Source of the DNA: a virus
Virus record (IMG/VR): IMGVR_UViG_3300047168_000032
Location: 1 to 52,506 of that record
Direction: 5' to 3' (one strand)
Length of the DNA stretch: 52,506 bases
Shown in pieces: positions 1 through 52,506 of the stretch. Below the pieces are notes generated by a model. That model made no database searches. It worked only from the letters and a program-made list of their open reading frames with translations, and was not told the origin of the DNA. Position numbers and translations under genes: made by a program. Within the stretch, counting starts at the first letter, position 1, and the number at the start of each line of letters is the position of its first letter.

Positions 1-83
1 AAAGGAGTTGATGCTGTCACAGATGACACATAACTTAAACTGGGAATATCATTAGCAACTAATGGTCTGAAAGTAGGCTGAGC
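1..83. repeat. Fibre-gene repeat, copy identical to 826-908
   Basis: Bases 1-83 are identical to 826-908, an offset of exactly 825 bp (275 codons), after which the copies diverge. This is the end of a tandem repeat unit inside the fibre gene that the window edge cuts. Confidence 0.9.
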
Positions 84-1106
84 TGCTGATCCTGATGAAG
101 GTCCTGCAAACACTGTGTTTGCACTCTGAGTTTTTAACGTTAGAGCTAAGGTTCCTGAGGATGTGACAGGTGATCCTGAGACGGTGTAGATAGGTGAGGT
201 GCTAGAATCTGAAAGAGCAACACTGGTGACTGTTCCACTAGTTGCAGGATTTGCCCATACCGCTGTCCCGCCTGACACAGTTAGCACTTGATTAGAAGAT
301 CCAATACCCAATCGAGTAGCACTATTTACACCGTTACCGACAATGAGATCACCAGTGCTTGTTATAGGGGATAGGGCATTGAAAGCAGCGCTAGCAGAAG
401 TTTGACCTGTTCCACCATTAGCTATAGCAATTGTTGTGCCATTCCAGGTACCGGATGTGATGGTTCCTACGGAGGTTAAAGAAGATGACACCACAGATGA
501 GTTTAGGGTAGTTCCTGATAATGTACTTGCCGGAGCTATTACAGCATTTCCTGATGCAGCGGTAATTAAACCTTTAGCGTTTACTGTGAAACTTGGTATT
601 GAAGTGCTAGAGCCAAATGAGCCTATGTTGCTATTGACTGTAGCTAGTGTTAAGGCTGCTGATCCTGGTCCAGAAGCAGTTGCATCACCAGTTAAGGCAG
701 TGATATAGTTTCCACTTGCTTGTTTATTATTGAAAGTGTTCCAGTCAGTACTAGACAAATACCCACTCTGAGAAGTGTTAGCAACTTGAATTGTTAAGTT
801 AGGATTTAGTCCTCCTGAAGAGAACAAAGGAGTTGATGCTGTCACAGATGACACATAACTTAAACTGGGAATATCATTAGCAACTAATGGTCTGAAAGTA
901 GGCTGAGCAGCACTTCCACTTGCTGGACCTGCAAACACTGTGTTTGCATTCTGATTTTGTAACGTGAGGGTTAAGGTTCCAGATCCTGTTACCGGTGAAC
1001 CTGAAACTGTAAAGATTGGTTTTGTACTTCCATCAGCAAGACCGACACTTGTAACTGTTCCACCAGAGCCGCCACCATTTGAAGGGTACCTTATATATAA
1101 GCTCAT
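1..1106 (-). CDS. Tail fibre/adhesin, N-terminal part (runs off window at position 1)
   Basis: An open frame read leftward from ATG at 1106 stays open to the window edge (about 368 residues). It starts MSLYIRYPSNGGGSGG and then carries phage-fibre repeats: TVTSVGLADGS, VSGSPVTGSGTLTLTL, FRPLVANDIPSLSYV, GYLSSTDWNTFNNKQ and ANGGTGQTSASAAFNAL. The first of these motifs begin again near the window edge, so this is a tandem-repeat fibre. The C-terminal half is very probably the frame entering from the other end of the window (50981-52506). The ATG lies 1 nt after the stop of the 1108-1509 gene, so translation may be coupled. Role: host-binding fibre at the virion surface. The partial status is certain; the exact function is inferred from composition. 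Confidence 0.8.
   Translation of the reverse strand, partial: MSLYIRYPSNGGGSGGTVTSVGLADGSTKPIFTVSGSPVTGSGTLTLTLQNQNANTVFAGPASGSAAQPTFRPLVANDIPSLSYVSSVTASTPLFSSGGLNPNLTIQVANTSQSGYLSSTDWNTFNNKQASGNYITALTGDATASGPGSAALTLATVNSNIGSFGSSTSIPSFTVNAKGLITAASGNAVIAPASTLSGTTLNSSVVSSSLTSVGTITSGTWNGTTIAIANGGTGQTSASAAFNALSPITSTGDLIVGNGVNSATRLGIGSSNQVLTVSGGTAVWANPATSGTVTSVALSDSSTSPIYTVSGSPVTSSGTLALTLKTQSANTVFAGPSSGSAAQPTFRPLVANDIPSLSYVSSVTASTP
388..763. repeat. Fibre-gene repeat matching 52131-52506
   Basis: These 376 bp align without any length change to the last 376 bp of the window, with long identical blocks and some clustered substitutions. They encode the TSASAAFNAL to YLSSTDWNTFNNKQ stretch. With the 1-83/826-908 pair they define an 825-bp unit that spans the two window ends. 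Confidence 0.9.
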
Positions 1107-1107
1107 A

Positions 1108-1509
1108 TTATACCATTTTCGCAGTGATAAAACTATTCAATGTACCTGAACCAGATCCATAAATGTAGGCTAATCTGATCCAAGGCGCAGAAAGTTGGTT
1201 TAAATCCAAATAAATAGGACTGCCAACAGACGTTGGGATAGATTGAGAAGAGGTAAAAGCTGTTCCGTTAAAGTAACTTAAAGTGAGAGGGGTCCAATTA
1301 CCGGGGTTAGATATTGCTCCATTGAAATCTTGAGCGTAATCAGCTGATACTTGAACTTGAAATGATCCTAACGGAGAACCAGTGAAGTTTAGTTGAAGAC
1401 CTACGTTATCCAAATGTTGTATGTTTGTTATCGTTGATATGAGATTTCCAGACATGTTGCCATTTGTAATATTTTGAAACAACAGTAAATTATTCTTGCG
1501 ACCTGACAT
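1108..1509 (-). CDS. Small beta-sandwich virion protein next to the fibre gene
   Basis: 133 residues. The strand-rich sequence has LDNVGLQLNFTGSPLGSF in the middle and a C-terminal YLDLNQLSAPWIRLAY...GSGSGTLN stretch. The same plan (an early FQV/FQA strand, a W-x-D or W-x-P step, then WIR-x-x-Y and a final Gly/Ser turn) recurs in the 50429-50794 protein, so the two are probably paralogues. A strong ribosome site (GGAGG) precedes ATG 1509. It follows the late element at 1560-1576 and directly precedes the fibre gene, so a baseplate or fibre-attachment role is likely but not shown. Confidence 0.75.
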   Translation of the reverse strand: MSGRKNNLLLFQNITNGNMSGNLISTITNIQHLDNVGLQLNFTGSPLGSFQVQVSADYAQDFNGAISNPGNWTPLTLSYFNGTAFTSSQSIPTSVGSPIYLDLNQLSAPWIRLAYIYGSGSGTLNSFITAKMV

Positions 1510-1559
1510 TATTTCCTCCGGTTAGGCTCGTAGGGTTATCCTACTAGGGATGGTTCAAT

Positions 1560-1576
1560 TACGGTATTTAGTCTTT
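1560..1576 (-). promoter_or_regulatory. Late-block element, copy 1
   Basis: On the minus strand this reads AAAGACTAAATACCGTA, identical at 7418-7434 and 23801-23817 and varied at 13889-13905. It overlaps the stop codon of the 1575-4034 gene and sits about 50 nt before ATG 1509. All copies have the same orientation and start a late gene block, which suggests a phage late promoter. No cognate sigma factor or polymerase was recognised. Confidence 0.55.
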
Positions 1577-4034
1577 ACTTTTGTGCTCTTGAGGTACGTT
1601 GTTGCTCTGCAGTCTCATATAGATTTGGCATCTTCTGTAATGCTGGTGAGGACTTAACCCCGCTTGACTTCTTGCTAGTTGGTTGAGGTGTTGGTTGTGG
1701 TGCTGCGGGCTGAGCCGACTGAATTGCGTTAGGTGTCATGGTACTATCAAGAGGCTGCCCTAGAAACAAGGAAAGCCCCATCTTAGTTTTATAAGAGACG
1801 GTGTTACCTTTGTCTATATGATTAACCATTTCCTCAGTAACTTTTTGTTTTAATTGATTATATAGATTTGGATACATACTGTTCATATGAGTAATATCTT
1901 GAGCAGTGAGATTACCTTTCTTAATCTTATCCAGAACAATCAAAGGTTGCTGTGCTATATCCAATGCGTTTTTAAACTGAGATTTCTGTGTGTTAGACAG
2001 CACCGGTTTACTATCTAAGGGTGCCTTCTTATCTTGATCCGCTCTCAAACTATTGAGGTAGGACAGTGCAAAAGTCGTAGTGCTATTCAGTAGGTTGCCA
2101 TGATCAGGTAAATAGTCGTTTACCTTAGGAATATTGTCAATTTGCTGTTCTGGATTAGTTTGCAATGCTTTTAGTTGTTTAACTATATTTTCTCTATCTT
2201 TATCACTAGGTATCATGTGATCTGCCAACACTTTAGAGCCTTCTTTGAAGATAGCTGAGGCTGCTTTATCCGCCAGTCGTACACCATCTGCTACTTGAGC
2301 GCCATAAACAGAAGCTGCTTTAAATCCTTCAGAAGAAACTTCCTTTGATACTACGGATTTAGCGATACCGGGCAGTACACTGCTAAAGAATGGTCCTAAA
2401 GCGTGGGAACCTAACAGAGCTCCTAGTTCACTGTGAAGGCCTAACAGTTTAGCCCCTCCTGCTCCTACAGCTCCACCTATTGTTTTGCCGCCCACTTCGG
2501 TTAATCCACGATCTATGAATGTGTCCGCTAATTTAGAACCTAGGGTCTTTTTCTCAAGAGAAGCCATGGTGGTATTAAGAGGAGTCTCTAACACTGGGCT
2601 CTCCGCTCCTAATTTACTATAGGTGTCAGATATGACCTTCTTGTAATTTTCACTAGTGTCTAAAAAGTTCTTAAGCATCATCTGTTTGATTTCAGCTCTA
2701 GGGTTGCCAACCTGTCTGAGGTAGGTCATTACTTTGCCTGGATCTATTTGCTTCTCACCAGCTACAACTGTGGTGAACTTCTTTTCGAAGTCCTTAAGGG
2801 TAGGTAGGTAGGCTTTAAATGCGCTATTGATATCCTGTTGAACATTAGCAGCTTTTCCCCAGATCTCAGGGTCTTCTAAGCTTGTCCTTAAATCGTGAGC
2901 TAAGCCTTTAACTGTATTGACAAAATCATATGAATCATCGGTGGGCTTTACAAATTTGTCAAATTTACTATAGCCTTGGAGGGTTTGTTTTAAGTCTTGA
3001 GCAGCATTGAATATATCTTTAGGAACAATGTTATCTTTTGATACTGCTAATGTAAAGTTATCAAGATCGGACTTAAGCCGCATTGCGAGCCTCGGAGGAT
3101 ACCGGTACGAGTCTTCTATCATTGACTTAATTGCACTATTGACTTTGTTATATATTCCGTTGGCTTGATCGGTAATTTTTTCGCTCATCTCAGGCATTGC
3201 CGCTTCAACAGCTTTAGATTTAAGTCCTGTAGTACCGTACACCTCATCTGCATGCTTGGTTATATCAGCGTAGTATTTACTTAGTTCGTCTGTCATCGAT
3301 GACACAGGGTCAGGGTTATTAATATGATCTTGGATACGAGCCTTAAAATCTGCTGCTACTTTACCTAAGGACGAGTTCTCTAATGCCGATGCAACTTTGG
3401 CTGCACCTGCTCCAAATACACCGCCTATTGCACCGGCTAGCCCGATGGATGTGATTGCTGATTGTACCGACTGATTAGGGTCGTTAAGGATTAGTTTAGA
3501 CGCTTCGTCAAATCCACCGAAGAGCATGTTCTCTACTGCTGCTTTAGCTGCTCCGGTGCCAATCTTAGATGCTAGTGTTTCACCGGCTACTGGAATTAGT
3601 TTAGCGGCGATGGAGTCGATAGCTCCCGCTTGTGTGAATTTAGCTGCTGTAGATAGTACTCCAGTTCCACCACCAGTGACTAACGCTGGAGCGACTAATC
3701 CTGCTGCTTCACTGGCAAAATGAGTTCCTGGATTTACCTCTGCACGGGCTCTAATATCCTCAGGGTCAACTCCTAATGTTTCCTCAGCCATTGGTGCTAA
3801 TGGACCTAACAAACCTTGTCCTACGCCTTCCAGGGCCGTTTTAGCCATCTGTGTAATAGTGCCGTACTTAGCTTCTTTAAGTTCAGGTTCAATAAACTTA
3901 AGTACTTCAGGTGGTGTTTCCATCTGCTCACTAGGGGCGGTAGATTGTTCGGGGGCGGTAGATTGTTCGGGGGCAGCAGGCTCTGGATTAGCCAGGAACT
4001 GCATCACTTCTGGGGGGGTTTCATTGTCAGCCAT
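1575..4034 (-). CDS. Large internal virion (DNA ejection) protein
   Basis: 819 residues. The N-terminus repeats TPPEV-x-x-F and EQSTAP. Residues about 95-220 are Gly/Ala-rich with amphipathic or membrane-like helices, and further Gly/Ala-rich helices lie around 515-570. The rest is charged helical sequence ending in a Pro-rich tail (QPAAPQPTPQPTSKK) and basic residues. Composition, size and position after the Gln-rich proteins fit podovirus ejection proteins that cross the host envelope. No peptidase or transglycosylase motif was seen. It is the last gene of the block started by the element at 7418. Confidence 0.65.
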   Translation of the reverse strand: MADNETPPEVMQFLANPEPAAPEQSTAPEQSTAPSEQMETPPEVLKFIEPELKEAKYGTITQMAKTALEGVGQGLLGPLAPMAEETLGVDPEDIRARAEVNPGTHFASEAAGLVAPALVTGGGTGVLSTAAKFTQAGAIDSIAAKLIPVAGETLASKIGTGAAKAAVENMLFGGFDEASKLILNDPNQSVQSAITSIGLAGAIGGVFGAGAAKVASALENSSLGKVAADFKARIQDHINNPDPVSSMTDELSKYYADITKHADEVYGTTGLKSKAVEAAMPEMSEKITDQANGIYNKVNSAIKSMIEDSYRYPPRLAMRLKSDLDNFTLAVSKDNIVPKDIFNAAQDLKQTLQGYSKFDKFVKPTDDSYDFVNTVKGLAHDLRTSLEDPEIWGKAANVQQDINSAFKAYLPTLKDFEKKFTTVVAGEKQIDPGKVMTYLRQVGNPRAEIKQMMLKNFLDTSENYKKVISDTYSKLGAESPVLETPLNTTMASLEKKTLGSKLADTFIDRGLTEVGGKTIGGAVGAGGAKLLGLHSELGALLGSHALGPFFSSVLPGIAKSVVSKEVSSEGFKAASVYGAQVADGVRLADKAASAIFKEGSKVLADHMIPSDKDRENIVKQLKALQTNPEQQIDNIPKVNDYLPDHGNLLNSTTTFALSYLNSLRADQDKKAPLDSKPVLSNTQKSQFKNALDIAQQPLIVLDKIKKGNLTAQDITHMNSMYPNLYNQLKQKVTEEMVNHIDKGNTVSYKTKMGLSLFLGQPLDSTMTPNAIQSAQPAAPQPTPQPTSKKSSGVKSSPALQKMPNLYETAEQQRTSRAQK

Positions 4035-4043
4035 GACAACTCC

Positions 4044-5918
4044 TTATTGTATGCCTAATTTTTTCAATAATATTGCACTGTTAGGGTTATTTGGGTTAGC
4101 TCTTGCCCACTGTACCATTGCTTGTTGCTGTGGAGGTAGTCTCATTTCAGGTGAGCCTGTAGATTTGAATCTGTTTAAATCAATACCAAAAGCTTTAGCT
4201 GTAGGCGCAGAAGCTTTTTGATCTAAGAACGCTCTTAATGCTTGTCTCTTTTCAGCAACCCTAGCATCTGTATCAAAGGGCTTGGGTTCTAGATCACTTA
4301 AAGTCTTTTGCTCAAACTCGTTAACTCTGCCTTCTGCATCGTGAATCATTGGAAGTGAAAGGGATCTCATTGCTAATATAGATGGCGGTGCCAATCCTAA
4401 GTGGCCAACTCTACCTGCTATGGTGTTCTCTTTAGCAGCTTTGTCAAAGTTTTGCATCAATATATCACCGTTATGGGCGGCATTTTGAGCTTGTGATATT
4501 TCATGTAAAACCTCTTTCTGATGTTCTTGTGGAACTAATGAGGGAACTAACTGAGCTGGGTCCATCCCTTGTAGGTTTGCACTGCCAGATTGTAACATGC
4601 GTCTCATTCCAAGTTGTTGCATTCCTGCGTTAATTTGGTTTTGAAGCTGTGTTACCATGGCCTGAGCTTGCATCTTAGCCATTGGAGAGGTTGCTTGTGC
4701 TTGTAATCCTTGAAGATGTTGTAGGGTAACGCCTTGAGCCATGATACGACTCATATCAGCAGCATCTCTCACGTTGCCATATTGTCTCATGTTAGCTGCT
4801 AGCAGATTCTCTTTCTTACCTAGTTCAGCTTTCTGAGCATCTATATCTTGGTCAATGCTGCGATTAAGCATATCTAATGCCACGTTTCGGCCGCCATTTA
4901 TGGTACCTAGTCCACCCAGTGCCACAGATAACACCGTGCCGATCTTGCCTAGTGTTGATTTGTTGGCCATATATCGATTAGGATCAACATGTTGCTGTCG
5001 CGCATCATCTAGGAAAGACTGATAATCGTCATTAAGATTCTCTACATGATCATGGAACTGATCTGCTGCCTTCTGTGCATCTGCTGCTCTAGCTAGTTGA
5101 TAAGTAGATGTTTCATATGCGGTTTTTTCTGCATTCTCACCAATCTTAGTAAACTCGTCCTTAGGGGGTTCTGGTTGTTGATCTTGTGGTTGCATCGACT
5201 GAACCTGTTGTGCTGTCTGAGATAGATCAGGTGCTGATTGCTGGTCGGATGGTTGTTGTGTTGAGTCAGATTGAGGTGTCATTTGGGACAGCTGTTGGGA
5301 AAGTTGGGACAAATCAGGGGAAGCTTGCGGTGCAGGTTGCTGAGGCTGCACATCAGGTGTACCGTCTGCATACTTCTGAATCTCACCGCCATTGGCACCT
5401 CTAATGCCACCAAAGCCGTTAGAAGGACTATCTTTTCTAATAAGAGGTTGAGGTTGCGCATCAGGTGTGCTGCCGCCGTCTGCAGGCTTCTGAATCTCAC
5501 CGCCATCGGCTTTGAATGCATCTCTAATCGATCCTAATGCTTTTTCTCGCCTAGTGCCGTTTGCTGGTGGCTGAGAGGCAGGTGCCTGGGTGATAGGAGC
5601 TGGAGATTCATCATCTGAAGCAGGGGCTGTTTTTGGAGCGTTATCGTCGTTTCCGAAAGCTTTCCTGATACCACCTAATAGTTTACTCATGTTGGTCTCT
5701 TCTACGTCGCCGCCGTTAGCCATTGGTTGTTGCACTGGCATGCTTTGTGATGCAGCACTTGGAACTGACTCAAGCTTTTGCAGTTGTTGGCGCATCTTAG
5801 GTGATAGAGCTTTATGAGCAATCTTTATAGAGTGGCCTTCTGGGGTTTCTAACACCGTGTGATGTTGATCTCCACCTGTTTTCTTGAACTTGCTGAAATC
5901 TAAAGGAAACTTAGCCAT
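4044..5918 (-). CDS. Gln/Pro-rich internal virion protein with GGE(I/V) repeats
   Basis: 624 residues. The N-terminus KFKKTGGDQHHTVLETPEGHS followed by KIAHKALSPKMRQQL is a conserved-looking module that I recall from other phage virion proteins. Residues about 65-250 are low complexity, with NGGDVEE, DGGEIQKPADGG and NGGEIQKYADG and long Gln/Pro runs. The remainder is helical (DQFHDHVENLNDDYQSFLDDARQ; KAELGKKENLLAANMRQYG) with a short Gly-rich hydrophobic patch. It lies between two other internal-protein candidates with 1-9 nt spacing. A role in the ejectosome or as a head-interior component is inferred. Confidence 0.6.
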   Translation of the reverse strand: MAKFPLDFSKFKKTGGDQHHTVLETPEGHSIKIAHKALSPKMRQQLQKLESVPSAASQSMPVQQPMANGGDVEETNMSKLLGGIRKAFGNDDNAPKTAPASDDESPAPITQAPASQPPANGTRREKALGSIRDAFKADGGEIQKPADGGSTPDAQPQPLIRKDSPSNGFGGIRGANGGEIQKYADGTPDVQPQQPAPQASPDLSQLSQQLSQMTPQSDSTQQPSDQQSAPDLSQTAQQVQSMQPQDQQPEPPKDEFTKIGENAEKTAYETSTYQLARAADAQKAADQFHDHVENLNDDYQSFLDDARQQHVDPNRYMANKSTLGKIGTVLSVALGGLGTINGGRNVALDMLNRSIDQDIDAQKAELGKKENLLAANMRQYGNVRDAADMSRIMAQGVTLQHLQGLQAQATSPMAKMQAQAMVTQLQNQINAGMQQLGMRRMLQSGSANLQGMDPAQLVPSLVPQEHQKEVLHEISQAQNAAHNGDILMQNFDKAAKENTIAGRVGHLGLAPPSILAMRSLSLPMIHDAEGRVNEFEQKTLSDLEPKPFDTDARVAEKRQALRAFLDQKASAPTAKAFGIDLNRFKSTGSPEMRLPPQQQAMVQWARANPNNPNSAILLKKLGIQ

Positions 5919-5919
5919 A

Positions 5920-7056
5920 TTATTTCTTTCCTTTTTTGCTCTTTATAGCTTCTACAAATTGCTTGGCTTTGCCGTCTGGATTAGCAGCTTGAGTTACCGA
6001 CCTTGGTAGTACGATAGAACCTGGTTTAAGCTTTGCTGGGACCGTGTCATTTGAATAGGAGTTTATTGCTCCTCCTACTGCTGCTTTGCCTGGTACGGTT
6101 TTGCCTGCTTTCATTGGATTAACTTTGCCGTCTTTAGCTGCTTTGGCTTCTTTAGGGGGTAATATCTTTTCACCGGGGGATACCAATGCATCTACTAAAT
6201 GACTTGGTTTGCCACCATGAGCAAATAAGTGTGCGCCAATCTTAGACTTTCCTTTGTAGTTAGCTTTTAGGTTAGCAGCTTGGTTGCTTGAGTTAGCAAA
6301 TACTGGGCCCCCAGTAGCAAACTCAGGAATTTCTCCACCGCCTGCTGCACCTGCTACAGCACCAGCAATACTGCCCCACATTGCTGTCTGTTGATTACCT
6401 TGTTGTGTCTGTGCTTGAGCTAATGCCGTATTTTGTTGATTTTGCTGATAAGCGATATTAGCTGCCATCTGTTGCTGATTAGCTGCTGCTTGCTGTTGAG
6501 CGAGTTGTTGGGCTGACACCTGACTTAACGCTCCCTGTTGCTGTCCAACTTGTTGGGTTGCTAAACTGCCTAACATTCCTTGTTGCTGCTGTAATGCACC
6601 GACAGCACCTAATTGTTGCTGAGCCTGAAGGGTTGCTGCCTGTCCAGCTGCTTGCTGTTGAGCTGCTGCACCTTGCATACCTGCTTGCCTTGCGATTAGT
6701 CCAGCGTTCTGAGATGCACCGCGTTGGCCTGCCATTAATGCTGCCTGGTTAGAAACGTTTTGTCCTGTAGTCTGAGCAAGCTGAGCCAATGCAGGATTAG
6801 GACCTTGGCCTTGTGCCATTTGTCCTAGCTGTTGAGCAAGTGCTTGCTGCTGATTGTACACTTGAGATTGATTACCAATACCGTTTTGAACAGCTAATTG
6901 GTTTGCTAAATTTTGCTGTTGCTGAATGTCAAATTGAGATTGAGCTTGTTGACCATTATAAGTATTTGCCTGGCCAGATTGAGCTTGGTTAATATTCTGC
7001 AGTTGTTCATTTTGTATTGGTGTTGAGCCAAATAATGTTCCTACGACGGCGCCCAT
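5920..7056 (-). CDS. Gln/Ala-rich internal virion protein with LVSPGE / LPRSVTQ C-terminus
   Basis: 378 residues. After MGAVVGTLFGSTP, residues about 20-235 are extremely rich in Gln and Ala (predicted long helix). Then come GGGEIPEFATGG, HGGKPSHLVDALVSPGEKILP and NDTVPAKLKPGSIVLPRS, ending in lysine-rich sequence. The C-terminal motif family (sacrificial-looking 'SPGE' and 'PGSIVLPRSV' turns) is common in phage internal and tape-measure-like proteins. The gene lies 1 nt from both neighbours, consistent with a tightly packed late operon. Function is inferred as internal virion/ejection component. Confidence 0.6.
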   Translation of the reverse strand: MGAVVGTLFGSTPIQNEQLQNINQAQSGQANTYNGQQAQSQFDIQQQQNLANQLAVQNGIGNQSQVYNQQQALAQQLGQMAQGQGPNPALAQLAQTTGQNVSNQAALMAGQRGASQNAGLIARQAGMQGAAAQQQAAGQAATLQAQQQLGAVGALQQQQGMLGSLATQQVGQQQGALSQVSAQQLAQQQAAANQQQMAANIAYQQNQQNTALAQAQTQQGNQQTAMWGSIAGAVAGAAGGGEIPEFATGGPVFANSSNQAANLKANYKGKSKIGAHLFAHGGKPSHLVDALVSPGEKILPPKEAKAAKDGKVNPMKAGKTVPGKAAVGGAINSYSNDTVPAKLKPGSIVLPRSVTQAANPDGKAKQFVEAIKSKKGKK

Positions 7057-7057
7057 T

Positions 7058-7384
7058 TTAAATCCCCTTAACTAATATGATTAAATTTTGTTCACAGCTA
7101 TGTAGCTTGAATCCATAAGATAGACAAGCTTTTAAGCTCACTGTCGCATTGTTTGTGGATGGTATGACTGTTGTGAACATTTTATCAAAACCTTTTTCTT
7201 TTCCAATACTAGCAACTTTGTCAGCTAAGTAATTGGAACAGGATGTTTTTCTATGAGCAGGTAACACATACATATCTTCTAAGTATATACCGTCTTTGAC
7301 AAAGTAATAGGTGGCAAAGCCTTTTTCATCTTCTACAATATCTTTATTCAGGCGTTCTTTTATATATTCCCCAAATAAACTCAT
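7058..7384 (-). CDS. Small GNAT-like N-acetyltransferase
   Basis: 108 residues. The core YLEDMYVLPAHRKTSCSNYL resembles GNAT motif A (beta strand, then R/Q-x-x-G/A-type acetyl-CoA loop, here HRKTSCSNYLADKV), followed by KGFDKMFTTV and a final YGFKLH...LIILVKG strand typical of the fold. The usual Gly of the loop is replaced by Ser/Cys, so activity is uncertain. It is the first gene after the late element at 7418 and is embedded among virion genes, so it may modify a virion or host protein. The family call is fairly good; the substrate is unknown. Confidence 0.65.
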   Translation of the reverse strand: MSLFGEYIKERLNKDIVEDEKGFATYYFVKDGIYLEDMYVLPAHRKTSCSNYLADKVASIGKEKGFDKMFTTVIPSTNNATVSLKACLSYGFKLHSCEQNLIILVKGI

Positions 7385-7417
7385 AACATCCTTGTGAATG
7401 CTTAAATAGCGTTCACC

Positions 7418-7434
7418 TACGGTATTTAGTCTTT
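7418..7434 (-). promoter_or_regulatory. Late-block element, copy 2
   Basis: An exact copy of AAAGACTAAATACCGTA on the minus strand, 2 nt past the stop of the stabilisation-protein gene and 34 nt before ATG 7384. It would start the block encoding the GNAT protein and the three internal virion proteins. Confidence 0.55.
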
Positions 7435-7436
7435 GA

Positions 7437-10400
7437 TTAACCGAAATTAGCTGATGCTTTAGATGTTCTGAAGCTACGTTTAGCTCCGACGATTAGGTTC
7501 ATACCGGATAAGGTTAATCCTTGTCCGGCAGGTACACCGTAGGATGAATCGTATTGTTCTGTGATTGTTAGTTGAAATGATTCACATTTTTGTACTTGTG
7601 GGAACAGTCTAAACTCAAACACGTTAGAGCTACCTTCAGTTCCCACGTTTTGAGTGCCCCCCCAGGTGCCACTGCTGCCCCATAGGTTTTCGCTACCCCA
7701 GTTACCTGCATAGTTGCTTGGGGTTATTATAGTCGATTGTATGGCACTAGGGTTATAATTATAGGCTATTTGGGTGTTAAGTTTAAAAGGAGTGATGTAG
7801 GTTCCTAAAACATACATTTGATAGAACCTTTCAAAGCCTTGCAGCCCTGCAAAGTTTATCCAACTTGTTGTAAATGAAAGCAAAACAGGAGAAGTGTTGT
7901 CTATATATACACCGGGTGTTTCTTGAAATATCTGCCCATAGCTGTTTATATATGTGTGAAGGCTGTTGTATATAGTGCTCGACTGAGCTGGTATATTAAT
8001 AAACGATCCCCATTGCTGATAATAGTAATCATACATCAGGGTTACACCGGTATTCAGTGTAAATCTAACCTGATTAGTGCCTGGGACGGTCAAGGCGCTT
8101 AGAACTGTTGAGTTTTGGGTAAATGCCTCAACTGGCGCTCCAATGTAGCTGGTGCCTAAATCACGGCCTAATAGCCATATGCCCTTATCTGATTGGAACA
8201 TTATGCCCATTGGCATAACAACCAGGCTTTGTTGATTAGAGCACCCAACCACTGAGCTGATTAGCACCGGCTGAGAGTATCCGTTGTTTGCACCGGTGTT
8301 GTCTGGTCCTGAGCCGTTGATGTACAACATGGCGTCTTTCTTAAAGATTATTAATTTGTCATCCATTGGGTATAAGGCTTTTATATCCCCTGTTGAACCT
8401 GACGCTCCGATTGTAGGAGCAACGTAAAGGGTTAATAAGTCTGACATTTCCACTGGTGTGGCTTCTATCACTTGCTTTGAAAACCATAACAAGTTTCTAT
8501 CTTCAGAGTCCAGTACCCACATTCTGTTGTCAAATAGTGTCATAACATCACTCGGTGGGGGGGATAGGTCTTCTATGACACCGCCAGTTGTATATAATAT
8601 GCTATTGCCAATGATCTGAGCATCTGACTGAAGGTCTGTAATAGTGAGCCAGTCTACTGTTGGATCATTAAGTACTGGTGAGGTCACCGAGGTTACTTGG
8701 TAGTATACCTGTTGCTGAGCACTCCATCTGTATAACACTAACTTAGGGGGGGATTGCAGCTTGTAGGTTATCCTAAGGGTTGGAAATGCCATGGTTACAC
8801 CATTCCCGCTGCCTGCTGCCATACTAGCGGCTGCTACTGGTACAGGAATAGAGGGAGCTGACCTAAAAATGTTACCTTGGTTATCGCTCCATTCATATAC
8901 ACCAACATAGTAATATTGTTGCTTGAGCATTGCACCGCCACTTATAACAGCAGCTGCTTTAGATGTGCCATTGGAATCTACATTAGTGTCTAACTCTGGC
9001 CATATGAAAAAGTTTTGCTCGGTAACTGACACCCCATCGTAGGTACTAATAAATCCACCTGATATGTTTAAGTTATTACCTATCTCAGTTGTGTCTATTG
9101 AATTTGGTGCAAAATTAACGCTGTCTAAATTGACACCTAGCTGAGCGTATACACCGGCTACAGTGGCGGCTCCTTGAGTCTTATTTATTGGTATGAGGTT
9201 GTCTTTGTAGAGGGTGGCAAAATATGCTGTGTTATTTAGCACTGTAACGTCAGTTAATCCGGTGGTGTAGTATTGAGGTCCGTTGGAATATGCAATCTTT
9301 GCAATCACTTGCGCTTGCATGTTAAGTAGAAAGTATGTTGGTTGATAAGCAGAAGATTGAATTGTTAATACATATGATTGAGTGTCCACAGTGAACCCTT
9401 TAGATGCGAGTCCTAAATCCCTAATGAATACAGAGCTTGCTGATACGGTTCCGGTTCCACCTAAACTTGCTGGGTTGGTCACTGTAACCTTGTTTATGTA
9501 ATCTGTCTGTACCGAAGTGTCATATGAGTATGTGTTTTGTATCTCTGAGAATATGGTTGTGATGTTGTTCACTGGGATCGCTGCTATGTTATTCACCACA
9601 CCGACAGTTGTCCAGGTCGTGGGTGCCATAGCAATACCTAGGGATAAGCCAAATGAGAAGATTCTGCCTGTAGTTGTTGCACTGTTGTAATAGGTGGCAT
9701 ATATGTTATTGTTGTCTGTTGACAGGTTCATTATTGTCGCTGTTTCACCGGTGATTGATATAGTTGCTGATTGTATAAGATTTTGATTTAATGCGGTAAT
9801 GTTTATCGCCTGCCCTCCCGAAGTTGTGTTGTATGCTAAAAATAAAGAGTTATTGGTGACTAATGCATCCCAACTTAAGGAAGCTGAAGGCACATAAGAG
9901 TTTGATAGTACTCCTGCCCTCGTAAGTGATGGATTTCCGATGGATAATGCTAAATAATTTAATTGATAAGAGCTAGGACGAGTTGTGTATACAATCACGA
10001 AGTAACTGCCTAAGATAAATACCCTTGGAGTTCCATAAGTTGCATCAGCTGATGGTAGTGCAGTAGGTACAATAAGGCATTGACCTGTGCTAGAGTCTAC
10101 CACTGTGTACTTAAACGTGGTTGTGGTTCCATTGTTATCACCATATACGATACAAGCAATTCCTGAAGGTGACACCGCTGAGTCAGCCTGTATCTGGTTG
10201 GTTCCACTTCTCACCACTGGCAATACTTTTAAACTAACAGGATTGAGGTTGCCTTTTTTTATCCAGGTGCTGTTTGGTTCAGAATAAGTGTAGAGGGTAT
10301 CATTCACTATCGCTGTGAGATCACCGCCAAAGGTTGTTAGGTAGGCGCTACTAGTCTTAGATGCATTTGGTATTGTTGTTAATGCACCAAAGCCATTGCG

Positions 10401-10535
10401 CTTTTGTAGCATCCCCCCCTTGGTGAATATGGAGTTTTCTAATGAGACAAATTTACCAATAGGTACTTGAAAACTATCAGTTTTTGTATCTAGCCCCATG
10501 GAGAAGTTTATCGGTATAGATTGCTTGTTTAGCAT
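7437..10535 (-). CDS. Tail stabilisation protein (P22 gp10 / tail tubular B-like)
   Basis: 1032 residues, almost entirely beta-strand. The N-terminus INFSMGLDTKTDSFQV, then GKFVSLENSIFTKGGMLQKR and NGFGALTTI is the typical opening of tail-stabilisation or tail-tubular-B proteins of podoviruses. The middle has NRMWVLDSEDRNLLWFSK and DDKLIIFKKDAMLYINGSGP, also characteristic; the C-terminus has a WGSENLWGSSGTWGG segment. It forms the distal tail tube or plug below the adaptor. It sits 9 nt downstream of the fibre-like gene 10545-11657, in the order adaptor, small protein, fibre, stabilisation protein. Confidence 0.75.
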   Translation of the reverse strand: MLNKQSIPINFSMGLDTKTDSFQVPIGKFVSLENSIFTKGGMLQKRNGFGALTTIPNASKTSSAYLTTFGGDLTAIVNDTLYTYSEPNSTWIKKGNLNPVSLKVLPVVRSGTNQIQADSAVSPSGIACIVYGDNNGTTTTFKYTVVDSSTGQCLIVPTALPSADATYGTPRVFILGSYFVIVYTTRPSSYQLNYLALSIGNPSLTRAGVLSNSYVPSASLSWDALVTNNSLFLAYNTTSGGQAINITALNQNLIQSATISITGETATIMNLSTDNNNIYATYYNSATTTGRIFSFGLSLGIAMAPTTWTTVGVVNNIAAIPVNNITTIFSEIQNTYSYDTSVQTDYINKVTVTNPASLGGTGTVSASSVFIRDLGLASKGFTVDTQSYVLTIQSSAYQPTYFLLNMQAQVIAKIAYSNGPQYYTTGLTDVTVLNNTAYFATLYKDNLIPINKTQGAATVAGVYAQLGVNLDSVNFAPNSIDTTEIGNNLNISGGFISTYDGVSVTEQNFFIWPELDTNVDSNGTSKAAAVISGGAMLKQQYYYVGVYEWSDNQGNIFRSAPSIPVPVAAASMAAGSGNGVTMAFPTLRITYKLQSPPKLVLYRWSAQQQVYYQVTSVTSPVLNDPTVDWLTITDLQSDAQIIGNSILYTTGGVIEDLSPPPSDVMTLFDNRMWVLDSEDRNLLWFSKQVIEATPVEMSDLLTLYVAPTIGASGSTGDIKALYPMDDKLIIFKKDAMLYINGSGPDNTGANNGYSQPVLISSVVGCSNQQSLVVMPMGIMFQSDKGIWLLGRDLGTSYIGAPVEAFTQNSTVLSALTVPGTNQVRFTLNTGVTLMYDYYYQQWGSFINIPAQSSTIYNSLHTYINSYGQIFQETPGVYIDNTSPVLLSFTTSWINFAGLQGFERFYQMYVLGTYITPFKLNTQIAYNYNPSAIQSTIITPSNYAGNWGSENLWGSSGTWGGTQNVGTEGSSNVFEFRLFPQVQKCESFQLTITEQYDSSYGVPAGQGLTLSGMNLIVGAKRSFRTSKASANFG

Positions 10536-10544
10536 AAAGTCCTT

Positions 10545-11657
10545 TTATAGCTCGTATGCGACCAAGTAGCAATTCACCAGGGATAATGTTGACGAAGGAG
10601 GGGCATTTGATGCGGCTATCGTCACTGTGTACACATGTGTCCCAGCATTTACTATATCGAACACTGAGAATGCTGATGCTGGTAATCTTGCATAACCCGG
10701 AGAGGCGGCAAATGATGGTGCAAACGCTAAGGATATTACATTTTGGTAGAATCCAGTAGTAATATCTCTAACAAACTCTATGTATGGGTAGACGGTAGTA
10801 AGAGCATTAGAAGTGTTAATTTCAACATAAGCAGTTGACGTGTTCTGTCCGATCAATCCAACAAACACAGGTCGCCCTGAAGTTACTAAAGTTACTGTTA
10901 ATTCAGGTACTTGAACAGGAGTACTGCTACTAGCTGTAATAGTGAAAGGTCCTGCTATAGCGAATCCATTTACACCGGGGGATGGGCCGTTAGCCATCGT
11001 TCTGGATGATTCTATTGCGTTTGCACCTACTGAGGTCATATTCTGACCAACAGCATCGTAGGTAGTGCTACCCATGTTTCCACTGCTGTCAAGAGTCATT
11101 ACGTTGGTCTGAGCCGGTATTGTAGGCAGTGTCAGGGTGTAGTTGGAGCTTAAGGTTGGGGGCTGAAGGGTCAAATAAGGTGAGTTTGCCACAATGTTGC
11201 CCATCAGGATTGAACCCGCTTTGATATTCGCTGGAGTGTTTGTATTAGAATCTACCACTAACACGCCTGAAACAAAAGAAGCTGTTGCAGTTCCGCTAGA
11301 AATACCGGAGGAGACAACGTTAACTGTTCCTGCGTTGGTTATCTGCACCTGGTTGCCTACTCCATCTTCGAAGTAGAGTTCTCTACCTGATGCATATAGG
11401 CTTAGAAATGATGAGGGTGCTACTGATTGAGCACTTAGATTAAGATAAGATGATGAAGTTAAAGCATTACTGTTCATCGTTAGGTTAGAGTTAATGTTGA
11501 TAGCCGATGGTGTTATCTGCACCCCTGAGCCAGCGGTATGTGTGTGACCGTCGATGATACTCAGAGAATTGTTAATCTCTGTTGCATATTGGGGTCCTGA
11601 TTCTGTACCTACACCGGGAATTATCAGGTTCATGTTTGGAGACGTTGTATAAGCCAT
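10545..11657 (-). CDS. Tail fibre / fibre-anchor protein
   Basis: 370 residues. The N-terminus NMNLIIPGVGTESGPQYATE with INNSLSIIDGHTHT is the widespread short domain at the head of phage fibres. Next come triplet-like strands ITPSAININSNLTMNSNALTS and a YLNLSAQ...LYASGRELYFEDGVG region, then a Ser/Thr-rich beta domain ending in NCYLVAYEL. No catalytic motif was seen. Its place among adaptor and stabilisation genes suggests it is attached to the tail hub, separate from the adhesins encoded at 46.8-52.5 kb. Confidence 0.7.
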   Translation of the reverse strand: MAYTTSPNMNLIIPGVGTESGPQYATEINNSLSIIDGHTHTAGSGVQITPSAININSNLTMNSNALTSSSYLNLSAQSVAPSSFLSLYASGRELYFEDGVGNQVQITNAGTVNVVSSGISSGTATASFVSGVLVVDSNTNTPANIKAGSILMGNIVANSPYLTLQPPTLSSNYTLTLPTIPAQTNVMTLDSSGNMGSTTYDAVGQNMTSVGANAIESSRTMANGPSPGVNGFAIAGPFTITASSSTPVQVPELTVTLVTSGRPVFVGLIGQNTSTAYVEINTSNALTTVYPYIEFVRDITTGFYQNVISLAFAPSFAASPGYARLPASAFSVFDIVNAGTHVYTVTIAASNAPPSSTLSLVNCYLVAYEL

Positions 11658-11664
11658 ATTTCAC

Positions 11665-11961
11665 CTAAAATACAGCCAAGCTGATTACAGCTGGGCCGCT
11701 ACTTACAAGGGTTAAAGTCAAGTCGTTAAACGGTTGGGATCTATATAGGGTCACCGGTGCATTTATGTCTACTATAAACCAACCTTGTTGTGTTTTACCA
11801 AGTTTATGATTTATTACGTTACTTCCAGATGTTACACTGATGTTCTTAAGGATCAACGGATCGGTCATTGGATTAGCAATGATCGGATCAAGCTGTGATT
11901 TCCATTGTGTCTCTAGCATGGTGAATTCTCTGATAGTGCTTTGAAAATACGGTAGACTCAT
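11665..11961 (-). CDS. Small conserved tail protein
   Basis: 98 residues: MSLPYFQSTIREFTMLETQW, then an NPMTDPLILKNISV strand, NHKLGKTQQGWFIVDI and a final strand. The IN-HKLG-x-x-x-QGW-x-x-x-D pattern is one I associate with small fibre or adaptor-associated proteins of podoviruses (it supports a beta fold). Its ATG overlaps the adaptor stop codon (ATGA at 11961), so the two are translationally coupled. The structural role is inferred from context. Confidence 0.65.
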   Translation of the reverse strand: MSLPYFQSTIREFTMLETQWKSQLDPIIANPMTDPLILKNISVTSGSNVINHKLGKTQQGWFIVDINAPVTLYRSQPFNDLTLTLVSSGPAVISLAVF

Positions 11962-13022
11962 CAGAAACCACCCACGGGTCCGTTCCAGCCATATCCACCG
12001 CTCATAGATCCCCAGTCCCCATTCTGCCTAACATCTGTAATTCTGTCTGGCATACCTGTGTCACGATTGACAGATGTAGATTCGATACGTTGTTTAAGGA
12101 ACACCAGCTCTTCGTCTAATTTAGTTGTATCAGATTCTTCTTTGTCTAATGCGTATTTAGCGGCTCTTACTATTACGTATTGCAGCCATCCTGAGATGCC
12201 CACTGAAGTTATATCTGTGTCTTGTAACAGCTGGTTTAGCCTAGGGATGTACCAGATTCTTATGTTCTGGTTAGCCGATGGGGTTGGTATGAATTCTATC
12301 TGGTTGCCTAGAAGCCTATATTGCAGGTTAAACACCCCGTATATGGTTGATGCTGTATTTGGGTATACGAATCGGTTACGATCCATGAAGTTAAACTTAT
12401 TTACTGTAACCCATGCGTTGTTAGCTGTGTTTAATGCAAGATCTACACCTTTGAGTTTATAGAAAGGAGGAGCTATATAACCAGCTGAACCGGTGATGCC
12501 ATTGCTAAAGGAGATTTGCCCATCTGGAAGCGGGTAGAAGTAGGATTGGTTGGTATTGGACGAGTTGGTCGAAAATTGAGCTGGGGTTGCAACGAAGTAT
12601 TCTTCATCTACAGTCACAAGCATATCGTATAACTCGAACATTGCCTGATTGATAAACTGGTTCCATTCAGGAAGTGTTACGAAATTTGATCCTAATCGGT
12701 CTGCTCTGGCCTGTGCTAGGTATCTCAGTTGACCTAGGCTCATCTCAGCAGTTGGTGTCGGTATTACTGACTGATACTGAGTAAATAAACCAGTTCCTGA
12801 GGAATCTACACCGGCTACTTGGTAGTAATATTGAACGCCTATGGTTACAACGGCGTCTAAGTAGTTATTTGTGATTGAAGTTGCGTAGTTAGAGAAGTTA
12901 ACTCCGTCAGTTGACCTTTGAATCTGATAGCTGGTTGCTCCAGCAAGGATGTCCCATGACAAGTAAACTTGCCGGTTGCCTTGCTGCAAATAGAAATTTT
13001 GAATGATTCCAGGAACACTCAT
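11961..13022 (-). CDS. Head-to-tail adaptor (tail tubular A-like) with N-terminal fibronectin III domain
   Basis: 353 residues. Residues about 5-88 form a fibronectin type III-like domain (VYLSWDILAGATSYQIQRST...YYYQVAGVDSSGTG). Residues about 95-330 look like the podoviral adaptor: LGQLRYLAQARADRLGSNFV, EWNQFINQAMFELYDMLV, EEYF, IEFIPTPSANQNIRIWYIPR and WLQYVIVRAAKYALDKEESD. The tail ends Gly-rich (MSGGYGWNGPVGG). It would join the portal to the tail. The FN3 fusion at the N-terminus is uncommon and may decorate the neck. Good ribosome site at ATG 13022. Confidence 0.75.
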   Translation of the reverse strand: MSVPGIIQNFYLQQGNRQVYLSWDILAGATSYQIQRSTDGVNFSNYATSITNNYLDAVVTIGVQYYYQVAGVDSSGTGLFTQYQSVIPTPTAEMSLGQLRYLAQARADRLGSNFVTLPEWNQFINQAMFELYDMLVTVDEEYFVATPAQFSTNSSNTNQSYFYPLPDGQISFSNGITGSAGYIAPPFYKLKGVDLALNTANNAWVTVNKFNFMDRNRFVYPNTASTIYGVFNLQYRLLGNQIEFIPTPSANQNIRIWYIPRLNQLLQDTDITSVGISGWLQYVIVRAAKYALDKEESDTTKLDEELVFLKQRIESTSVNRDTGMPDRITDVRQNGDWGSMSGGYGWNGPVGGF

Positions 13023-13088
13023 CTTAAATCCTTTATTGAGGACCGAGTCGCACAGCCCAGAGCCTTAATCTGCCCTTAGATAGGCTTA

Positions 13089-13799
13089 TTATTCGCCTTG
13101 AATCAAAATGCTGCTGTTGCTGAGCAAGAATTGCAGACTGATGACTGACCCATCAGACGGGGTTGCGATTGACCCCCCTTGTCGGCATTGGAGAATAATT
13201 TGAGCTCCAAACCCTTGCTGAGAGATAGAAGGTCCTAAAGCTTGATTAGAATCTCCAAGGATTTCAATGCTCCCTACTGGTGAAGAAGCAATGCTTGGGG
13301 CTACTCTTGAAACAGAAGCTATGCCTGAACCTGAAACTTTAGCGATGAAAGCAACGCCTACAGCGGGCACTATACCAGCTGGTACGCCTAAAGCGATCCA
13401 ATCAGCGGCTGTCGCATCTCCTAGGATGGTGATAACATATCCAACCCCTGGGGTTAACGCTGCATCAGCGCTATCAACCTTGAGGTTTGATCCTAAAGCT
13501 GACACGATAGAATTTGATCCTGATAAAATTCTATTGTAGTTATCTTGAAGCTGAACGATGATTGTTCCTGGGGCTGGGTTTGGGTTAGTTATAATCTGAC
13601 CGGGAGTCTGTGGGTTTGAGTTCCCGATTCCTGGTGATGCTGAAGTGTGCATGAACACGTTCTGAATGAAAGGCCCTTTAAGATTACGAATCCCAAGGCC
13701 GTTTCCATTTGCACTGTCCACAACAAAGTTGCAGTCGAGTTCAACTGCCATTATGTGTCCACTAAATACCCTACTGGAGGGGTAGTTTCGATTAGCCAT
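13089..13799 (-). CDS. Virion-associated protein, possible capsid decoration/head fibre
   Basis: 236 residues from ATG 13799 (AAAGGAAAA ahead of it); the longer frame from 13841 lacks a ribosome site. It begins MANRNYPSSRVFSGHIM, then AVELDCNFVVDSANGNGLGI and GPFIQNVFMHTSASP, and has a central Gly/Ala-rich strand region ending VISLQFLLSNSSILIQGE. The MHTS...G-x-G-N-x-NP pattern and the Gly-rich strands fit a surface-exposed virion protein. It is the first gene of the late block started at 13889. Confidence 0.55.
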   Translation of the reverse strand: MANRNYPSSRVFSGHIMAVELDCNFVVDSANGNGLGIRNLKGPFIQNVFMHTSASPGIGNSNPQTPGQIITNPNPAPGTIIVQLQDNYNRILSGSNSIVSALGSNLKVDSADAALTPGVGYVITILGDATAADWIALGVPAGIVPAVGVAFIAKVSGSGIASVSRVAPSIASSPVGSIEILGDSNQALGPSISQQGFGAQIILQCRQGGSIATPSDGSVISLQFLLSNSSILIQGE

Positions 13800-13862
13800 A
13801 TACCGTTTTCCTTTAACGCCGATTTGATAGTCCTGTTCCACGCAATCGGCAAGGTCTTCAGG

Positions 13863-13887
13863 ACGAGAGATCGAATTGGTCTCTCGT
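13863..13887. repeat. Inverted repeat downstream of the NTPase gene
   Basis: ACGAGAGA and TCTCTCGT form a perfect 8-bp stem around a 9-nt loop. It has no T-run on either strand, so it is not a clear intrinsic terminator. It adjoins the late element at 13889 and may mark the middle/late boundary. Confidence 0.5.
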
Positions 13888-13888
13888 A

Positions 13889-13905
13889 CACGGTATACAG
13901 TCTTT
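13889..13905 (-). promoter_or_regulatory. Late-block element, variant copy
   Basis: The minus strand reads AAAGACTGTATACCGTG: 14 of 17 bases match the three perfect copies. As at 1560, it overlaps the stop codon of the upstream gene (13905-13907) and precedes a late block (virion protein, adaptor, fibre, stabilisation protein). Confidence 0.45.
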
Positions 13906-14409
13906 TACTTCATGAGCTTAAACATCAAAAAGTACATAGGTATTGAATTTCTTTGAGCTTTATACTCTTTCTTAACGAGGTACTCTATTCCTAGGCTTGG
14001 GTTTGCATCAATTAAAACACTACACAGTGCATCCTCTACTTCTTCTAAAGTGTTAGCCACCCGCTTTTGATTGCCATCCGCAACCACGGTGTTCATGTAA
14101 TTTAACATATCTTCTGTTTGGCCTCTCATGCTTTTAGCCAGCGTTATTGCAAATATAAAAGGCTTTCCTTTATGTAATATGTTGTTATTATTAATAAAGG
14201 CCTCAATATCTCCTACAACATTCATATTGAAAAACGAGAAATAATCAAGGAAAACAACATCATGATGATTTGTCCTTAATACTTGAGAGTGTCTTTCCTG
14301 ACCCAGTAGGAGCTTGATATACAGCTCTCATGTCCTTGGGATTTTTCTCGTATACATCCATTATCTTCTCAAACGCTTCTTTTTGGTATTCCCTCATTAC
14401 GAATTTCAT
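13905..14409 (-). pseudogene. P-loop NTPase split by a +1 frameshift after Walker A
   Basis: Frame 1 runs from ATG 14409 (AGGAGG ahead of it) for 49 codons: MKFVMREYQKEAFEKIMDVY, then QAPTGSGKT (Walker A), ending at TGA 14260. The +1 frame takes over just after GKT: SQVLRTNHHDVVFLDYFSFF (Walker B-like VVFLD), then MNVVGDIEAF... to the stop at 13905. The apparent start of that second part, ATG 14225, has no ribosome site. Read through, the product is about 167 residues, a compact ATPase. Either a mutation (or read error) near 14289 broke the gene, or a programmed frameshift makes it. The N-terminus resembles a helicase Q-motif, but no helicase motifs follow. Confidence 0.7.
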
Positions 14410-14672
14410 TGCTTACCTCCTATGATCAACCTGAATTTCTGTCTATTTACAGCAGCAAGCCAGTTTGAGTTTGCCAACCTTGCCTTCTGGGCAGCTGGTG
14501 AGTCGTATATAGGGTATTTGACCTGCTGTGGTTCTGTCACAGGTGGTGCTATATACTCTGAACTGAGTACTGATTTACCTTGATGACTTAGCGTATACAA
14601 CCCGCAATGGCACTTGTCGCCTGCCTTGGTATTCACCGGATAATTGTGGTAGTCGAATTCTCGGTCACACAT
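14406..14672 (-). CDS. Hypothetical phage protein, possible zinc-binding N-terminus
   Basis: 88 residues: MCDREFDYHNYPVNTKAGDK followed by CHCGLYTLSHQGK, then a Pro-rich middle and a basic C-terminus. Cys2, Cys-His-Cys and a further His could hold a metal. Its stop overlaps the ATG of the NTPase gene (ATGA at 14409-14406). I do not recognise a family. Confidence 0.6.
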   Translation of the reverse strand: MCDREFDYHNYPVNTKAGDKCHCGLYTLSHQGKSVLSSEYIAPPVTEPQQVKYPIYDSPAAQKARLANSNWLAAVNRQKFRLIIGGKQ

Positions 14673-14683
14673 AGATCCTCCTT

Positions 14684-14884
14684 TTAGCCTTTCAGGTTAT
14701 TAACATATTTCTTCTGTGGTGCTTTTTGTTTCCTCACATAAGAGTTCAGGATACTTACGGCGCCATTTGCTTCCTGAACCGTTTTCCAGCATGATTGTAT
14801 CTCTCTCGTCTCGTTGTTAATTATTATGTATCCCATGGTCACTGTCTTATTTTTGTCTAAAAGCTTATCCACTCGGTAAGTCAT
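14684..14884 (-). CDS. Hypothetical small protein
   Basis: 66 residues with strong AGGAGG before ATG 14884. It reads MTYRVDKLLDKNKTVTMGYI then IINNETREIQSCWKTVQEAN and a basic C-terminus, suggesting a small alpha/beta protein. It is the first gene downstream of the structured leader at 14890-14974. Function unknown. Confidence 0.6.
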   Translation of the reverse strand: MTYRVDKLLDKNKTVTMGYIIINNETREIQSCWKTVQEANGAVSILNSYVRKQKAPQKKYVNNLKG

Positions 14885-14889
14885 AAGTC

Positions 14890-14974
14890 CTCCTAATTAA
14901 TCTGTGAGGGCGTGCTCACTTGCCGACGGGTGTCGTCGCAAGCATCATTTAAGCCAGGCATGACCCGTGGCCCC
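14890..14974 (-). ncRNA. Structured 5' leader with possible kissing loops
   Basis: Between the promoter at 14981-15008 and ATG 14884 the transcript would carry three stems: GCCA/TGGC around CGGGTCATGCC, CTTGC-GACG/CGTC-GCAAG (14919-14942), and GTGAG/CTCAC (14904-14919). Loop 1 contains ACGGGT, which is complementary to ACCCGT in hairpin 2, so a pseudoknot is possible. The ribosome site lies just past the last stem. This could be a cis-regulatory element; I do not match it to a known riboswitch class. Confidence 0.35.
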
Positions 14975-14980
14975 TCTTGA

Positions 14981-15008
14981 CTTATACTTATTGCATTTAA
15001 GGTGCCAA
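14981..15008 (-). promoter_or_regulatory. Sigma70-type promoter for the 14.9-13.9 kb operon
   Basis: TTGGCA (15008-15003), 16-nt spacer, TATAAG (14986-14981) on the minus strand. The start would fall near 14974, giving a leader of about 90 nt. Confidence 0.45.
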
Positions 15009-15081
15009 ACAAAATCTAACAATTTCAAGGTGTGTCTTATTGAAAGAGTGTATATAGGCGTTGACAATGTAAAAAGCTTGT

Positions 15082-15387
15082 TCATGTTACTTCTTCCTTG
15101 CAGTCTCTGCAGTATTTAAAAACTTTGTTTAGTGCAACATTATCAACAATTTCATGCCCTTGGTGCTTATTGACAATTTTAGTTGATTGCTCTGGCACTA
15201 AAACACCGGAGTCTACTAATTCTTTAATGTAATCCGGGGATGCCTTATAATAGTTAAAGAACGGACCTTCTATGTAATCATTTAACACATATAAGGTACT
15301 TTCTGGACACAAGTCATCCATACCAGTGATTTCAATGGTTTTTTCAGACTTGTATCTAAATTTGTCTCCTACATTATATTTGTTCAT
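15082..15387 (-). CDS. Hypothetical phage protein with C-terminal CxxC
   Basis: 101 residues: NVGDKFRYKSEKTIEITGMD then LCPESTLYVL, looking like a small beta domain of the type found in phage early proteins, with YCRDCKEE at the C-terminus that could help bind a metal. Its ATG overlaps the stop of the 26-residue peptide gene upstream (ATGA at 15387-15384). Function unknown. Confidence 0.65.
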   Translation of the reverse strand: MNKYNVGDKFRYKSEKTIEITGMDDLCPESTLYVLNDYIEGPFFNYYKASPDYIKELVDSGVLVPEQSTKIVNKHQGHEIVDNVALNKVFKYCRDCKEEVT

Positions 15388-15464
15388 AGATTTGACTGTC
15401 CTTTGTTTTTATAATAGGTTGAAACTATCAGCCAAACTAAATAAACAACGACTATGGTATGCAT
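15384..15464 (-). CDS. 26-residue membrane peptide
   Basis: MHTIVVVYLVWLIVSTYY followed by KNKGQSNL: one transmembrane segment and a basic tail, with an AGGGGGAG ribosome site before ATG 15464. It overlaps the following gene by 4 nt and starts 2 nt past the stop of the preceding gene. It is one of many tiny membrane peptides of this phage. Function unknown. Confidence 0.55.
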   Translation of the reverse strand: MHTIVVVYLVWLIVSTYYKNKGQSNL

Positions 15465-15465
15465 A

Positions 15466-15657
15466 TCAGCTCCCCCTTTCACAGTCTTTTATTCTAAGAG
15501 CACCTATGCCATTGTCGTTCATGAAAGCTATTAGTTGTTTTTCTCTGTTTTCTTTCTTATCTGTGTATTTTTTGACGTTTAAAAACACCAAGGATTCTTT
15601 GTGTTTCTTCCCATGAATTCCTATTTTTACAAGCACTCTTAGAAAGTTCATAAACAC
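15466..15657 (-). CDS. Hypothetical basic protein
   Basis: 63 residues, strongly basic (many Lys and Arg): MNFLRVLVKIGIHGKKHKES then LVFLNVKKYTDKKENREKQL. It lies just downstream of a good promoter (15675-15703) and directly upstream of the membrane-peptide gene. No family recognised. Confidence 0.5.
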   Translation of the reverse strand: MFMNFLRVLVKIGIHGKKHKESLVFLNVKKYTDKKENREKQLIAFMNDNGIGALRIKDCERGS

Positions 15658-15674
15658 CTCTCACTCCTAAGTAC

Positions 15675-15703
15675 AGAATACCGCAGTAGAGATGTAAAGT
15701 CAA
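15675..15703 (-). promoter_or_regulatory. Sigma70-type promoter
   Basis: TTGACT, exact 17-nt spacer, TATTCT on the minus strand, ending 18 nt before ATG 15657. Confidence 0.65.
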
Positions 15704-15711
15704 CATTTACT

Positions 15712-15918
15712 CTAATTAGTTAATCTAGCTAATCTTTCTGCCATCTTGAGTACTCTCGCTTGGTCGGGGGTAGGGTCGGTAGCAGCTTGTGCGTCTTCTA
15801 TCAAAGATTTCACCGTGGTGTTGTGTTTAAAGGCCATAGCTTTAAGGTTGCTTTCCAATATCACTACGTTATCTTGAGCACTATAGTCACTACCAGACCT
15901 TATGGGAGGAACGTTCAT
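15712..15918 (-). CDS. Hypothetical small helical protein
   Basis: 68 residues from ATG 15918, which has GGAAG at the right distance (the longer frame from 15933 does not). Reads MNVPPIRSGSDYSAQDNVVI then NLKAMAFKHNTTVKSLIEDA...RVLKMAERLARLTN; the C-terminal half is helical. Possibly a small regulator, but no clear helix-turn-helix is visible. Confidence 0.55.
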   Translation of the reverse strand: MNVPPIRSGSDYSAQDNVVILESNLKAMAFKHNTTVKSLIEDAQAATDPTPDQARVLKMAERLARLTN

Positions 15919-15929
15919 ATAACTTCCTT

Positions 15930-16208
15930 TCAATTAGCAGAGCTGTTCATATCATCTACAAAGAGAATGATAAGCTGTTGTGTGTTAAAAAATATGTTGT
16001 TAGAAATAAAGTGCAAATAGTCTTCTCCATCTTCTTTATCCACTTCCCAGAACACTAAAAAATCTTTAGATATATCAGGATGTTGTACTGAAAATATAGT
16101 TTTAAACCATTTCTCAAATGCTTTAGAAGATTTAGATTTTTCAAAAATAGTTACATTGTAGAATTTTGTTACTTCTAGTCCTGCATCTTTAGGTCGTTCT
16201 GAATTCAT
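15930..16208 (-). CDS. Hypothetical protein
   Basis: 92 residues from ATG 16208, preceded by GGAGGAG; the frame from 16229 has no comparable site. Contains FEKWFKTIFSVQHPDISKDF and FWEVDKEDGEDYLHFIS. Overlaps the preceding gene by 20 nt, as is usual in this operon. Function unknown. Confidence 0.55.
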   Translation of the reverse strand: MNSERPKDAGLEVTKFYNVTIFEKSKSSKAFEKWFKTIFSVQHPDISKDFLVFWEVDKEDGEDYLHFISNNIFFNTQQLIILFVDDMNSSAN

Positions 16209-16410
16209 ATGCTCCTCCAATTTTCTCAAGACGGTTTATCTTACCGTTAGCGCATAAGATATCAAAAGACTTCTTAGACAACATGATAAGTTGGTCATTA
16301 TAAGCTGGCATACTAAAAACTAAATCTTCACCTTGATTATCTTCATAATAAAATTTATAGACTATTTTATCAAACATTATTAAGTCATTGATATTTAATG
16401 CTGTTTTCAT
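16189..16410 (-). CDS. Hypothetical protein
   Basis: 73 residues with AGGAGG before ATG 16410. Reads MFDKIVYKFYYEDNQGEDLV then FSMPAYNDQLIMLSKKSFDI: a small alpha/beta protein without recognised family, in an operon of overlapping small genes. Confidence 0.55.
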   Translation of the reverse strand: MKTALNINDLIMFDKIVYKFYYEDNQGEDLVFSMPAYNDQLIMLSKKSFDILCANGKINRLEKIGGAYEFRTT

Positions 16411-16585
16411 TTAATTCCTCCTTTTTTAACTTGGTACACAATGCTACTGAGGTTGACGGAATTTTTCTGTACATCTCACCGGTGTACATGTTGAATAGCT
16501 CAAATGTTTTACTGTTTTCGTCATAGTCTAATACCAAGCATGTTTCGTTCATATAAGTCACGGTAGAGCCTTTAAAATAATCCAT
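16385..16585 (-). CDS. Hypothetical small beta protein
   Basis: 66 residues: MDYFKGSTVTYMNETCLVLD, YDENSKTFELFNMYTGEMYR, resembling a short SH3-like beta fold as in other phage early proteins. It is the first gene behind the promoter at 16606-16634 and overlaps the next gene by 26 nt. Confidence 0.55.
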   Translation of the reverse strand: MDYFKGSTVTYMNETCLVLDYDENSKTFELFNMYTGEMYRKIPSTSVALCTKLKKEELNENSIKYQ

Positions 16586-16605
16586 TTTAGCTTCCTCCTA
16601 TATTA

Positions 16606-16634
16606 AACCTACCACATCAAAAATCTTTTGTCAA
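16606..16634 (-). promoter_or_regulatory. Sigma70-type promoter, extended -10
   Basis: TTGACA, 17-nt spacer ending TGTGG, then TAGGTT on the minus strand, 21 nt before ATG 16585. Confidence 0.6.
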
Positions 16635-16639
16635 CATTC

Positions 16640-17110
16640 TCAATCTTGAGTTATAGTTAGATCTGGATTTATGGTAAAATTACAGGTACTTCCGATACCA
16701 TTGCTGTAATATTTACCAGGAGGCAACTGCGCTAAGAAACCACCATTTTGGCTGTACACACCGTACATCACGCCACTTATGATTATTCCAAACTCAGGGA
16801 AGGTTGAAGGGTAGGTAGGGGTGCCTGGGCAGAATTGAACCGTCGTCACCGGGGTTGCATCTGTTCCATTGGTACCGTTGATACCATCTGTTCCGTTTAT
16901 ACCGTTGGTACCATCTGTTATAAGGGCCACAGAGCCGTCAGGGCACATTATTTGTGCACCCTGGGCTAATTGCTTAACTGTGCAAGAAAGAGGCGCCACG
17001 GGGCTTGGAGAAGGCATAGGCTTGTGAGGGGAGATTAGCCTATTCGGTATGCTTGCATCATAAGTCCCACAGGCCGTAAAAATAAAAGGCAATAATAATA
17101 GTTTTTTCAT
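16640..17110 (-). CDS. Lipoprotein with collagen-like Gly-x-x repeats
   Basis: 156 residues. MKKLLLLPFIFTAC is a signal peptide with a lipobox ending at Cys14, so the mature protein should be lipid-anchored at the envelope. Residues about 48-62 give CPDGSVALI, then a run of GTNGINGTDGINGTNGTD (Gly-x-x triplets), then a compact domain with two Cys (FCPGTP...STCNFTIN). It has its own promoter with a palindrome in the spacer, and the capsid terminator isolates it upstream, so it looks like a moron: a host-expressed accessory gene, perhaps for superinfection exclusion. The style recalls Bdellovibrionota surface lipoproteins, but this is weak evidence. Confidence 0.7.
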   Translation of the reverse strand: MKKLLLLPFIFTACGTYDASIPNRLISPHKPMPSPSPVAPLSCTVKQLAQGAQIMCPDGSVALITDGTNGINGTDGINGTNGTDATPVTTVQFCPGTPTYPSTFPEFGIIISGVMYGVYSQNGGFLAQLPPGKYYSNGIGSTCNFTINPDLTITQD

Positions 17111-17126
17111 GTAAGCTCCTACAATC

Positions 17127-17155
17127 AGGTTACACCGGTGTAATATCTAAGTCAA
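17127..17155 (-). promoter_or_regulatory. Promoter of the lipoprotein gene
   Basis: TTGACT, 17-nt spacer, TAACCT on the minus strand, 16 nt before ATG 17110. A perfect 14-bp palindrome covers the -10 side of the spacer. Confidence 0.55.
17130..17143. promoter_or_regulatory. Operator-like palindrome
   Basis: TTACACCGGTGTAA is a perfect 14-bp palindrome overlapping the spacer and -10 of the lipoprotein promoter, where a bound repressor would block transcription. It could also form a hairpin. Confidence 0.45.
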
Positions 17156-17165
17156 TGTTATTTTA

Positions 17166-17193
17166 TTGACACAACACGATCGTATTGTGTCAA
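17166..17193. promoter_or_regulatory. 28-bp near-perfect palindrome
   Basis: TTGACACAA and TTGTGTCAA flank CACGATCGTA; the whole is a palindrome apart from one mismatched pair. It lies between the capsid terminator and the lipoprotein promoter and looks like a dimeric regulator site, or a second hairpin after the terminator. Confidence 0.45.
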
Positions 17194-17195
17194 AT

Positions 17196-17233
17196 AAAAA
17201 AAAAGGCCACCTAATCTTTCGACTAAGTGGCCT
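17196..17233 (-). terminator. Intrinsic terminator after the capsid gene
   Basis: On the minus strand a 13-bp stem (AGGCCACTTAGTC / GATTAGGTGGCCT, two G-T pairs, GAAA loop) is followed by a run of ten T. It lies 35 nt past the capsid stop and is the clearest terminator of the window. Confidence 0.85.
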
Positions 17234-17268
17234 CGATTGTTATGTGTATTTTTTTATGAAAAAATGAC

Positions 17269-18515
17269 TTAAGCGCTTAATTGTACTACGCAATTCCAAC
17301 CTGGGGCTGAGCACACTAAATTTCCATAGTATGCGATGCGAATTTCTAAGGCGTCAGCATTTCCAACTCGTAATCCCTCTAACCCTTCCATTCCGTAGGT
17401 CAAAATGTGCGGTATTTTACCTAAGGAGCGAAGTTTCCAGGTGCTCATCGTTAAGATATAAGCAGTCTGTGGAGGGCAAGAGCGGTCAGCAAGTACCGTG
17501 ATACGTCCGTATGCCGATTGGAAGGTGATACCTTGGAAGGCAACTTCAACTTCGTCATGGTCTACTTGAACATATTGAACTTTAGCTCCTAAGCTGTTTA
17601 CAAGAGCAGCATAAGATGCAAAGTCCATGATACAGAGATCTGGTCGTCCACCTTCACGGTTGATGAATGCAAGGGCGTTTGTAATCCCTTCTTCAATCGT
17701 GTAGTTCTGAGCATTGTAGCGTAACCCAGCCAAACGAGTTGGGTCTTGGCTTCTGTTAACTCCCCAGAAATTGTCGTTAGCAGCAGGACTTGCTATTGGA
17801 ATCCAAGCAGCTAGTCCTGACAATGCTAAAGCCGATCCAGTGCTCACTGTTCCTAGAACGATATCACCATTGACTCCCAGGGCGTTTCCAGCAGCTGCCC
17901 ATGAGGAATCAGCACCGCCACTTGAAGTGAGGATAGTAACGATACCGTTGGCACGGTCAACTTTCTGGACAAATCCAGTTGTAGCACTGATATTAGAAAT
18001 AACCCCACCAGCGTACACGTAGTTGATCAGCGTCATTCCTGGTTCGAAGTTAACAATTTGTTGAACGTTCTGTAACACGATAGCGTATACACCAACGGAT
18101 GGGCTAGATGCTGATGCGATGAAACCACGTGTTCCCGAACCGTCTCCGAACAATTCAAATGCGATATTGTTGGTCAAAGTTCTGAATCCACCGTCGAGCT
18201 GTAATTTAGCTTCATCGACGAAAGCTCCGGCATTTGACTTAGTCTGTTCCATCAACAAGTTGGTGATCGTGACTAATTGGTAGTCCTGAACCACATACAC
18301 GAAGAAAGACGCTAAGTTAGTAGGAGTCTGTTGACTCTGAGCAAGAGCGAACGTATGGTCACGCCCTTGGGGTGCTCCGAATTCGATTGGGACTGGTATA
18401 TACTTACCAGCAAAGCCGTCCGGAGACTCATTCTTAGGCACTAAAGCAAAGAAAGGATTCTCTTTATAAACGACATCCTTCATATATTCATTTGAATCTG
18501 TGTAAAGCTCTTTTA
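17269..18515 (-). CDS. Major capsid protein, exon 2
   Basis: This exon gives 414 residues plus a split Leu codon. Spliced to exon 1 (19195-19153) the protein is 429 residues: MAAIYANPQNQVAA-L-KELYTDSNEY then MKDVVYKENPFFALVPKNES, PVPIEFGAPQGRDHTFALAQ. The KDVVYKENPF-ALVPK start and the later NDNFWGVNRSQDPTRLAG, TIEEGITNALAFINREGGRP, LCIMDFASYAAL and VEVAFQGITF are typical of HK97-fold capsid proteins of this type. The upstream in-frame stop (TAA) shows that translation cannot simply extend from 18483, while the spliced frame is open. Followed by a strong terminator. This is probably the most highly made protein of the virus. Confidence 0.85.
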
Positions 18516-18752
18516 CAATTTGTTATCGCAGGTTATTAACCCCTGCCTCACTGGTTTCTTTTGTTATACCAGTGTTCAGACTATCACACCGCCTTTCGGC
18601 GTCATCTCATTTAGTCGTTCACGGTGGTTTTTACCTTCCGCCTTGTCACCTACTGCTAGGCTTCCAAGTCAATTAGAGAAAATTTATCCAGCTCTAAAAT
18701 TGTACATAAGTAAAACTAAATCTTTTGTAAGATTTTAGTCTGCTGTTAGGGT

Positions 18753-19106
18753 TTAGGACAGCATACCTTTTTTACCCTTGTTCCAAGGAGTTATAGAATC
18801 TTTTTTTCTAACTCCTCGCCCTTCGCCTCCTAAGTTAATGTTATACTTAGGTTTGTATTTAGACATGTAATGTTTTTCCGCTGCATCTAAGTCTACCTGG
18901 TTGTAGTACACACTGTGTACGTTCCAGGTGAATTTATCAGCGCCGTGCTTTCTTAAGCCTGCACCTATCACATATCCTTTGCCTCTTTGTGCATTGTATT
19001 CGTGTTGTTTTTTTCTTGCTTCCAAAGAGAGTTTCGACTGCCCTATATAAACTATTTCATCATTTAATCTGACAAAATATATGATCATGGGTTTATCACT
19101 AAACAT
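18753..19106 (-). CDS. GIY-YIG homing endonuclease (intron-encoded)
   Basis: 117 residues. MIIYFVRLNDEIVYIGQSKL holds the GIY...YIG core (IYF and VYIG), then EARKKQH (catalytic Arg), LDAAEKHYMSKY (metal-binding Glu) and YNINLGGEG (Asn). The C-terminus ITPWNKGKKG looks like a NUMOD3-type DNA-binding stub. It makes a double-strand break at intronless capsid alleles, moving the intron. Its ATG 19106 lies only 6 nt past the -10 of an intron promoter, so the message would be almost leaderless unless the inner ATG at 19088 is used. Confidence 0.85.
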   Translation of the reverse strand: MFSDKPMIIYFVRLNDEIVYIGQSKLSLEARKKQHEYNAQRGKGYVIGAGLRKHGADKFTWNVHSVYYNQVDLDAAEKHYMSKYKPKYNINLGGEGRGVRKKDSITPWNKGKKGMLS

Positions 19107-19112
19107 ATGTTT

Positions 19113-19141
19113 AATATACCATTTTATTTTACTTAAGTCAA
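19113..19141 (-). promoter_or_regulatory. Intron-internal sigma70-type promoter
   Basis: TTGACT, 17-nt spacer ending TGG, TATATT on the minus strand: one of the best matches in the window. It lies inside the intron directly before the endonuclease gene, allowing expression separate from the capsid message. Confidence 0.6.
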
Positions 19142-19152
19142 CAAATAAGTTT

Positions 19153-19195
19153 AAGCTGCTACTTGATTTTGGGGGTTTGCATAAATTGCGGCCAT
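19153..19195 (-). CDS. Major capsid protein, exon 1
   Basis: ATG 19195 with AAAGGA 6 nt ahead starts MAAIYANPQNQVAA plus the first base of a Leu codon (TTA), completed by exon 2. Without splicing the frame meets TAA at once. The product continues as KELYTDSNEYMKDVVYK, a natural capsid N-terminus. Confidence 0.8.
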
Positions 19196-19266
19196 GGCAA
19201 TTTCCTTTATACCTCGGTTAGTCGGGAATTACTTCCTTCGTGGTCCTCGGCATTGTTAATATAATC

Positions 19267-19303
19267 TACACGTTATCTTAAACTATTTTAATGATAACGT
19301 GTA
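19267..19303. repeat. Hairpin between scaffold and capsid genes
   Basis: TACACGTTATC and GATAACGTGTA form a perfect 11-bp stem around a 15-nt AT-rich loop. No strong T-run follows, so partial termination, RNA processing or message stability are all possible, any of which could tune capsid to scaffold ratio. Confidence 0.55.
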
Positions 19304-19323
19304 AATTATTAAATTTATTATAG

Positions 19324-20349
19324 TTAATGTAATTTACCTTGCATCGCCAGTATTGCTCGCTCACGTGCGCTCATGGGCTTGCTTGTACTAACGCTGTTTG
19401 TCAGGGTTTTCATCCCTTGTTGCTGCGGTGCTACAGTAGAGCTAGACACCGGCGCTGCTTTCGGTGCCAACTTCTGTTGAATCTTACTCAACCGCGCCAG
19501 TTTAAGGGCCTCCTCGGTCAAGAAATCTTCAACCTCATGGGCGGCTTCCTCTACTGTCATTAGGTAACCGTCCTCGTCAAACGTTCTTTCGATCAGTTCA
19601 ACTACATCGCTTATGCTGTTAGTTGCTTTGATCGTTTCAAATTCGGGACTTGCTTTCACCAGCCTTGCAGTTTCAGCTTTTAACTGCGTAATAGCTTGTT
19701 TACGTTGCAGTTCATTTTGCTCAGCTATTGTCTTTTTAGTACTCTCAGTATCACCTTTCAATGCTTTGAGCTCTTCTCTAAGTGCCCTGAGTTCGTTGTT
19801 CATCGTCATGTTTTCTTGAGATGGTCCGTTAAGGGCAAGCTCTGTGAGCTGTTCGTAAGTTAAACCAAGTTCATTTAAAACTGTAAATGGATCTTTTACG
19901 AGGCGTTCGCGGTCAACGAACTTAGAAAGGTCGGTCTGAGGGAGGGCTGGTTGTTTATCTTCCTTAGGGAGCTGAGCTTCTTTAATCTTTAATTGCTGTT
20001 CTCGTTGTCTTAAAGCTCTCTCTTTACGCGCTAAAGCTGCGTATTGGGAAGATAAAGGTTCTTCTGCTGCCTTAGGTGCTTCTTGGGGCGGCATTTGATT
20101 GCCTATATCCTCAATAGTGTTATTTAGTCCAGCAGGTTTAGAAGGGGATCTAATAGCACTCATTTCCTCAGGGGCTACTTGAGAGGGGTTTTTCACCGGG
20201 GTATCCTGAGGCTGTGCAGGGGTGTTTTCCATCATCTTTGCAATTGCTCGTTCACGAGGTGAAGGCTGGTTGCTAGGACCTGGTGCTGTGTTAAGTTTTC
20301 CAGCGGTTAAAGGTGTTACGCTTGGGGCTACGATAGGGGTCAATTTCAT
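19324..20349 (-). CDS. Scaffolding protein
   Basis: 341 residues. The N-terminal 100 residues are Pro/Gln-rich and disordered-looking; RERAIAKMMENTP near the N-terminus and ARERAILAMQGKLH at the C-terminus repeat the same short motif. Residues about 105-240 are charged coiled-coil (AALARKERALRQREQQLKIK; ELRALREELKALKG). DPFTVLNELGLTYEQLTELA is a motif I associate with podoviral scaffolds. It lies between portal and capsid, as scaffolds do. It should guide procapsid assembly and leave before DNA packaging. Confidence 0.75.
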   Translation of the reverse strand: MKLTPIVAPSVTPLTAGKLNTAPGPSNQPSPRERAIAKMMENTPAQPQDTPVKNPSQVAPEEMSAIRSPSKPAGLNNTIEDIGNQMPPQEAPKAAEEPLSSQYAALARKERALRQREQQLKIKEAQLPKEDKQPALPQTDLSKFVDRERLVKDPFTVLNELGLTYEQLTELALNGPSQENMTMNNELRALREELKALKGDTESTKKTIAEQNELQRKQAITQLKAETARLVKASPEFETIKATNSISDVVELIERTFDEDGYLMTVEEAAHEVEDFLTEEALKLARLSKIQQKLAPKAAPVSSSTVAPQQQGMKTLTNSVSTSKPMSARERAILAMQGKLH

Positions 20350-20393
20350 ATATACTCCATGTGCAAACTTATTGTCTGCGGTTTATTGCTTCA

Positions 20394-20443
20394 GCGTTAT
20401 TTTTTAGCTATAAGTACTTATTGTATCTTATAGCTAACAACGC
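20394..20443. repeat. Hairpin between portal and scaffold genes
   Basis: TAGCTATAAG (20405-20414) and CTTATAGCTA (20427-20436) form a perfect stem with a 12-nt loop, extended by outer GCGTT/AACGC. The run next to the stem is A, not T, on the transcribed strand, so this is not a standard terminator. With 19267-19303 it flanks the scaffold gene on both sides, suggesting RNA processing sites. Confidence 0.5.
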
Positions 20444-20488
20444 GGTTTAATTATATGTAACTTCTTGATTTAATTTAGTAACTCTAAA

Positions 20489-22393
20489 TTATTGGGCTCC
20501 CGTCGGATTATTATTGGGAACGAGGGGAGATTGAGGAAGAGGCTGAGGCTGTGCCTGAGGAGGTATTGCTCCTCCTGGTGCTGGTTGCTGAGGCATTGCA
20601 GCCTGCTTCAAAGTCTGTACCTGTGTGAAAAAGTCCCTTAGCATTTGAGCTCGGTCTTCTTCCAACTTAGCGGGTACGTAGCAGTTATAGTACTGAACCG
20701 TAATATCATTAGCCAGCTGTAAGTCCATAAAAGGATCAGGCGGTGTGTATTCACCGTCTTCGATGATCTTGTCTAATACCCGATATATACGTTCCTCTGA
20801 AGCATTGGCAAGTTTTTCTATTTGTTCAAGGTCAGGATAGTCTAATAACCTGCGACCTTCTTTGATGGTCACCATCCCTGACTGTATTAGTTCCGCTACC
20901 TTCTGCATTCTGCCTGATGGTTCTTTAGGTAAACTAGATTGATTAAACACTTGAATAACAAATGGATCATCTGTTAATGCTAAATCAGGAAGGTTGATCT
21001 CTTTAGTACCGTCTTTGTTTGGGTAAACCGTGGCATATTTTCCTTCTCTTTCGGCTATTTCTTTTGCAATATCAATAACTTGATACGCAAGGTCAATGAA
21101 TAAGTTGTCGTATCTTTTGCTTATTGATGCCATCCTATCTGTAGATATATCGTCATAAGATCTAATAGCCTCACCACTGTTAAGTCCTGCTGGTTTCTGA
21201 GCTGATGCCTGCATTGCAGAAACACCACATTGTTGGTAGCCGTACTCGATTAAACGCTGTAATTGGGCGTACAGCTCTTGAGGGACACAAGGTGCTATCT
21301 CATATTGAGGCTTCATACCGGTATACTCGATAATGGAGCCTACCTCATTGTTAAAACTAGCTTTTGTGACTCTAGAGCCTGATTCAACAAATATTCTTGG
21401 TACACCTACTAACTTAATGGCACGTGAGATGGTAAATAGCAGCGAATTAATTTCTATCTGAGTTCCCATGAGTTGTTCTGCTAGCCCTTGTGCCCAGAAT
21501 CCTAATAGCCTTGGTGAGTATTGTAGGAAAACAAAAGGAAATTTTTCTTTATTGTAGGGTTCGTCTAGTATCGTGCCAGAGGAGCAGGATATTACGTGCC
21601 TTCCGTCTTTAGCTCCTGGACCACTTGGTAGATGCCAAGCTTCTACAACCATTACTTGATCAGATACTGTCTTAGAAGAGTCTGCTGAATTATCTGGATA
21701 AGCCATTGCAGCACCTTCTATTAGGCTCTTAAAGCTCGGTGCTATTTCTTTTAGAACGTCTCTGTCAATTAATTTCATCCTAAATAGCTGTCTTGGTTCA
21801 CCGTACATTCCATCATTTGGGTCTATTAATAGCTCTGTTCTTAGAACACGCTCTATAGCTACTTTATGTTCTTTACCTTCGTATATATGAAGTATGCCTG
21901 TTCCTGTTACACATGCGTCTCTTAGAATGATAGCAGCTTTTTCATAAACCTTAGCTTGGTAGAACTCACCTTGAACAAAGTTATTTAGTTGTTTCGATAA
22001 CCTACGTTCTTTATCATCCCCTGCGTCTGTTAAGAACACCGGTGATGGCTTAGCTTGGCTGATCCTAGATACAATAGTGTCTGTGCAGGATTGGACCAGG
22101 TTGAAAGTAGGTCTGTCAATCGGTAGACCTGTTTGTTGATCTAGTTTACTGGTGTTGCTACCAATAAATGAGAACAGAGACAGATTACCATATAATCTTG
22201 CGTATATAGAGGTTTGTCTGAATAGATAATTCTGCGATTCTTTTAAATACGCTGCAGTTTGAAGTACTTGCCCGGTAAGAGCGGCTTTGTTGTCTGCTTT
22301 CCACCATTTGAACGTACCTTTAACAATGGAATCAACATCTTTAGTTTTAAAAGTTATTCTATCTGATGGACCTTTTGCTTTGGTGACTTTCAT
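20489..22393 (-). CDS. Portal protein
   Basis: 634 residues, in the size range of podoviral portals. Key stretches: LDQQTGLPIDRPTFNLVQSC with TDTIVSRISQAKPSP, then RDACVTGTGILHIYEGKEHK, VLRTELLIDPNDGMYGEPRQ, LLFTISRAIKLVGVPRIFVE, ASAQKPAGLNSGEAIRSYDD and a Pro/Gln-rich tail (PQQPAPGGAIPPQAQPQPLP). It forms the dodecameric ring for DNA entry and exit. A ribosome site (GAGGA) precedes ATG 22393. Position next to terminase and scaffold agrees. Confidence 0.85.
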   Translation of the reverse strand: MKVTKAKGPSDRITFKTKDVDSIVKGTFKWWKADNKAALTGQVLQTAAYLKESQNYLFRQTSIYARLYGNLSLFSFIGSNTSKLDQQTGLPIDRPTFNLVQSCTDTIVSRISQAKPSPVFLTDAGDDKERRLSKQLNNFVQGEFYQAKVYEKAAIILRDACVTGTGILHIYEGKEHKVAIERVLRTELLIDPNDGMYGEPRQLFRMKLIDRDVLKEIAPSFKSLIEGAAMAYPDNSADSSKTVSDQVMVVEAWHLPSGPGAKDGRHVISCSSGTILDEPYNKEKFPFVFLQYSPRLLGFWAQGLAEQLMGTQIEINSLLFTISRAIKLVGVPRIFVESGSRVTKASFNNEVGSIIEYTGMKPQYEIAPCVPQELYAQLQRLIEYGYQQCGVSAMQASAQKPAGLNSGEAIRSYDDISTDRMASISKRYDNLFIDLAYQVIDIAKEIAEREGKYATVYPNKDGTKEINLPDLALTDDPFVIQVFNQSSLPKEPSGRMQKVAELIQSGMVTIKEGRRLLDYPDLEQIEKLANASEERIYRVLDKIIEDGEYTPPDPFMDLQLANDITVQYYNCYVPAKLEEDRAQMLRDFFTQVQTLKQAAMPQQPAPGGAIPPQAQPQPLPQSPLVPNNNPTGAQ

Positions 22394-22404
22394 GTATTCC
22401 TCAA

Positions 22405-22641
22405 TTAGACCTTAATATCTTCAGCAGCATCCACCGCGCTATAGAATAACAAAGCTTCATCTGATAAGCCTTCTGATTTGAAGCTTGCATCTATTACAGG
22501 GCCACTAGCAACTGACTTTTTACTCTTTGTGTCTGTTGGAACATAGTCATTAAGAGTGAATTCTATTTCTGAGTTTTTAAAGTGCTTAATGCCTGCTTTG
22601 CGGCAGACTTCAGCAAGTTTTTTAAGTTGTTTGAAATCCAT
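22405..22641 (-). CDS. Small head-region protein
   Basis: 78 residues: MDFKQLKKLAEVCRKAGIKH, FKNSEIEFTLNDYVPTDTKS, acidic C-terminus (YSAVDAAEDIKV). The opening resembles the short helical unit seen in many phage proteins encoded just before the portal. It is 12 nt from the portal gene. Function unknown. Confidence 0.6.
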   Translation of the reverse strand: MDFKQLKKLAEVCRKAGIKHFKNSEIEFTLNDYVPTDTKSKKSVASGPVIDASFKSEGLSDEALLFYSAVDAAEDIKV

Positions 22642-22653
22642 TTCAACCTCTTG

Positions 22654-23526
22654 TTATCTTTTACTTTTCATCTTTCTTCGAATGCTATCTACCATGTCAT
22701 AAGAGTCTTCGTCTGATAGATTATCACCGTGTAGATTCGAGTCCATGGGTTGTTTGCTGAGCTGACTGTCATCAAAATAGGTCTTTTTCCTAGCTGCGTT
22801 GAAACTCATATCATCTTCTTGATTTAAGTTCTCGTTTCCGTTCATCTCTTGCAGTGCATCTTCTGGACTATCGTCTTTAACAGTCATCATGCTTCTTTTG
22901 GATCGAATTCTCTGGGCTAAGGATGCCGGGCTGTCATCTAACTCACCGCCATCTGCAAAATTAACAATTCCACGTTTGGAGTAGCTGTCTGACGGGAGTT
23001 GATCGCGCATCATGGACATTTCCATATCATCTCGGCTGTCTGCCCCTACGTGACCTTCGTCGTTAGCACTAAGCTCATCAGCGTGTCTTAAGGGTTTGCT
23101 ATCGAGCATTGCCATTTCTCTCATATCTCTGGCGTTATCAGCATTTGCTTCTGACTCATCATGGAAGTTGATCTCGCCACCGATTGCCATCATTCTTTTT
23201 CGCATTGCCATTTCTCTTGCATCAAGAGAGTTGTCTGCAGAGGCTCGTCGTTCGCTGCTAAAGTCAATTTCAGGTCCATCCATGGTAGGATGGCCATCTA
23301 GCATACTTTCATCTCTGTCACTTTTAGCATTGTCGGCATTAGCACGCATTTCATCTTTTGCACTCAGTTCACCGCCCATGGCTTTTTTCATAGGCATCTT
23401 GGCGCCTGCTCTTCTAGCCATATCAAGGGCTATTGCTATGGATTGCTTTTGTGGTTTTCCAGCATCCATCTCAGATTTAATGTTTTGGCCAACAGCCTTT
23501 CGGCTTTTTCCTCGTATCAACGGCAT
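22654..23526 (-). CDS. Head-region protein with GKSRKAVGQNI module and GGE/ADN repeats
   Basis: 290 residues. Residues 5-40 (GKSRKAVGQNIKSEMDAGKP then QKQSIAIALDMARRAG) are a short conserved module often found at the start of phage proteins. Thereafter a repeated unit appears about four times: GGE(I/L)-x-x-x-D-E-x-x-AN-AD-NA-x-x-x-RE-x-ML, giving a highly charged, probably disordered protein. The last part is acidic (MNGNENLNQEDDMSFN) with a basic end (RRKMKSKR). Similar GGE motifs occur in the internal virion proteins, so it may be packaged in the head. Confidence 0.6.
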   Translation of the reverse strand: MPLIRGKSRKAVGQNIKSEMDAGKPQKQSIAIALDMARRAGAKMPMKKAMGGELSAKDEMRANADNAKSDRDESMLDGHPTMDGPEIDFSSERRASADNSLDAREMAMRKRMMAIGGEINFHDESEANADNARDMREMAMLDSKPLRHADELSANDEGHVGADSRDDMEMSMMRDQLPSDSYSKRGIVNFADGGELDDSPASLAQRIRSKRSMMTVKDDSPEDALQEMNGNENLNQEDDMSFNAARKKTYFDDSQLSKQPMDSNLHGDNLSDEDSYDMVDSIRRKMKSKR

Positions 23527-23551
23527 TTTAAGTCTCCTAAATTAATTAAAT

Positions 23552-23785
23552 TTATTCGTTGGAAGCTTCTTCATGAGGCTGCGATTCCAGAATATCGAAT
23601 GCAGCTTTGAATGCTGCAGCCATACCTTTGTAGTCTTTTTTATCGTGGGCTTTGCAAAGGTCATCCATGGCCATTTCAACCCCATCTAAATCCTGATTAG
23701 GTTCTTTACCTTCCATATTGTCTGGGCGGCGTACCTCCATGGCGATGCCGTCACTTTTGCGTCTTTGGGATAGGAATGGTAGCAT
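23552..23785 (-). CDS. Small acidic head-region protein
   Basis: 77 residues: MLPFLSQRRKSDGIAMEVRR, DNMEGKEPNQDLDGVEMAMD, DLCKAHDKKDYKGMAAAFKA. A short helical protein and the first gene after the late element at 23801. The D-x-x-Y-x-x-M-A-x-A-x-K/R-x-A-F pattern occurs in small genes beside podoviral portals. Function unknown. Confidence 0.55.
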   Translation of the reverse strand: MLPFLSQRRKSDGIAMEVRRPDNMEGKEPNQDLDGVEMAMDDLCKAHDKKDYKGMAAAFKAAFDILESQPHEEASNE

Positions 23786-23800
23786 ATAAAACCTCTCATT

Positions 23801-23817
23801 TACGGTATTTAGTCTTT
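23801..23817 (-). promoter_or_regulatory. Late-block element, copy 3
   Basis: An exact copy of AAAGACTAAATACCGTA on the minus strand, between terminase stop (23852) and ATG 23785. It would start the head block (portal, scaffold, capsid), which ends at the terminator 17196-17233. Confidence 0.55.
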
Positions 23818-23851
23818 GAATTTGATAAAATTGAGGTTTTTTGATGATTTT

Positions 23852-25303
23852 TTAATCAAAACCTATTGATTTGCTCCATTTTGAGAGCTCTTCTTGTTCT
23901 TTTAAGTGTTCCAATTCCATTTCAAACATCTTATCTACCTCAGCCTGTACCCATGCCTTAGATCCATATGGTGGTTTAACTGGTGGAGCTTGATAAGTAT
24001 AGGCAGGGCTTAACTTAAATGCGTATAACACCGCGTCAATAATATCAGAGTGAGGCTGCTTCTTTATTACGACTCTATCCGGTGTGGTCTTATCCCAGTC
24101 AATTTGTACTAGATAAGAGTCCTGTGCAAACCGTGATGTTTCTTTTGCCTTGAACCTTCCTGTTCTTAGTGCGTCATTTAGAAACTCAACGTTTTCCTGT
24201 TTCCTTGTCTTATCAGCAGCTTGCACAGGTATTTGGTGCCTTCTACTAAGTTCTTCATGAACCTTTTTACCCAAAGCACCGGCGTCCATAACTATTTGAT
24301 CTGGATTGTATTTCTTTCTTAATGCGTTTATCTGGTCAGCTAATTCGGTAACTCCTTGTTTTGTTTTAATTACTTCTTCTACCAAATAAGTAATTGAACT
24401 TTTTTCATCCCAACACACTACAGCTATAGCATCTGCGTCATTAAAACCTATATCAACTCCAAGTATATAGTGAAGTTTATGCTCTGGCACAGAAGGTAGG
24501 GAGGTATAATTGGAAGCAATTCGATCATATTTTATCCAAAGAGAACTTACATCCAGTACCCAGTTGTTCAACCATTCTCGGAGCAACGTAGGATTATTGT
24601 CTTTCCACTCTCTTTTTTGTTTTAGTTCTTCAATAAAATTATAGGCATTGGGCATGTGAGGATTGTCTAGTATGGTCCATTTATGTAAAGAATACCCATA
24701 TTTCTTTTGCTGTGTCACTTCAAAAAAATAACCGTTAGGAACTGGCCCTGGTGTCCCTGTGATAGCAAGCCAACTGTCTGCATAGTCAGCCATTGCAGGA
24801 GTGAGAATATCGTCGACGAGGCTTTGCAAGTGCGGACCAAAGTCCTGAGCCTCATCAATAGCAACACCGGGGGTTTTAATGCCCCTCAGCCTTTTGATGA
24901 AGTTTTTAGCATCGGCTCCGAGTAACCTAAGTTTTGAACCATTAGGATGGTTCATGGTCAATCTTGACTCGGTGAAAGTACATCCCAGTTTGTAAAATTC
25001 ATTGAATTCTATTAATAGATTCCACATGATAGAAAAAGCAGCTTCACGGGTCAATGCTAGGTAAATACACTGTGCTCCTGGGTGTTTCTCTAATGTTTTA
25101 AAGAACTTAATAGCTAATCCACTTGATTTACCTGCACGCCGACTACACTGTGCTGCTATGAATCTTGAGTTATCGGTAATAAAGTTATTTTGTTTATCAA
25201 ACCCGTCAGTTAAATCGAATTGTTTTGATTTAGCTAACTGCTTTTCTCTCTTAGCTTTTTCTAATAGAAGAGTTTTTATATCGGGAGTTCTTAAAACACT
25301 CAT
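23852..25303 (-). CDS. terL: Terminase large subunit
   Basis: 483 residues. Walker A-like CSRRAGKSSG at about 53-62, Walker B VAIDEAQDF at about 147-155 (Asp150, Glu151), coupling motif AITGTPGP, then the RNase H-like nuclease: HYILGVDIGFNDADAIAVV (first Asp), IVMDAGALGKK (second acidic residue) and HSDIIDAVLYAFKL (last Asp). This ATPase-nuclease cuts concatemers and pumps DNA through the portal. Its ATG overlaps the stop of the upstream 25300-25650 gene. The upstream element suggests its expression comes from the early/middle transcript, not from the late element downstream. Confidence 0.92.
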   Translation of the reverse strand: MSVLRTPDIKTLLLEKAKREKQLAKSKQFDLTDGFDKQNNFITDNSRFIAAQCSRRAGKSSGLAIKFFKTLEKHPGAQCIYLALTREAAFSIMWNLLIEFNEFYKLGCTFTESRLTMNHPNGSKLRLLGADAKNFIKRLRGIKTPGVAIDEAQDFGPHLQSLVDDILTPAMADYADSWLAITGTPGPVPNGYFFEVTQQKKYGYSLHKWTILDNPHMPNAYNFIEELKQKREWKDNNPTLLREWLNNWVLDVSSLWIKYDRIASNYTSLPSVPEHKLHYILGVDIGFNDADAIAVVCWDEKSSITYLVEEVIKTKQGVTELADQINALRKKYNPDQIVMDAGALGKKVHEELSRRHQIPVQAADKTRKQENVEFLNDALRTGRFKAKETSRFAQDSYLVQIDWDKTTPDRVVIKKQPHSDIIDAVLYAFKLSPAYTYQAPPVKPPYGSKAWVQAEVDKMFEMELEHLKEQEELSKWSKSIGFD

Positions 25304-25650
25304 TTTTTCTTCTCACTGATTAGTTTGTCTAATTCTTTATTGGGTAAAACTTCAAGTAGGTCTTTTTCGGCCTTTTTAAGTACACACAAGAGCTTTAGAT
25401 TTTCTCTCATGGCATAGGCACTTTCTTTGCTCAACCTACCTTCCATTTTAGACTCCATAACTAGAGCCCTAGTCTCCCTAAACAGTAAAAGCATGTGGTT
25501 GTCCATCATATCATCGAGTATAATATCCTTGGGACTAGGGTCTCTAGCGGCCTCTTCCTGAGGCTTAGGAGCGGCACTACTAACCTTTGTAAAGATTCCA
25601 TTCTCATCTTTTACGCTAACATCTCCATTGTTTACTAGCTTTCGTGCCAT
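25300..25650 (-). CDS. Possible small terminase subunit or terminase-linked protein
   Basis: 116 residues, overlapping the large-subunit start by 4 nt (ATGA). N-terminal 40 residues look disordered (SSAAPKPQEEAARDPSPKD); the rest is helical: ILDDMMDNHMLLLFRETRAL then ESAYAMRENLKLLCVLKKAE. No clear helix-turn-helix. Translational coupling to terL suggests a packaging role, but sequence alone does not prove it; the 26500-26904 protein is an alternative small-subunit candidate. Confidence 0.5.
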   Translation of the reverse strand: MARKLVNNGDVSVKDENGIFTKVSSAAPKPQEEAARDPSPKDIILDDMMDNHMLLLFRETRALVMESKMEGRLSKESAYAMRENLKLLCVLKKAEKDLLEVLPNKELDKLISEKKK

Positions 25651-25659
25651 ATCGTTATC

Positions 25660-25899
25660 CTATTTGGACGATTTCTTAGATTCAGTAGGTTCCACTACCA
25701 TCATACTTATATTTCCATGTGGAATCAGTAACTCCACAGGAAATCCTTTAAACCCAAACCTCACCGTCAGATTTAGACCATCGCTAGTCATCTCTAGGTC
25801 TGCGAATGTTTTGGCCACCGGGGGCAACACTAAGCCGATAGATCCAACCATGGGAGTATAGGCCTCGGTGTGCAACCGTGCGTATAGTACTTTTTTCAT
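25660..25899 (-). CDS. Hypothetical protein
   Basis: 79 residues of mainly beta character: MKKVLYARLHTEAYTPMVGS, GLNLTVRFGFKGFPVELLIP, ISMMVVEPTESKKSS. Its ATG overlaps the stop of the 25896-26084 gene. No family recognised. Confidence 0.55.
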   Translation of the reverse strand: MKKVLYARLHTEAYTPMVGSIGLVLPPVAKTFADLEMTSDGLNLTVRFGFKGFPVELLIPHGNISMMVVEPTESKKSSK

Positions 25900-26084
25900 G
25901 ATTTAGCCTCTTCCTTTGGTTTACTTGCAAGTGCTGCTGCTTCTAAATTTGCACTGAAAAGCAGTTCGTATACTTGTTCTAAGTCTTTTTCAAGGGCCCT
26001 AATTTGATAATTGAGGTGTCCTGCTTTTGCACACAACTCACCATATTCTGCTTTAAGTTGTTCCATAGTTCTCTTGGTTTCCAT
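25896..26084 (-). CDS. Small coiled-coil protein
   Basis: 62 residues: METKRTMEQLKAEYGELCAK, AGHLNYQIRALEKDLEQVYE with heptad-like Leu/Ile/Val spacing. Short unknown early/middle protein in the operon leading to terminase. Confidence 0.55.
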   Translation of the reverse strand: METKRTMEQLKAEYGELCAKAGHLNYQIRALEKDLEQVYELLFSANLEAAALASKPKEEAKS

Positions 26085-26099
26085 TTTACTTCCTTTCGA

Positions 26100-26516
26100 T
26101 TATAGTTTAAAAGGGTTAAACTCAAACCCTTTTCGTTTAGAAATACTCAACCCTACAGAGGTCAAGTGAGTTACAATTTTAATATCTTTTGGCACCAGGT
26201 CTTTAGCTAATCCTATGTTTCGCCAGCTCTTTTTGATAAAAACCCAGTGAAGCGTGTCCCCTTCAAAAATAGCATACCCTAATATCACCGTGGGATCATC
26301 TTTCAGACAGGCCACACGTATGTTGATGGTCTTTTTATCAATCAAGTAATTGATAACTTTATGATAATGCTCCATAAATACTGACTTGTTTATCTCACTA
26401 AACCATGAATCTCCGTAATAGAGACCTCGTAGGAAAGTAGCGAGAATAAAGTTTCTGTCGTCGGTCAAATGGTTTCTGTAGTCTATGAGCTCTGATTTAT
26501 TAACTATCGATTCCAT
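26100..26516 (-). CDS. GNAT-like acetyltransferase
   Basis: 138 residues. IRVACLKDDPTVILGYAIFE, then DTLHWVFIKKSWRNIGLAKD has the strand-loop-helix of GNAT motif A (VFIKKSWRNIGLAKDL, with R-N-I-G-L-A as acetyl-CoA loop), followed by a short C-terminal LTSVGLSISKRKGFEFNPF. This layout is common in phage genes near terminase. It overlaps the previous gene by 17 nt. Substrate unknown. Confidence 0.7.
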   Translation of the reverse strand: MESIVNKSELIDYRNHLTDDRNFILATFLRGLYYGDSWFSEINKSVFMEHYHKVINYLIDKKTINIRVACLKDDPTVILGYAIFEGDTLHWVFIKKSWRNIGLAKDLVPKDIKIVTHLTSVGLSISKRKGFEFNPFKL

Positions 26517-26904
26517 AAAGTTTTATCATTTCTTTTTTTAAGCCTAACAGTTTAACTCCAGCGGATGCCCGACACAAATCAATACCTTTTTCTTTTAGTT
26601 TTAAAGTTATATTCCTAACACTTATTCCTTCTGAATGTAGCTCCCATATGAACTTATCTAAATCATTAGCAAATTTATAATCATAAAGAAAGTGTCCGGC
26701 AATCCTATAGTACTCTGTTCTGCTGTTGATTCCATCAATCACGTTCTGCATCGAGCCAACTTGATTTCGCTTGCTATTAAATTTGCTAGAGCTATTTACA
26801 ATCAAATAAGTTTCATTCTTTTCTATATCATCGAATCCACTGTCTTTTAATTTTTTATACCATTGTTCTTGGAGTTCCACAAACTCTTTATTTTGACTGT
26901 TCAT
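26500..26904 (-). CDS. Putative DNA-binding protein; small terminase candidate
   Basis: 134 residues. The C-terminal half (DKFIWELHSEGISVRNITLK then LKEKGIDLCRASAGVKLLGL) looks like a helix-turn-helix recognising DNA; the N-terminus is charged and helical. It is three genes upstream of terL in the same transcript. It may be a regulator or the small terminase subunit; the sequence does not decide. Confidence 0.5.
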   Translation of the reverse strand: MNSQNKEFVELQEQWYKKLKDSGFDDIEKNETYLIVNSSSKFNSKRNQVGSMQNVIDGINSRTEYYRIAGHFLYDYKFANDLDKFIWELHSEGISVRNITLKLKEKGIDLCRASAGVKLLGLKKEMIKLYGIDS

Positions 26905-27226
26905 TTTTAATGGCCTCTTCTGCAGCCTTGGCGGCTTCTTTTTGTCTTGTTTTAATTTCAGTAAATACTGCAGAAGCTAACTGTTTAGTTGCTGCGGTAT
27001 GAATGATGCTATAAAAGTGTCTATACGACTGCCTAAAAGTAGTAGGTCTGAGATTAATAAGTTCAGCAGCCATAATAAACTTAATAGAATCAACATCTTT
27101 GGTTGGAAGGCTATAAGTTGCAATAAACTTGTCAGCCCATGCATGAAACTCTGCCACCCCTGTAGGTAACTTTGCTGGAAAAAATCCTCTGCAAAAATTA
27201 AAGAACCTAATAATTTTATTTTTCAT
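26888..27226 (-). CDS. Hypothetical helical protein
   Basis: 112 residues: FFNFCRGFFPAKLPTGVAEF, HAWADKFIATYSLPTKDVDS then AAELINLRPTTFRQSYRHFY, with a Lys/Ala-rich C-terminus. First gene after the promoter at 27244-27272; overlaps the next gene by 17 nt. It resembles proteins I recall near packaging genes of other phages, but I cannot assign a role. Confidence 0.55.
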   Translation of the reverse strand: MKNKIIRFFNFCRGFFPAKLPTGVAEFHAWADKFIATYSLPTKDVDSIKFIMAAELINLRPTTFRQSYRHFYSIIHTAATKQLASAVFTEIKTRQKEAAKAAEEAIKNEQSK

Positions 27227-27243
27227 TTTAACCTCTATTATTA

Positions 27244-27272
27244 TCTATATCACAGTTTATGTAAAAAGTCAA
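27244..27272 (-). promoter_or_regulatory. Sigma70-type promoter, extended -10
   Basis: TTGACT, 17-nt spacer ending TGTGA, TATAGA on the minus strand, 18 nt before ATG 27226. The -35 overlaps the last codons of the transporter gene. Confidence 0.65.
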
Positions 27273-28159
27273 GCTTTTTTATCTAATTCTTTAATACGTT
27301 TTGTAATCATTTGCAAATCAACTACGAGATCCCTGCTATCAACAAAGACACTTAAACTTGATAACACTTGTTCGATGGCGCTACTGGTCTGAAACAATAC
27401 TCCTAGCATTATTGCGTGGTGTAGGTACATAGGCAACAACATAACGTACGGGAATATAACAGCTATTTGTCCGTAAAAGCTAGTGTAATAGCTGAGAAGC
27501 TTATTTCTCACTGCTAAGGCTGTCCAGTTTTCTTTGATCTCATCCAAAGTCGGGAAAGCGGTGGTTTCCTCCACAGCCTTAATAATATTTCTTCTCAAAG
27601 TTGCTTCCTTCGCTTCTTGTATGTATTCTAAGTCCACTAGTCTAGCAGCTACTTTTCTACTACCCAAAGTGCCTATTACAGCATATACAACGGACACGAT
27701 CACCATCCAAAAAGGAGCTACCGACCATAATACGATTAAAAATACAGGTAGTCTAACCACTGAATCTACTACCGCTTTAATTAAAGCAAGAATAGTGCGT
27801 CCAAATCTAAGAGTATCTTCTTGTAATCGCTGGTCTTTATTAGGAACGTCTGAGCCCATTATCTTATCACATAGCGTATGGTACAAAGATTCTCGGATGC
27901 TGAATTCTAAAAATCTTGTGTAATAAGAAGATATTCCGTAAACAACCACGTTGATTAATGCTAGTACGATAAACACACCTATCCCAATCCAAACGTTCTT
28001 AACGTTGTATAACTGTATGTTATCATAAAAGAAACCGCGCCATTTGTTAAAAGCAACCGAAAGTGCGATTAGAGCCAATAAGCTCATTAACACATAAGCA
28101 GTTAGCTTCTTTTTTTTCTTTACAATTGGCCATAGAATCGACAGTGCATATAAATACAT
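27269..28159 (-). CDS. SbmA/BacA-like membrane transporter domain (ABC-type transmembrane half)
   Basis: 296 residues with about six hydrophobic helices (near 18-36, 55-78, 125-160, 225-250 and others). The stretch ISSYYTRFLEFSIRESLYHT followed by DVPNKDQRLQEDTLRFGRTI matches the SbmA/BacA and ABC-D type pattern (aromatic-R-x-x-L...N-x-D-Q-R-x-x-E-D). No ATPase domain follows; SbmA family members are also ATPase-free and take up peptides by proton motive force. It is shorter than SbmA (about 400). It sits directly downstream of DNA polymerase. Role is unknown: peptide or nucleotide-like import, membrane change or exclusion of other agents. Confidence 0.65.
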   Translation of the reverse strand: MYLYALSILWPIVKKKKKLTAYVLMSLLALIALSVAFNKWRGFFYDNIQLYNVKNVWIGIGVFIVLALINVVVYGISSYYTRFLEFSIRESLYHTLCDKIMGSDVPNKDQRLQEDTLRFGRTILALIKAVVDSVVRLPVFLIVLWSVAPFWMVIVSVVYAVIGTLGSRKVAARLVDLEYIQEAKEATLRRNIIKAVEETTAFPTLDEIKENWTALAVRNKLLSYYTSFYGQIAVIFPYVMLLPMYLHHAIMLGVLFQTSSAIEQVLSSLSVFVDSRDLVVDLQMITKRIKELDKKA

Positions 28160-28168
28160 ATTATCTCC

Positions 28169-30274
28169 TTATTTTAGGTCACCTAGGTTTTTGGCGATCT
28201 TAGCTTCGCCTGTTAAAGCAACACCGGGTAATTTGGTGGTGTTCACCATACACTCTTGCAAGATTATTTTAACTCTTTCTGCGTCTTGTTCTAAACATTC
28301 TACAATCACTTCATCATGCACTTGCATAACTATTTGACAATCTTGAATATTTTCTTCTCGAATCCTATTATAGAATGCAATCATAGCTCTGTTAACTATG
28401 CTTGCCGCAGTAGACTGAACCCGGTGGTTTACACTAAGGTTGAGCAGATTACGGGCTGTATAGGGCAATTCTTCGTGTCTTGCCTTCCCGTATATGGCAT
28501 AGAAGTTCTTAGCATCTGGCATTCTTCTAGGCCTTCCATATAAGCTATAAACAATACCTTCGTTCATAGCCTGAGCATGACAGCTTAACATAAAACTTTT
28601 TACCTTAGGAAAACGTTCAAAGTAATTCTCAATAATTTCCTTAGCTTCTTCTATATCTTTATCTAGTAAAGGTGCCATTTTACCGGCTGTAGTTCCGTAA
28701 GTAGCTGATAATGCAATGACTTTTGAAATCTGTCTAAGTTCAGGATACTTCTTTGCAAAAGCATTATCTGCTTCCTTATTAGGAGAAGCGTCATATTTAT
28801 CGAAAACGCTAATACCAATAGTTGAATAGAAATCATCGCCGCTCTTAAAACAGTCCATCAGCTTCTCGTCTTGGCTGACAGATGCAAACACCCTAGGCTC
28901 GAGTTGACTATAGTCTTCGCCCACAAACACTTTACCTGGGCGGGATACAAAGCAGGACTTAATGCGTTTATCATCCCTAGGTAAATTTTGAAAGTTAATA
29001 TTTCGACTGGAATACCGTCCGGATGTTGTTCCATGTTGCAAGAAGCTTGATCTAATAACACCATATTCAAGCTTATCCTTGACTCCTGTTATGTAGGTAC
29101 TTAATAACTTATTGTTTTTATTATACTTAAGTAAATTTCCCACCCATTCGTATTTTTTAGAAAGTTTCTTAAGAGTGTAGGCATCGCATGCTAGATAATT
29201 CCAATAGTCTCTAATTTTACTTTCCCCAGTCATGCGACCTGTTTTGCTGCTAAGCGCACCTGGTTTGTACACGTGCCCGTTGTAGCTTTTAAGTAATTCG
29301 ATAAGATCCCTTTTAGCTTTGTTATTGTAGGGTATTTTACATCCTAACGTGTCAGTGCATACCTTTCTGCCTTCACCGGTGAGGTGATCGAATAAACTGC
29401 CTAAAACTTCAAACACAAGCCACGCTATTTGCTTAGATGATCCTATGTTAAAAACGTTAGATTTCTTGGTTCCTGGGTATTTTTCAATTACAAATGGTGT
29501 AATCTCTTCGTATATCTTTTGATACAATTCTGCGTTTTCTATCTCTAAATCAGCCTTTAACTTGTTTAATCGATCTATATTCACTTTGATGCCGGTAGTG
29601 TTTAACTGATAAGTCGGCCCTCTCAGTAAAGGCATGGACTCTTCTTTATAGAAAAAGTCAAATAGCCCTTGCTCTATTAGCTTATCTGTGAGGATATAAA
29701 ATAGCTTTATAGTTAAGATGGCATCCTTTGCTCCGTATCGCCCCATCAGGTCAGCATCAGCCTTATACATCTCATAATCTTTTTTGGTTAATTTACCACC
29801 ATTAGCCTCCACGCTTTGCTTCATTGCCGCCTGCTCAGATTTAGCACTTTGACCAAACATGCTCACGCCTAGCTCTTTTAAACCCACCATTCTGTTTTCA
29901 TCCACTAAATGAGCTAGTATCATGGTGTCTGTATGTAAAGAGTCCATGAGTTCTATGCCATAGTTGCTTTTAACCATCATACAGTCAAATGGTGCATTGT
30001 GCATTATTAAGGATTTACCTACTAACAATTTTAACACCTCACAGGATGCGGCTTTGGTCTCTAAATCTATTAGTTTTTGTTGTTCCTTATCCCATTGAGA
30101 TAGCACCACATAATACCCGGTGGTTTCGTCTGCAGATACAGAAAACCCTATTATAGAAGCTTCTGAGTGTACTCCTGTGGTCTCTGTGTCGAACGCTATG
30201 TATTCGTTATCATTTATATAACGAATCAAAGGTTCTAGGCCTTCAACAGTTTTTATCAGAATAAGATTTTCCAT
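28169..30274 (-). CDS. polA: DNA polymerase I (family A) with 3'-5' exonuclease
   Basis: 701 residues. Exonuclease domain: YIAFDTETTG at 26-34 (Asp29, Glu31), MHNAPFDCMMV and GRYGAKDAILTIKL. Polymerase domain: motif A FVGEDYSQLEPRVFA, motif B RQISKVIALSATYGT and motif C QIVMQVHDEVIVE. Two catalytic Asp residues (EDYSQ; VHDE) are intact. Motif B has ALSATYG where Phe is usual (LNFGILYG in E. coli), so dideoxynucleotide and ribonucleotide discrimination may differ. It is the replicative polymerase, encoded 1 nt downstream of the primase-helicase gene. Confidence 0.93.
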   Translation of the reverse strand: MENLILIKTVEGLEPLIRYINDNEYIAFDTETTGVHSEASIIGFSVSADETTGYYVVLSQWDKEQQKLIDLETKAASCEVLKLLVGKSLIMHNAPFDCMMVKSNYGIELMDSLHTDTMILAHLVDENRMVGLKELGVSMFGQSAKSEQAAMKQSVEANGGKLTKKDYEMYKADADLMGRYGAKDAILTIKLFYILTDKLIEQGLFDFFYKEESMPLLRGPTYQLNTTGIKVNIDRLNKLKADLEIENAELYQKIYEEITPFVIEKYPGTKKSNVFNIGSSKQIAWLVFEVLGSLFDHLTGEGRKVCTDTLGCKIPYNNKAKRDLIELLKSYNGHVYKPGALSSKTGRMTGESKIRDYWNYLACDAYTLKKLSKKYEWVGNLLKYNKNNKLLSTYITGVKDKLEYGVIRSSFLQHGTTSGRYSSRNINFQNLPRDDKRIKSCFVSRPGKVFVGEDYSQLEPRVFASVSQDEKLMDCFKSGDDFYSTIGISVFDKYDASPNKEADNAFAKKYPELRQISKVIALSATYGTTAGKMAPLLDKDIEEAKEIIENYFERFPKVKSFMLSCHAQAMNEGIVYSLYGRPRRMPDAKNFYAIYGKARHEELPYTARNLLNLSVNHRVQSTAASIVNRAMIAFYNRIREENIQDCQIVMQVHDEVIVECLEQDAERVKIILQECMVNTTKLPGVALTGEAKIAKNLGDLK

Positions 30275-30275
30275 G

Positions 30276-32090
30276 TTATTCCTTAGTCCAATCAGTTGTT
30301 TTGTATTCTAACACATCAGTTTTACGATCCTGTTTCCTTAAGTTAGTAGCACGATTATTAAAGAACTCAAACGAAGTTTTTTCATCCTTAGTTAAAGATC
30401 TTAAGTTTTCGTTCATAGGATCAAACATTAACAGATACCTCTGATCTTCCTTTACCTTATCCAGTTTAACGTTCTTATGCCTAATCTTGCAGTATTTAAA
30501 AGCCATTACTGTCATGTTGGGTGCCACGTCGTATACTCTCTTTAAAGGTTGCCATATTGTCATCAAAAAGTCAACATACCATTCGAAAGTAGTTGTTCCA
30601 AAGGCTGCATCTTTGTTGAGCTCTAAATCTCCAATACCTGCCTTCTCTCTAGTTGTCTGAGATTGTATAATAAAGAAAGTATTTGTTTCTATTGCAAAAG
30701 ATTTGAGATTTTGGCATATCTCGATTAGCCCTTGTGTTTCTCCATTCTTAAGATTCTTGTTTAATATGCCAATGTGATCTAAAACTACACATCCTACTTT
30801 GCTACCTGTCTCCGCTTCAAATTCCTTCAGAGCAACCTTTATCTCTAATAATGATAGATTACGATACGTTCCGTCCTGATTATAATTACCTAAAATCTTC
30901 ACTTTACGATTTAAATTAGTGTTATCTTGGCACAATGTTCTCCACCGCTTGGCTATTTCATCTACAGGTTGCTCCAAACTCACATAAAAATGTATATAAT
31001 CAGGGTTACGTTCTACAAACCATTTAAAGAAATTTAAAGAAAATGTAGTTTTACCCGAACCTGCACCTCCCACCAGCCCTAATACTTGCCCTAGCGAGAA
31101 TCCTGAATTTACACCATCTATCAAAGGATGACATTTGAATTTCTTGCTTGTACTTTCTTCTGCATTTCTTGCTAGAATATCTTCCACGTCTTCATACAGT
31201 TTTACTTTGTTGCTAGTGTCTTCATAAGTCCATATTTTATCAATTATATTCATTGCATAGCTGAGACGATGTATCGGTGCTCTTGCAAGTGCTTTTGCTG
31301 TATTGACTAAAACACTAGCAGCCTCTTCTTTCTTAAACCCATTAGCGAATAGTAAATGCCCTAATCTAAAGTCTGCTTTACTTCTGTTATCCGATTTACC
31401 TTGCCATATATCTTTTATCTCTTCGTTTTCTAACAGCATTCTACTGAACTTTGAGGGCAGTTTATCATCAATTTTAATCTCTTTGTTTAGTCTATAGGTT
31501 TTTTCGTAATGTGTTGTACAAAACTGTTCATCTAGTGGCGATAATAAAGGAAGATTCTTTGATAATTCCTCACAAGTATATACATTTTTTGATACAAAAA
31601 CAGGTTCACAAAGTTTAAAATCCCCTTTTACCTTGGTGTTTATAGTGTCTGGCGCTCTCATTAGCTGATAAATCTGGCCTACAGCCTCATCTGTGTTAAA
31701 CCACCTCATGAGGCGTCTAGAGAGCTTTAAATAGCTTATAGCATCTAAATCTAAGACCTTCCAATAGGCATGTACACCGTTGCCGGAATCTACGATCATT
31801 GAAGGCTCAAGAGGAAACGAACCTAAAGCTTCATAGAAGTCCTCTTTTGTCTTGTAGTGTCCGTCCTTTAGGTCCATATCTACAAAAACATAGTTAAAGG
31901 TGTCTATGTGAAATCCATCAACGGTGCCACCTTCATATAAGCTAGGAAAATTAGGTAGATAGTATATATTATAGCCTTTTTCATTTAAACTCTTTATATC
32001 TTCTTCCGAGAATGCTCCTTCTTCAACCTTTTTAAGCTCAGGACTCTCTTTAAGCTTCCAATCAGGAAGAATACATCTGTAAATAAGCAT
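30276..32090 (-). CDS. Primase-helicase (PrimPol-like domain fused to DnaB-type helicase)
   Basis: 604 residues. Residues about 65-160 look like an archaeo-eukaryotic type primase: TFNYVFVDMDLKDGHY (D-x-D) and MIVDSGNGVHAYWKV. Residues about 325-600 form a RecA-fold DnaB-like helicase: GLVGGAGSGKTTFSLNFFK (Walker A), HFYVSLEQPVDEIAKRWRTL, VGCVVLDHIGIL (Walker B), FFIIQSQTTRE and TTFEWYVDFLMTIWQPLKR. It opens the fork and makes primers, paired with the adjacent polymerase. A single-chain PrimPol-helicase replaces the usual T7-type TOPRIM fusion. Confidence 0.8.
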   Translation of the reverse strand: MLIYRCILPDWKLKESPELKKVEEGAFSEEDIKSLNEKGYNIYYLPNFPSLYEGGTVDGFHIDTFNYVFVDMDLKDGHYKTKEDFYEALGSFPLEPSMIVDSGNGVHAYWKVLDLDAISYLKLSRRLMRWFNTDEAVGQIYQLMRAPDTINTKVKGDFKLCEPVFVSKNVYTCEELSKNLPLLSPLDEQFCTTHYEKTYRLNKEIKIDDKLPSKFSRMLLENEEIKDIWQGKSDNRSKADFRLGHLLFANGFKKEEAASVLVNTAKALARAPIHRLSYAMNIIDKIWTYEDTSNKVKLYEDVEDILARNAEESTSKKFKCHPLIDGVNSGFSLGQVLGLVGGAGSGKTTFSLNFFKWFVERNPDYIHFYVSLEQPVDEIAKRWRTLCQDNTNLNRKVKILGNYNQDGTYRNLSLLEIKVALKEFEAETGSKVGCVVLDHIGILNKNLKNGETQGLIEICQNLKSFAIETNTFFIIQSQTTREKAGIGDLELNKDAAFGTTTFEWYVDFLMTIWQPLKRVYDVAPNMTVMAFKYCKIRHKNVKLDKVKEDQRYLLMFDPMNENLRSLTKDEKTSFEFFNNRATNLRKQDRKTDVLEYKTTDWTKE

Positions 32091-32110
32091 TAAAAGTCCT
32101 CCCTTAAAAT

Positions 32111-32135
32111 CGGGGAAGTTGCGATCCCTTCCCCG
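32111..32135 (-). terminator. Hairpin between SSB and primase-helicase genes
   Basis: CGGGGAAG and CTTCCCCG form a perfect 8-bp stem with a 9-nt loop; on the minus strand ATTTT follows. A weak intrinsic terminator or attenuator that would let more SSB than helicase be made. Confidence 0.5.
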
Positions 32136-32162
32136 CCTCAGTTCAATGACTAAGGATTTACA

Positions 32163-32681
32163 CTACTTAGATGCTTTTGCTTTATTCAAAAGTGCGCGGA
32201 GCTGAGCTTGCTTATCTGCACTTGGTGTCTTAGCGGGCTGAGCTGGAGGGGTAGGGGAAGCAGGCAGCTCTTCTACCGTCTCCTCTTCTAAGGACGATAC
32301 CTCTTCATCTGCGACTTCTTCAAATGATGCCTCTTGAGCTCTAGGAGCATCCATGCTGTCAGATGGGTCTTGTCCTACCCTAAACACCTTCATAGGATTT
32401 CCTTTGCCCACGTCCCTTTTTTCACCGGTGTCGATAACGTGAGTTAGTAATCCTGGGACCTTAGATGCCATAATCTTATTAAGGTTACCCGTTCCAATGA
32501 TCGCCTTAGTGCCTGTGGACGTCTTAAACACATACAGAGGCTTTTCGCCAAACTTAGTGTTAATCGTCTCGCTCTTGAGAAAATATCCAATCAGCTCAGT
32601 GGGATTTTTCTTTCCAGTCTTTTTATCTACCCCACCTAACACTACAATACTTGTACTTCCGTCATCATATTCAAAACCCAT
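32163..32681 (-). CDS. Single-stranded DNA-binding protein (likely)
   Basis: 172 residues. Residues about 10-110 resemble an OB fold: STSIVVLGGVDKKTGKKNPT, IGYFLKSETINTKFGEKPLY, VFKTSTGTKAIIGTGNLNKI. An acidic linker follows (EEVADEEVSSLEEETVEELP), then a basic end (QLRALLNKAKASK), so the acidic segment is internal rather than terminal. Gene context between dNMP kinase and primase-helicase supports an SSB that coats the fork. Confidence 0.7.
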   Translation of the reverse strand: MGFEYDDGSTSIVVLGGVDKKTGKKNPTELIGYFLKSETINTKFGEKPLYVFKTSTGTKAIIGTGNLNKIMASKVPGLLTHVIDTGEKRDVGKGNPMKVFRVGQDPSDSMDAPRAQEASFEEVADEEVSSLEEETVEELPASPTPPAQPAKTPSADKQAQLRALLNKAKASK

Positions 32682-32705
32682 TTTATCTCTCCTTTTCTTA
32701 GTTTT

Positions 32706-33266
32706 CTACCACAACCAACATTTAGAGTTGAGTGTGAGTATCGCTTCTCCTAAATCGTCAATTGTGCCGTTGTTATCAACAACATAATCAACATACTTAA
32801 AGTCTATACCATTTTCACTCTTGTGTCTAGTTAATTCTGCACCAACTACATTTTTTTCTTTTGTTCTATTGATGCTCAGTACAATTCCATTTCTTTCAGT
32901 AACCGCTACCGCTTCATTGTCAAATCTAACATCATCTACAAGCACAATATAATTAGAAATGTTCATTTCTTCCATGCTTAGTTCTACTTCTTCGAGCCGA
33001 TTTTTCCACAGGTTAACCCAAATATCCGGTCCTAACACCTCCCTACCCCAGTCGGTGCCTAAAAATTGCAATAATTTGCGGTCTTTGACAAAAGTGTAAG
33101 GCCTGGTATAAACAGAACTAATGCTGTTATAGAGCATTTCTTGCATATCATACAAAGGCTTAGCAAATTTAGTCTTTATTACAGGGATACGAGAAAAATC
33201 AGTAATAATATTACACACTGTAGTTTTGCCACATCCCATATTTCCAGTTAGTCCTATTATTTTCAT
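32706..33266 (-). CDS. Deoxynucleoside monophosphate kinase
   Basis: 186 residues from ATG 33266, which has AGAAGGAG ahead (the longer frame from 33308 has none). MKIIGLTGNMGCGKTTVCNI is a Walker A P-loop; then TKFAKPLYDMQEML, FLGTDWGREVLGPDIWVNLW and YIVLVDDVRFDNEAVAVTER, the typical order in T4 gp1-like dNMP kinases. It makes dNDPs for the phage's own DNA synthesis. It sits upstream of SSB in the replication operon. Confidence 0.85.
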   Translation of the reverse strand: MKIIGLTGNMGCGKTTVCNIITDFSRIPVIKTKFAKPLYDMQEMLYNSISSVYTRPYTFVKDRKLLQFLGTDWGREVLGPDIWVNLWKNRLEEVELSMEEMNISNYIVLVDDVRFDNEAVAVTERNGIVLSINRTKEKNVVGAELTRHKSENGIDFKYVDYVVDNNGTIDDLGEAILTLNSKCWLW

Positions 33267-33319
33267 ATTTACTCCTTCTATTTTTCGAATAATGCAGTTA
33301 TAAGGCATTTTTTGGGAAT

Positions 33320-33898
33320 CTATTCCTTATACATTTCAAATAACGATTTACTTTGTCTGCTCTCTTCAGAGATTCCTATAGTTTTACATAATTTTTCTAG
33401 AGTAACCAGCATATACCAAGGTTCTTTCTCATTTTTCCATGCTATATCCTCTCTCATCTCGATTTCTATGAATTTATCCAAATGATTTAAGTTTTTATCC
33501 ATAACTAAGTAATAAGACAGTACAAAGGACTCATAAACATGTACAAACGAGATTTTATGCACAGAAGTGTTGTACTTATAACCTTGGCTTTCCAATAAGT
33601 CTGCGATTTGTTCATAAGTACATGTTGGTGCTAAGTCTATATTATGCTCTTCCCTTATATAGTTGTTATCACTTGTTGTTTTTCTCTTAAAAGTCATCTG
33701 GGAGGTGTGATTGTTGTCTGTTCTATACCGGTAGAACGTGTCAGGTTTAGATGGGTCAAAAAAGAACTTATCCTCTCCAAATACAGTATAGGATTTACAT
33801 TCTCCAAATATAACATCGCAGAATTTATTGAATTCCTCAACATCAACCACTGCTCTGTATTTAAACTCCATCTCTCTTCGTTTTAGCATGTTACTCAT
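33320..33898 (-). CDS. CYTH-domain triphosphate tunnel metalloenzyme
   Basis: 192 residues. The tunnel motifs are visible: MEFKYRAVV at about 10-18 (ExxK-type start), DTFYRYRTDNN, SQMTFKRKTTSDNN, YIREEHNIDL, and HLDKFIEIEMRED near the C-terminus, with alternating acidic and basic residues pointing into a channel. The family binds triphosphates with divalent metal (thiamine triphosphatase, polyphosphate or RNA triphosphatase, class IV cyclase). Its substrate here is unknown; an effect on nucleotide signals is possible. ATGA overlap with the 33891-34124 gene. Confidence 0.75.
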   Translation of the reverse strand: MSNMLKRREMEFKYRAVVDVEEFNKFCDVIFGECKSYTVFGEDKFFFDPSKPDTFYRYRTDNNHTSQMTFKRKTTSDNNYIREEHNIDLAPTCTYEQIADLLESQGYKYNTSVHKISFVHVYESFVLSYYLVMDKNLNHLDKFIEIEMREDIAWKNEKEPWYMLVTLEKLCKTIGISEESRQSKSLFEMYKE

Positions 33899-34124
33899 CC
33901 TTTCTAAGTATTTCCCATCTTAGAGGCAAAATACCGTAGTGACAGTAAACATAAACGTATTCCTCTGGATTAAACCAATCGTATCCATCTCTTTCTTTTA
34001 CATGTTCGGGTACATAGCTGTATTTAATTGGTCTAACGAATGAGTTTTGAGGAAGGTTTATCGTTATTCCGTTTCTTTGGAGTGATACATAGTCCTCAAT
34101 TGTTACATAAAGCGGCGTCTTCAT
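33891..34124 (-). CDS. Hypothetical protein
   Basis: 77 residues, beta-rich: MKTPLYVTIEDYVSLQRNGI, ERDGYDWFNPEEYVYVYCHY, LPLRWEILRKDE. First gene after the promoter at 34131-34159, 4-base ATGA overlap with the CYTH gene start. Function unknown. Confidence 0.55.
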   Translation of the reverse strand: MKTPLYVTIEDYVSLQRNGITINLPQNSFVRPIKYSYVPEHVKERDGYDWFNPEEYVYVYCHYGILPLRWEILRKDE

Positions 34125-34130
34125 AATTTA

Positions 34131-34159
34131 AGATTACCACAACTAAAATTTTAAGTCAA
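34131..34159 (-). promoter_or_regulatory. Sigma70-type promoter, extended -10
   Basis: TTGACT, 17-nt spacer ending TGTGG, TAATCT on the minus strand, 7 nt before ATG 34124, so the leader would be very short. Confidence 0.65.
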
Positions 34160-34578
34160 GACTTTTTGTACCCTTTGATAGATTCTTTTTCTTGAAGTGT
34201 GTACCATTTGCCTAACGGAATGCCTAGTATGCGTGCAATAATTCTGCCTAAATTCCAAGCTAACTTTTCTGACTTCACCACTAATTTTATCTCATTTTTA
34301 GATACTTTGTACTTGTAAATTTTTGAATAAGCCAATTCTGTGTTTATGTTCCTAGGCATGAACAAAAAGTCGATTACGTGACCGAGTTCATGAATTAAAG
34401 ATGCCACTTCTTCTGTCTGGGATAAATCAGGGCTTATTCTTATTAGGTTACGAGAAGGTACGTAAACACCGTCTTCATCGCCTTCGTATACTATCTTGAT
34501 TCCTAACATATAAGCAAATTTATGTAAAGAATTTACATACCTGGTATAGTGCTTAAGCTCATCTCTGTACATGTTCAT
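34156..34578 (-). CDS. Zinc metallopeptidase-like protein (HELGH)
   Basis: 140 residues. YVPSRNLIRISPDLSQTEEV, then SLIHELGHVIDFLFMP contains the HExxH-type zinc site (HELGH), and further on KSEKLAWNLGRIIARILGIP gives a candidate third ligand (Glu in EKLAW, as in ImmA/IrrE-like enzymes). Its stop is 34156 and its ATG overlaps the transglycosylase stop (34575-34578). A phage peptidase that may cleave a host regulator. Catalytic residues are present; substrate unknown. Confidence 0.75.
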   Translation of the reverse strand: MNMYRDELKHYTRYVNSLHKFAYMLGIKIVYEGDEDGVYVPSRNLIRISPDLSQTEEVASLIHELGHVIDFLFMPRNINTELAYSKIYKYKVSKNEIKLVVKSEKLAWNLGRIIARILGIPLGKWYTLQEKESIKGYKKS

Positions 34579-35093
34579 CTACCTGTTTTGTCGACATAAG
34601 CATTAAGAATAAGACCTACGTAATTACTGTACTTTTTAGCTTTGCATATACCGCTGCCAGGTCCTGCATTATAACAGCTAAGTGCCCAGGCAACATTGTT
34701 TTTATGCCTCACTAAAAGCCATTTTAAGTACGCAGCTCCGTAGTCTATGTTAATCTCAGGGATCATCAATTCTTTAGCGGTTACTTTGTTTTTCCTGGTT
34801 ATCTTATAACCATTGCTTTCAGCTTTTTTGCGTTGAACAAACAAAGCTGAATCTAATTGAATTTGGGTGAGGCCAAATGAAGTGTGCCTTGATACTCCGT
34901 CTTTTAAAACCTTGGCCTTTACGTTCCATTTAGACTCTACCTCTATTAAGGCAGATAAAAGGCCGTGAGGTATCCCGTATTTTACTTCTGCTCCTTCTAC
35001 CATCTGTCGCGGAGACATCCTCATGTCTTGTGAAGGGGAACCTGCGGAGCAACTACTTAAAAAAAAGCTTAAAGCTACCATCCAAGCATTCAT
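34575..35093 (-). CDS. Lipoprotein lytic transglycosylase (SLT family)
   Basis: 172 residues. MNAWMVALSFFLSSC is a signal peptide with lipobox, Cys15 being the lipid-anchored residue. The SLT domain follows: YGIPHGLLSALIEVESKWN (catalytic Glu in EVES), SFGLTQIQ, DYGAAYLKWLLVRHKNNVAW and CYNAGPGSG. It should cut glycan strands of peptidoglycan from the membrane side. Its place in the early region (own promoter at 35100-35128), away from the endolysin, suggests a job early in infection rather than in final lysis. Confidence 0.85.
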   Translation of the reverse strand: MNAWMVALSFFLSSCSAGSPSQDMRMSPRQMVEGAEVKYGIPHGLLSALIEVESKWNVKAKVLKDGVSRHTSFGLTQIQLDSALFVQRKKAESNGYKITRKNKVTAKELMIPEINIDYGAAYLKWLLVRHKNNVAWALSCYNAGPGSGICKAKKYSNYVGLILNAYVDKTGR

Positions 35094-35099
35094 AATATA

Positions 35100-35128
35100 A
35101 ATATACCCCGTCTCTTTTAAAAAGTCAA
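35100..35128 (-). promoter_or_regulatory. Sigma70-type promoter
   Basis: TTGACT, 17-nt spacer, TATATT on the minus strand, 7 nt before ATG 35093 (very short leader; TATATT-TATATTATG). Confidence 0.65.
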
Positions 35129-35149
35129 CTATTGTATATCTATATGATC

Positions 35150-35845
35150 TTAGAGCTTTTTAGTCCATTTTCCTTTAGAATCTAGTTGCAATGGTATAAA
35201 CTTAGGGATTCCATCTTCTATAATTCCTACCCCTAAAATAGGCTTCTTGATCATTTTCTTGCTATAATTAAACGCATATGCTTTAGTGTCGGTCAGACAG
35301 CCAGTGTTAAATGCGAATAGTAAATGCCTCTTATTAGCGAAATACTGTATTCCCGCATTTACGTGAAAGTGACCGTGTACAACTGATTGCATTGAGTTTT
35401 TTGCTAAGTCTATACTCGCGTTTGGAGTTACACCGGTGGATTCATCTCCGTGCAGATATAAAACACCGTCCTCTTCGTGGCTTTCTACATACTTCCAGCC
35501 TTTAGGAGTCTGAAGTATATCACTAAAAGATTTTATAACATCTCTAGGTATTCTAGCCCTTAATGCTGCCTTGTGATACCTTAAATCATGATTTCCTAAC
35601 AGTATAATCATATTAGGAAATACCTTAGCCCATGCTTTTAGCTCTTCTCTTGTTTTCGCTAATTCATCGCCGGCTGATAGTCCATCTGGATCAGGATCGT
35701 ATGCACTTGTGCTATGAATATCAATTAAATCCCCTATTTGGATAATTAAGTCTGGTTTTTCCTTTTTTGCTACTGCTTTACAAAACTCTAAGGCGTCTGG
35801 GTGAGCGAATGGGATCTGAGTATCACTTATAGTTAGAACTTTCAT
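35150..35845 (-). CDS. Calcineurin-like metallophosphoesterase
   Basis: 231 residues with all motifs of the family: MKVLTISDTQ (D-x-H replaced by D-T-Q), IIQIGDLID (GD-x-x-D), MIILLGNHDLRYH (GNHD), LYLHGDEST and SVVHGHFHVNAG (GH-x-H). The first metal-binding His is Gln, a common variation in this class. It could act on nucleic acid ends or on nucleotides. It is not fused to other domains and is separate from SbcD at 38498. Substrate unknown. Confidence 0.8.
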   Translation of the reverse strand: MKVLTISDTQIPFAHPDALEFCKAVAKKEKPDLIIQIGDLIDIHSTSAYDPDPDGLSAGDELAKTREELKAWAKVFPNMIILLGNHDLRYHKAALRARIPRDVIKSFSDILQTPKGWKYVESHEEDGVLYLHGDESTGVTPNASIDLAKNSMQSVVHGHFHVNAGIQYFANKRHLLFAFNTGCLTDTKAYAFNYSKKMIKKPILGVGIIEDGIPKFIPLQLDSKGKWTKKL

Positions 35846-35892
35846 TTTTATTCCTTCCCTCTATGCTAATAGTGTTATTAAGTCTCCAGAGC

Positions 35893-36090
35893 CTATTTAA
35901 TTTTAGGTAGCATCGCGTTCCTCAGTAAAAAGTTCATAGTATCACTATGTTTCTTATTTATTTCTTGTACGTTCTTTTTTATTTCTTTATTGATTTCGTT
36001 CATGATTTCAGATTTAAGAACCTCAGGCAGCATTTCTGCTACTATTGTTCTTAACTGCTTCCTTAACTCTTTCACGTTTTTTTCACTCAT
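35893..36090 (-). CDS. Small charged helical protein
   Basis: 65 residues, rich in Lys and Glu: MSEKNVKELRKQLRTIVAEM, EIMNEINKEIKKNVQEINKK. Probably a coiled coil. Separated by 47 nt from the phosphoesterase gene; good ribosome site (AAGGAGAAA) ahead. Function unknown. Confidence 0.55.
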   Translation of the reverse strand: MSEKNVKELRKQLRTIVAEMLPEVLKSEIMNEINKEIKKNVQEINKKHSDTMNFLLRNAMLPKIK

Positions 36091-36104
36091 TTTATTTCTC
36101 CTTC

Positions 36105-36281
36105 TTAATTAAAAAACCAATGTAATCCTACACTAATAGACCATACCAAATATACAAGTACCCCTACAAATATTATAACAGAAATAACGAATAGACATAT
36201 CTCCTTAAAATTTCTCACAATTTCTATTAGAATAGCAGCTACCACGGCCAGACACCCTATAAAAGCTAGTACATTACTCAT
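36105..36281 (-). CDS. 58-residue two-helix membrane protein (holin-like)
   Basis: MSNVLAFIGCLAVVAAILIE, VRNFKEICLFVISVIIFVGV, LVYLVWSISVGLHWFFN: two transmembrane helices joined by a short charged loop, as in small class II holins. Its ATG overlaps the HNH stop (ATGA). It could be a holin, but early-region position makes another membrane role possible. Confidence 0.6.
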   Translation of the reverse strand: MSNVLAFIGCLAVVAAILIEIVRNFKEICLFVISVIIFVGVLVYLVWSISVGLHWFFN

Positions 36282-36661
36282 TTTTTCCTCCTTATTTTAG
36301 TTTCTTGTTTAGTCTTAATATTATGACAATCTTTACACAGCACTTGTAGGTTCTTCTCGTCACACCAGAGCCTATTAATTACTTCGTCAACACTCATTTC
36401 TTCAAAAGAGGAATTAAGCGGAATAAGAGGATCAATGTGATCTACTACCATGTAACTTTTAGCCTCTAATTTGCCACACTCTTTACATTTAACCCAAGTC
36501 TTAACCCTAGGTCTACTGCTATCACTGTGCTTTACAATAGCAGCTTTTAACACTTTGTTACGCAGTTCAGACCTAGCAAAAACACGCCTTAGAGCTCCTT
36601 TTAAAAGCCCTTGTTCTCGTTTATTTACCCTAGGATTCTTGATACCCTTTTTAAAGGCCAC
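36278..36661 (-). CDS. HNH endonuclease
   Basis: 127 residues from GTG 36661, preceded by AAGGAA; the ATG at 36709 would overlap the previous gene by 59 nt and lacks a site. Two zinc pairs flank the HNH core: WVKCKECGKLEA, then VVDHIDPLIPLNSSFEE, NLQVLCKDCHNIKTKQET. DH is the catalytic His of the beta-beta-alpha fold; C-x-x-C at both ends binds zinc. Free-standing HNH enzymes are common in phages, as homing enzymes or packaging helpers. Confidence 0.8.
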   Translation of the reverse strand: MAFKKGIKNPRVNKREQGLLKGALRRVFARSELRNKVLKAAIVKHSDSSRPRVKTWVKCKECGKLEAKSYMVVDHIDPLIPLNSSFEEMSVDEVINRLWCDEKNLQVLCKDCHNIKTKQETKIRRKK

Positions 36662-36854
36662 GTTTATCTTCCTTTTCTTTGTAAATGCTAGAAGAATCAA
36701 CACGTTCATTATCCAACGATACAGAATATTTATACGAAGCTGTTACGGCTTCCTCCTCATCACTAAATGGACCTATTTCTACTAAGCCCGTCTCATCCCA
36801 GTGATAGTACTTATTATCTTTTCGATTTTTAAATACTGGACTTATTGGACACAT
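36651..36854 (-). CDS. Hypothetical protein
   Basis: 67 residues from ATG 36854 (AGAGG ahead): MCPISPVFKNRKDNKYYHWD, ETGLVEIGPFSDEEEAVTAS. The YYHWDETGLVEIGPFSDEEEA stretch is the kind of short beta-sheet module (substrate-mimic or partner-binding) seen in small phage proteins. Overlaps the HNH start by 11 nt. Role unknown. Confidence 0.55.
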   Translation of the reverse strand: MCPISPVFKNRKDNKYYHWDETGLVEIGPFSDEEEAVTASYKYSVSLDNERVDSSSIYKEKEDKRGL

Positions 36855-36877
36855 TTTAAATCCTCTCCCTATATTTA

Positions 36878-36906
36878 AACCTACTACAAATTGGCACAAA
36901 AGTCAA
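36878..36906 (-). promoter_or_regulatory. Sigma70-type promoter
   Basis: TTGACT, 17-nt spacer, TAGGTT on the minus strand, 24 nt before ATG 36854, overlapping the end of the SbcC gene. Confidence 0.6.
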
Positions 36907-38501
36907 TCTATTTCTTTTATTTCACTAACACCATTGGTAACATTGATGTAAAACGTTCTGGGAAAGAAAGTCTTTAGCTCATTGGAGTGATCGATCACAA
37001 ATACTGTAGAATGACTCTGCTCTAGTTCGCAGAAAAGATTATATGCTTTGAGTTTCAAGGTGGTATCTAGACCATCAAGTGCTTCATCAAAAAATAGACT
37101 GTCAAATCGTGCACCTACCTTATTTTCCACAGCCTGCATGGTGGCAATTGCAAAACATAATTTTAGCAAACCTCGTTGGCCTTTTGATAACTGTGAGTAG
37201 GAGCATGCATTGCCGTTCACCTTAATATTCGTATCTAAGTCATCTGAATTATTGAGCTTAAAATCTACTTGGATCTCTGTGTCAAAGTACTTAGAGAGTA
37301 GGGTATTCGTGCTATCGTTTATGTTTACCACAGTGTTTTCTAACAAAAAAGCTCTGAGCTGGGATGACAAATCATAAAGTGTGGAGTAACAGTCAACTAA
37401 ATAAGTTAAGTTATCTTTGCCTTCTGATAGATTTTTTATATCCTCATTATTCTGATCTAGTTGATTTTTACTATGCTCAAGCATCTCTATAAAAGGGTTA
37501 GTTCTAGTTTTTAACTCTTCTAATTGAGAAAGATAAGGGTTTTCTCTTGCTTCTAGTTTAGGCTCAGGTAGGTTATGTTGTTCAAGCTGTTTTACATCCG
37601 AGTGGAAATCTTCTTCTATCTCTTTAATTTCTTTCACTATATCCTTAACTTGAGCACCACAAGAAGGGCAAGAATTACCTTTTTTTGCTTTCTCTATTTT
37701 CTTTTCCATTTTGTTTCTAAGGTGCTCAAGTTGTAATTTTTTAGTGTGCAAGTGAGCTTCATACTTTGTTTTTTCAGCGTTATAATGAGAGGTTGTCTCT
37801 TTTTCAAAATTGTTTATTCTTTCACCACAAACCTCTATTTTCTTAGTTATATCGTCTTTCCAATTAGTTAATAATTTAGAGGTCTTTTCAATGTTTTTAC
37901 GAAACACATTATCAAGGTTTAATTTCTCTGAATGTTGGGTAGTTACCTTATCTAGCTCAAGTTTCATATCTTTACGTTGTTCTGATGAGCCTTCTGCAAT
38001 CTTATTTGGTATATCCAAAGATGCTATTTTCTTAAAAAATCTCTTTCTATCTTTTGAGTTTAGTGTGAAAAAATGCCCTGAATCACTAAACTCATTATAG
38101 CAAGCACCTATTATGTATTCGTCTTTAGTAACTCCTAGAAGTTTTTCTATTTGTCCTTGTGTGTCTTTTAAGTCTTTACCTCGGTGTATGCCTGACTCAT
38201 CTTCCCAGTAGAGATCATTGTGTTTTGACTCACCACGTTTTCTGGTTATAGTTACAATGCCTTTGAGAGTTTTTACTATGGCTGTGCCAGTGGTAGGCTC
38301 TGTGGTATTCCAGCGTCTAACCTCGTCAGAAGCTCCACCTTTGGAGGTTATTCCGAATAACACCCAAGTAGCCACATCTTCAAAAGTGCTCTTTCCTGAG
38401 CCTGTGGGACCACTTATAAGGCATAATCCAAGATCCTCGTAATTAAAGTCCAGTGAGCTGTATGATCCAAAGTTAGTAGCTTTAACAGAGATTATTTTCA
38501 T
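36903..38501 (-). CDS. SbcC/Rad50-like recombination ATPase (T4 gp46-type)
   Basis: 532 residues from ATG 38501 (GGAGGG ahead; overlaps SbcD stop by ATGA). Walker A LISGPTGSGKSTFEDV near the N-terminus, Q-loop (EYIIGACYNEFSDSGHFF), long coiled coil with a zinc hook GNSCPSCGAQV in the middle, then LSKGQRGLLKLCFAIAT (signature) and SLFFDEALDGLD (Walker B and D-loop). Forms the SbcCD nuclease with the next gene; it processes DNA ends for recombination. About half the length of bacterial SbcC because the coil is short, as in phages. Confidence 0.92.
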   Translation of the reverse strand: MKIISVKATNFGSYSSLDFNYEDLGLCLISGPTGSGKSTFEDVATWVLFGITSKGGASDEVRRWNTTEPTTGTAIVKTLKGIVTITRKRGESKHNDLYWEDESGIHRGKDLKDTQGQIEKLLGVTKDEYIIGACYNEFSDSGHFFTLNSKDRKRFFKKIASLDIPNKIAEGSSEQRKDMKLELDKVTTQHSEKLNLDNVFRKNIEKTSKLLTNWKDDITKKIEVCGERINNFEKETTSHYNAEKTKYEAHLHTKKLQLEHLRNKMEKKIEKAKKGNSCPSCGAQVKDIVKEIKEIEEDFHSDVKQLEQHNLPEPKLEARENPYLSQLEELKTRTNPFIEMLEHSKNQLDQNNEDIKNLSEGKDNLTYLVDCYSTLYDLSSQLRAFLLENTVVNINDSTNTLLSKYFDTEIQVDFKLNNSDDLDTNIKVNGNACSYSQLSKGQRGLLKLCFAIATMQAVENKVGARFDSLFFDEALDGLDTTLKLKAYNLFCELEQSHSTVFVIDHSNELKTFFPRTFYINVTNGVSEIKEID

Positions 38502-39481
38502 ACCAAATCCCTCCATAATGATTTTAAGAACTGTTTGTGCTCTTCAGAATCAGGTAAAGAATCAATAACTTTGTCAAAAATAGTCTCAGGAGTATCCGAT
38601 ACCTGTACTTTTTCTATATTTTCAAGATCTTGTGGTATAAGCTCTAATTTAAAGTTGTTGTGGTTAATAAGCTCCGCGACTTTTTGTTTCTTGAAAGTAG
38701 CTAGCAGGCTTCTAGATCCTTTTACCTTAACTTTTACTGTATCTCCTTGATTTACTTTTTGATGCTGTTCTAAAATAAGTCCTGATTCTGTTAATTCACC
38801 GGTGATAATCATGTGTTTACGTAGGTTTAGAATTTCTCGGGAATACGATCCATCATCGTTTAATATCAAGAACCCTTTAGGACCATCATTAGCCTCGCCG
38901 AAAGAGTGAGTAAAAGGGGATCCTATGTAAGTTAAAGGACCTACAGTCTGGTGCCTATGGTAATGACCGGATATGACCTTAAATCCATCAAGTTCTTTAA
39001 CATCTATGGAAGTCTTATCTTGCACATAATCTCCCATAAAAGCTCCCTTAACCCCTTGATGACAAACGATAATACTACCTTTGTTAGCAGTTTTAACATG
39101 TTTAGAAAACTCGTCGCTATCCGTTTGATAGGGTATTAAAAATAAGTTGGTACCCGCCAAATAAGAAGGAATATCGATTATTTCAGCATAAGGTCTTAGA
39201 TATTCAAGTCCATGATCTTTGCCTTTTTCATTAAACAAGTCATGATTTCCAACAAGAATGTGTGTACTGCAGTGTTTATTTTTCAGTATACCCACCAAAG
39301 TATTTATGACTTCTCCCCTGATTATGGCCTTAGTGTTATGAAGGTCACCGGCTATAATCAAGGGCACATTTAGTGTCGTGGCTTTTCCTATAGCAGTGTT
39401 TAAAGCTTCAGTAGCCACTTCTAACGTATTGAGATCAAAGTGAATATCTGATATTAAAACTGCGATAGGTATACTCATCAT
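38498..39481 (-). CDS. SbcD/Mre11-like nuclease (T4 gp47-type)
   Basis: 327 residues. Phosphoesterase motifs: AVLISDIHFD, LIIAGDLHNT, HILVGNHDLFNE, SIIVCHQGVKG, VISGHYHRHQ. The first motif D-x-H and GNHD are intact. C-terminal cap region ends with a helical stretch (PDSEEHKQFLKSLWRDL) that may bind SbcC. Encoded between RecA and SbcC with overlapping stops and starts, so the three are made together. Confidence 0.92.
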   Translation of the reverse strand: MMSIPIAVLISDIHFDLNTLEVATEALNTAIGKATTLNVPLIIAGDLHNTKAIIRGEVINTLVGILKNKHCSTHILVGNHDLFNEKGKDHGLEYLRPYAEIIDIPSYLAGTNLFLIPYQTDSDEFSKHVKTANKGSIIVCHQGVKGAFMGDYVQDKTSIDVKELDGFKVISGHYHRHQTVGPLTYIGSPFTHSFGEANDGPKGFLILNDDGSYSREILNLRKHMIITGELTESGLILEQHQKVNQGDTVKVKVKGSRSLLATFKKQKVAELINHNNFKLELIPQDLENIEKVQVSDTPETIFDKVIDSLPDSEEHKQFLKSLWRDLV

Positions 39482-40368
39482 TCCTCCTCATTGCTTGAAT
39501 CTGGACTATTTATTTTTCCAACAACTTCTAATCCTGAAGAAGTGATATTAACTAACACTTGCTTAGGACCTGGATTATCTTTATAAATGTGATTTTTATA
39601 CAGGGTCCACTGCACTTGAGCGCCGATCCTCACTTTTTCTCCTTTTACTGTCTTCTCAAGCCAGCTTCTTCTAGCTGTCTGGTATATGAGGGAGGACAGC
39701 ATTCCTAAGGCTTCACCGCCTGCATTAGTTCTTCCTGGTGAACCAAGATTGGCATAAGTATAGTTTACAAGAAACAAAGCAACCTTAGAGGATTGCTCCA
39801 TTTTAGCAATGAGTTTACTAAGACCTAATCTGTTAGCTGATCCTTTGCCACCTGGCTTTTGTTTACCGTCTAACATAGTGAGCTCAGAATCTCGTTGTGA
39901 TACCATATTTCCAAAAGAGTCCCACACGATAAGCATAGGAGCATCGGGGTAGCTGTTTTTTACACCATCCCAAAGTTCAAATAACATATCAAATGCTTCT
40001 TCTGCCACTGTTGTCCGAATAATTGCTATCTGCTTAGGATCTATACCTTTGTTGATCAAATCTCGTTCCGATGTTTTGTTTTCGGTTTCAATGTAAATAA
40101 CTGCATGCTCTTGCTCTTGGGCTGCTTTGATTGCTTCTAAGGCGGCCGAAGTTTTACCACTGTCAGTTTTACCAGCAAACTGAACACCTGCTCCATACGG
40201 CAGCCCTGGTGTGTTAGTGGCCTCAACCCACCATTGAGGCATCTTAAGAAAATCACCTTCTCCTAGCTGTTTTAACTTATTACCAGTTCCTAATTTGTTA
40301 GATAACTTCTCGTCTTTAAATTGTTTTTTGACGTCGCTGACGAGCTTATCCATATTAAATTTAGTCAT
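39478..40368 (-). CDS. RecA/UvsX-like recombinase
   Basis: 296 residues. N-terminal helix (VSDVKKQFKDEKLSNKLG), Walker A FAGKTDSGKTSAALEAI, a strand with AVIYIETENKTSERDL, Walker B MLIVWDSFGN, loop region GKQKPGGKGSANRLGLSKLI, L2-like GSPGRTNAGGEALG. A Ser in the P-loop (TDSGKTS) replaces the more usual Gly-Ser pair, otherwise motifs are complete. Strand exchange for replication restart and repair. Shorter than bacterial RecA, lacking the C-terminal domain. Confidence 0.88.
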   Translation of the reverse strand: MTKFNMDKLVSDVKKQFKDEKLSNKLGTGNKLKQLGEGDFLKMPQWWVEATNTPGLPYGAGVQFAGKTDSGKTSAALEAIKAAQEQEHAVIYIETENKTSERDLINKGIDPKQIAIIRTTVAEEAFDMLFELWDGVKNSYPDAPMLIVWDSFGNMVSQRDSELTMLDGKQKPGGKGSANRLGLSKLIAKMEQSSKVALFLVNYTYANLGSPGRTNAGGEALGMLSSLIYQTARRSWLEKTVKGEKVRIGAQVQWTLYKNHIYKDNPGPKQVLVNITSSGLEVVGKINSPDSSNEEE

Positions 40369-40450
40369 TTGTATTACCCTTCACAACTATATAAAACATG
40401 CCTGTTATTAAAAAAGCAACAAATAAAGGAATTGTTAAATCATAATACAT
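40361..40450 (-). CDS. 29-residue membrane peptide
   Basis: MYYDLTIPLFVAFLITGMFY then IVVKGNTND: one transmembrane helix. AAGGAG before ATG 40450. It overlaps the RecA start, and its last codons contain RecA's ribosome site, so translation may be coupled. Function unknown. Confidence 0.5.
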   Translation of the reverse strand: MYYDLTIPLFVAFLITGMFYIVVKGNTND

Positions 40451-40459
40451 AATTACTCC

Positions 40460-40582
40460 TTATACCATGCTTGCAAGAAAAGACCATACAAGTACGACCG
40501 ATAAAGCGAACATAAATGCCAATGCTCCTAAGGAAAGAGCTAGTAAAAAAACCATTACCGTATTTAGTGCTTTACTAAACAT
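40460..40582 (-). CDS. 40-residue membrane peptide
   Basis: MFSKALNTVMVFLLALSLGA, LAFMFALSVVLVWSFLASMV: long hydrophobic helix, with GGAGGG before ATG 40582. A few nt separate it from the neighbours. It could be a holin-like or antiholin peptide. Function unknown. Confidence 0.5.
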   Translation of the reverse strand: MFSKALNTVMVFLLALSLGALAFMFALSVVLVWSFLASMV

Positions 40583-40738
40583 TTACCCTCCATTTAGTCC
40601 AGGTATACCAGTTTTTATGGGACTCTGAATCCTGGTGTTACTAGGAGCATCTGGACAACTGCTCCCTTTCTTATCACAGTCTACACTGAAACCAGTCTGC
40701 AATGCAACAAAAATAATAACAGGTATTAAGGGAATCAT
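40583..40738 (-). CDS. 51-residue exported or membrane protein
   Basis: MIPLIPVIIFVALQTGFSVD is a signal-like hydrophobic start, followed by CDKKGSSCPDAPSNTRIQSP and a Gly-rich end. Two Cys could form a disulfide. ATG 40738 has GGAAGG ahead; the frame from 40846 has a weaker start. An Rz1-like role is possible, but the Cys at 21 is not in a good lipobox. Confidence 0.45.
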   Translation of the reverse strand: MIPLIPVIIFVALQTGFSVDCDKKGSSCPDAPSNTRIQSPIKTGIPGLNGG

Positions 40739-40803
40739 ATTACCTTCCAAGACAATATTATGGCACACAGAAAAAATGACAAGAAAATTAAATAGATAGT
40801 CAT
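40735..40803 (-). CDS. 22-residue membrane peptide
   Basis: MTIYLIFLSFFLCAIILSWK then VI: entirely hydrophobic. Its ATG overlaps the stop of 40800-41186 and its stop overlaps ATG 40738 (ATGA at both ends), which argues for real, coupled translation. AGAGG lies upstream. Confidence 0.4.
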   Translation of the reverse strand: MTIYLIFLSFFLCAIILSWKVI

Positions 40804-41186
40804 ACACTGTTACCTCTTGCCATGCCTCTGTAAAAAATGTGAGCATTATTAAACACTTCGTAATAAGCTTTTAAGTATGCTAAATCGTTCTCTATCATCT
40901 CAAGGTCTTCCCTGGCCTTCATATAATCTAGACTAGCTTCTGCAGACACTTTATTTTCAGTCATAGTCTTTGATGTGCCTTTAAACAGCTGCTCTGCATA
41001 TACCGCGGTCTGAACTGATAAGAGCTTGATCTTGTGCTGACTAAGTTCATACCGCCAGTTGGTGATATGTGCAGCTATAAGTAAAAAGCTAGCAGCTCGC
41101 TTCTCCGCCTCCGTAAAACTTACGGAAGTGTTCATTGGCAACAAAGCTTCATATTTATCAATTTCAGATTTTATCAGAGCGTCCAT
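40800..41186 (-). CDS. Hypothetical helical protein near RecA
   Basis: 128 residues: MDALIKSEIDKYEALLPMNT, SFLLIAAHITNWRYELSQHK, EASLDYMKAREDLEMIENDL then AYLKAYYEVFNNAHIFYRGM. All-helical, about the size of a recombination accessory or DNA-binding protein. I recall similar proteins near recombination genes, but cannot name a family. Coupled to both neighbours by overlaps. Confidence 0.6.
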   Translation of the reverse strand: MDALIKSEIDKYEALLPMNTSVSFTEAEKRAASFLLIAAHITNWRYELSQHKIKLLSVQTAVYAEQLFKGTSKTMTENKVSAEASLDYMKAREDLEMIENDLAYLKAYYEVFNNAHIFYRGMARGNSV

Positions 41187-41274
41187 GTTTATTCCTTAAT
41201 GCCCTATAGGCAAGAATTAAATATACGTAACCTGTGTAAACTATTATTAAAGTCACTATGATTTTAATTCTCAT
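41164..41274 (-). CDS. 36-residue membrane peptide
   Basis: MRIKIIVTLIIVYTGYVYLI, LAYRALRNKHGRSDKI: single transmembrane helix with a basic tail, AGGAG before ATG 41274; overlaps the 40800-41186 start by 23 nt. Function unknown. Confidence 0.5.
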   Translation of the reverse strand: MRIKIIVTLIIVYTGYVYLILAYRALRNKHGRSDKI

Positions 41275-41359
41275 CTTTACTCCTACCTTGCTTATACAAA
41301 AGAAAGGTATAGAATACCATAAATAACACAAATAAAATTACTTTAGTGTATGTACTCAT
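41264..41359 (-). CDS. 31-residue membrane peptide
   Basis: MSTYTKVILFVLFMVFYTFL then LYKQGRSKDEN: one transmembrane helix and a charged end. Its ATG overlaps the 41356-41574 stop (ATGA) and its end overlaps the next peptide gene. Function unknown. Confidence 0.5.
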   Translation of the reverse strand: MSTYTKVILFVLFMVFYTFLLYKQGRSKDEN

Positions 41360-41574
41360 TTTTTAGCTTTTCCTTTTAGTTTAAGAGCCTTAGCTTTAAT
41401 TATTTTATCATTAATTGATATTAAATCTTGTAGGGTATTATCCTCTAGTATTAATGATAAAACTGGCAGGGTACTATCCTCCAGTATTAGTGCTAAAGCT
41501 TTTAAGAGACTATCCTCTATCTCTTTTTTGCTGAATATCCGCCCTCGCAATAAAATTTTCTTTTTTGATGCCAT
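41356..41574 (-). CDS. Hypothetical basic protein with internal LILED repeat
   Basis: 72 residues: MASKKKILLRGRIFSKKEIE, then LLKALALILEDSTLPVLSLI and LEDNTLQDLI. The unit L-x-LILED-x-TL-x-x-L is repeated. The DNA shows matching tandem repeats (taatattctag-type blocks) at 41430-41515. Lys-rich ends. Function unknown. Confidence 0.5.
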   Translation of the reverse strand: MASKKKILLRGRIFSKKEIEDSLLKALALILEDSTLPVLSLILEDNTLQDLISINDKIIKAKALKLKGKAKK

Positions 41575-41576
41575 TT

Positions 41577-41855
41577 TTACTTCCCTCCCTTTTCTTCCAT
41601 CAGATGACTACAAAAGCTAATTATAGCATTTTGTCTTTTCTTCACTTCCTTAAGACCTGCACTTAAAGCTTTAAGATTTTCTTTTAATTCTTGATACTTA
41701 GGATTAGCCTCCAATTCATCTTCTGCCTCCTTAATTGATGACACCGCTTGTAAGATACTATCCTCTAATTTTGAAAATTCAGCTGAATTAAAATCCTCTA
41801 GCTCTTCTTTGCCTAATACCTTAGATATTCTTTTTAATTTCTTATCTGATAACAT
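41577..41855 (-). CDS. Small coiled-coil protein
   Basis: 92 residues, strongly charged: MLSDKKLKRISKVLGKEELE, FNSAEFSKLEDSILQAVSSI, EDELEANPKYQELKENLKAL. Heptad pattern suggests dimerisation. First gene after the promoter at 41877-41905, 2 nt upstream of the repeat-containing protein. Function unknown. Confidence 0.55.
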   Translation of the reverse strand: MLSDKKLKRISKVLGKEELEDFNSAEFSKLEDSILQAVSSIKEAEDELEANPKYQELKENLKALSAGLKEVKKRQNAIISFCSHLMEEKGGK

Positions 41856-41876
41856 TTTTACTTCCTCCTATTTATA

Positions 41877-41905
41877 AAATTAACACAGCTCACTTAAAAA
41901 GTCAA
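41877..41905 (-). promoter_or_regulatory. Sigma70-type promoter, extended -10
   Basis: TTGACT, 17-nt spacer ending TGTGT, TAATTT on the minus strand, 22 nt before ATG 41855, overlapping the end of the 41894 gene. Confidence 0.6.
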
Positions 41906-42376
41906 ACCTAGGCTTAAACCACAGGTTCCATTAGCAATCCCAAATAACCCAACAGTGATTGGTCCAAAAATAGGTTTCGTCACTGACAATCCGTAACTTA
42001 TACCATTCGGGCTGCTTGCATTTGTTGCAAATAGTGCTGAAATCGTCACCTTAGAACTGCCTCGAACTATTTCTTTATCCACCGTGGTTAGTTTGTTGTC
42101 TGATAAAGTGTCATTCGTCTTCTTTTCTGTGTTTACACCAGTATCTTCAGTAATCGTGGTAGTTACTTCCTTTTTTCCATCTGTTTCCGTGACTGCAACT
42201 ATTTTAGTTTCCTTGTGCCTGTTTATCTCTTTCTTGGTGTCATCTCTATCAACCACTTTTTCAGCCTCAGCAACCTTAGTGACAATTTTTGTCTTCTCTG
42301 GTACCAGGTAGGCTCCCAGAGCTAAACAGGCAGCTGTATACACTACCCCGATTATTACTTTAATTCTTAGTGTCAT
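41894..42376 (-). CDS. Membrane-anchored protein with beta-type C-terminus (spanin-like candidate)
   Basis: 160 residues. Transmembrane helix at about 5-25 (VIIGVVYTAACLALGAYLV), charged repeats (VTKVAEAEKVVDRDDTKKE; TETDGKKEVTTTITEDTG), then short strands ISYGLSVTKPIFGPITVGLF and GTCGLSLGLTF with a final Phe like an outer-membrane beta signal. This layout (TM, EVTTT linker, beta hairpins, G-L-x-x) is common in phage membrane proteins of unknown function. It could bridge inner and outer membrane. Overlaps the 42373-42609 gene by ATGA. Confidence 0.6.
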   Translation of the reverse strand: MTLRIKVIIGVVYTAACLALGAYLVPEKTKIVTKVAEAEKVVDRDDTKKEINRHKETKIVAVTETDGKKEVTTTITEDTGVNTEKKTNDTLSDNKLTTVDKEIVRGSSKVTISALFATNASSPNGISYGLSVTKPIFGPITVGLFGIANGTCGLSLGLTF

Positions 42377-42609
42377 AACTTATCCTCTTGATTCTTAACT
42401 TTAATAAAGCCGTGGGTACCTAACACTGGGGTTAATAAACTTATATACACCATAGCATCGAGTTTAGAAAATGTGATTATTTGTCCAAGTATATGAAATG
42501 TTAGCCCATCTACAAGAAATCTAAAAACTACCGCTAAGGTGACAATCACCGTTAGAGTCACCATCTCATCAGGTTTGCCTGTTTTAGGATCATTTAAAAA
42601 TAGCTGCAT
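42373..42609 (-). CDS. Small two-helix membrane protein (holin-like)
   Basis: 78 residues: MQLFLNDPKTGKPDEMVTLT, VIVTLAVVFRFLVDGLTFHI then MVYISLLTPVLGTHGFIKVK. Two transmembrane helices; the YISLLTPVLG motif recalls small holin-like proteins paired with the spanin-like gene in other phages. The role is not proven. Confidence 0.6.
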   Translation of the reverse strand: MQLFLNDPKTGKPDEMVTLTVIVTLAVVFRFLVDGLTFHILGQIITFSKLDAMVYISLLTPVLGTHGFIKVKNQEDKL

Positions 42610-42621
42610 AGCTTTTCTCTC

Positions 42622-42993
42622 CTAATGGTCCGTTTCACTTAAAAAGTTTTCGTCTACCTGTTCTAGGTTGCAGTAAAACATTGCATCACGATTTGCAAAT
42701 TGCGACAGTGCTTTTGAGAAACCTTCAGCCACTGCATTTAAAATGTTAAATTTAACCGCGGCATACCGAGCGGTCACGTAGCTAACTAAGTCTCTAGTTT
42801 CAAGTTCATACTTAGGGTTGTCTCTTAACACTTCTGCCAGGACGGTATTAACAAAAGCAGTTATGAATTCTGCTTCTATCAGCATGATGGCTTTATCTTT
42901 GTCTTCTAAGTCAGTTGCTTGATTTTTAAAGGTTTTATGTAACTCTTTACTAACTTCATCTGCAAATTGCTCTAAACTTATACTTTTTTTCAT
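42622..42993 (-). CDS. Hypothetical helical protein
   Basis: 123 residues: ISLEQFADEVSKELHKTFKN, LVSYVTARYAAVKFNILNAV and AEGFSKALSQFANRDAMFYC. All-helical, acidic. First gene of the minus-strand block starting at the promoter 43015-43043, and so one of the earliest genes. Function unknown. Confidence 0.55.
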   Translation of the reverse strand: MKKSISLEQFADEVSKELHKTFKNQATDLEDKDKAIMLIEAEFITAFVNTVLAEVLRDNPKYELETRDLVSYVTARYAAVKFNILNAVAEGFSKALSQFANRDAMFYCNLEQVDENFLSETDH

Positions 42994-43014
42994 ATCTACC
43001 TTCTTTCTATTATT

Positions 43015-43043
43015 AGAATAACATGTAACAATTTAATAGTCAA
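43015..43043 (-). promoter_or_regulatory. Sigma70-type promoter, extended -10
   Basis: TTGACT, 17-nt spacer ending ATGT, TATTCT on the minus strand, 22 nt before ATG 42993. Confidence 0.65.
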
Positions 43044-43089
43044 CTTTTTTTTAACTGTTAAGTTGTTATTGTTGTTTTTTTTTCTTTCT

Positions 43090-43463
43090 CAATAGATGGG
43101 GGCGCATAGGAATACACTAAAGATTGAATTAATTATTATTAGATAAGATATAGCCTCTGTAGGTAAGTATTATCCTGTAGGTTATAGTACTACAGCTTTT
43201 ACTTATAAAACACTGGCCTAGGGTATACAGGCTATATCCGTATCTAGACATGGCGCTATAGGTATTCACTACGCATACCATGTGTCCCTACCAGCTAGCA
43301 GCTCCTAACAGACGGGGCATGCTGAGGTTTCCACTGGATATGCCTTGACTAGAGAGTGCCTATCAAGACTATGCTACAGCTTGCGCTGGAGGCTATACAG
43401 CCCATGAGAAGTATATGCGCAAACTCTGCAACTTCTCACTGTCACCGGTATCCCCCGGTGTCA
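43090..43463 (-). ncRNA. Candidate structured noncoding RNA
   Basis: From 42994 to 43635 no ORF of useful length is visible on either strand, though the stretch is not AT-rich like its neighbours. Two promoters (43470-43498 and 43508-43536) point into it. The transcript would fold into several stems: CACCGG/CCGGTG, GAGAAGT/ACTTCTC with an 18-nt loop, GGCT/AGCC, GGTAT/ATACC, CTGTAG/CTACAG, and a long-range GATATAGCC/GGCTATATC pair. No terminator is evident, so the 3' end (near 43090) is uncertain. It could also be a replication or packaging site. Confidence 0.4.
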
Positions 43464-43469
43464 ATAATT

Positions 43470-43498
43470 ACCCTAGCATAGGTGAATGGAAAAGTCAA
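43470..43498 (-). promoter_or_regulatory. Sigma70-type promoter into the putative RNA
   Basis: TTGACT, 17-nt spacer ending TATGC, TAGGGT on the minus strand. Start would be near 43463. Confidence 0.5.
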
Positions 43499-43507
43499 GC
43501 ATTATTT

Positions 43508-43536
43508 TAAATAGTATAAGCTTTTTACACTGTCAA
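43508..43536 (-). promoter_or_regulatory. Second sigma70-type promoter into the putative RNA
   Basis: TTGACA, 17-nt spacer, TATTTA on the minus strand, tandem with 43470-43498. Its -35/spacer part (GTTGACA-x-TGTAAAAAGCTT) also occurs on the plus strand at 15060-15078, next to the end of the 15082 gene. Confidence 0.5.
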
Positions 43537-43588
43537 CGCACATGTACAGCTTTTACTGAGAGCGGTGTTGATTTTATTGATGATTATG

Positions 43589-43604
43589 TGGCACTCCTGA
43601 TGCA
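43589..43604 (+). promoter_or_regulatory. Sigma54-like -24/-12 site
   Basis: TGGCACTCCTGATGCA has GG and GC separated by exactly 10 nt, with TGGCAC identical to the -24 consensus and ATGCA at the -12 (consensus TTGCA). It lies 32 nt before the first plus-strand ORF. If real, host sigma54 would drive the plus-strand operon. By-eye match only. Confidence 0.3.
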
Positions 43605-43617
43605 ATACTTATAAGGC

Positions 43618-43713
43618 GAGAGGGAGATAGAATTTATGAATAAGATAGAACCAGGTTTAGACACATTCTTTTTACTAACGTTGTTACTTTGTTTACTTGT
43701 TAAGGCAGCAACT
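43618..43713 (+). repeat. Tandem duplication, copy 1
   Basis: Copy 1 and copy 2 (43735-43830) lie 117 bp apart. The leader AGAGGGAGATAGAATTTATG and the 3' block TTACTTTGTTTACTTGTTAA are identical, the middle has diverged. Each copy encodes one membrane peptide. Confidence 0.8.
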
Positions 43714-43725
43714 TTTATATTTTAG
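43636..43725 (+). CDS. 29-residue membrane peptide, duplicate copy 1
   Basis: MNKIEPGLDTFFLLTLLLCL then LVKAATFIF: a charged start, one hydrophobic helix (LLTLLLCLLV) and a short tail. Ribosome site GAGGGAG. It shares LLLCLLVKAAT with the next ORF. First gene of the plus-strand operon; a holin or toxin-like role is possible, unproven. Confidence 0.55.
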   Translation: MNKIEPGLDTFFLLTLLLCLLVKAATFIF

Positions 43726-43734
43726 TGGTACAAT

Positions 43735-43830
43735 AAGAGGGAGATAGAATTTATGACTAGGATAGAAGCAGGTTACATGTACTTTTTAGTAATGTTATTA
43801 CTTTGTTTACTTGTTAAGGCAGCAACTTTA
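43735..43830 (+). repeat. Tandem duplication, copy 2
   Basis: Second copy of the 117-bp unit; see copy 1 at 43618-43713. Confidence 0.8.
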
Positions 43831-43854
43831 TATTTTAATGGTTATTTACAATAA
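43753..43854 (+). CDS. 33-residue membrane peptide, duplicate copy 2
   Basis: MTRIEAGYMYFLVMLLLCLL then VKAATLYFNGYLQ. The same plan as copy 1 with the conserved core LLLCLLVKAAT and start M-x-x-IE-x-G; ribosome site GAGGGAG. Both frames kept open and the start/stop preserved although the sequence drifted, which favours function for both. Confidence 0.55.
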   Translation: MTRIEAGYMYFLVMLLLCLLVKAATLYFNGYLQ

Positions 43855-43863
43855 GGAGGATGT

Positions 43864-44028
43864 ATGAAAATTGAAGATATTAAGTTCTATGTAATGAAAA
43901 TGAAAGGGAAAAAACCGGATCCTGTGGTAGTGCCAACTTATCTTTGCAATGTTTACCTTTGCAACGTAAAGTCAGTAGGGGGTACGAGCAGGTGTAAAGA
44001 ACACACAAGGCCTTATCAAAAAGCTTGA
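43864..44028 (+). CDS. 54-residue Cys/His-containing peptide
   Basis: MKIEDIKFYVMKMKGKKPDP, then LCNVYLCNVKSVGGTSRCKE and HTRPYQKA. Three Cys and one His in CN-x-x-x-CN...C-x-x-H spacing could form a small zinc site. AAGGAGG before ATG 43864. Its stop lies in the hairpin that also holds the next promoter. Confidence 0.55.
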   Translation: MKIEDIKFYVMKMKGKKPDPVVVPTYLCNVYLCNVKSVGGTSRCKEHTRPYQKA

Positions 44029-44052
44029 CTTTTTGATAAAAGTGTGTAACTA
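44013..44052 (+). promoter_or_regulatory. Hairpin overlapping a plus-strand sigma70-type promoter
   Basis: TTATCAAAAAG and CTTTTTGATAA (44013-44039) form a perfect 11-bp stem with a 5-nt loop. TTGACT (44025-44030) lies in its loop and right arm, followed after 16 nt by TAACTA (44047-44052) ahead of the protease gene. It could act as a weak terminator for the peptide genes and as a start for the protease gene. Confidence 0.45.
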
Positions 44053-44070
44053 TGAAAGTAGAGGTATAGA

Positions 44071-45006
44071 ATGGAAAAAAACAATAGAGTTTTAAAACCA
44101 ATTACAAGGCTACTGTACGGCTTTTTGATGGCAGCAGGCCTATTGACTGTGGTAGTGGTATTTGAGCTTGTGGTAAGGCTGTTATTGCCTGTAAAGGGGT
44201 ACTCGCCGGACTCTTCCGTGATGGTAACTAACCTGGCAAAAAATTCAGGTGGTAGTGGGGCTATTATCGAGACTGCCGACGATTTTACAAAGGTACTCAC
44301 TAATGCCCATGTTTGTAGAGTAGTAGAACATGGCGGTGTCGTGTCCTCAATTCACAACACCGGATATGTACTATCTTATAAAAAATCAAGTTTACACGAT
44401 CTATGTGTGATAAAAGTATCCAACAACTTAGGAACTTCAGCGACTATATCAAATACCTACCCACAAGTCTTAGACGATGCTACTGTTATAGGTCATCCTA
44501 TGCTGATGCCTATAATCTTGACTTCTGGTAAATTCTCAGAAAAACGACTCATCCATGTAGGTACTGGGTTAAGGGCTTGTACACCTGAAGAATTAACCGA
44601 TCCTGTTTTAGGGAGCATATGTGCTTTTTTTGGAGGTGTACCTGTGATTCAAGCCTATGAAGCACAAGCCATATCAGCTCTTATTCAACCTGGATCATCA
44701 GGGTCACCTGTGTTTGATGTTAATAAAAGCATAGCTGGAGTAGTTTTTGCTGGTAGTGGAGAAATGGCTTTTGGTTACATCGTCCCTCTTGAGTATATTC
44801 ATATGTTTTTAGACAATGAAATTAAAACAGTTGAAGAACAAAAACCTAATACTGACAGTTTATTCCAGACTTCATCAGGAAGTACTGTCGATAAAGATGA
44901 AGTTAAAAAACGTTGTCAAACGATTAACTTAAATGAAAAACAAAAACAGGCATGTAAAGAAGTGTTGGAACTGCTTAAATCAGATGACCTAATCTACTCG
45001 AAATAG
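44071..45006 (+). CDS. Membrane-anchored trypsin-like serine protease
   Basis: 311 residues. Cytoplasmic start (EKNNRVLKPITR), transmembrane helix at about 14-40 (LLYGFLMAAGLLTVVVVFEL), then a chymotrypsin-fold domain outside the inner membrane. The triad is visible: TNAHVC (His80), LHDLCVIKV (Asp110), PGSSGSPVFD (Ser210). Six Cys (82, 112, 170, 184 and two near the end) may pair. The C-terminal part (KKRCQTINLNEKQKQACKEV) is helical. Similar to HtrA/DegS catalytic domains but without a PDZ domain. Likely acts in the periplasm on host envelope proteins or phage precursors. Rare in phages. Confidence 0.85.
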   Translation: MEKNNRVLKPITRLLYGFLMAAGLLTVVVVFELVVRLLLPVKGYSPDSSVMVTNLAKNSGGSGAIIETADDFTKVLTNAHVCRVVEHGGVVSSIHNTGYVLSYKKSSLHDLCVIKVSNNLGTSATISNTYPQVLDDATVIGHPMLMPIILTSGKFSEKRLIHVGTGLRACTPEELTDPVLGSICAFFGGVPVIQAYEAQAISALIQPGSSGSPVFDVNKSIAGVVFAGSGEMAFGYIVPLEYIHMFLDNEIKTVEEQKPNTDSLFQTSSGSTVDKDEVKKRCQTINLNEKQKQACKEVLELLKSDDLIYSK

Positions 45007-45023
45007 GCAACGGGATAGGCAAC

Positions 45024-45053
45024 AGGGGCCAGGGAATGGCCCCTCCTTTGGCT
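45024..45053 (+). terminator. Intrinsic terminator after the protease gene
   Basis: AGGGGCCA and TGGCCCCT form a perfect 8-bp GC-rich stem with a GGGAA loop, followed by CCTTTGGCTTT. The T-run is imperfect, so read-through into the lysis genes is likely. Confidence 0.6.
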
Positions 45054-45067
45054 TTATGGGAGTATAT

Positions 45068-45496
45068 ATGAAAGCATTAAGTAATTGTGATTACTACGAG
45101 TTAGATAAGATAGCAAGTTTTATAGGAAATTATTGTTCCAAGTGGGGCAGAATAAACACTCAATGCAAAGAAAAATACGGCATCGTTATAGTAGACACTG
45201 TGTTTACAGAACTGAGTTTACATTCGCTGATCTACCCTAACTTACATTACTATGCCTTTCCTAACTGGTTGATATATTTAGATATAAAAGTGTTCACTCC
45301 TGTAATCACGTTTTTATTAGGATTTATCATGCATAAATGGCGGCGTTTCGTATACAGCAGGGCTTATCATATCGCTTTAAGACACTGGCCTCAATACACA
45401 AAGGAAATTCTTATGTTTGCTGATTATCCTGAATTTATTAAAAACTATGAATATATTAAGTTTAACAGTGAATGGAGAAATTATGGAATTGAGTAA
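45068..45496 (+). CDS. Hypothetical membrane protein upstream of the endolysin
   Basis: 142 residues from ATG 45068 (GGGAG ahead; the ATG at 45056 has no site). MKALSNCDYYELDKIASFIG, then a hydrophobic helix LDIKVFTPVITFLLGFIMHK around 75-95 and a basic-aromatic C-terminus (KWRRFVYSRAYHIALRHWPQ). Overlaps the endolysin start by 14 nt. It could be the holin or a regulator of lysis, but its size and single helix are not decisive. Confidence 0.55.
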   Translation: MKALSNCDYYELDKIASFIGNYCSKWGRINTQCKEKYGIVIVDTVFTELSLHSLIYPNLHYYAFPNWLIYLDIKVFTPVITFLLGFIMHKWRRFVYSRAYHIALRHWPQYTKEILMFADYPEFIKNYEYIKFNSEWRNYGIE

Positions 45497-45935
45497 CGAA
45501 GGTATTGAACTTATTAAGAAATTTGAAGGGTGCAGGCTGCAAGTGTACCTAGATGTGGGAGGGCTGCCTACAGTAGGATACGGTCACCGAACAGATATGT
45601 TAGAAGGTGAGACCATAACCCAAGAAATGGCAGACACCCTGCTGATGACAGATTTGATGAGTTTTTCTAATGGAACTAAGACGCTACTAGGTCCTGCCAT
45701 AATCTGCAATGACAACCAATTTTCATCCTTGGTATGCTTTGCATATAACTTAGGGTTAGGAACGTTGCAAAATTCAACACTGCTTAAGAAAGTTAAAGAA
45801 GGTGACTACGAAGGCGCATCCCGCGAGTTTTTAAAGTGGGTACACGTTGGACCTCATATTGTACCGGGGTTGGTAGCCAGAAGGCAAGCTGAGAAGGAAT
45901 TGTTTGAAAAACCTGTAACTGAGGAGATCACGTGA
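45483..45935 (+). CDS. Endolysin, GH24 lysozyme
   Basis: 150 residues from ATG 45483 (GGAGA ahead; the ATG at 45417 belongs to the overlap). MELSNEGIELIKKFEGCRLQ, YLDVGGLPTVGYGHRTD contains the T4/P22-type catalytic Glu (KFEG), Asp (LDVG) and Thr (PTVGYGH). QFSSLVCFAYNLGLGTLQNS and GLVARRQAEKELF complete the fold. No signal peptide or SAR segment, so it needs a holin to reach peptidoglycan. Confidence 0.92.
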   Translation: MELSNEGIELIKKFEGCRLQVYLDVGGLPTVGYGHRTDMLEGETITQEMADTLLMTDLMSFSNGTKTLLGPAIICNDNQFSSLVCFAYNLGLGTLQNSTLLKKVKEGDYEGASREFLKWVHVGPHIVPGLVARRQAEKELFEKPVTEEIT

Positions 45936-46174
45936 TTGAAGATTTAAGTCGATACAGTGCTGAGAGAAAGAGCTTTGTTCAGAAATGGTATGAGACCAAT
46001 AGAGACCACACCGGCGTAGACGAAGCCATCGCGATTATGGCCATAGCAAGCGGATGCCCTTGCATTGTGGTGGCTTATTGGATCGCTGAGATTGAAGGAA
46101 TGACGGAAGGGTTAAAAAAGAATATAGATATTATAACAAAATTCTATGGTTACACGGAGATAAAACATGAATAA
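45932..46174 (+). CDS. Hypothetical small protein (GTG start)
   Basis: 80 residues starting at GTG 45932, overlapping the endolysin stop (GTGA). MIEDLSRYSAERKSFVQKWY, VDEAIAIMAIASGCPCIVVA, YWIAEIEGMTEGLKKNIDII. The hydrophobic middle with CPC is not a clear transmembrane helix. Function unknown. Confidence 0.55.
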   Translation: MIEDLSRYSAERKSFVQKWYETNRDHTGVDEAIAIMAIASGCPCIVVAYWIAEIEGMTEGLKKNIDIITKFYGYTEIKHE

Positions 46175-46346
46175 TGATAAATGTAAATGTGGAAAAGAAA
46201 GCACTGTAGCGGCTCACGGGATAAAGAATAAAGCGGTGTACTCAGAGTATTGGTGCGATGATTGCTATAACAATAAGAAATCACTACCTTTTGTGCCTAT
46301 CGTACCTAAAGATATAATAAAAAATTATGAAAATAAAGACTCGTAA
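46167..46346 (+). CDS. 59-residue zinc-ribbon protein
   Basis: MNNDKCKCGKESTVAAHGIK, then YWCDDCYNNKKSLPFVPIVP. CKC and CDDC form a four-Cys zinc ribbon. Overlaps the previous gene by 8 nt and ends 1 nt before the convergent 46347 gene. Function unknown. Confidence 0.55.
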   Translation: MNNDKCKCGKESTVAAHGIKNKAVYSEYWCDDCYNNKKSLPFVPIVPKDIIKNYENKDS

Positions 46347-46583
46347 TTATTTCAAATAATGAACAACAGTCTCGCAAGCAGCAACTATTGAAATGATGAT
46401 CATGAGGAGCTTAACAGCACCCATTTGACGATTAATGAACTCCTCTGATTTTTCTACCTTTTTTTCTAATAAATCAGTTCTACGAATATGTTCTTTTAAT
46501 TCGACAGCTTGCTCTCCTAGAGTCTTGTCTATTGATGCTATCCGATCTGTAATTCTATCTATCTTATCTTCAAATCTATTCAT
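46347..46583 (-). CDS. Coiled-coil membrane protein (XhlA-like)
   Basis: 78 residues: MNRFEDKIDRITDRIASIDK, TLGEQAVELKEHIRRTDLLE then KLLMIIISIVAACETVVHYL. Long heptad-repeat helix followed by a C-terminal transmembrane segment, the layout of haemolysin XhlA-like phage proteins, which often lie next to lysis genes. Last gene of the fibre transcript. Confidence 0.65.
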   Translation of the reverse strand: MNRFEDKIDRITDRIASIDKTLGEQAVELKEHIRRTDLLEKKVEKSEEFINRQMGAVKLLMIIISIVAACETVVHYLK

Positions 46584-46584
46584 T

Positions 46585-46764
46585 TTACACGTTTTTATCT
46601 CCTATTGATGCCATACAACGATGACATACGATTCTGTAATTTATACCATTTATCATATGATGTACACCGTATGTGTGGAAGCCGTAGAAATGCTTGTGAC
46701 ACACGGGGCAGTCTGTTATGAAGGTTCTTCTGAAAAAAGCTACTAATTTCCTTAAAAATCTCAT
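46585..46764 (-). CDS. 59-residue CPVC...CHRC zinc-binding protein
   Basis: MRFLRKLVAFFRRTFITDCP then VCHKHFYGFHTYGVHHMING and RIVCHRCMASIGDKN. A basic hydrophobic N-terminus, CPVCHKHF and CHRC as a four-Cys zinc site. Lies between the 46767 and 46347 genes with 1-2 nt spacing. Function unknown. Confidence 0.55.
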   Translation of the reverse strand: MRFLRKLVAFFRRTFITDCPVCHKHFYGFHTYGVHHMINGINYRIVCHRCMASIGDKNV

Positions 46765-46766
46765 AA

Positions 46767-46949
46767 TTAACCTACTGAGGTGTTAATATTTAATATCTGG
46801 CACATAGATTGCAACTGATCTACAGATGCGTTTGGTACCCAAGATATAAGTTGCGCCTGCATGAGGAGTACCACGTTTGAGAACTCACCATTAGCATCTG
46901 CTGTCTGTAGAGCCGTTACTATAGCTTGTACCATTTGATCCTGTGTCAT
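46767..46949 (-). CDS. Small hypothetical protein
   Basis: 60 residues: MTQDQMVQAIVTALQTADAN, FSNVVLLMQAQLISWVPNAS then VDQLQSMCQILNINTSVG. Helical, overlaps the 46946 gene stop (ATGA). It may be a chaperone or stalk adaptor of the adhesin cluster. Confidence 0.5.
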   Translation of the reverse strand: MTQDQMVQAIVTALQTADANGEFSNVVLLMQAQLISWVPNASVDQLQSMCQILNINTSVG

Positions 46950-47422
46950 GCCAGCCTCACCACGTCAAAGTTTAACCCTGTAATTGTCACTGTTCCTGCG
47001 CTAGTCACAGCCTGCACTGCTATAGCCTGAGAGCCATTAACAGTGACTATCTTATTTAAAGCAGCGTTCATATATTGAAATGTTGCTCCAAATGCAGAAC
47101 TAAAAGGAGTTACTTGTCTTTTTGTATCTGCTTGTGCTGTTCCTCCTACGTATAATTGCACAGTTAATATGTTACCTCCAGCGCTAGAAGCTGTTATGTT
47201 GCAGCTAAAAATGACCAAGTAGGTTCCTGCAACTGGTGTCACCGTAGAGCTTGTTATAACACCGTTGGTAGTGTTGACTGTGGTTGCAGTACTACTACTA
47301 ACCTCGTTATTGTATAAGCCAAAACCTAAAGTGTTACCGTTGTCCACGAGAGGAGCACCTGAATTGACTCCGGGAGCATTTATGTACTGACCTGAAAATA
47401 AGATAGAACCTTTAAAAGCCAT
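46946..47422 (-). CDS. Jelly-roll adhesin, C1q/TNF-like
   Basis: 158 residues: FKGSILFSGQYINAPGVNSG, then NGVITSSTVTPVAGTYLVIF, SCNITASSAGGNILTVQLYV, and GTVTITGLNFDVVRLA. The G-TYLV-F-x-x strand and the last TGLNFDVVRL strand match the C1q-like jelly roll of phage receptor-binding tips. Short and without an attachment domain, so it may sit on another fibre. Confidence 0.65.
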   Translation of the reverse strand: MAFKGSILFSGQYINAPGVNSGAPLVDNGNTLGFGLYNNEVSSSTATTVNTTNGVITSSTVTPVAGTYLVIFSCNITASSAGGNILTVQLYVGGTAQADTKRQVTPFSSAFGATFQYMNAALNKIVTVNGSQAIAVQAVTSAGTVTITGLNFDVVRLA

Positions 47423-48288
47423 TAGGTCATCTCCTGTACGCCAATATAGGTAGTAGCACCTGTAGTCACCGCATATATTGCTCCAGTGCTGAATGAGTAC
47501 TCGTCCATAAGAAACTTCTCACCGGGGAATAGTGTAATTCCGTTTTGGTAGGATGCAGCGTTTCCATTAAATCCAAGTGATATTTGCTGAGGACTGGTGT
47601 TGCTTAAACACAACCCTCTTCTAGCCGTGTTAGCTGCTAATATTAAAGTGGAAGTTGTATTCACCGTGGCAGTAGTTGGAGCTGAAAAAGTTAAAGGTGA
47701 TTTAGTATTAACGGTTAGTGCGTTGTTAACTGAACTGATTGAATTGCCTGATCCATCGTTTAGGTATGTAGTTGTTTGTAAATTTGCTGCATTTGAGTTG
47801 TAAGGCTGAACAATGTAGGTTGCGGCTGAAGCATAGATGTAAATGGTAGCCGAGCCTGAAGTATACGAACTGAACTGAACCGATATAGTAGGAGCCACTG
47901 GCACACCTATTACCCTATAAGTGCCGTTTGCAGTGATACTAGATGCAATAGCGCTACCATTCAATGCAAATACACCTAACACTCTGGCAGACGATGGGGT
48001 ATTTTCAGTTACCGTTATGGTTCCTACAAAACCAGAACCAGATACATCTATGTTTACAGCACCTGCGCCCTGCATGGTCATTGTGACCACAGACGATCCA
48101 TTTGTTAAAGTGCCTGTAACCGTTTGGATAGGTTGTTCTACGTTAACAATCCCTGTTGAACTAGTGGAAATGGCACGGAGGTTTGTTCCATCCGTGCCAC
48201 CTACTAGTATGGCTTCCGAGGGTATGGCTGCACCGGTAGCACCGTCTGATTGGTCTTGTGTAGGTAAACGTGATACTATGTCGCCCAT
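47422..48288 (-). CDS. Beta-rich virion/fibre protein
   Basis: 288 residues. MGDIVSRLPTQDQSDGATGA then SEAILVGGTDGTNLRAISTS opens as in fibre-associated proteins of podoviruses; repeated Thr/Ser-rich strands follow, and the C-terminus GLCLSNTSPQQISLGFNGNA then FPGEKFLMDEYSFSTGAIYA is a small beta sandwich module found on many fibres. Overlaps the 46946 start by one base pair of codons. Confidence 0.65.
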   Translation of the reverse strand: MGDIVSRLPTQDQSDGATGAAIPSEAILVGGTDGTNLRAISTSSTGIVNVEQPIQTVTGTLTNGSSVVTMTMQGAGAVNIDVSGSGFVGTITVTENTPSSARVLGVFALNGSAIASSITANGTYRVIGVPVAPTISVQFSSYTSGSATIYIYASAATYIVQPYNSNAANLQTTTYLNDGSGNSISSVNNALTVNTKSPLTFSAPTTATVNTTSTLILAANTARRGLCLSNTSPQQISLGFNGNAASYQNGITLFPGEKFLMDEYSFSTGAIYAVTTGATTYIGVQEMT

Positions 48289-48305
48289 GACACCCTCTTA
48301 TGTTA

Positions 48306-49277
48306 TTATACTTGGAACCCAATGAACGTACTGTATAAATCCTGGGCAGCCAAATCGTTGTTGGTCATAATTGCAGCAACTGTCGTTCCCGTAGCAACTA
48401 AGGTGTTGTTTGGGAAGTTAATCTGAACAGTTGGCGTTGCAGTGCTGTTGAAAACAGCTGCATATGACGTTCCGCCGATTTGAATAACCGCTTTGAATTT
48501 ACCTGAACCTGATAAAATAACAGATTGCAAGTAGAATCCAGTAACACCGGCAGCAGTCGTACTTTGGGTAGCACTAGAGCCTACAGCTACTGCTGCGGAG
48601 TCTGTATAATAGTTCTTAGGTGTTCCAGCGGCAGCAGGGTCAATAGTGACAGGAAGGGGGTTTGAAGCACTAACGAATGCGGCTCCAGTGCTAATCTGGA
48701 TCGGCAAACTGTTAGATGCACTTGGTGATGCACCACTAATCTGTACGATGTTGTTTGGCAAGTTAGATTGGTTAGAAGCGATAGCAACGGGCAAAGAAGC
48801 AGACATTGTAGTCTGACCTAATGCAATTGCAGATCCACCAATCTGTGTGATATTGTCAACCCAGGGTGATGTGCTTTGAGTCACAGCAACCGTTCCAGAC
48901 ACCGAGCTAACGGCTACTGTACCGCTAACTGGCTGTGTGGTTGTTCCTGTGGGATCAATACGTACAGGGTGAGCAGCAGAGCCTAAGATGTTAGTTCCAT
49001 CTGTGATCTCTACTGGCCATGCACCTGACAAAGCAGCTGCTGTTCCTTGGTTAGCTGTAACCGAACCACTAATAGTAAGCGTGGTCCCACCGCTAACACC
49101 TTGAACAGACACTACACCGCCTGCGGGTGTTCCTGCAACGCCTTGACCGGCTATCTGTACCGAGCCTGAGGCATTAACTGCAGCTTTCTGAGACGGTGTA
49201 GTGCCGTCTGCTAACTCTATAACTACATCGCCGTTGTTTTGTGTTCTAACGGGTAACGAACTGTTGTAATCAGCCAT
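48306..49277 (-). CDS. Fibre protein with PVSGTVAV beta repeats
   Basis: 323 residues. MADYNSSLPVRTQNNGDVVI then ELADGTTPSQKAAVNASGSV; next PVRIDPTGTTTQPVSGTVAV and repeated SLPV-x-I / NPLPVTI units, suggesting a beta-solenoid or trimeric stalk; the last 100 residues form a beta head (GFYLQSVILSGSGKFKAVIQ). Opening motif A-D-Y-x-S-x-LPV-R resembles that of the next genes (ATTQIKDGYNGG...). Adhesin or tail-spike-like. Confidence 0.65.
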   Translation of the reverse strand: MADYNSSLPVRTQNNGDVVIELADGTTPSQKAAVNASGSVQIAGQGVAGTPAGGVVSVQGVSGGTTLTISGSVTANQGTAAALSGAWPVEITDGTNILGSAAHPVRIDPTGTTTQPVSGTVAVSSVSGTVAVTQSTSPWVDNITQIGGSAIALGQTTMSASLPVAIASNQSNLPNNIVQISGASPSASNSLPIQISTGAAFVSASNPLPVTIDPAAAGTPKNYYTDSAAVAVGSSATQSTTAAGVTGFYLQSVILSGSGKFKAVIQIGGTSYAAVFNSTATPTVQINFPNNTLVATGTTVAAIMTNNDLAAQDLYSTFIGFQV

Positions 49278-49280
49278 TTT

Positions 49281-49457
49281 TTAATTCTCCATTAATTTTT
49301 CAAGAAGTTTCTTTTCTGATTCTTCTTGTTTTTGAATATTCAATTGAAGTCTTTCGACTTCTTCCATTCTTTGCGCAATTATATATTCCATCTCCGCCTT
49401 AGCTGCTTGCACTCTCAGCAATTCTGCTTTAAATTTTTTCTTATCAATATCTAGCAT
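49281..49457 (-). CDS. 58-residue coiled-coil protein in the fibre cluster
   Basis: MLDIDKKKFKAELLRVQAAK, AEMEYIIAQRMEEVERLQLN, QKQEESEKKLLEKLMEN. Entirely helical with heptads, starts 1 nt after the stop of the 49458 gene with GGAGG ahead. The coiled coil may trimerise fibres or act as a small chaperone. Confidence 0.6.
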   Translation of the reverse strand: MLDIDKKKFKAELLRVQAAKAEMEYIIAQRMEEVERLQLNIQKQEESEKKLLEKLMEN

Positions 49458-50057
49458 TTACCCCACCTCCAAAATCATAAGCCTTGAGTTGAACATTGTT
49501 GAATCAGATCCATTATTTATCACTGTAACTGTTATCGTGTTACCCACTGCAATTACCATACCTGGTACACTACTCGAGCCTGTTTTATAATCAAACAAAG
49601 CACTTAAATTTGTTACGGGGGTATACTGTTTATCAAATAACGTGCCATTGTTGTATATACTATACGCTGCTCTATTACCTCCAGAACAGTTAATAGTTAA
49701 CAAATACGCTATTTTACCAACCGGCGCGGTGTAGGTATTTATCGTCGTCTCCACACCAACTGCTATTGAGGTAACTTCGTTATATAGTACTCTTAAATTC
49801 TGGACACCAAAAATCTGTCCAGCATTCACTTCAAGCAGACCAGAGCTATCTACTAAAAGTCCTTGCAATTTACCGCTAGGATTAATCCCACCTATGAGCG
49901 TACTATAGTCTGGAGCGGCCGAGCCATCTGCTCCAACTGATGGATTGGTTGCTGTGATAGAGCCCGTGACGTCAACGTTAATTGATCCATCTGGATTCAC
50001 CTTAAGCTGATTATCAGAACCGCCGTTATAGCCATCCTTGATCTGGGTAGTAGCCAT
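49458..50057 (-). CDS. Fibre-cluster beta-sandwich protein
   Basis: 199 residues: MATTQIKDGYNGGSDNQLKV then NPDGSINVDVTGSITATNPS, GLLVDSSGLLEVNAGQIFGV and VGVETTINTYTAPVGKIAYL, ending SRLMILEVG. The Q-L-K-V-N-x-D-GS-I-NV opening and the beta-sandwich end are typical for phage adhesin building blocks. Starts at ATG 50057, 1 nt from the 50058 stop. Confidence 0.6.
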   Translation of the reverse strand: MATTQIKDGYNGGSDNQLKVNPDGSINVDVTGSITATNPSVGADGSAAPDYSTLIGGINPSGKLQGLLVDSSGLLEVNAGQIFGVQNLRVLYNEVTSIAVGVETTINTYTAPVGKIAYLLTINCSGGNRAAYSIYNNGTLFDKQYTPVTNLSALFDYKTGSSSVPGMVIAVGNTITVTVINNGSDSTMFNSRLMILEVG

Positions 50058-50420
50058 TTACGTAGCCCCTCCAGCCCATCCTTGCCCTAAAAAGGTTATT
50101 ACTATTTGACCATTAGTAATAGGCGTTGCAGTCATTGATCTCAAAGAAACCCTACTATTAGCACTTATGACTACGGGAGCAGCGGATACGACACCGCCTC
50201 CAATTATGCATCTGAGCACCTCTTGTCCTGAAGGACCGGTGTATAGCCCTATGTAATCCCCTGTAGTGTCAAGCCAGGATACACCATAGGACGCTTTAGG
50301 GCCTGAATTAGCGACCACTTGAAGTGGAAGCGAACCTGAGCCTGGTATAGGTGTTACGTTGGTATATAGGATCTCTGGGGGATCTATAAAACCGATAGGG
50401 AATAGCGATCCTGCTATCAT
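50058..50420 (-). CDS. Small virion beta protein
   Basis: 120 residues: MIAGSLFPIGFIDPPEILYT, NVTPIPGSGSLPLQVVANSG, DTTGDYIGLYTGPSGQEVLR. Beta-rich, in the order of fibre-cluster genes. The GDYIGLYTG and GQIVITFLGQGW strands suggest a small receptor-related or cap protein. Unknown. Confidence 0.55.
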   Translation of the reverse strand: MIAGSLFPIGFIDPPEILYTNVTPIPGSGSLPLQVVANSGPKASYGVSWLDTTGDYIGLYTGPSGQEVLRCIIGGGVVSAAPVVISANSRVSLRSMTATPITNGQIVITFLGQGWAGGAT

Positions 50421-50428
50421 AGTTTTCC

Positions 50429-50794
50429 TTAGACAGTCGAGAATCCAAACATGTTAACTACAACGGTTGACGATCCGCCACTTGAACTCACATATACTGC
50501 TCTAATCCATCTGTAATTTAGGTTTGGTAGTGTTATAAGTGCAGAGCCACCAGCTGTTATGCTTACGGATGCACTCGGAATATCACTCCAATCAGTAACA
50601 ATATAAGTTGATGATGAACTAATCTGTAACGCTGCTACGTCGTTAGATGCTTGAATCTTGAAAGTTCCCACTGCAGATGTGTCACCAAACACAGCTTGAA
50701 AGCTTGCTGATATTAGCTGATTGCTATCTATCTGTGATCCGTTTACATTCCCGGTATCCGCTCCTGATAAAATTTGTGCGTTTACTTGTCTCAT
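50429..50794 (-). CDS. Beta-sandwich virion protein (paralogue of 1108-1509)
   Basis: 121 residues: VNAQILSGADTGNVNGSQID, NQLISASFQAVFGDTSAVGT, WIRAVYVSSSGGSSTVVVNM. The strand order and the LNYRWIRAVY-x-x-SSGGSSTV end match the plan LSAPWIRLAY-x-x-GSGSGTL of the 1108-1509 protein, so the two flank the fibre gene and probably serve a common part of the adhesion apparatus. Confidence 0.6.
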   Translation of the reverse strand: MRQVNAQILSGADTGNVNGSQIDSNQLISASFQAVFGDTSAVGTFKIQASNDVAALQISSSSTYIVTDWSDIPSASVSITAGGSALITLPNLNYRWIRAVYVSSSGGSSTVVVNMFGFSTV

Positions 50795-50803
50795 AATAAA
50801 TCC

Positions 50804-50968
50804 TTAAAGCTGTGTCAAATTAATAACAAGTACGTAAAATACACTGCAAATGTTATTTGGGTTATCTAAAGCAACTAAAATATGCCCGTCAGCTGTCTGG
50901 GCAGACACAGTAACACCTGTCTGTATTCCCATCCCTGTTGACCAGCTAACTTTTACTCCTGCGTTCAT
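50804..50968 (-). CDS. 54-residue hypothetical protein
   Basis: MNAGVKVSWSTGMGIQTGVT then VSAQTADGHILVALDNPNNI, CSVFYVLVINLTQL. Short strands only; AAAGG before ATG 50968. Sits between the fibre gene and the beta-sandwich gene. Function unknown. Confidence 0.5.
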   Translation of the reverse strand: MNAGVKVSWSTGMGIQTGVTVSAQTADGHILVALDNPNNICSVFYVLVINLTQL

Positions 50969-50980
50969 ATTAAACCTTTC

Positions 50981-52506
50981 TTATTGATAATGCTCTTCGA
51001 CTATGACAATACCGCTGGCACCCACACCGCCACTGCCTGTGTTGCCGTTAGCGCCGCCGCCACCACCACCGTAGTTACCTCCACCGGTTCCTGAACCGCC
51101 GCCTGCTGCTGCAGAACCCATACTGCCACCGCCTAAAGTGCTTGAGCCTCCATTACCACCACAGCCATATGCAACACCTGATACGGTTACCCCACCAGGG
51201 CTACCTGCTCCACCTACAAACTGTAGATCACCATAGTTAGCAACTCCACCCACTCCACCTGCAGCACCGTTAGTGCTAGTTCCTGCGTTAGCCCCACCGC
51301 CTCCGCCGCCGGCTGTACACAAATTTGTGCCAAAGCTCGAAGCACTAGCAGTTCCGTTTGCTGCTGCACCTGCTGCGACTGAGAAAACATATGAGGAGGA
51401 TAAAGATGATAAAAACTTAATAGCTGTAGCTCCACCGCCTCCGCCACCAGCTCCACCTGAAGATGAACCACCTCCGTTATTTCCACCACCACCGCCGCCA
51501 CCAACCGCTGTAACTTTAAGATAGATTGGTGATGGGCTGACAGGGAGGAAATAAGTACCGTTGGCAGCAACTGAGCTGTAGGTCAGGGTAGCAGATCCTG
51601 AACCAGAGGATCTCGTGAGGGTCCCTGACGAGCTGGGAGCATTAGATCCAATGCTTCTGTATGCAACAAGAGTAGTGGCGCCAGATATTGTTTCAGCGTA
51701 CACCGTTGTGAAGGTTGAGCTGTTGTTGGTATACTGATCTCCTGCGGCCCATGAAGGAGAGGCTTGTGTAATAGTAAAAGTGTAATAGTTATTTTGGTAG
51801 AAAATTTGGGTAGTTACAGCCTTTAACACTGAGGTATTACCGGGTAGAGTTGTCATAGCAGGAGCTGATCCTGAGCCATTACTAGTCAGTATTTGTCCTG
51901 AAGTACCTGCTGATGCTGAAGTTATGTTGCTTGAACTTGTTGCATACATAACACCATTGGTTGTAAGGCCTGAAAAAGAAGGAGTTCCAGCACTTTGCCA
52001 ACTAACTGTTGTGCCATTAGAGGTTAAAACTGTTCCGTTAGATCCTATAGCGAGTCTGGAAGCAGTGTTTGTGCCAGTCCCTATGATTAGATCACCAGTG
52101 GAGGTTATGGGGCTTAAAGCGTTAAAAGCAGCGCTAGCAGAAGTTTGACCTGTTCCACCATTAGCTATAGCAATTGTTGTGCCATTCCAGGTACCGGATG
52201 TGATGGTCCCGACAGATGTTAGTGAAGATGACACCACTGATGAGTTTAAAGTCGTTCCTGACAGTGTGCCTGCAGGTGCAACAACGGCATTTCCTGATGC
52301 AGCGGTAATTAAACCTTTAGCGTTTACTGTGAAACTTGGTATTGAAGTGCTAGAGCCAAATGACCCGGTGTTAGAATTAACTGTAGCTAGTGTTAAGGCT
52401 GCTGATCCTGGTCCAGAAGCAGTTGCATCACCAGTTAAGGCAGTGATATAGTTTCCACTTGCTTGTTTATTATTGAAAGTGTTCCAGTCAGTACTAGACA
52501 AATACC
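50981..52506 (-). CDS. Tail fibre/adhesin, C-terminal part (runs off window at 52506)
   Basis: About 508 residues of an open frame entering from the window end. It starts in the YLSSTDWNTFNNKQ repeat; the TTG codon near 52501 is not a real start. After one more repeat unit (ASGNYITALTGDATASGPGS, TSVGTITSGTWNGTTIAIAN), a distinct domain follows, then a long Gly-rich region (GGGGGGGNNGGGSSSGG, ... YGCGGNGGSSTLGGGSMG) and the end GVGASGIVIVEEHYQ, the typical C-terminus of Gly-rich phage adhesin tips. It joins with 1-1106 to give a protein of about 897 residues if 62 bp are missing at the window junction. Confidence 0.8.
   Translation of the reverse strand, partial: YLSSTDWNTFNNKQASGNYITALTGDATASGPGSAALTLATVNSNTGSFGSSTSIPSFTVNAKGLITAASGNAVVAPAGTLSGTTLNSSVVSSSLTSVGTITSGTWNGTTIAIANGGTGQTSASAAFNALSPITSTGDLIIGTGTNTASRLAIGSNGTVLTSNGTTVSWQSAGTPSFSGLTTNGVMYATSSSNITSASAGTSGQILTSNGSGSAPAMTTLPGNTSVLKAVTTQIFYQNNYYTFTITQASPSWAAGDQYTNNSSTFTTVYAETISGATTLVAYRSIGSNAPSSSGTLTRSSGSGSATLTYSSVAANGTYFLPVSPSPIYLKVTAVGGGGGGGNNGGGSSSGGAGGGGGGATAIKFLSSLSSSYVFSVAAGAAANGTASASSFGTNLCTAGGGGGGANAGTSTNGAAGGVGGVANYGDLQFVGGAGSPGGVTVSGVAYGCGGNGGSSTLGGGSMGSAAAGGGSGTGGGNYGGGGGGANGNTGSGGVGASGIVIVEEHYQ
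52131..52506. repeat. Fibre-gene repeat matching 388-763
   Basis: The last 376 bp align gaplessly to 388-763. In the internal copy 62 bp (764-825) separate the base matching 52506 from the base matching position 1. 376 + 62 + 387 equals 825, the same period as the 1/826 pair. Confidence 0.9.

What the first reader, a model, noticed from the sequence alone, without database searches (positions are those of the whole stretch)
18516..19195. Group I intron with GIY-YIG endonuclease splits the major capsid gene after codon 14
Seen: a 14-codon exon with its own ribosome site, an immediate in-frame stop, a 637-nt insert with P7 (GACTA/TAGTC) and P8-like core, and an exon 2 that has a stop upstream in frame. 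Removing the insert gives a natural 429-residue capsid protein. A plain ORF search calls the capsid 25 residues too short. Introns in capsid genes are far rarer than in polymerase, terminase or nucleotide-metabolism genes; splicing would be essential for the most abundant protein.
Basis: partly seen in the sequence, partly recalled or inferred. Interest (0 to 1): 0.85.

Follow-up and report, generated by a model that had tools for sequence, protein, structure and literature searches.

The report
Capsid-gene introns with core-less companions

Summary
Confirmed. The insert at 18516-19152 (minus strand) is a group I intron after nucleotide 43 of an SU10-like major capsid gene; removing it gives 429 residues. 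A covariance model built from 44 other phage introns (window excluded) hits the window once, at the insert (111.5 bits, E=4.6e-24). P1 (CAGCUU/GAGCUG, U.G at the splice site), P10, P3-P8 and the terminal G are present. Relatives encode the protein uninterrupted, and one (L036) has the same intron at the same site. Rfam misses this intron type. The GIY-YIG ORF lies in the P1 loop and looks truncated. Capsid introns have precedents: the window copy is a new member of a known kind.

The surprise is in relatives. 39 inserts of 30-63 nt in 36 capsid genes of two families restore the protein, end the exon with U and the insert with G, and carry P1 plus P10 but no catalytic core. All 36 genes also hold a full-length intron downstream; none of 107 genes without a full intron has one (p=2e-22). 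Most likely they are core-deleted group I introns spliced by a neighbour's core. That catalysis is inferred, not shown. The window has none.

The parts
19203..19208 (-). ribosome-binding site AAAGGA of the capsid gene
   Evidence: read directly
19153..19195 (-). capsid exon 1: 14 codons plus one nucleotide, ends in U
   Evidence: contiguous with exon 2 in intron-free relatives
18516..19152 (-). group I intron, 637 nt, ends in G (18516)
   Evidence: same site in L036
18753..19106 (-). GIY-YIG endonuclease ORF, 117 aa, in the P1 loop; lacks about 100 C-terminal residues of the L036 homologue
   Evidence: PF01541 E=1.7e-7; 73% identity over 114 aa to the L036 ORF of 218 aa
19153..19158 (-). P1, exon strand CAGCUU
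   Evidence: pairs with 18694-18689 with U.G at the splice site (read; position rule)
18689..18694 (-). P1, internal guide strand GAGCUG
   Evidence: directly before the core as in the other family members
18695..18699 (-). P10 guide UUUUA, pairs with UAAAA at 18515-18511
   Evidence: read directly
18575..18692 (-). catalytic core (P3-P4-P5-P6-P7-P8)
   Evidence: cmsearch R1, 111.5 bits, E=4.6e-24; covariation
18612..18616 (-). P7 5' strand GACUA
18579..18583 (-). P7 3' strand UAGUC
17269..18515 (-). capsid exon 2 (rest of the 429-residue major capsid protein)
   Evidence: PF17236, phrog_9953

Best explanation
In the window, the capsid pre-mRNA is interrupted after nucleotide 43 by a group I intron. 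The end of exon 1 (CAGCUU) pairs with GAGCUG just upstream of the core to form P1, although about 450 nt that include a GIY-YIG gene lie in the P1 loop. A guanosine bound in P7 attacks after the U; then P10 (UAAAA/UUUUA) and the terminal G align exon 2 for ligation. Only the spliced message encodes the 429-residue capsid protein. The intron probably arrived by homing; its endonuclease looks truncated. In relatives of this gene and in a second capsid family, extra inserts of 30-63 nt carry P1, P10 and the terminal G but no core. I infer that these are group I introns that lost the core and are spliced by the core of the full intron downstream in the same transcript. Shown: borders, pairings, covariation, co-occurrence. 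Inferred: the chemistry, the identity of the catalyst, and homing.
For: Window: intron-free relatives; blind splice alignment; R1 hit E=4.6e-24; covariation; same intron at the same site in L036. Mini-introns: 39 of 39 have U before and G at the end at a protein-neutral placement; P1 mean 6.5 bp and P10 mean 5.1 bp with the own exons against 1.8 and 0.6 with exons of other sites; replicated in the second family; mini only in genes with a full intron downstream, 36 against 0, p=2e-22; the same site holds a full intron in some relatives and a mini in others at codons 50 and 29; mini-bearing genes are under purifying selection, dN/dS about 0.04.
Against: No transcript or splicing data for any of these genes. 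Rfam gives no group I hit. P1 of the window is only 6 bp and its strands are about 450 nt apart. For the mini-introns, dependence on the neighbouring core is an association; linked inheritance could contribute, and mini-introns at one site are not independent.
Confidence: 0.95

Rival explanations
1. The window insert is not spliced: the capsid protein starts at Met 18483 and the upstream reading frame is a separate short gene.
For: A 404-residue ORF exists; no RNA data.
Against: The 25 N-terminal residues are encoded in one piece with the rest in most relatives; I see no ribosome site before Met 18483; the insert has a group I core whose P1 and P10 match both exon borders.
Confidence: 0.02
2. 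The small inserts in relatives are translational bypass elements like T4 gene 60, skipped by the ribosome.
For: Similar size; 36 of 39 hold an in-frame stop; homing endonuclease genes nearby.
Against: Take-off and landing codons match in 0 of 39; the codon-30 inserts split the codon of a conserved Tyr; all fit U|...|G with P1 and P10.
Confidence: 0.04
3. The mini-introns are spliced, but by a core elsewhere: an excised full intron acting in trans, another phage RNA, or a protein.
For: Engineered group I ribozymes can excise inserts in trans (PMC4094466).
Against: 0 of 107 genes without a full intron have a mini, and every mini lies 23-302 nt upstream of a full intron in the same gene.
Confidence: 0.12
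4. The mini-introns are dead remnants and those capsid genes are non-functional or replaced by another copy.
For: Minis look like core-deleted introns; most hold a stop codon.
Against: Exons stay open and conserved, dN/dS about 0.04; P10 keeps matching exon changes; 36 independent loci.
Confidence: 0.05

Closest known systems
Mycobacteriophage LittleE capsid intron (Cluster J; PMC3706429), and the capsid intron reported for lactococcal phage Tuc2009
   Same: Intron in a major capsid gene, U before and G at the end, endonuclease gene inside; splicing shown in LittleE by RT-PCR and protein sequencing.
   Different: Different capsid family and position; LittleE codes a LAGLIDADG-like protein on the other strand; no mini-introns described.
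Inserts in MW202674 (P22-like coat gene) and Roseobacter phage CRP-118 (ribonucleotide reductase genes)
   Same: Same core type as the window (75-76% identity in the core; both sequences are in the R1 training set).
   Different: Other host genes; annotated as split CDS without mention of an intron; no endonuclease ORF needed to explain their length.
Engineered trans-excision ribozymes and group I spliceozymes (PMC4094466)
   Same: A group I core removes an insert that has no core of its own, guided by P1 and P10 or P9.2.
   Different: Designed Tetrahymena variants with the guide on the ribozyme; the mini-introns carry their own guide, are natural, and lie in the same transcript as the presumed core.
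Group III introns of Euglena chloroplasts
   Same: Very short introns reduced from self-splicing ones and thought to rely on an outside catalyst (own knowledge; papers located, not read).
   Different: Derived from group II introns.
T4 gene 60 bypass element
   Same: About 50 nt with stop codon, linked to a homing endonuclease (own knowledge).
   Different: No matching take-off and landing codons here (0 of 39); group I splice signature instead.

Membership tests
Group I intron (window insert) | Core P3-P4-P5-P6-P7-P8 with P3/P7 pseudoknot | tested here: met
   R1 E=4.6e-24; P7 pseudoknot covaries in the family
Group I intron (window insert) | U at the end of exon 1, paired as U.G in P1 with the internal guide | tested here: met
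   CAGCUU/GAGCUG; same in L036
Group I intron (window insert) | G as last intron nucleotide | tested here: met
   18516 is G on the minus strand; border fixed by relatives
Group I intron (window insert) | Guanosine-started self-splicing | not testable with these tools
   needs in vitro splicing
Group I intron (window insert) | Hit to the Rfam group I model | tested here: not met
   no hit at E<=10; not a defining feature of the class, and related cores are missed at gathering thresholds too
Group I intron (mini-introns of relatives) | P1 with U.G, P10, terminal G | tested here: met
   39 of 39 for U and G; P1 and P10 in all, some short or with one mismatch or bulge
Group I intron (mini-introns of relatives) | Own catalytic core | tested here: not met
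   30-63 nt in all; no room for P3-P9. They work like group I substrates but are not complete group I introns
Translational bypass element (mini-introns) | Matching take-off and landing codons | tested here: not met
   0 of 39
GIY-YIG homing endonuclease (window ORF) | GIY-YIG catalytic domain plus DNA-binding part | tested here: inconclusive
   catalytic domain met (PF01541); about 100 C-terminal residues of the L036 homologue are missing
SU10-like major capsid protein (host gene) | Match to the family profile | tested here: met
   PF17236 25.6 bits, cut-off 24.1; phrog_9953 E=5.5e-12

The most novel reading that the evidence does not exclude
Phage capsid genes contain natural core-less group I mini-introns (30-63 nt: P1, P10, a short tail and the terminal G) that are excised by the ribozyme core of a full group I intron in the same transcript: one ribozyme serving several introns, a natural counterpart of engineered spliceozymes. 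At two sites a full intron in some relatives corresponds to a mini-intron in others, which suggests how they arise. The window's core type is the only full intron of the gene in L301, L303, L304 and several genes of the second capsid family that carry a mini-intron, but the window itself carries none.
Probability: 0.78. Interest if true: 0.92.

Novelty: new variant of a known kind. Interest (0 to 1): 0.78.

Why it matters
The window alone adds a well-supported capsid-gene group I intron of a type that Rfam misses, and shows that a plain ORF search would annotate the capsid 25 residues short. The family around it matters more: introns that have lost their catalytic part and depend on a neighbour are the step that theories of spliceosome origin assume for group II introns, and I found no report of it for group I introns in the open-licence papers searched. 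If right, it gives group I-type introns of only 30 nt, a natural example of one ribozyme processing several introns, and a system that can be tested in a tube.

Tried and rejected
Rfam at gathering and at E<=10: no group I hit; RAGATH-7 (19.3 bits) and U7 (19.7 bits) are far below their thresholds. Translational bypass for the small inserts: rejected on codons and splice signature. Blind scan for P1/P10 mini-introns: too unspecific by itself (111 ORF-restoring 5' sites against 67-109 in controls with wrong bases), so only protein-guided cases are counted. Mini-introns in the window: nothing convincing. Mini-introns in genes neighbouring the capsid gene: only capsid cases plus one unexamined 85-nt gap in L043. 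Third coat family (P22-like): none. Search of bacterial genomes for the capsid: no relative. Phage records with the window capsid: none. Inserts reported by the aligner near codons 146-158 were set aside as end artefacts, and L032, L267, L187 and L194 were left out of the tallies (truncated contigs or poor alignments).

Full report
Observation. On the minus strand the capsid gene starts at 19195 behind AAAGGA, reads 14 codons and one nucleotide (MAAIYANPQNQVAA + U), and runs into a stop at once; the rest of the protein resumes at 18515 and ends at 17269. Joining 19153 to 18515 gives a 429-residue protein that aligns without interruption to most of 80 IMG/VR relatives, down to 53% identity. A splice-aware dynamic-programming alignment without any intron signal in its scoring recovers one break, codon 14 phase 1, length 637. 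The gene is a major capsid gene (PF17236 SU10_MCP above cut-off, phrog_9953) near an SU10/P22-like portal gene.

What the insert is. The stretch 18546-18685 is 76% identical to part of a short insert that splits the P22-like coat gene of Podoviridae sp. ctn9Y15, and the core also matches sequence between two ribonucleotide reductase CDS of Roseobacter phage CRP-118 (weakly, E=0.2). A 15-mer from the core occurs in at least 120 IMG/VR stretches (some are chance matches). I aligned 44 diverse cores, leaving out the window and L036. RNAalifold recovered P3, P4, P5, P6 and P8 unaided, with 17 of 24 pairs showing compensatory changes. With the P7 pseudoknot added, 98.7% of cells pair and the covariation score is 0.583 against 0.178 in shuffles and about 0.1 when slid. 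P7 itself covaries (GACUA/UAGUC, GACUG/CAGUC, GACUU/AAGUC). The covariance model from these sequences hits the window once, at 18692-18575, 111.5 bits, E=4.6e-24. Rfam does not see it, nor related introns at gathering thresholds.

P1 and P10. In other members the internal guide sits directly before the AAA that precedes P3. In the window that place reads UUUUA-GAGCUG-GAUAAA. GAGCUG pairs with CAGCUU, the end of exon 1, with the U.G pair exactly at the border found from relatives; UUUUA pairs with UAAAA, the first five bases of exon 2. So the GIY-YIG ORF (18753-19106) lies in the P1 loop. L036 has the same intron at the same site, 70-76% identical in DNA, with a 218-residue endonuclease; the window's ORF is 73% identical to its first 114 residues and then ends. 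A DNA remnant resembling the end of the L036 ORF (TCTTACAAAAGATTTAGTTTTACTTAT) remains before the core, so the window gene looks shortened by an internal deletion (my reading).

What the relatives showed. In 101 distinct loci of this capsid family the aligner found full-length inserts at many codons and, in 24 loci, extra inserts of 30-63 nt. All 27 small inserts can be placed so that the exon ends in U and the insert in G without changing the protein (about two placements are possible per insert). At that placement the exon end pairs with a guide inside the insert (U.G plus 4-8 bp in most; one bulge at codon 30 in four loci; the codon-45 cases whose exon ends GAGUCCU have an internal mismatch), and the bases just before the guide pair with the start of the next exon (3-8 bp). 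Shuffling the insert rarely reaches the score (p<=0.015 each, about 0.0025 in most, which is the least the test could give). At codon 30 four loci have different exon-2 starts and each carries the matching P10: AUAAAG/CUUUAU, AUAAG/CUUAU, AUAAGG/CCUUAU, ACAAA/UUUGU.

Replication. A scan near other introns of the window's core type pointed to four loci that turned out to carry a second capsid gene, Phage_capsid_4. In 65 distinct loci of that family the aligner found 12 genes with one mini-intron each at codon 87 (30-40 nt), plus L187 and L194 at codon 86, again U|...|G with P1 and P10, followed by full introns. Across both families: mini and full 36 genes, full only 19, mini only 0, neither 107; Fisher p=2e-22. 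A third family, P22-like coat, had no mini-intron in 71 loci (three short gaps reported for the truncated contig L403 lie inside an intron core), which also shows that the method does not invent them in intact genes. Pairing with the own exon averages 5.1 bp (P10) and 6.5 bp (P1), against 0.6 and 1.8 with exons of other sites.

How it probably works. The mini-introns have what a group I splicing substrate needs (P1 with U.G, P10, terminal G) and nothing else; 30 nt cannot hold a core. The simplest catalyst is the core of the full intron 23-302 nt downstream (most often 27 nt). Two core types occur: the window's type is the only full intron found in L301, L303 and L304, while an HNH-carrying type with its own covarying structure (22 of 32 pairs; it resembles T4 td-like IA2 introns, from memory) accompanies most others in family 1. 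At codon 50 and codon 29 some relatives have a full intron exactly where others have a mini-intron, so minis are most simply core-deleted full introns rescued by a neighbour. Mini-bearing capsid genes are under strong purifying selection (median dN/dS about 0.04). Why they persist is open; one possibility is that a mini-intron breaks the target of a competing homing endonuclease at little cost. That is speculation.

Known or new. Introns in capsid genes are known (LittleE shown by RT-PCR and protein sequencing; Tuc2009 cited there; PMC3706429), so the window's own intron is a new member of a known kind. Natural core-less group I introns did not turn up in nine full-text searches of the open-licence library, which lacks most subscription papers. 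Engineered ribozymes that remove inserts in trans exist (PMC4094466). I rate the whole, the family with its mini-introns, as a new variant of a known kind; the window carries only the ordinary part.

Limits. Everything is comparative; there is no RNA evidence. The loci are metagenomic. Mini-introns at one site are related by descent. Linked inheritance could explain part of the association with full introns. The interest score is for the family-level finding; the window intron alone would score about 0.45.

Noticed in passing
Relatives, e.g. L038 1533-1562, L304, L274, L318, L105, L363: Core-less mini-introns of 30-63 nt in capsid genes of two families, only in genes that also hold a full-length intron downstream; often exactly 27 nt upstream of it.
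   Followed up: yes
Window 18575-18692 and L082, L084, L036: A populous phage group I intron type (GAUUGACUUGGAA core) gets no hit from the Rfam models at gathering thresholds.
   Followed up: partly
MW202674 (L082 about 2960-3230) and CRP-118 OR420741 (L084 1977-2376): Coat gene and ribonucleotide reductase gene are annotated as two separate CDS although an intron of the window's type lies between them.
   Followed up: partly
Window 18549-18728 (minus): Weak full-length match to RAGATH-7 (19.3 bits, E=0.087) over the intron core; perhaps RAGATH-7 shares group I-like 3' features. Could be chance.
   Followed up: no
Capsid families 1 and 2: In both unrelated capsid families many mini-introns lie 27 nt upstream of the full intron, a spacing near the 23-25 bp between cleavage and insertion sites of I-TevI (from memory); may hint at protection from homing endonucleases.
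   Followed up: no
L031 6535-6624: A second copy of the last 30 capsid codons lies about 320 nt behind the intact capsid gene.
   Followed up: no
L297 3963-4080, L274 3891-3998: Further cores of the window's type near the 3' part of the same capsid genes, so introns also occur beyond the region I aligned.
   Followed up: no
Window 16640-17110 (minus): ORF just downstream of the capsid gene with a lipoprotein-like signal (LLLPFIFTAC) and Gly-rich GTNGINGTDG repeats.
   Followed up: no

Follow-up and report, generated by a model that had tools for sequence, protein, structure and literature searches.

The window, meaning the whole stretch of DNA that was analyzed, is a complete virus record of 52,506 bases from an uncultivated tailed phage, whose genes include those for an SU10-type capsid protein, a terminase, a family A DNA polymerase, a DnaB-like helicase, and a RecA-like ATPase. 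Leftward genes fill the side left of 43 kb, in a run starting at 42993, and the genes beyond 43.6 kb run rightward and comprise ORFs for two small membrane proteins, a trypsin-like protease, and an endolysin. The two small ORFs (43637–43723 and 43754–43855, plus strand) are a tandem duplicate encoding tiny proteins of about 29 and 33 amino acids, with the same ribosome-binding site, AGAGGGAGATAG. The gap between the two sets of genes is the point at which a leftward replication/holin operon diverges from a rightward small-membrane-protein/protease/endolysin operon. ARAGORN detected no tRNA or tmRNA in the whole record.

The gap extends over 886 bases (42994–43879) in which neither strand has an ORF of at least 60 amino acids; the runner-up gap in the record has 217 bases. 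An earlier note on this DNA, which described this as the only long region without an ORF, is therefore correct at this cut-off, with three short ORFs of 41–50 amino acids lying inside the gap. A six-frame reading for a coding or frameshifted gene gave nothing recognizable. The region was also said to have less A/T than its surroundings, and this is borne out by a G+C content of 0.47 in 43147–43463, as compared with 0.265 in the left flank, 0.365 in the right flank, and 0.40 in the whole record.

Elsewhere in the record, a candidate group I intron (18500–19195, minus strand) lies inside the major capsid gene and has a GIY-YIG endonuclease ORF (18753–19106) within it. The capsid ORF (17269–18483) seems to have no start of its own, with a short 5′ exon near 19195, and the stretch contains core-like motifs (GAACGACTAAATGAG...GGCGGTGTGATAGTC); judged from these features, it is likely to be a group I intron carrying an endonuclease ORF, although Rfam does not report it. 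Directly after the DNA polymerase gene is a gene for an SbmA/BacA-like peptide transporter (27269–28159, minus strand; Pfam E 2e-32). The ends of the record (297–763 and 52040–52506) share 467 bases with 88% identity, which is probably a repeat within tail-type genes and not an exact terminal repeat.

The central part of the gap, 43130–43470, has a minimum free energy of −114.7 kcal/mol on the plus strand, a value that not one of 500 dinucleotide shuffles equaled (−92.3 ± 5.0 kcal/mol; z −4.50). The mean positional entropy is 0.340, versus 1.049 ± 0.274 in shuffles (0 of 120 as low), and the fold ensemble approximates one single structure. On the minus strand the same stretch is ordinary (z −1.73; entropy 0.913, with 53 of 120 shuffles as low). 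When both strands of the record are tiled with windows of this length, each of the 612 windows has a higher entropy than the plus-strand element; it should be noted that the borders were picked on the sequence itself, so that these figures are somewhat flattered, but unpicked windows still rank first, the lowest-entropy window of the grid being one that overlaps the element. Energy alone does not single out the element, because in a coarse scan (12 shuffles per window), in which the windows at the element rank 3 and 13 of 522, several coding windows reach similar values, some of them beyond that of the element. The fold contains 54 A-U, 50 G-C, and 8 G-U pairs, and at 10 bp its longest perfect inverted repeat does not exceed those of shuffles (P 0.13); the signal is carried by the whole fold and not by this repeat. 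The stretch thus shows one of the features generally looked for in a structured noncoding RNA, namely a fold on one strand that surpasses shuffles of matched composition in both stability and definition.

The earlier note had recognized several stems, including a long-range pair, within wider borders (43090–43540). By the measures above, the folding is stronger than was claimed, and the pair, an inverted repeat (43147–43161/43224–43238), is part of the plus-strand fold, but the borders do not stand: the entropy of the wider stretch is 0.97, an ordinary value, and the natural borders are therefore placed at about 43130–43470. The candidate RNA of 341 nt so delimited has a weak closing stem, P1 (43130–43136/43464–43470), two long arms, and four hairpins. 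Arm P2 (43140–43246; pair probabilities 0.58–0.98) contains the inverted repeat I1 and has the helices TAGATA/TATCTA, then GATATAGCCT/AGGCTATATC (10 bp), TAGGT/GCCTA, and an apical CTGTAG/CTACAG. Arm P3 (43249–43373; 0.86–0.997) is a long hairpin that is almost continuous, broken by small internal loops, and includes the helix ATAGGTATTC/GAGTGCCTAT (10 bp, two G-U) and an apical GCTCC-UAACAGAC-GGGGC. The four hairpins (43377–43463; 0.71–0.997) are CAGC-uugc-GCUG, GGCU-auac-AGCC, UGAGAAGU..ACUUCUCA, and CACCGG-uauccc-CCGGUG.

Searches for homologues of the element returned little beyond the element itself. Rfam 15, which includes GOLLD, ROOL, tmRNA, 6S, and group I intron families, gave no match in the window at the gathering threshold, and the best matches at permissive thresholds were to snoRNAs with E values of 3–9; this negative result should be read with caution, since the same search misses the likely group I intron described above. 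Comparison with phages and plasmids by blastn gave no match of weight. A covariance model (R1) run against 33 sources, 32 whole records, and 193 Omnitrophota genomes matched only the element itself, besides a chance-like match of 53 nt (E 0.02), and two 16-mer seeds led to four IMG/VR contigs, none of which has the fold. As far as these searches reach, the element is specific to the lineage of this phage.

Several noncoding RNAs of other phages invite comparison. In the Vibrio phage ICP1, the most abundant transcript is a noncoding RNA of about 800 nt from an ORF-less space beside the lysis cluster (PMC7567579). The present element is similar as a candidate noncoding RNA that lies next to lysis genes, in a gap free of ORFs and with no tRNAs nearby, but the ICP1 transcript is twice as long and was demonstrated by RNA-seq, whereas the element is a prediction; the comparison is one of description. 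GOLLD and ROOL are large, elaborately folded phage RNAs with no assigned function (PMC12286853). They are longer (GOLLD often >800 nt), are mostly beside tRNA genes, and are defined by covariation and solved structures, whereas the element has 341 nt and no Rfam match and lies in a record without tRNA; membership in these families, taken as a length of >500 nt near tRNA genes, was accordingly rejected. In phage K, lnc001 and lnc002 are expressed intergenic long noncoding RNAs of 635 and 1154 nt near tRNA genes (PMC9241854); they share with the element an intergenic location in a phage, but are longer, expressed, and near tRNA genes. At most, the element is like these RNAs in kind, and it is a member of no family tested.

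IMG/VR queries with the protease, terminase, and DNA polymerase gave no relative that was close enough. Alignment of the RecA-like protein provided 29 IMG/VR loci, two Omnitrophota-binned contigs (54 and 42% identity), and one remote contig from a Pedobacter bin; an alignment of p40800 added no further contigs. The closest relatives in cellular assemblies, L038 and L039, are both from bins named Omnitrophota, which is a hint as to the host. The gene order that is kept consists of endolysin and protease, the divergent spacer, a 123-amino acid protein of no known family, a holin-like small membrane protein, a spanin-like protein, two small proteins, and the RecA-like protein; the holin and spanin labels reflect only protein length and gene order, since neither Pfam nor PHROGs gave a match. 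In about a dozen relatives the divergent spacer, of 300–1300 bases, has no large genes. These spacers hold RNA-like elements of a content different from that of the window, and blastn, nhmmer, and the covariance model found no resemblance between them and the element.

In 12 relatives, a strong intrinsic-terminator hairpin stands directly ahead of the replication operon, on the strand of that operon (L006 2608, L007 4300, L008 5737, L016 6100, L017 6636, L018 4580, L022 276, L023 5778, L025 4302, L029 5722, L005 651, and L009 5355). The motif CCUCC, CCCUC, or CUCCC is present in the loop or at most 30 nt upstream in 12 of 12 of these spacer terminators versus 1 of 26 further terminator-like sites of equal strength in these loci, although the spacer terminators were first selected with the motif and the comparison against all terminators came after. 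The unit lies on the strand of the recA-like gene, at a distance of 1.3–5 kb upstream, and clear sigma70-type promoters with 17-nt spacers can be seen by eye ahead of the unit in L006, L007, L018, L022, and L025. The unit looks like a small RNA (70–90 nt) that bears an anti-Shine-Dalgarno-like motif; in L005, L016, and L029, where the operon start codon follows closely, it may alternatively be a leader. The unit is absent from the window. In L023, positions 5530–5829 have an entropy of 0.32, and the same spacer has a compact four-hairpin RNA-like element (5550–5680, plus strand) with a T-loop-like TATCGAATC hairpin; a tRNA-like identity for the latter was rejected, ARAGORN and Rfam being negative and z only −2.6.

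The two tandem promoters with 17-nt spacers that had been proposed to point into the region are present as letters but are weak. The best upstream sigma70-like match, AATACA-17-TATTAT (43111–43139, plus strand; 8/12), would place the start of an RNA near 43146, where arm P2 has its base, and the second, AAGATA-17-TATTAT (43145–43173, plus strand; 8/12), lies inside the fold. With spacers of 16–18, such sites are not above chance either upstream (4 versus 3.1 expected, P 0.40) or across the region (7 versus 3.8, P 0.13); an excess (5 versus 1.2, P 0.005) arises only under a spacing fixed at 17 afterwards. A standard promoter scan gave 5 sites versus 4.8 expected, with neither TATTAT site among them. 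Thus, neither the scan nor the site counts relative to shuffles provided a convincing plus-strand promoter for 43130–43470, and a standard scan found no terminator at its 3′ end.

To the left of the element, the leftward operon has the promoter TTGACT-17-TATTCT with an extended −10 (43015–43043, minus strand), whose −35 region, TTGACTATTA, has the same sequence and place in L007 and L025. A 14-bp dyad, AACAATTTAATAGT/ACTGTTAAGTTGTT (43027–43067), lies over this promoter and is followed by a T run, and 42991–43110 folds on the plus strand with a z of −5.8; the dyad may be an operator or a plus-strand terminator-like structure. To the right, 43518–43624 (plus strand) is a second, decayed copy of 14972–15079 (minus strand; 71% identity, E 4e-6), and a promoter-like block, GTGGCA-16-TATAAG (43588–43615, plus strand), precedes the rightward operon. 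Both copies have kept TGGCAC-N5-ATGCAATA-N2-TATAAG, which also fits the −24/−12 pattern of sigma54; this reading of the TGGCAC-N5-ATGCA block was rejected as too weak, with 6 sites genome-wide versus 2.2 expected and both copies belonging to one duplication. On the minus strand at 43536 there is a sequence with a perfect −35 box, TTGACA-17-TATTTA.

The element could serve the rightward operon as a structured 5′ leader, with control in cis via antitermination, attenuation, or mRNA stability, since it is on the strand of the operon and ends 167 nt before the first start codon with no terminator between. However, the better promoter-like block (43588–43615) comes after the element and is common to the second genome copy, suggesting that the rightward operon has its own start, and in the relatives, as read by eye, the promoters of the matching operon stand immediately before its first gene; a leader is therefore regarded as unlikely, and the balance tips slightly toward an independent stable transcript. 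Control at the level of DNA, in which a replication origin or operator region lies at the divergence point and the RNA fold is incidental, is quite improbable. Two operons do diverge here, the A+T-rich left part has the dyad over the leftward promoter, and the cumulative GC skew has its minimum at 43.2–43.6 kb, but this minimum follows from gene orientation, no iterons were found, and the repeats seen at the gap are short two-copy ones and the single 14-bp dyad. Furthermore, a signal confined to one strand and including eight G-U pairs is not expected of a DNA hairpin, and this asymmetry indicates a structured RNA as opposed to a DNA site. A packaging site, which was among the earlier suggestions, finds no support, the terminase gene being 18 kb away and repeats of the kind needed being absent, and there is no positive evidence for another, a host-RNA sponge or decoy.

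The adjoining copy of a small gene region, which has decayed (43518–43624), is what might be seen if the spacer were unselected leftover sequence, from decayed genes or an insertion, with an extreme fold by chance, and it is also true that no homologue was found and that one region was picked out of a genome; nevertheless, values equaled by 0 of 500 shuffles in energy, and by 0 of 120 shuffles and 0 of 612 windows in fold definition, are not expected of decaying sequence, and this explanation is given little credence. Least probable of all is a functional minus-strand transcript from the promoter-like sequence at 43536, a counterpart of the relatives' small RNA, which is on the matching strand; the perfect −35 box is in keeping with it, but the fold of that strand is unremarkable (43499–43205, z −0.96) and the CCUCC-plus-terminator unit is missing from the window.

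The stretch 43130–43470 has no coding potential, is predicted to adopt a single, strongly defined fold on one strand, and lies in a spacer whose position is conserved in related phages. A fold of such unusual definition, and on one strand only, is most readily accounted for if an RNA is under selection, and selection on the plus-strand RNA structure is considered likely. Phage genomes are almost gapless, and a defined fold of 340 nt in a spacer that is kept therefore suggests a useful RNA. Of the three readings offered in the earlier note, that of a new phage noncoding RNA has the best support, given a plus-strand-specific defined fold, no coding potential, and no Rfam family, although it is at present a prediction. 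The element is probably such an RNA; more specifically, a probability of roughly 0.55 is assigned to its being a structured noncoding RNA that is specific to the lineage, is about 340 nt long, and is transcribed rightward from the divergent spacer.

In this model of a lineage-specific RNA, rightward transcription over 43130–43470 would produce an RNA of about 340 nt that would be stable during infection and, as a free-standing molecule, would act by its shape, binding a protein, the ribosome, or itself, and not by base pairing. This mode of action is proposed because it has been suggested for other large phage RNAs, and it is put forward tentatively. Related phages would place other RNA-like elements in the same spacer. 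To our knowledge, few phage RNAs of about 340 nt have been described and none has an agreed function. It is conceivable, if doubtful, that the element belongs to a novel class of structured phage RNA of intermediate size (about 340 nt) and that the spacer is a hot spot at which regulatory RNAs are exchanged in this phage group, perhaps with effects on translation. The spacer of a dozen related, uncultivated phages appears to carry a small-RNA-like gene whose motif would mimic the mRNA-binding tail of the ribosome.

Follow-up and report, generated by a model that had tools for sequence, protein, structure and literature searches.

The window, by which we mean the whole stretch of DNA analysed, is a virus record of 52.5 kb (52,506 nucleotides) with a terminase, portal, capsid, family A DNA polymerase, helicase, SbcCD and a UvsX/RecA-like gene, these core genes lying mostly on the minus strand. 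A plus-strand cluster contains the gene of a membrane-anchored serine protease, preceded by a 54 aa ORF and two duplicated transmembrane (TM) peptides; the second gene after it, also on the plus strand and separated from it by a gap of 477 bp, encodes an endolysin. The features of the locus are as follows.

43636..43725, plus strand: 29 aa single-TM peptide, first copy of the duplicated pair (direct repeats D1/D2)
43753..43854, plus strand: 33 aa single-TM peptide, second copy of the duplicated pair (direct repeats D1/D2)
44071..45006, plus strand: membrane-anchored HtrA-fold (trypsin-like) serine protease, 311 aa (PF13365, structural model, fold search)
44104..44184, plus strand: N-terminal transmembrane anchor of the protease, residues ~12-38 (hydropathy 2.6 over 17 residues)
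44197..44838, plus strand: HtrA/chymotrypsin-fold protease domain, residues 43-256 (VIA-align range)
44578..44622, plus strand: helical insert Cys170-Cys184, 5' of the catalytic-serine codon (model helices 172-176 and 178-187)
44893..44979, plus strand: C-terminal helical hairpin with Cys282 and Cys295, where a PDZ domain would be (model helices 275-282 and 289-308)
45024..45044, plus strand: weak terminator-like hairpin 3' of the protease gene (fold z -1.1)
45068..45496, plus strand: 142 aa protein with a hydrophobic segment, overlapping the endolysin start (no Pfam match)
45483..45935, plus strand: GH24 phage lysozyme, the endolysin (PF00959, E 1.9e-37; phrog_7, E 1.4e-47)
46347..46583, minus strand: 78 aa protein with a coiled coil and a C-terminal TM segment, an XhlA-like holin candidate (weak match to phrog_937 'hemolysin', E 0.024)

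The leaders of the tandem TM peptides of about 30 aa are near-identical, and the pair lies just 5' of the protease cluster. The protease ORF begins with ATG, with AGAGG 5' of it, and coincides exactly with the membrane-anchored trypsin-like protease of the original prediction, carrying both the N-terminal TM helix and a Trypsin_2 domain (PF13365, clan PA, S1-like; E 1.8e-11) over residues 61-224. The Pfam profile is covered in full (1-144/144), at 45.4 bits against a curated cut-off of 27.6. Relatives were reached by way of RecA-linked relatives, which led to a homolog in contig L005 (E 4e-62) and from there to a profile search of IMG/VR contigs; this gave 33 distinct family members in uncultured viral contigs, window included. 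All 28 members that were aligned match PF13365, and in all of them the catalytic residues are invariant: His80 in TNAHVC (codon 44308-44310), Asp110 in HDLCV (44398-44400) and Ser210 in PGSSGSP (44698-44700), so that the complete His-Asp-Ser triad predicted with these three motifs is in place. The protease family is under purifying selection, with a dN/dS of ~0.07 for L005 versus L018, the single close pair tested. The ORF is a real gene and did not arise by chance, since it matches a full Pfam profile, belongs to a family of 33 distinct members, keeps its triad in 28/28 members and shows a dN/dS of 0.07. Judged by these sequence features, the window protease is probably enzymatically active.

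An AlphaFold model built from the 28-member alignment reached a pLDDT of 85.8 and superseded an earlier model from five sequences (pLDDT 64). Foldseek and VIA-align placed residues 43-256 among HtrA proteases, with VIA-align Z scores of 23.8 for Deg1 (3qo6; rmsd 2.2 Å over 184 residues), 23.0 for DegP, 22.9 for DegQ, 22.2 for DegS and 21.7 for MarP (3k6y). The structural comparison with DegS/HtrA that had been proposed as a check, and that might have returned another fold or a displaced triad, thus found a chymotrypsin fold, and the triad residues are in place in the alignment. The protease domain has just ~55 residues C-terminal to it, and Pfam finds no PDZ domain in the window protein or in any of the 28 aligned members. 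The order of structural elements suggests that the Cys170-Cys184 insert sits where the HtrA L3 regulatory loop would be. This insert is probably closed by a disulfide: Cys184 is invariant, as are Cys82 and Cys112 (28/28 each), and Cys170 is kept in 27/28 members, while the C-terminal pair Cys282 and Cys295 is retained in 24/28 and 25/28, respectively.

The model contains a single N-terminal helix (residues 9-38), which is the only TM helix of the protein. It is flanked by four Lys/Arg residues before and one after, a distribution that implies an N-in/C-out topology, which would expose the protease domain to the periplasm. Every complete family member has a membrane anchor, a lipobox in ~10 of the 33 and a TM helix in the remainder, and lipobox members carry exactly one cysteine more than TM members. 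On the protease tree the anchor type switches at least three times as forced by supported branches, and five times by parsimony, while the protease domain stays conserved. A swapped anchor type, a tether that is always kept and even cysteine numbers are best explained by an enzyme of the envelope; the protease is probably exported, membrane-tethered and envelope-facing, with a predicted periplasmic location. We hold its identity and location as a tethered envelope protease with high confidence. Since TM and lipoprotein forms coexist, the substrate would more likely be accessible from either of the two membranes than be a single partner in the inner membrane.

Comparison with named systems indicates a previously undescribed family that is a variant of the tethered HtrA/MarP kind; the open-access literature holds no description of it or of the subtilase pairing considered below. 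With the HtrA family (DegS, DegP/DegQ and plant Deg1) it has in common the fold (Z 22-24, rmsd 2.2-2.6 Å over ~180 residues), the His-Asp-Ser triad and the envelope-facing disposition, and with DegS also the N-terminal anchor. It differs in lacking a PDZ domain, in having GSSGS in place of GNSGG at the catalytic serine, in its cysteine-closed helical insert and cysteine-paired C-terminal hairpin, and in a sequence identity of only ~20%. The NCBIfam models for HtrA/Deg score below their cut-offs (TIGR02037, 18.0 bits vs 416; NF041521, 24.4 vs 450), and the DegS model (TIGR02038) gives no match to the window protease. The best NCBIfam match is mycobacterial MarP (Rv3671c; NF033740), at 46.8 bits likewise below its equivalog cut-off of 250. 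MarP, too, lacks PDZ and is a chymotrypsin-fold protease anchored in the membrane and located in the periplasm, but it has four TM helices, whereas the phage family has one TM helix or a lipobox, and its cysteine pattern differs as well. On the structural model, the phage enzyme is expected to function like a tethered protease of the HtrA/MarP type, yet it falls outside those named families. Staphylococcal Spl/V8-type proteases give the best PDB sequence match of the family profile near the catalytic serine (2as9, E 2.1e-8), but they are secreted, unanchored and non-viral, and the likeness lies mainly in the GxSGSP region. Among phage proteins, the 'HtrA' of Rhizobium phage AF3 (A0A7G7WW26) also has a trypsin/HtrA fold but shares only 15% identity; phrog_9683 and phrog_11383 have this fold too, with matches that extend over only ~50 residues near the serine, and no PHROG covers the whole window protease.

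Phages that carry the family range in size from about 50 to 175 kb. A tblastn search of 50,697 phage records with the protease gave nothing at E 0.01, only serine-motif matches at E up to 10; the plasmid search returned weak generic trypsins only; and 84,980 GTDB genomes yielded short motif matches and no convincing member. As the GTDB scan consisted of two exact-peptide patterns, the family can be called virus-specific only provisionally, and it is so far apparently confined to uncultured phages. Rhizobium phage RHEph10, for which a trypsin-like gene has been reported, has none annotated in the 100 kb viewed. Two sets of candidates were rejected: L050-L052 turned out to be staphylococcal Spl proteases, and the PADLOC matches to LmuA and RT-Protease are weak and probably a mere reflection of the shared trypsin fold. 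The sole hint at a host is a short nrdA match between L068 and Myxococcus phage Mx1.

The original prediction also placed the gene in a plus-strand lysis operon, and this stands in part. The GH24 endolysin, in which no signal sequence was seen, is indeed encoded by the second gene after that of the protease and in the same orientation, but the weak hairpin at 45024-45044 is located between them and may separate the protease from it, and no holin or spanin was identified by homology in the plus-strand cluster. L005 and L044 encode proteins similar to the 78 aa XhlA-like candidate in the vicinity of the protease, the likeness otherwise being judged by eye. Elsewhere in the window, a minus-strand gene (41894-42376) encodes a 160 aa protein with an N-terminal TM segment, a coiled coil and a C-terminal Phe like that of a last outer-membrane beta strand, and it adjoins a two-TM holin-like protein (42373-42609, minus strand); the two are a possible spanin-like pair. 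Relatives of the 160 aa protein are found in L004, L005, L018, L023 and L040, in the last directly upstream of the protease.

Across the family, a GH24 lysozyme is present in 6/27 family-bearing records and, in five of these six, is no more than five genes away from the protease, the exception being L068, which carries a distant family member. An endolysin lies on the same strand as the protease at a distance of 44-156 bp in L005, L012, L021 and L036 (the gap to the lysozyme being 49 bp in L005, 44 in L021 and 156 in L036), and on the opposite strand at 488 bp in L040, a 160 kb phage unrelated to the window group, and at 1244 bp in L023. The endolysin-adjacent cases belong mainly to one phage group with shared synteny, recognised by shared tail-fibre-like genes, so they provide little independent support for a lysis link, and the endolysin-adjacency label changes three times on the protease tree. 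Most other lineages have no recognisable lysis gene near the protease, and membrane-protein neighbours within three genes show a borderline enrichment (p 0.054). The link to lysis genes is therefore real for the phage group of the window and is not general for the family.

We propose that the protease would be exported across the inner membrane and kept tethered there by its N-terminal helix, or by a lipoprotein anchor in relatives, and that it would fold in the oxidising envelope with three putative disulfides, two in the core and one at the C-terminus. Having an HtrA fold without PDZ, it should be free of peptide-gated PDZ control, and it would cut proteins of the infected cell that are exported or belong to the envelope. 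Precedents show what such activity can do: the wall hydrolase RipA is activated through cleavage by MarP, which is membrane-anchored and periplasmic (PMC6628586), and over-activated periplasmic DegP is toxic to E. coli through excessive degradation of newly made proteins (PMC7529758). In the window phage, where the protease is encoded just ahead of the endolysin, it would most likely weaken the envelope around lysis, possibly by cutting proteins that hold the wall and membranes together, or by setting free wall hydrolases of the host in the way that MarP acts on RipA; the substrate and the timing in this scheme are guesses. Envelope proteolysis that aids lysis in the window phage is our best overall explanation, and we give it roughly an even chance. 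Lysis as the specific role of the window protease is a more tentative assignment, which we lean against.

The strongest competing explanation is superinfection exclusion or receptor clipping, in which the protease would remove surface receptors or cleave incoming phage proteins in the envelope, so that the infected cell would be protected and progeny would be spared re-adsorption to debris. The membrane tether faces the envelope, as this role would need, and an interchangeable anchor is easier to reconcile with a broad target in the envelope than with a single inner-membrane partner. Many lineages, moreover, carry the protease beside genes that are often early: SbcC in L027 and L030, and ribonucleotide reductase and recombination genes in L041 and L026. 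Other neighbours include a GroEL in L043, terminase and portal in L042 and L045, and PD-(D/E)XK nucleases and Clp protease in further lineages; the GroEL-like chaperonin (L043:6145-7860) is directly upstream of the protease gene and overlaps it by 1 bp, and the L043 contig also has a subtilase, far from the protease. Exclusion sits poorly with the placement of the protease beside the endolysin in the window group, and no immunity or exclusion gene was recognised nearby; it seems to us rather improbable.

A regulatory or quality-control cut is less probable still: the protease would mimic DegS or MarP and hit an anti-sigma factor of the host's envelope-stress response or another single regulator, or trim the phage's own exported proteins. 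DegS, DegP, DegQ and MarP-type enzymes are indeed the nearest folds, DegS has the same layout of N-terminal anchor and protease, and MarP heads the NCBIfam matches; set against this are the absence of a PDZ domain, NCBIfam scores far under their cut-offs, and the existence of both TM and lipoprotein forms, which would be unexpected for one inner-membrane partner. We consider such a role unlikely.

The subtilase partner brings in a further possibility, namely counter-defence or an attack, not related to lysis, on some other envelope-exposed host protein by a two-protease module. PF00082 (Peptidase_S8 subtilase) was found in 13/27 family-bearing viral records, or 11/25 once the two found through the subtilase are left out, and in 0/8 control records, window included; subtilase matches occur in 28/50,697 isolated-phage records (tblastn), a contrast that is large although these frequencies come from methods of differing sensitivity. 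The subtilases are secreted, with Peptidase_S8 matches at E 2e-19 in L005 and 2.6e-11 in L041, and in two large uncultured phages the frames touch: subtilase and trypsin-fold frames overlap by 4 bp in L041 (7267-7959 and 7956-8834) and by 1 bp in L049 (7024-7821 and 7821-8675). The subtilase adjoins the protease in L060 (6986-8946) and L068 (6920-8695) and lies within ~5 kb of it in L005, L018 and L040, while the converse association is weak, most subtilase-bearing contigs having no Trypsin_2 match. The window phage itself has no subtilase, no defence target was identified and the PADLOC matches are weak, and counter-defence therefore appears very unlikely. A role as prohead (maturation) protease does not fit the TM anchor or the distance of ~26 kb to the capsid gene (match at 17269-18483).

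Several other proteases were observed in these phages. A different trypsin-like ORF, with the motif GDSGGG, is directly 5' of a subtilase-like ORF in L091-L093. RecA-related phages encode further trypsin-like proteases with N-terminal hydrophobic segments (L004:3660-4376 and L007:1171-1830), which have no relatives in the phage collection; the neighbours of the L004 protease cluster are homologous to the window's genes at 41.9-43.0 kb. A third protease class in these neighbourhoods would be formed by candidate HExxH metalloproteases, small and lipoprotein-like, that are encoded close to the trypsin gene (L026:7417-7869 and L032:9534-10016). The window has an HExxH protein of its own (34156-34578, minus strand; IHELGH), which lacks a signal sequence and is possibly ImmA/IrrE-like.

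The recurrence of the subtilase and of other secreted trypsin-like proteases suggests that envelope proteolysis is selected and that several folds supply it. Returning to envelope proteolysis as the preferred reading, it is intriguing to hypothesize that these phages carry a kit of a tethered six-cysteine HtrA-fold protease and, often, a secreted subtilase, which would dismantle or reprogram the host envelope and, in the window group, act as an extra lysis component beside the endolysin; this fuller version is a speculative possibility.

Phage lysis, as far as is known, relies on holins, wall hydrolases and spanins, and proteases are not among its agents. A family of tethered envelope proteases, often encoded beside an endolysin or with a subtilase, points to host-envelope proteolysis as an overlooked phage function, making the protease a candidate for a third (outer-envelope) lysis step, for the exclusion of rival phages or for the control of host envelope stress. 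It also indicates that phage dark matter holds protease families that are absent from collections of cultured phages.
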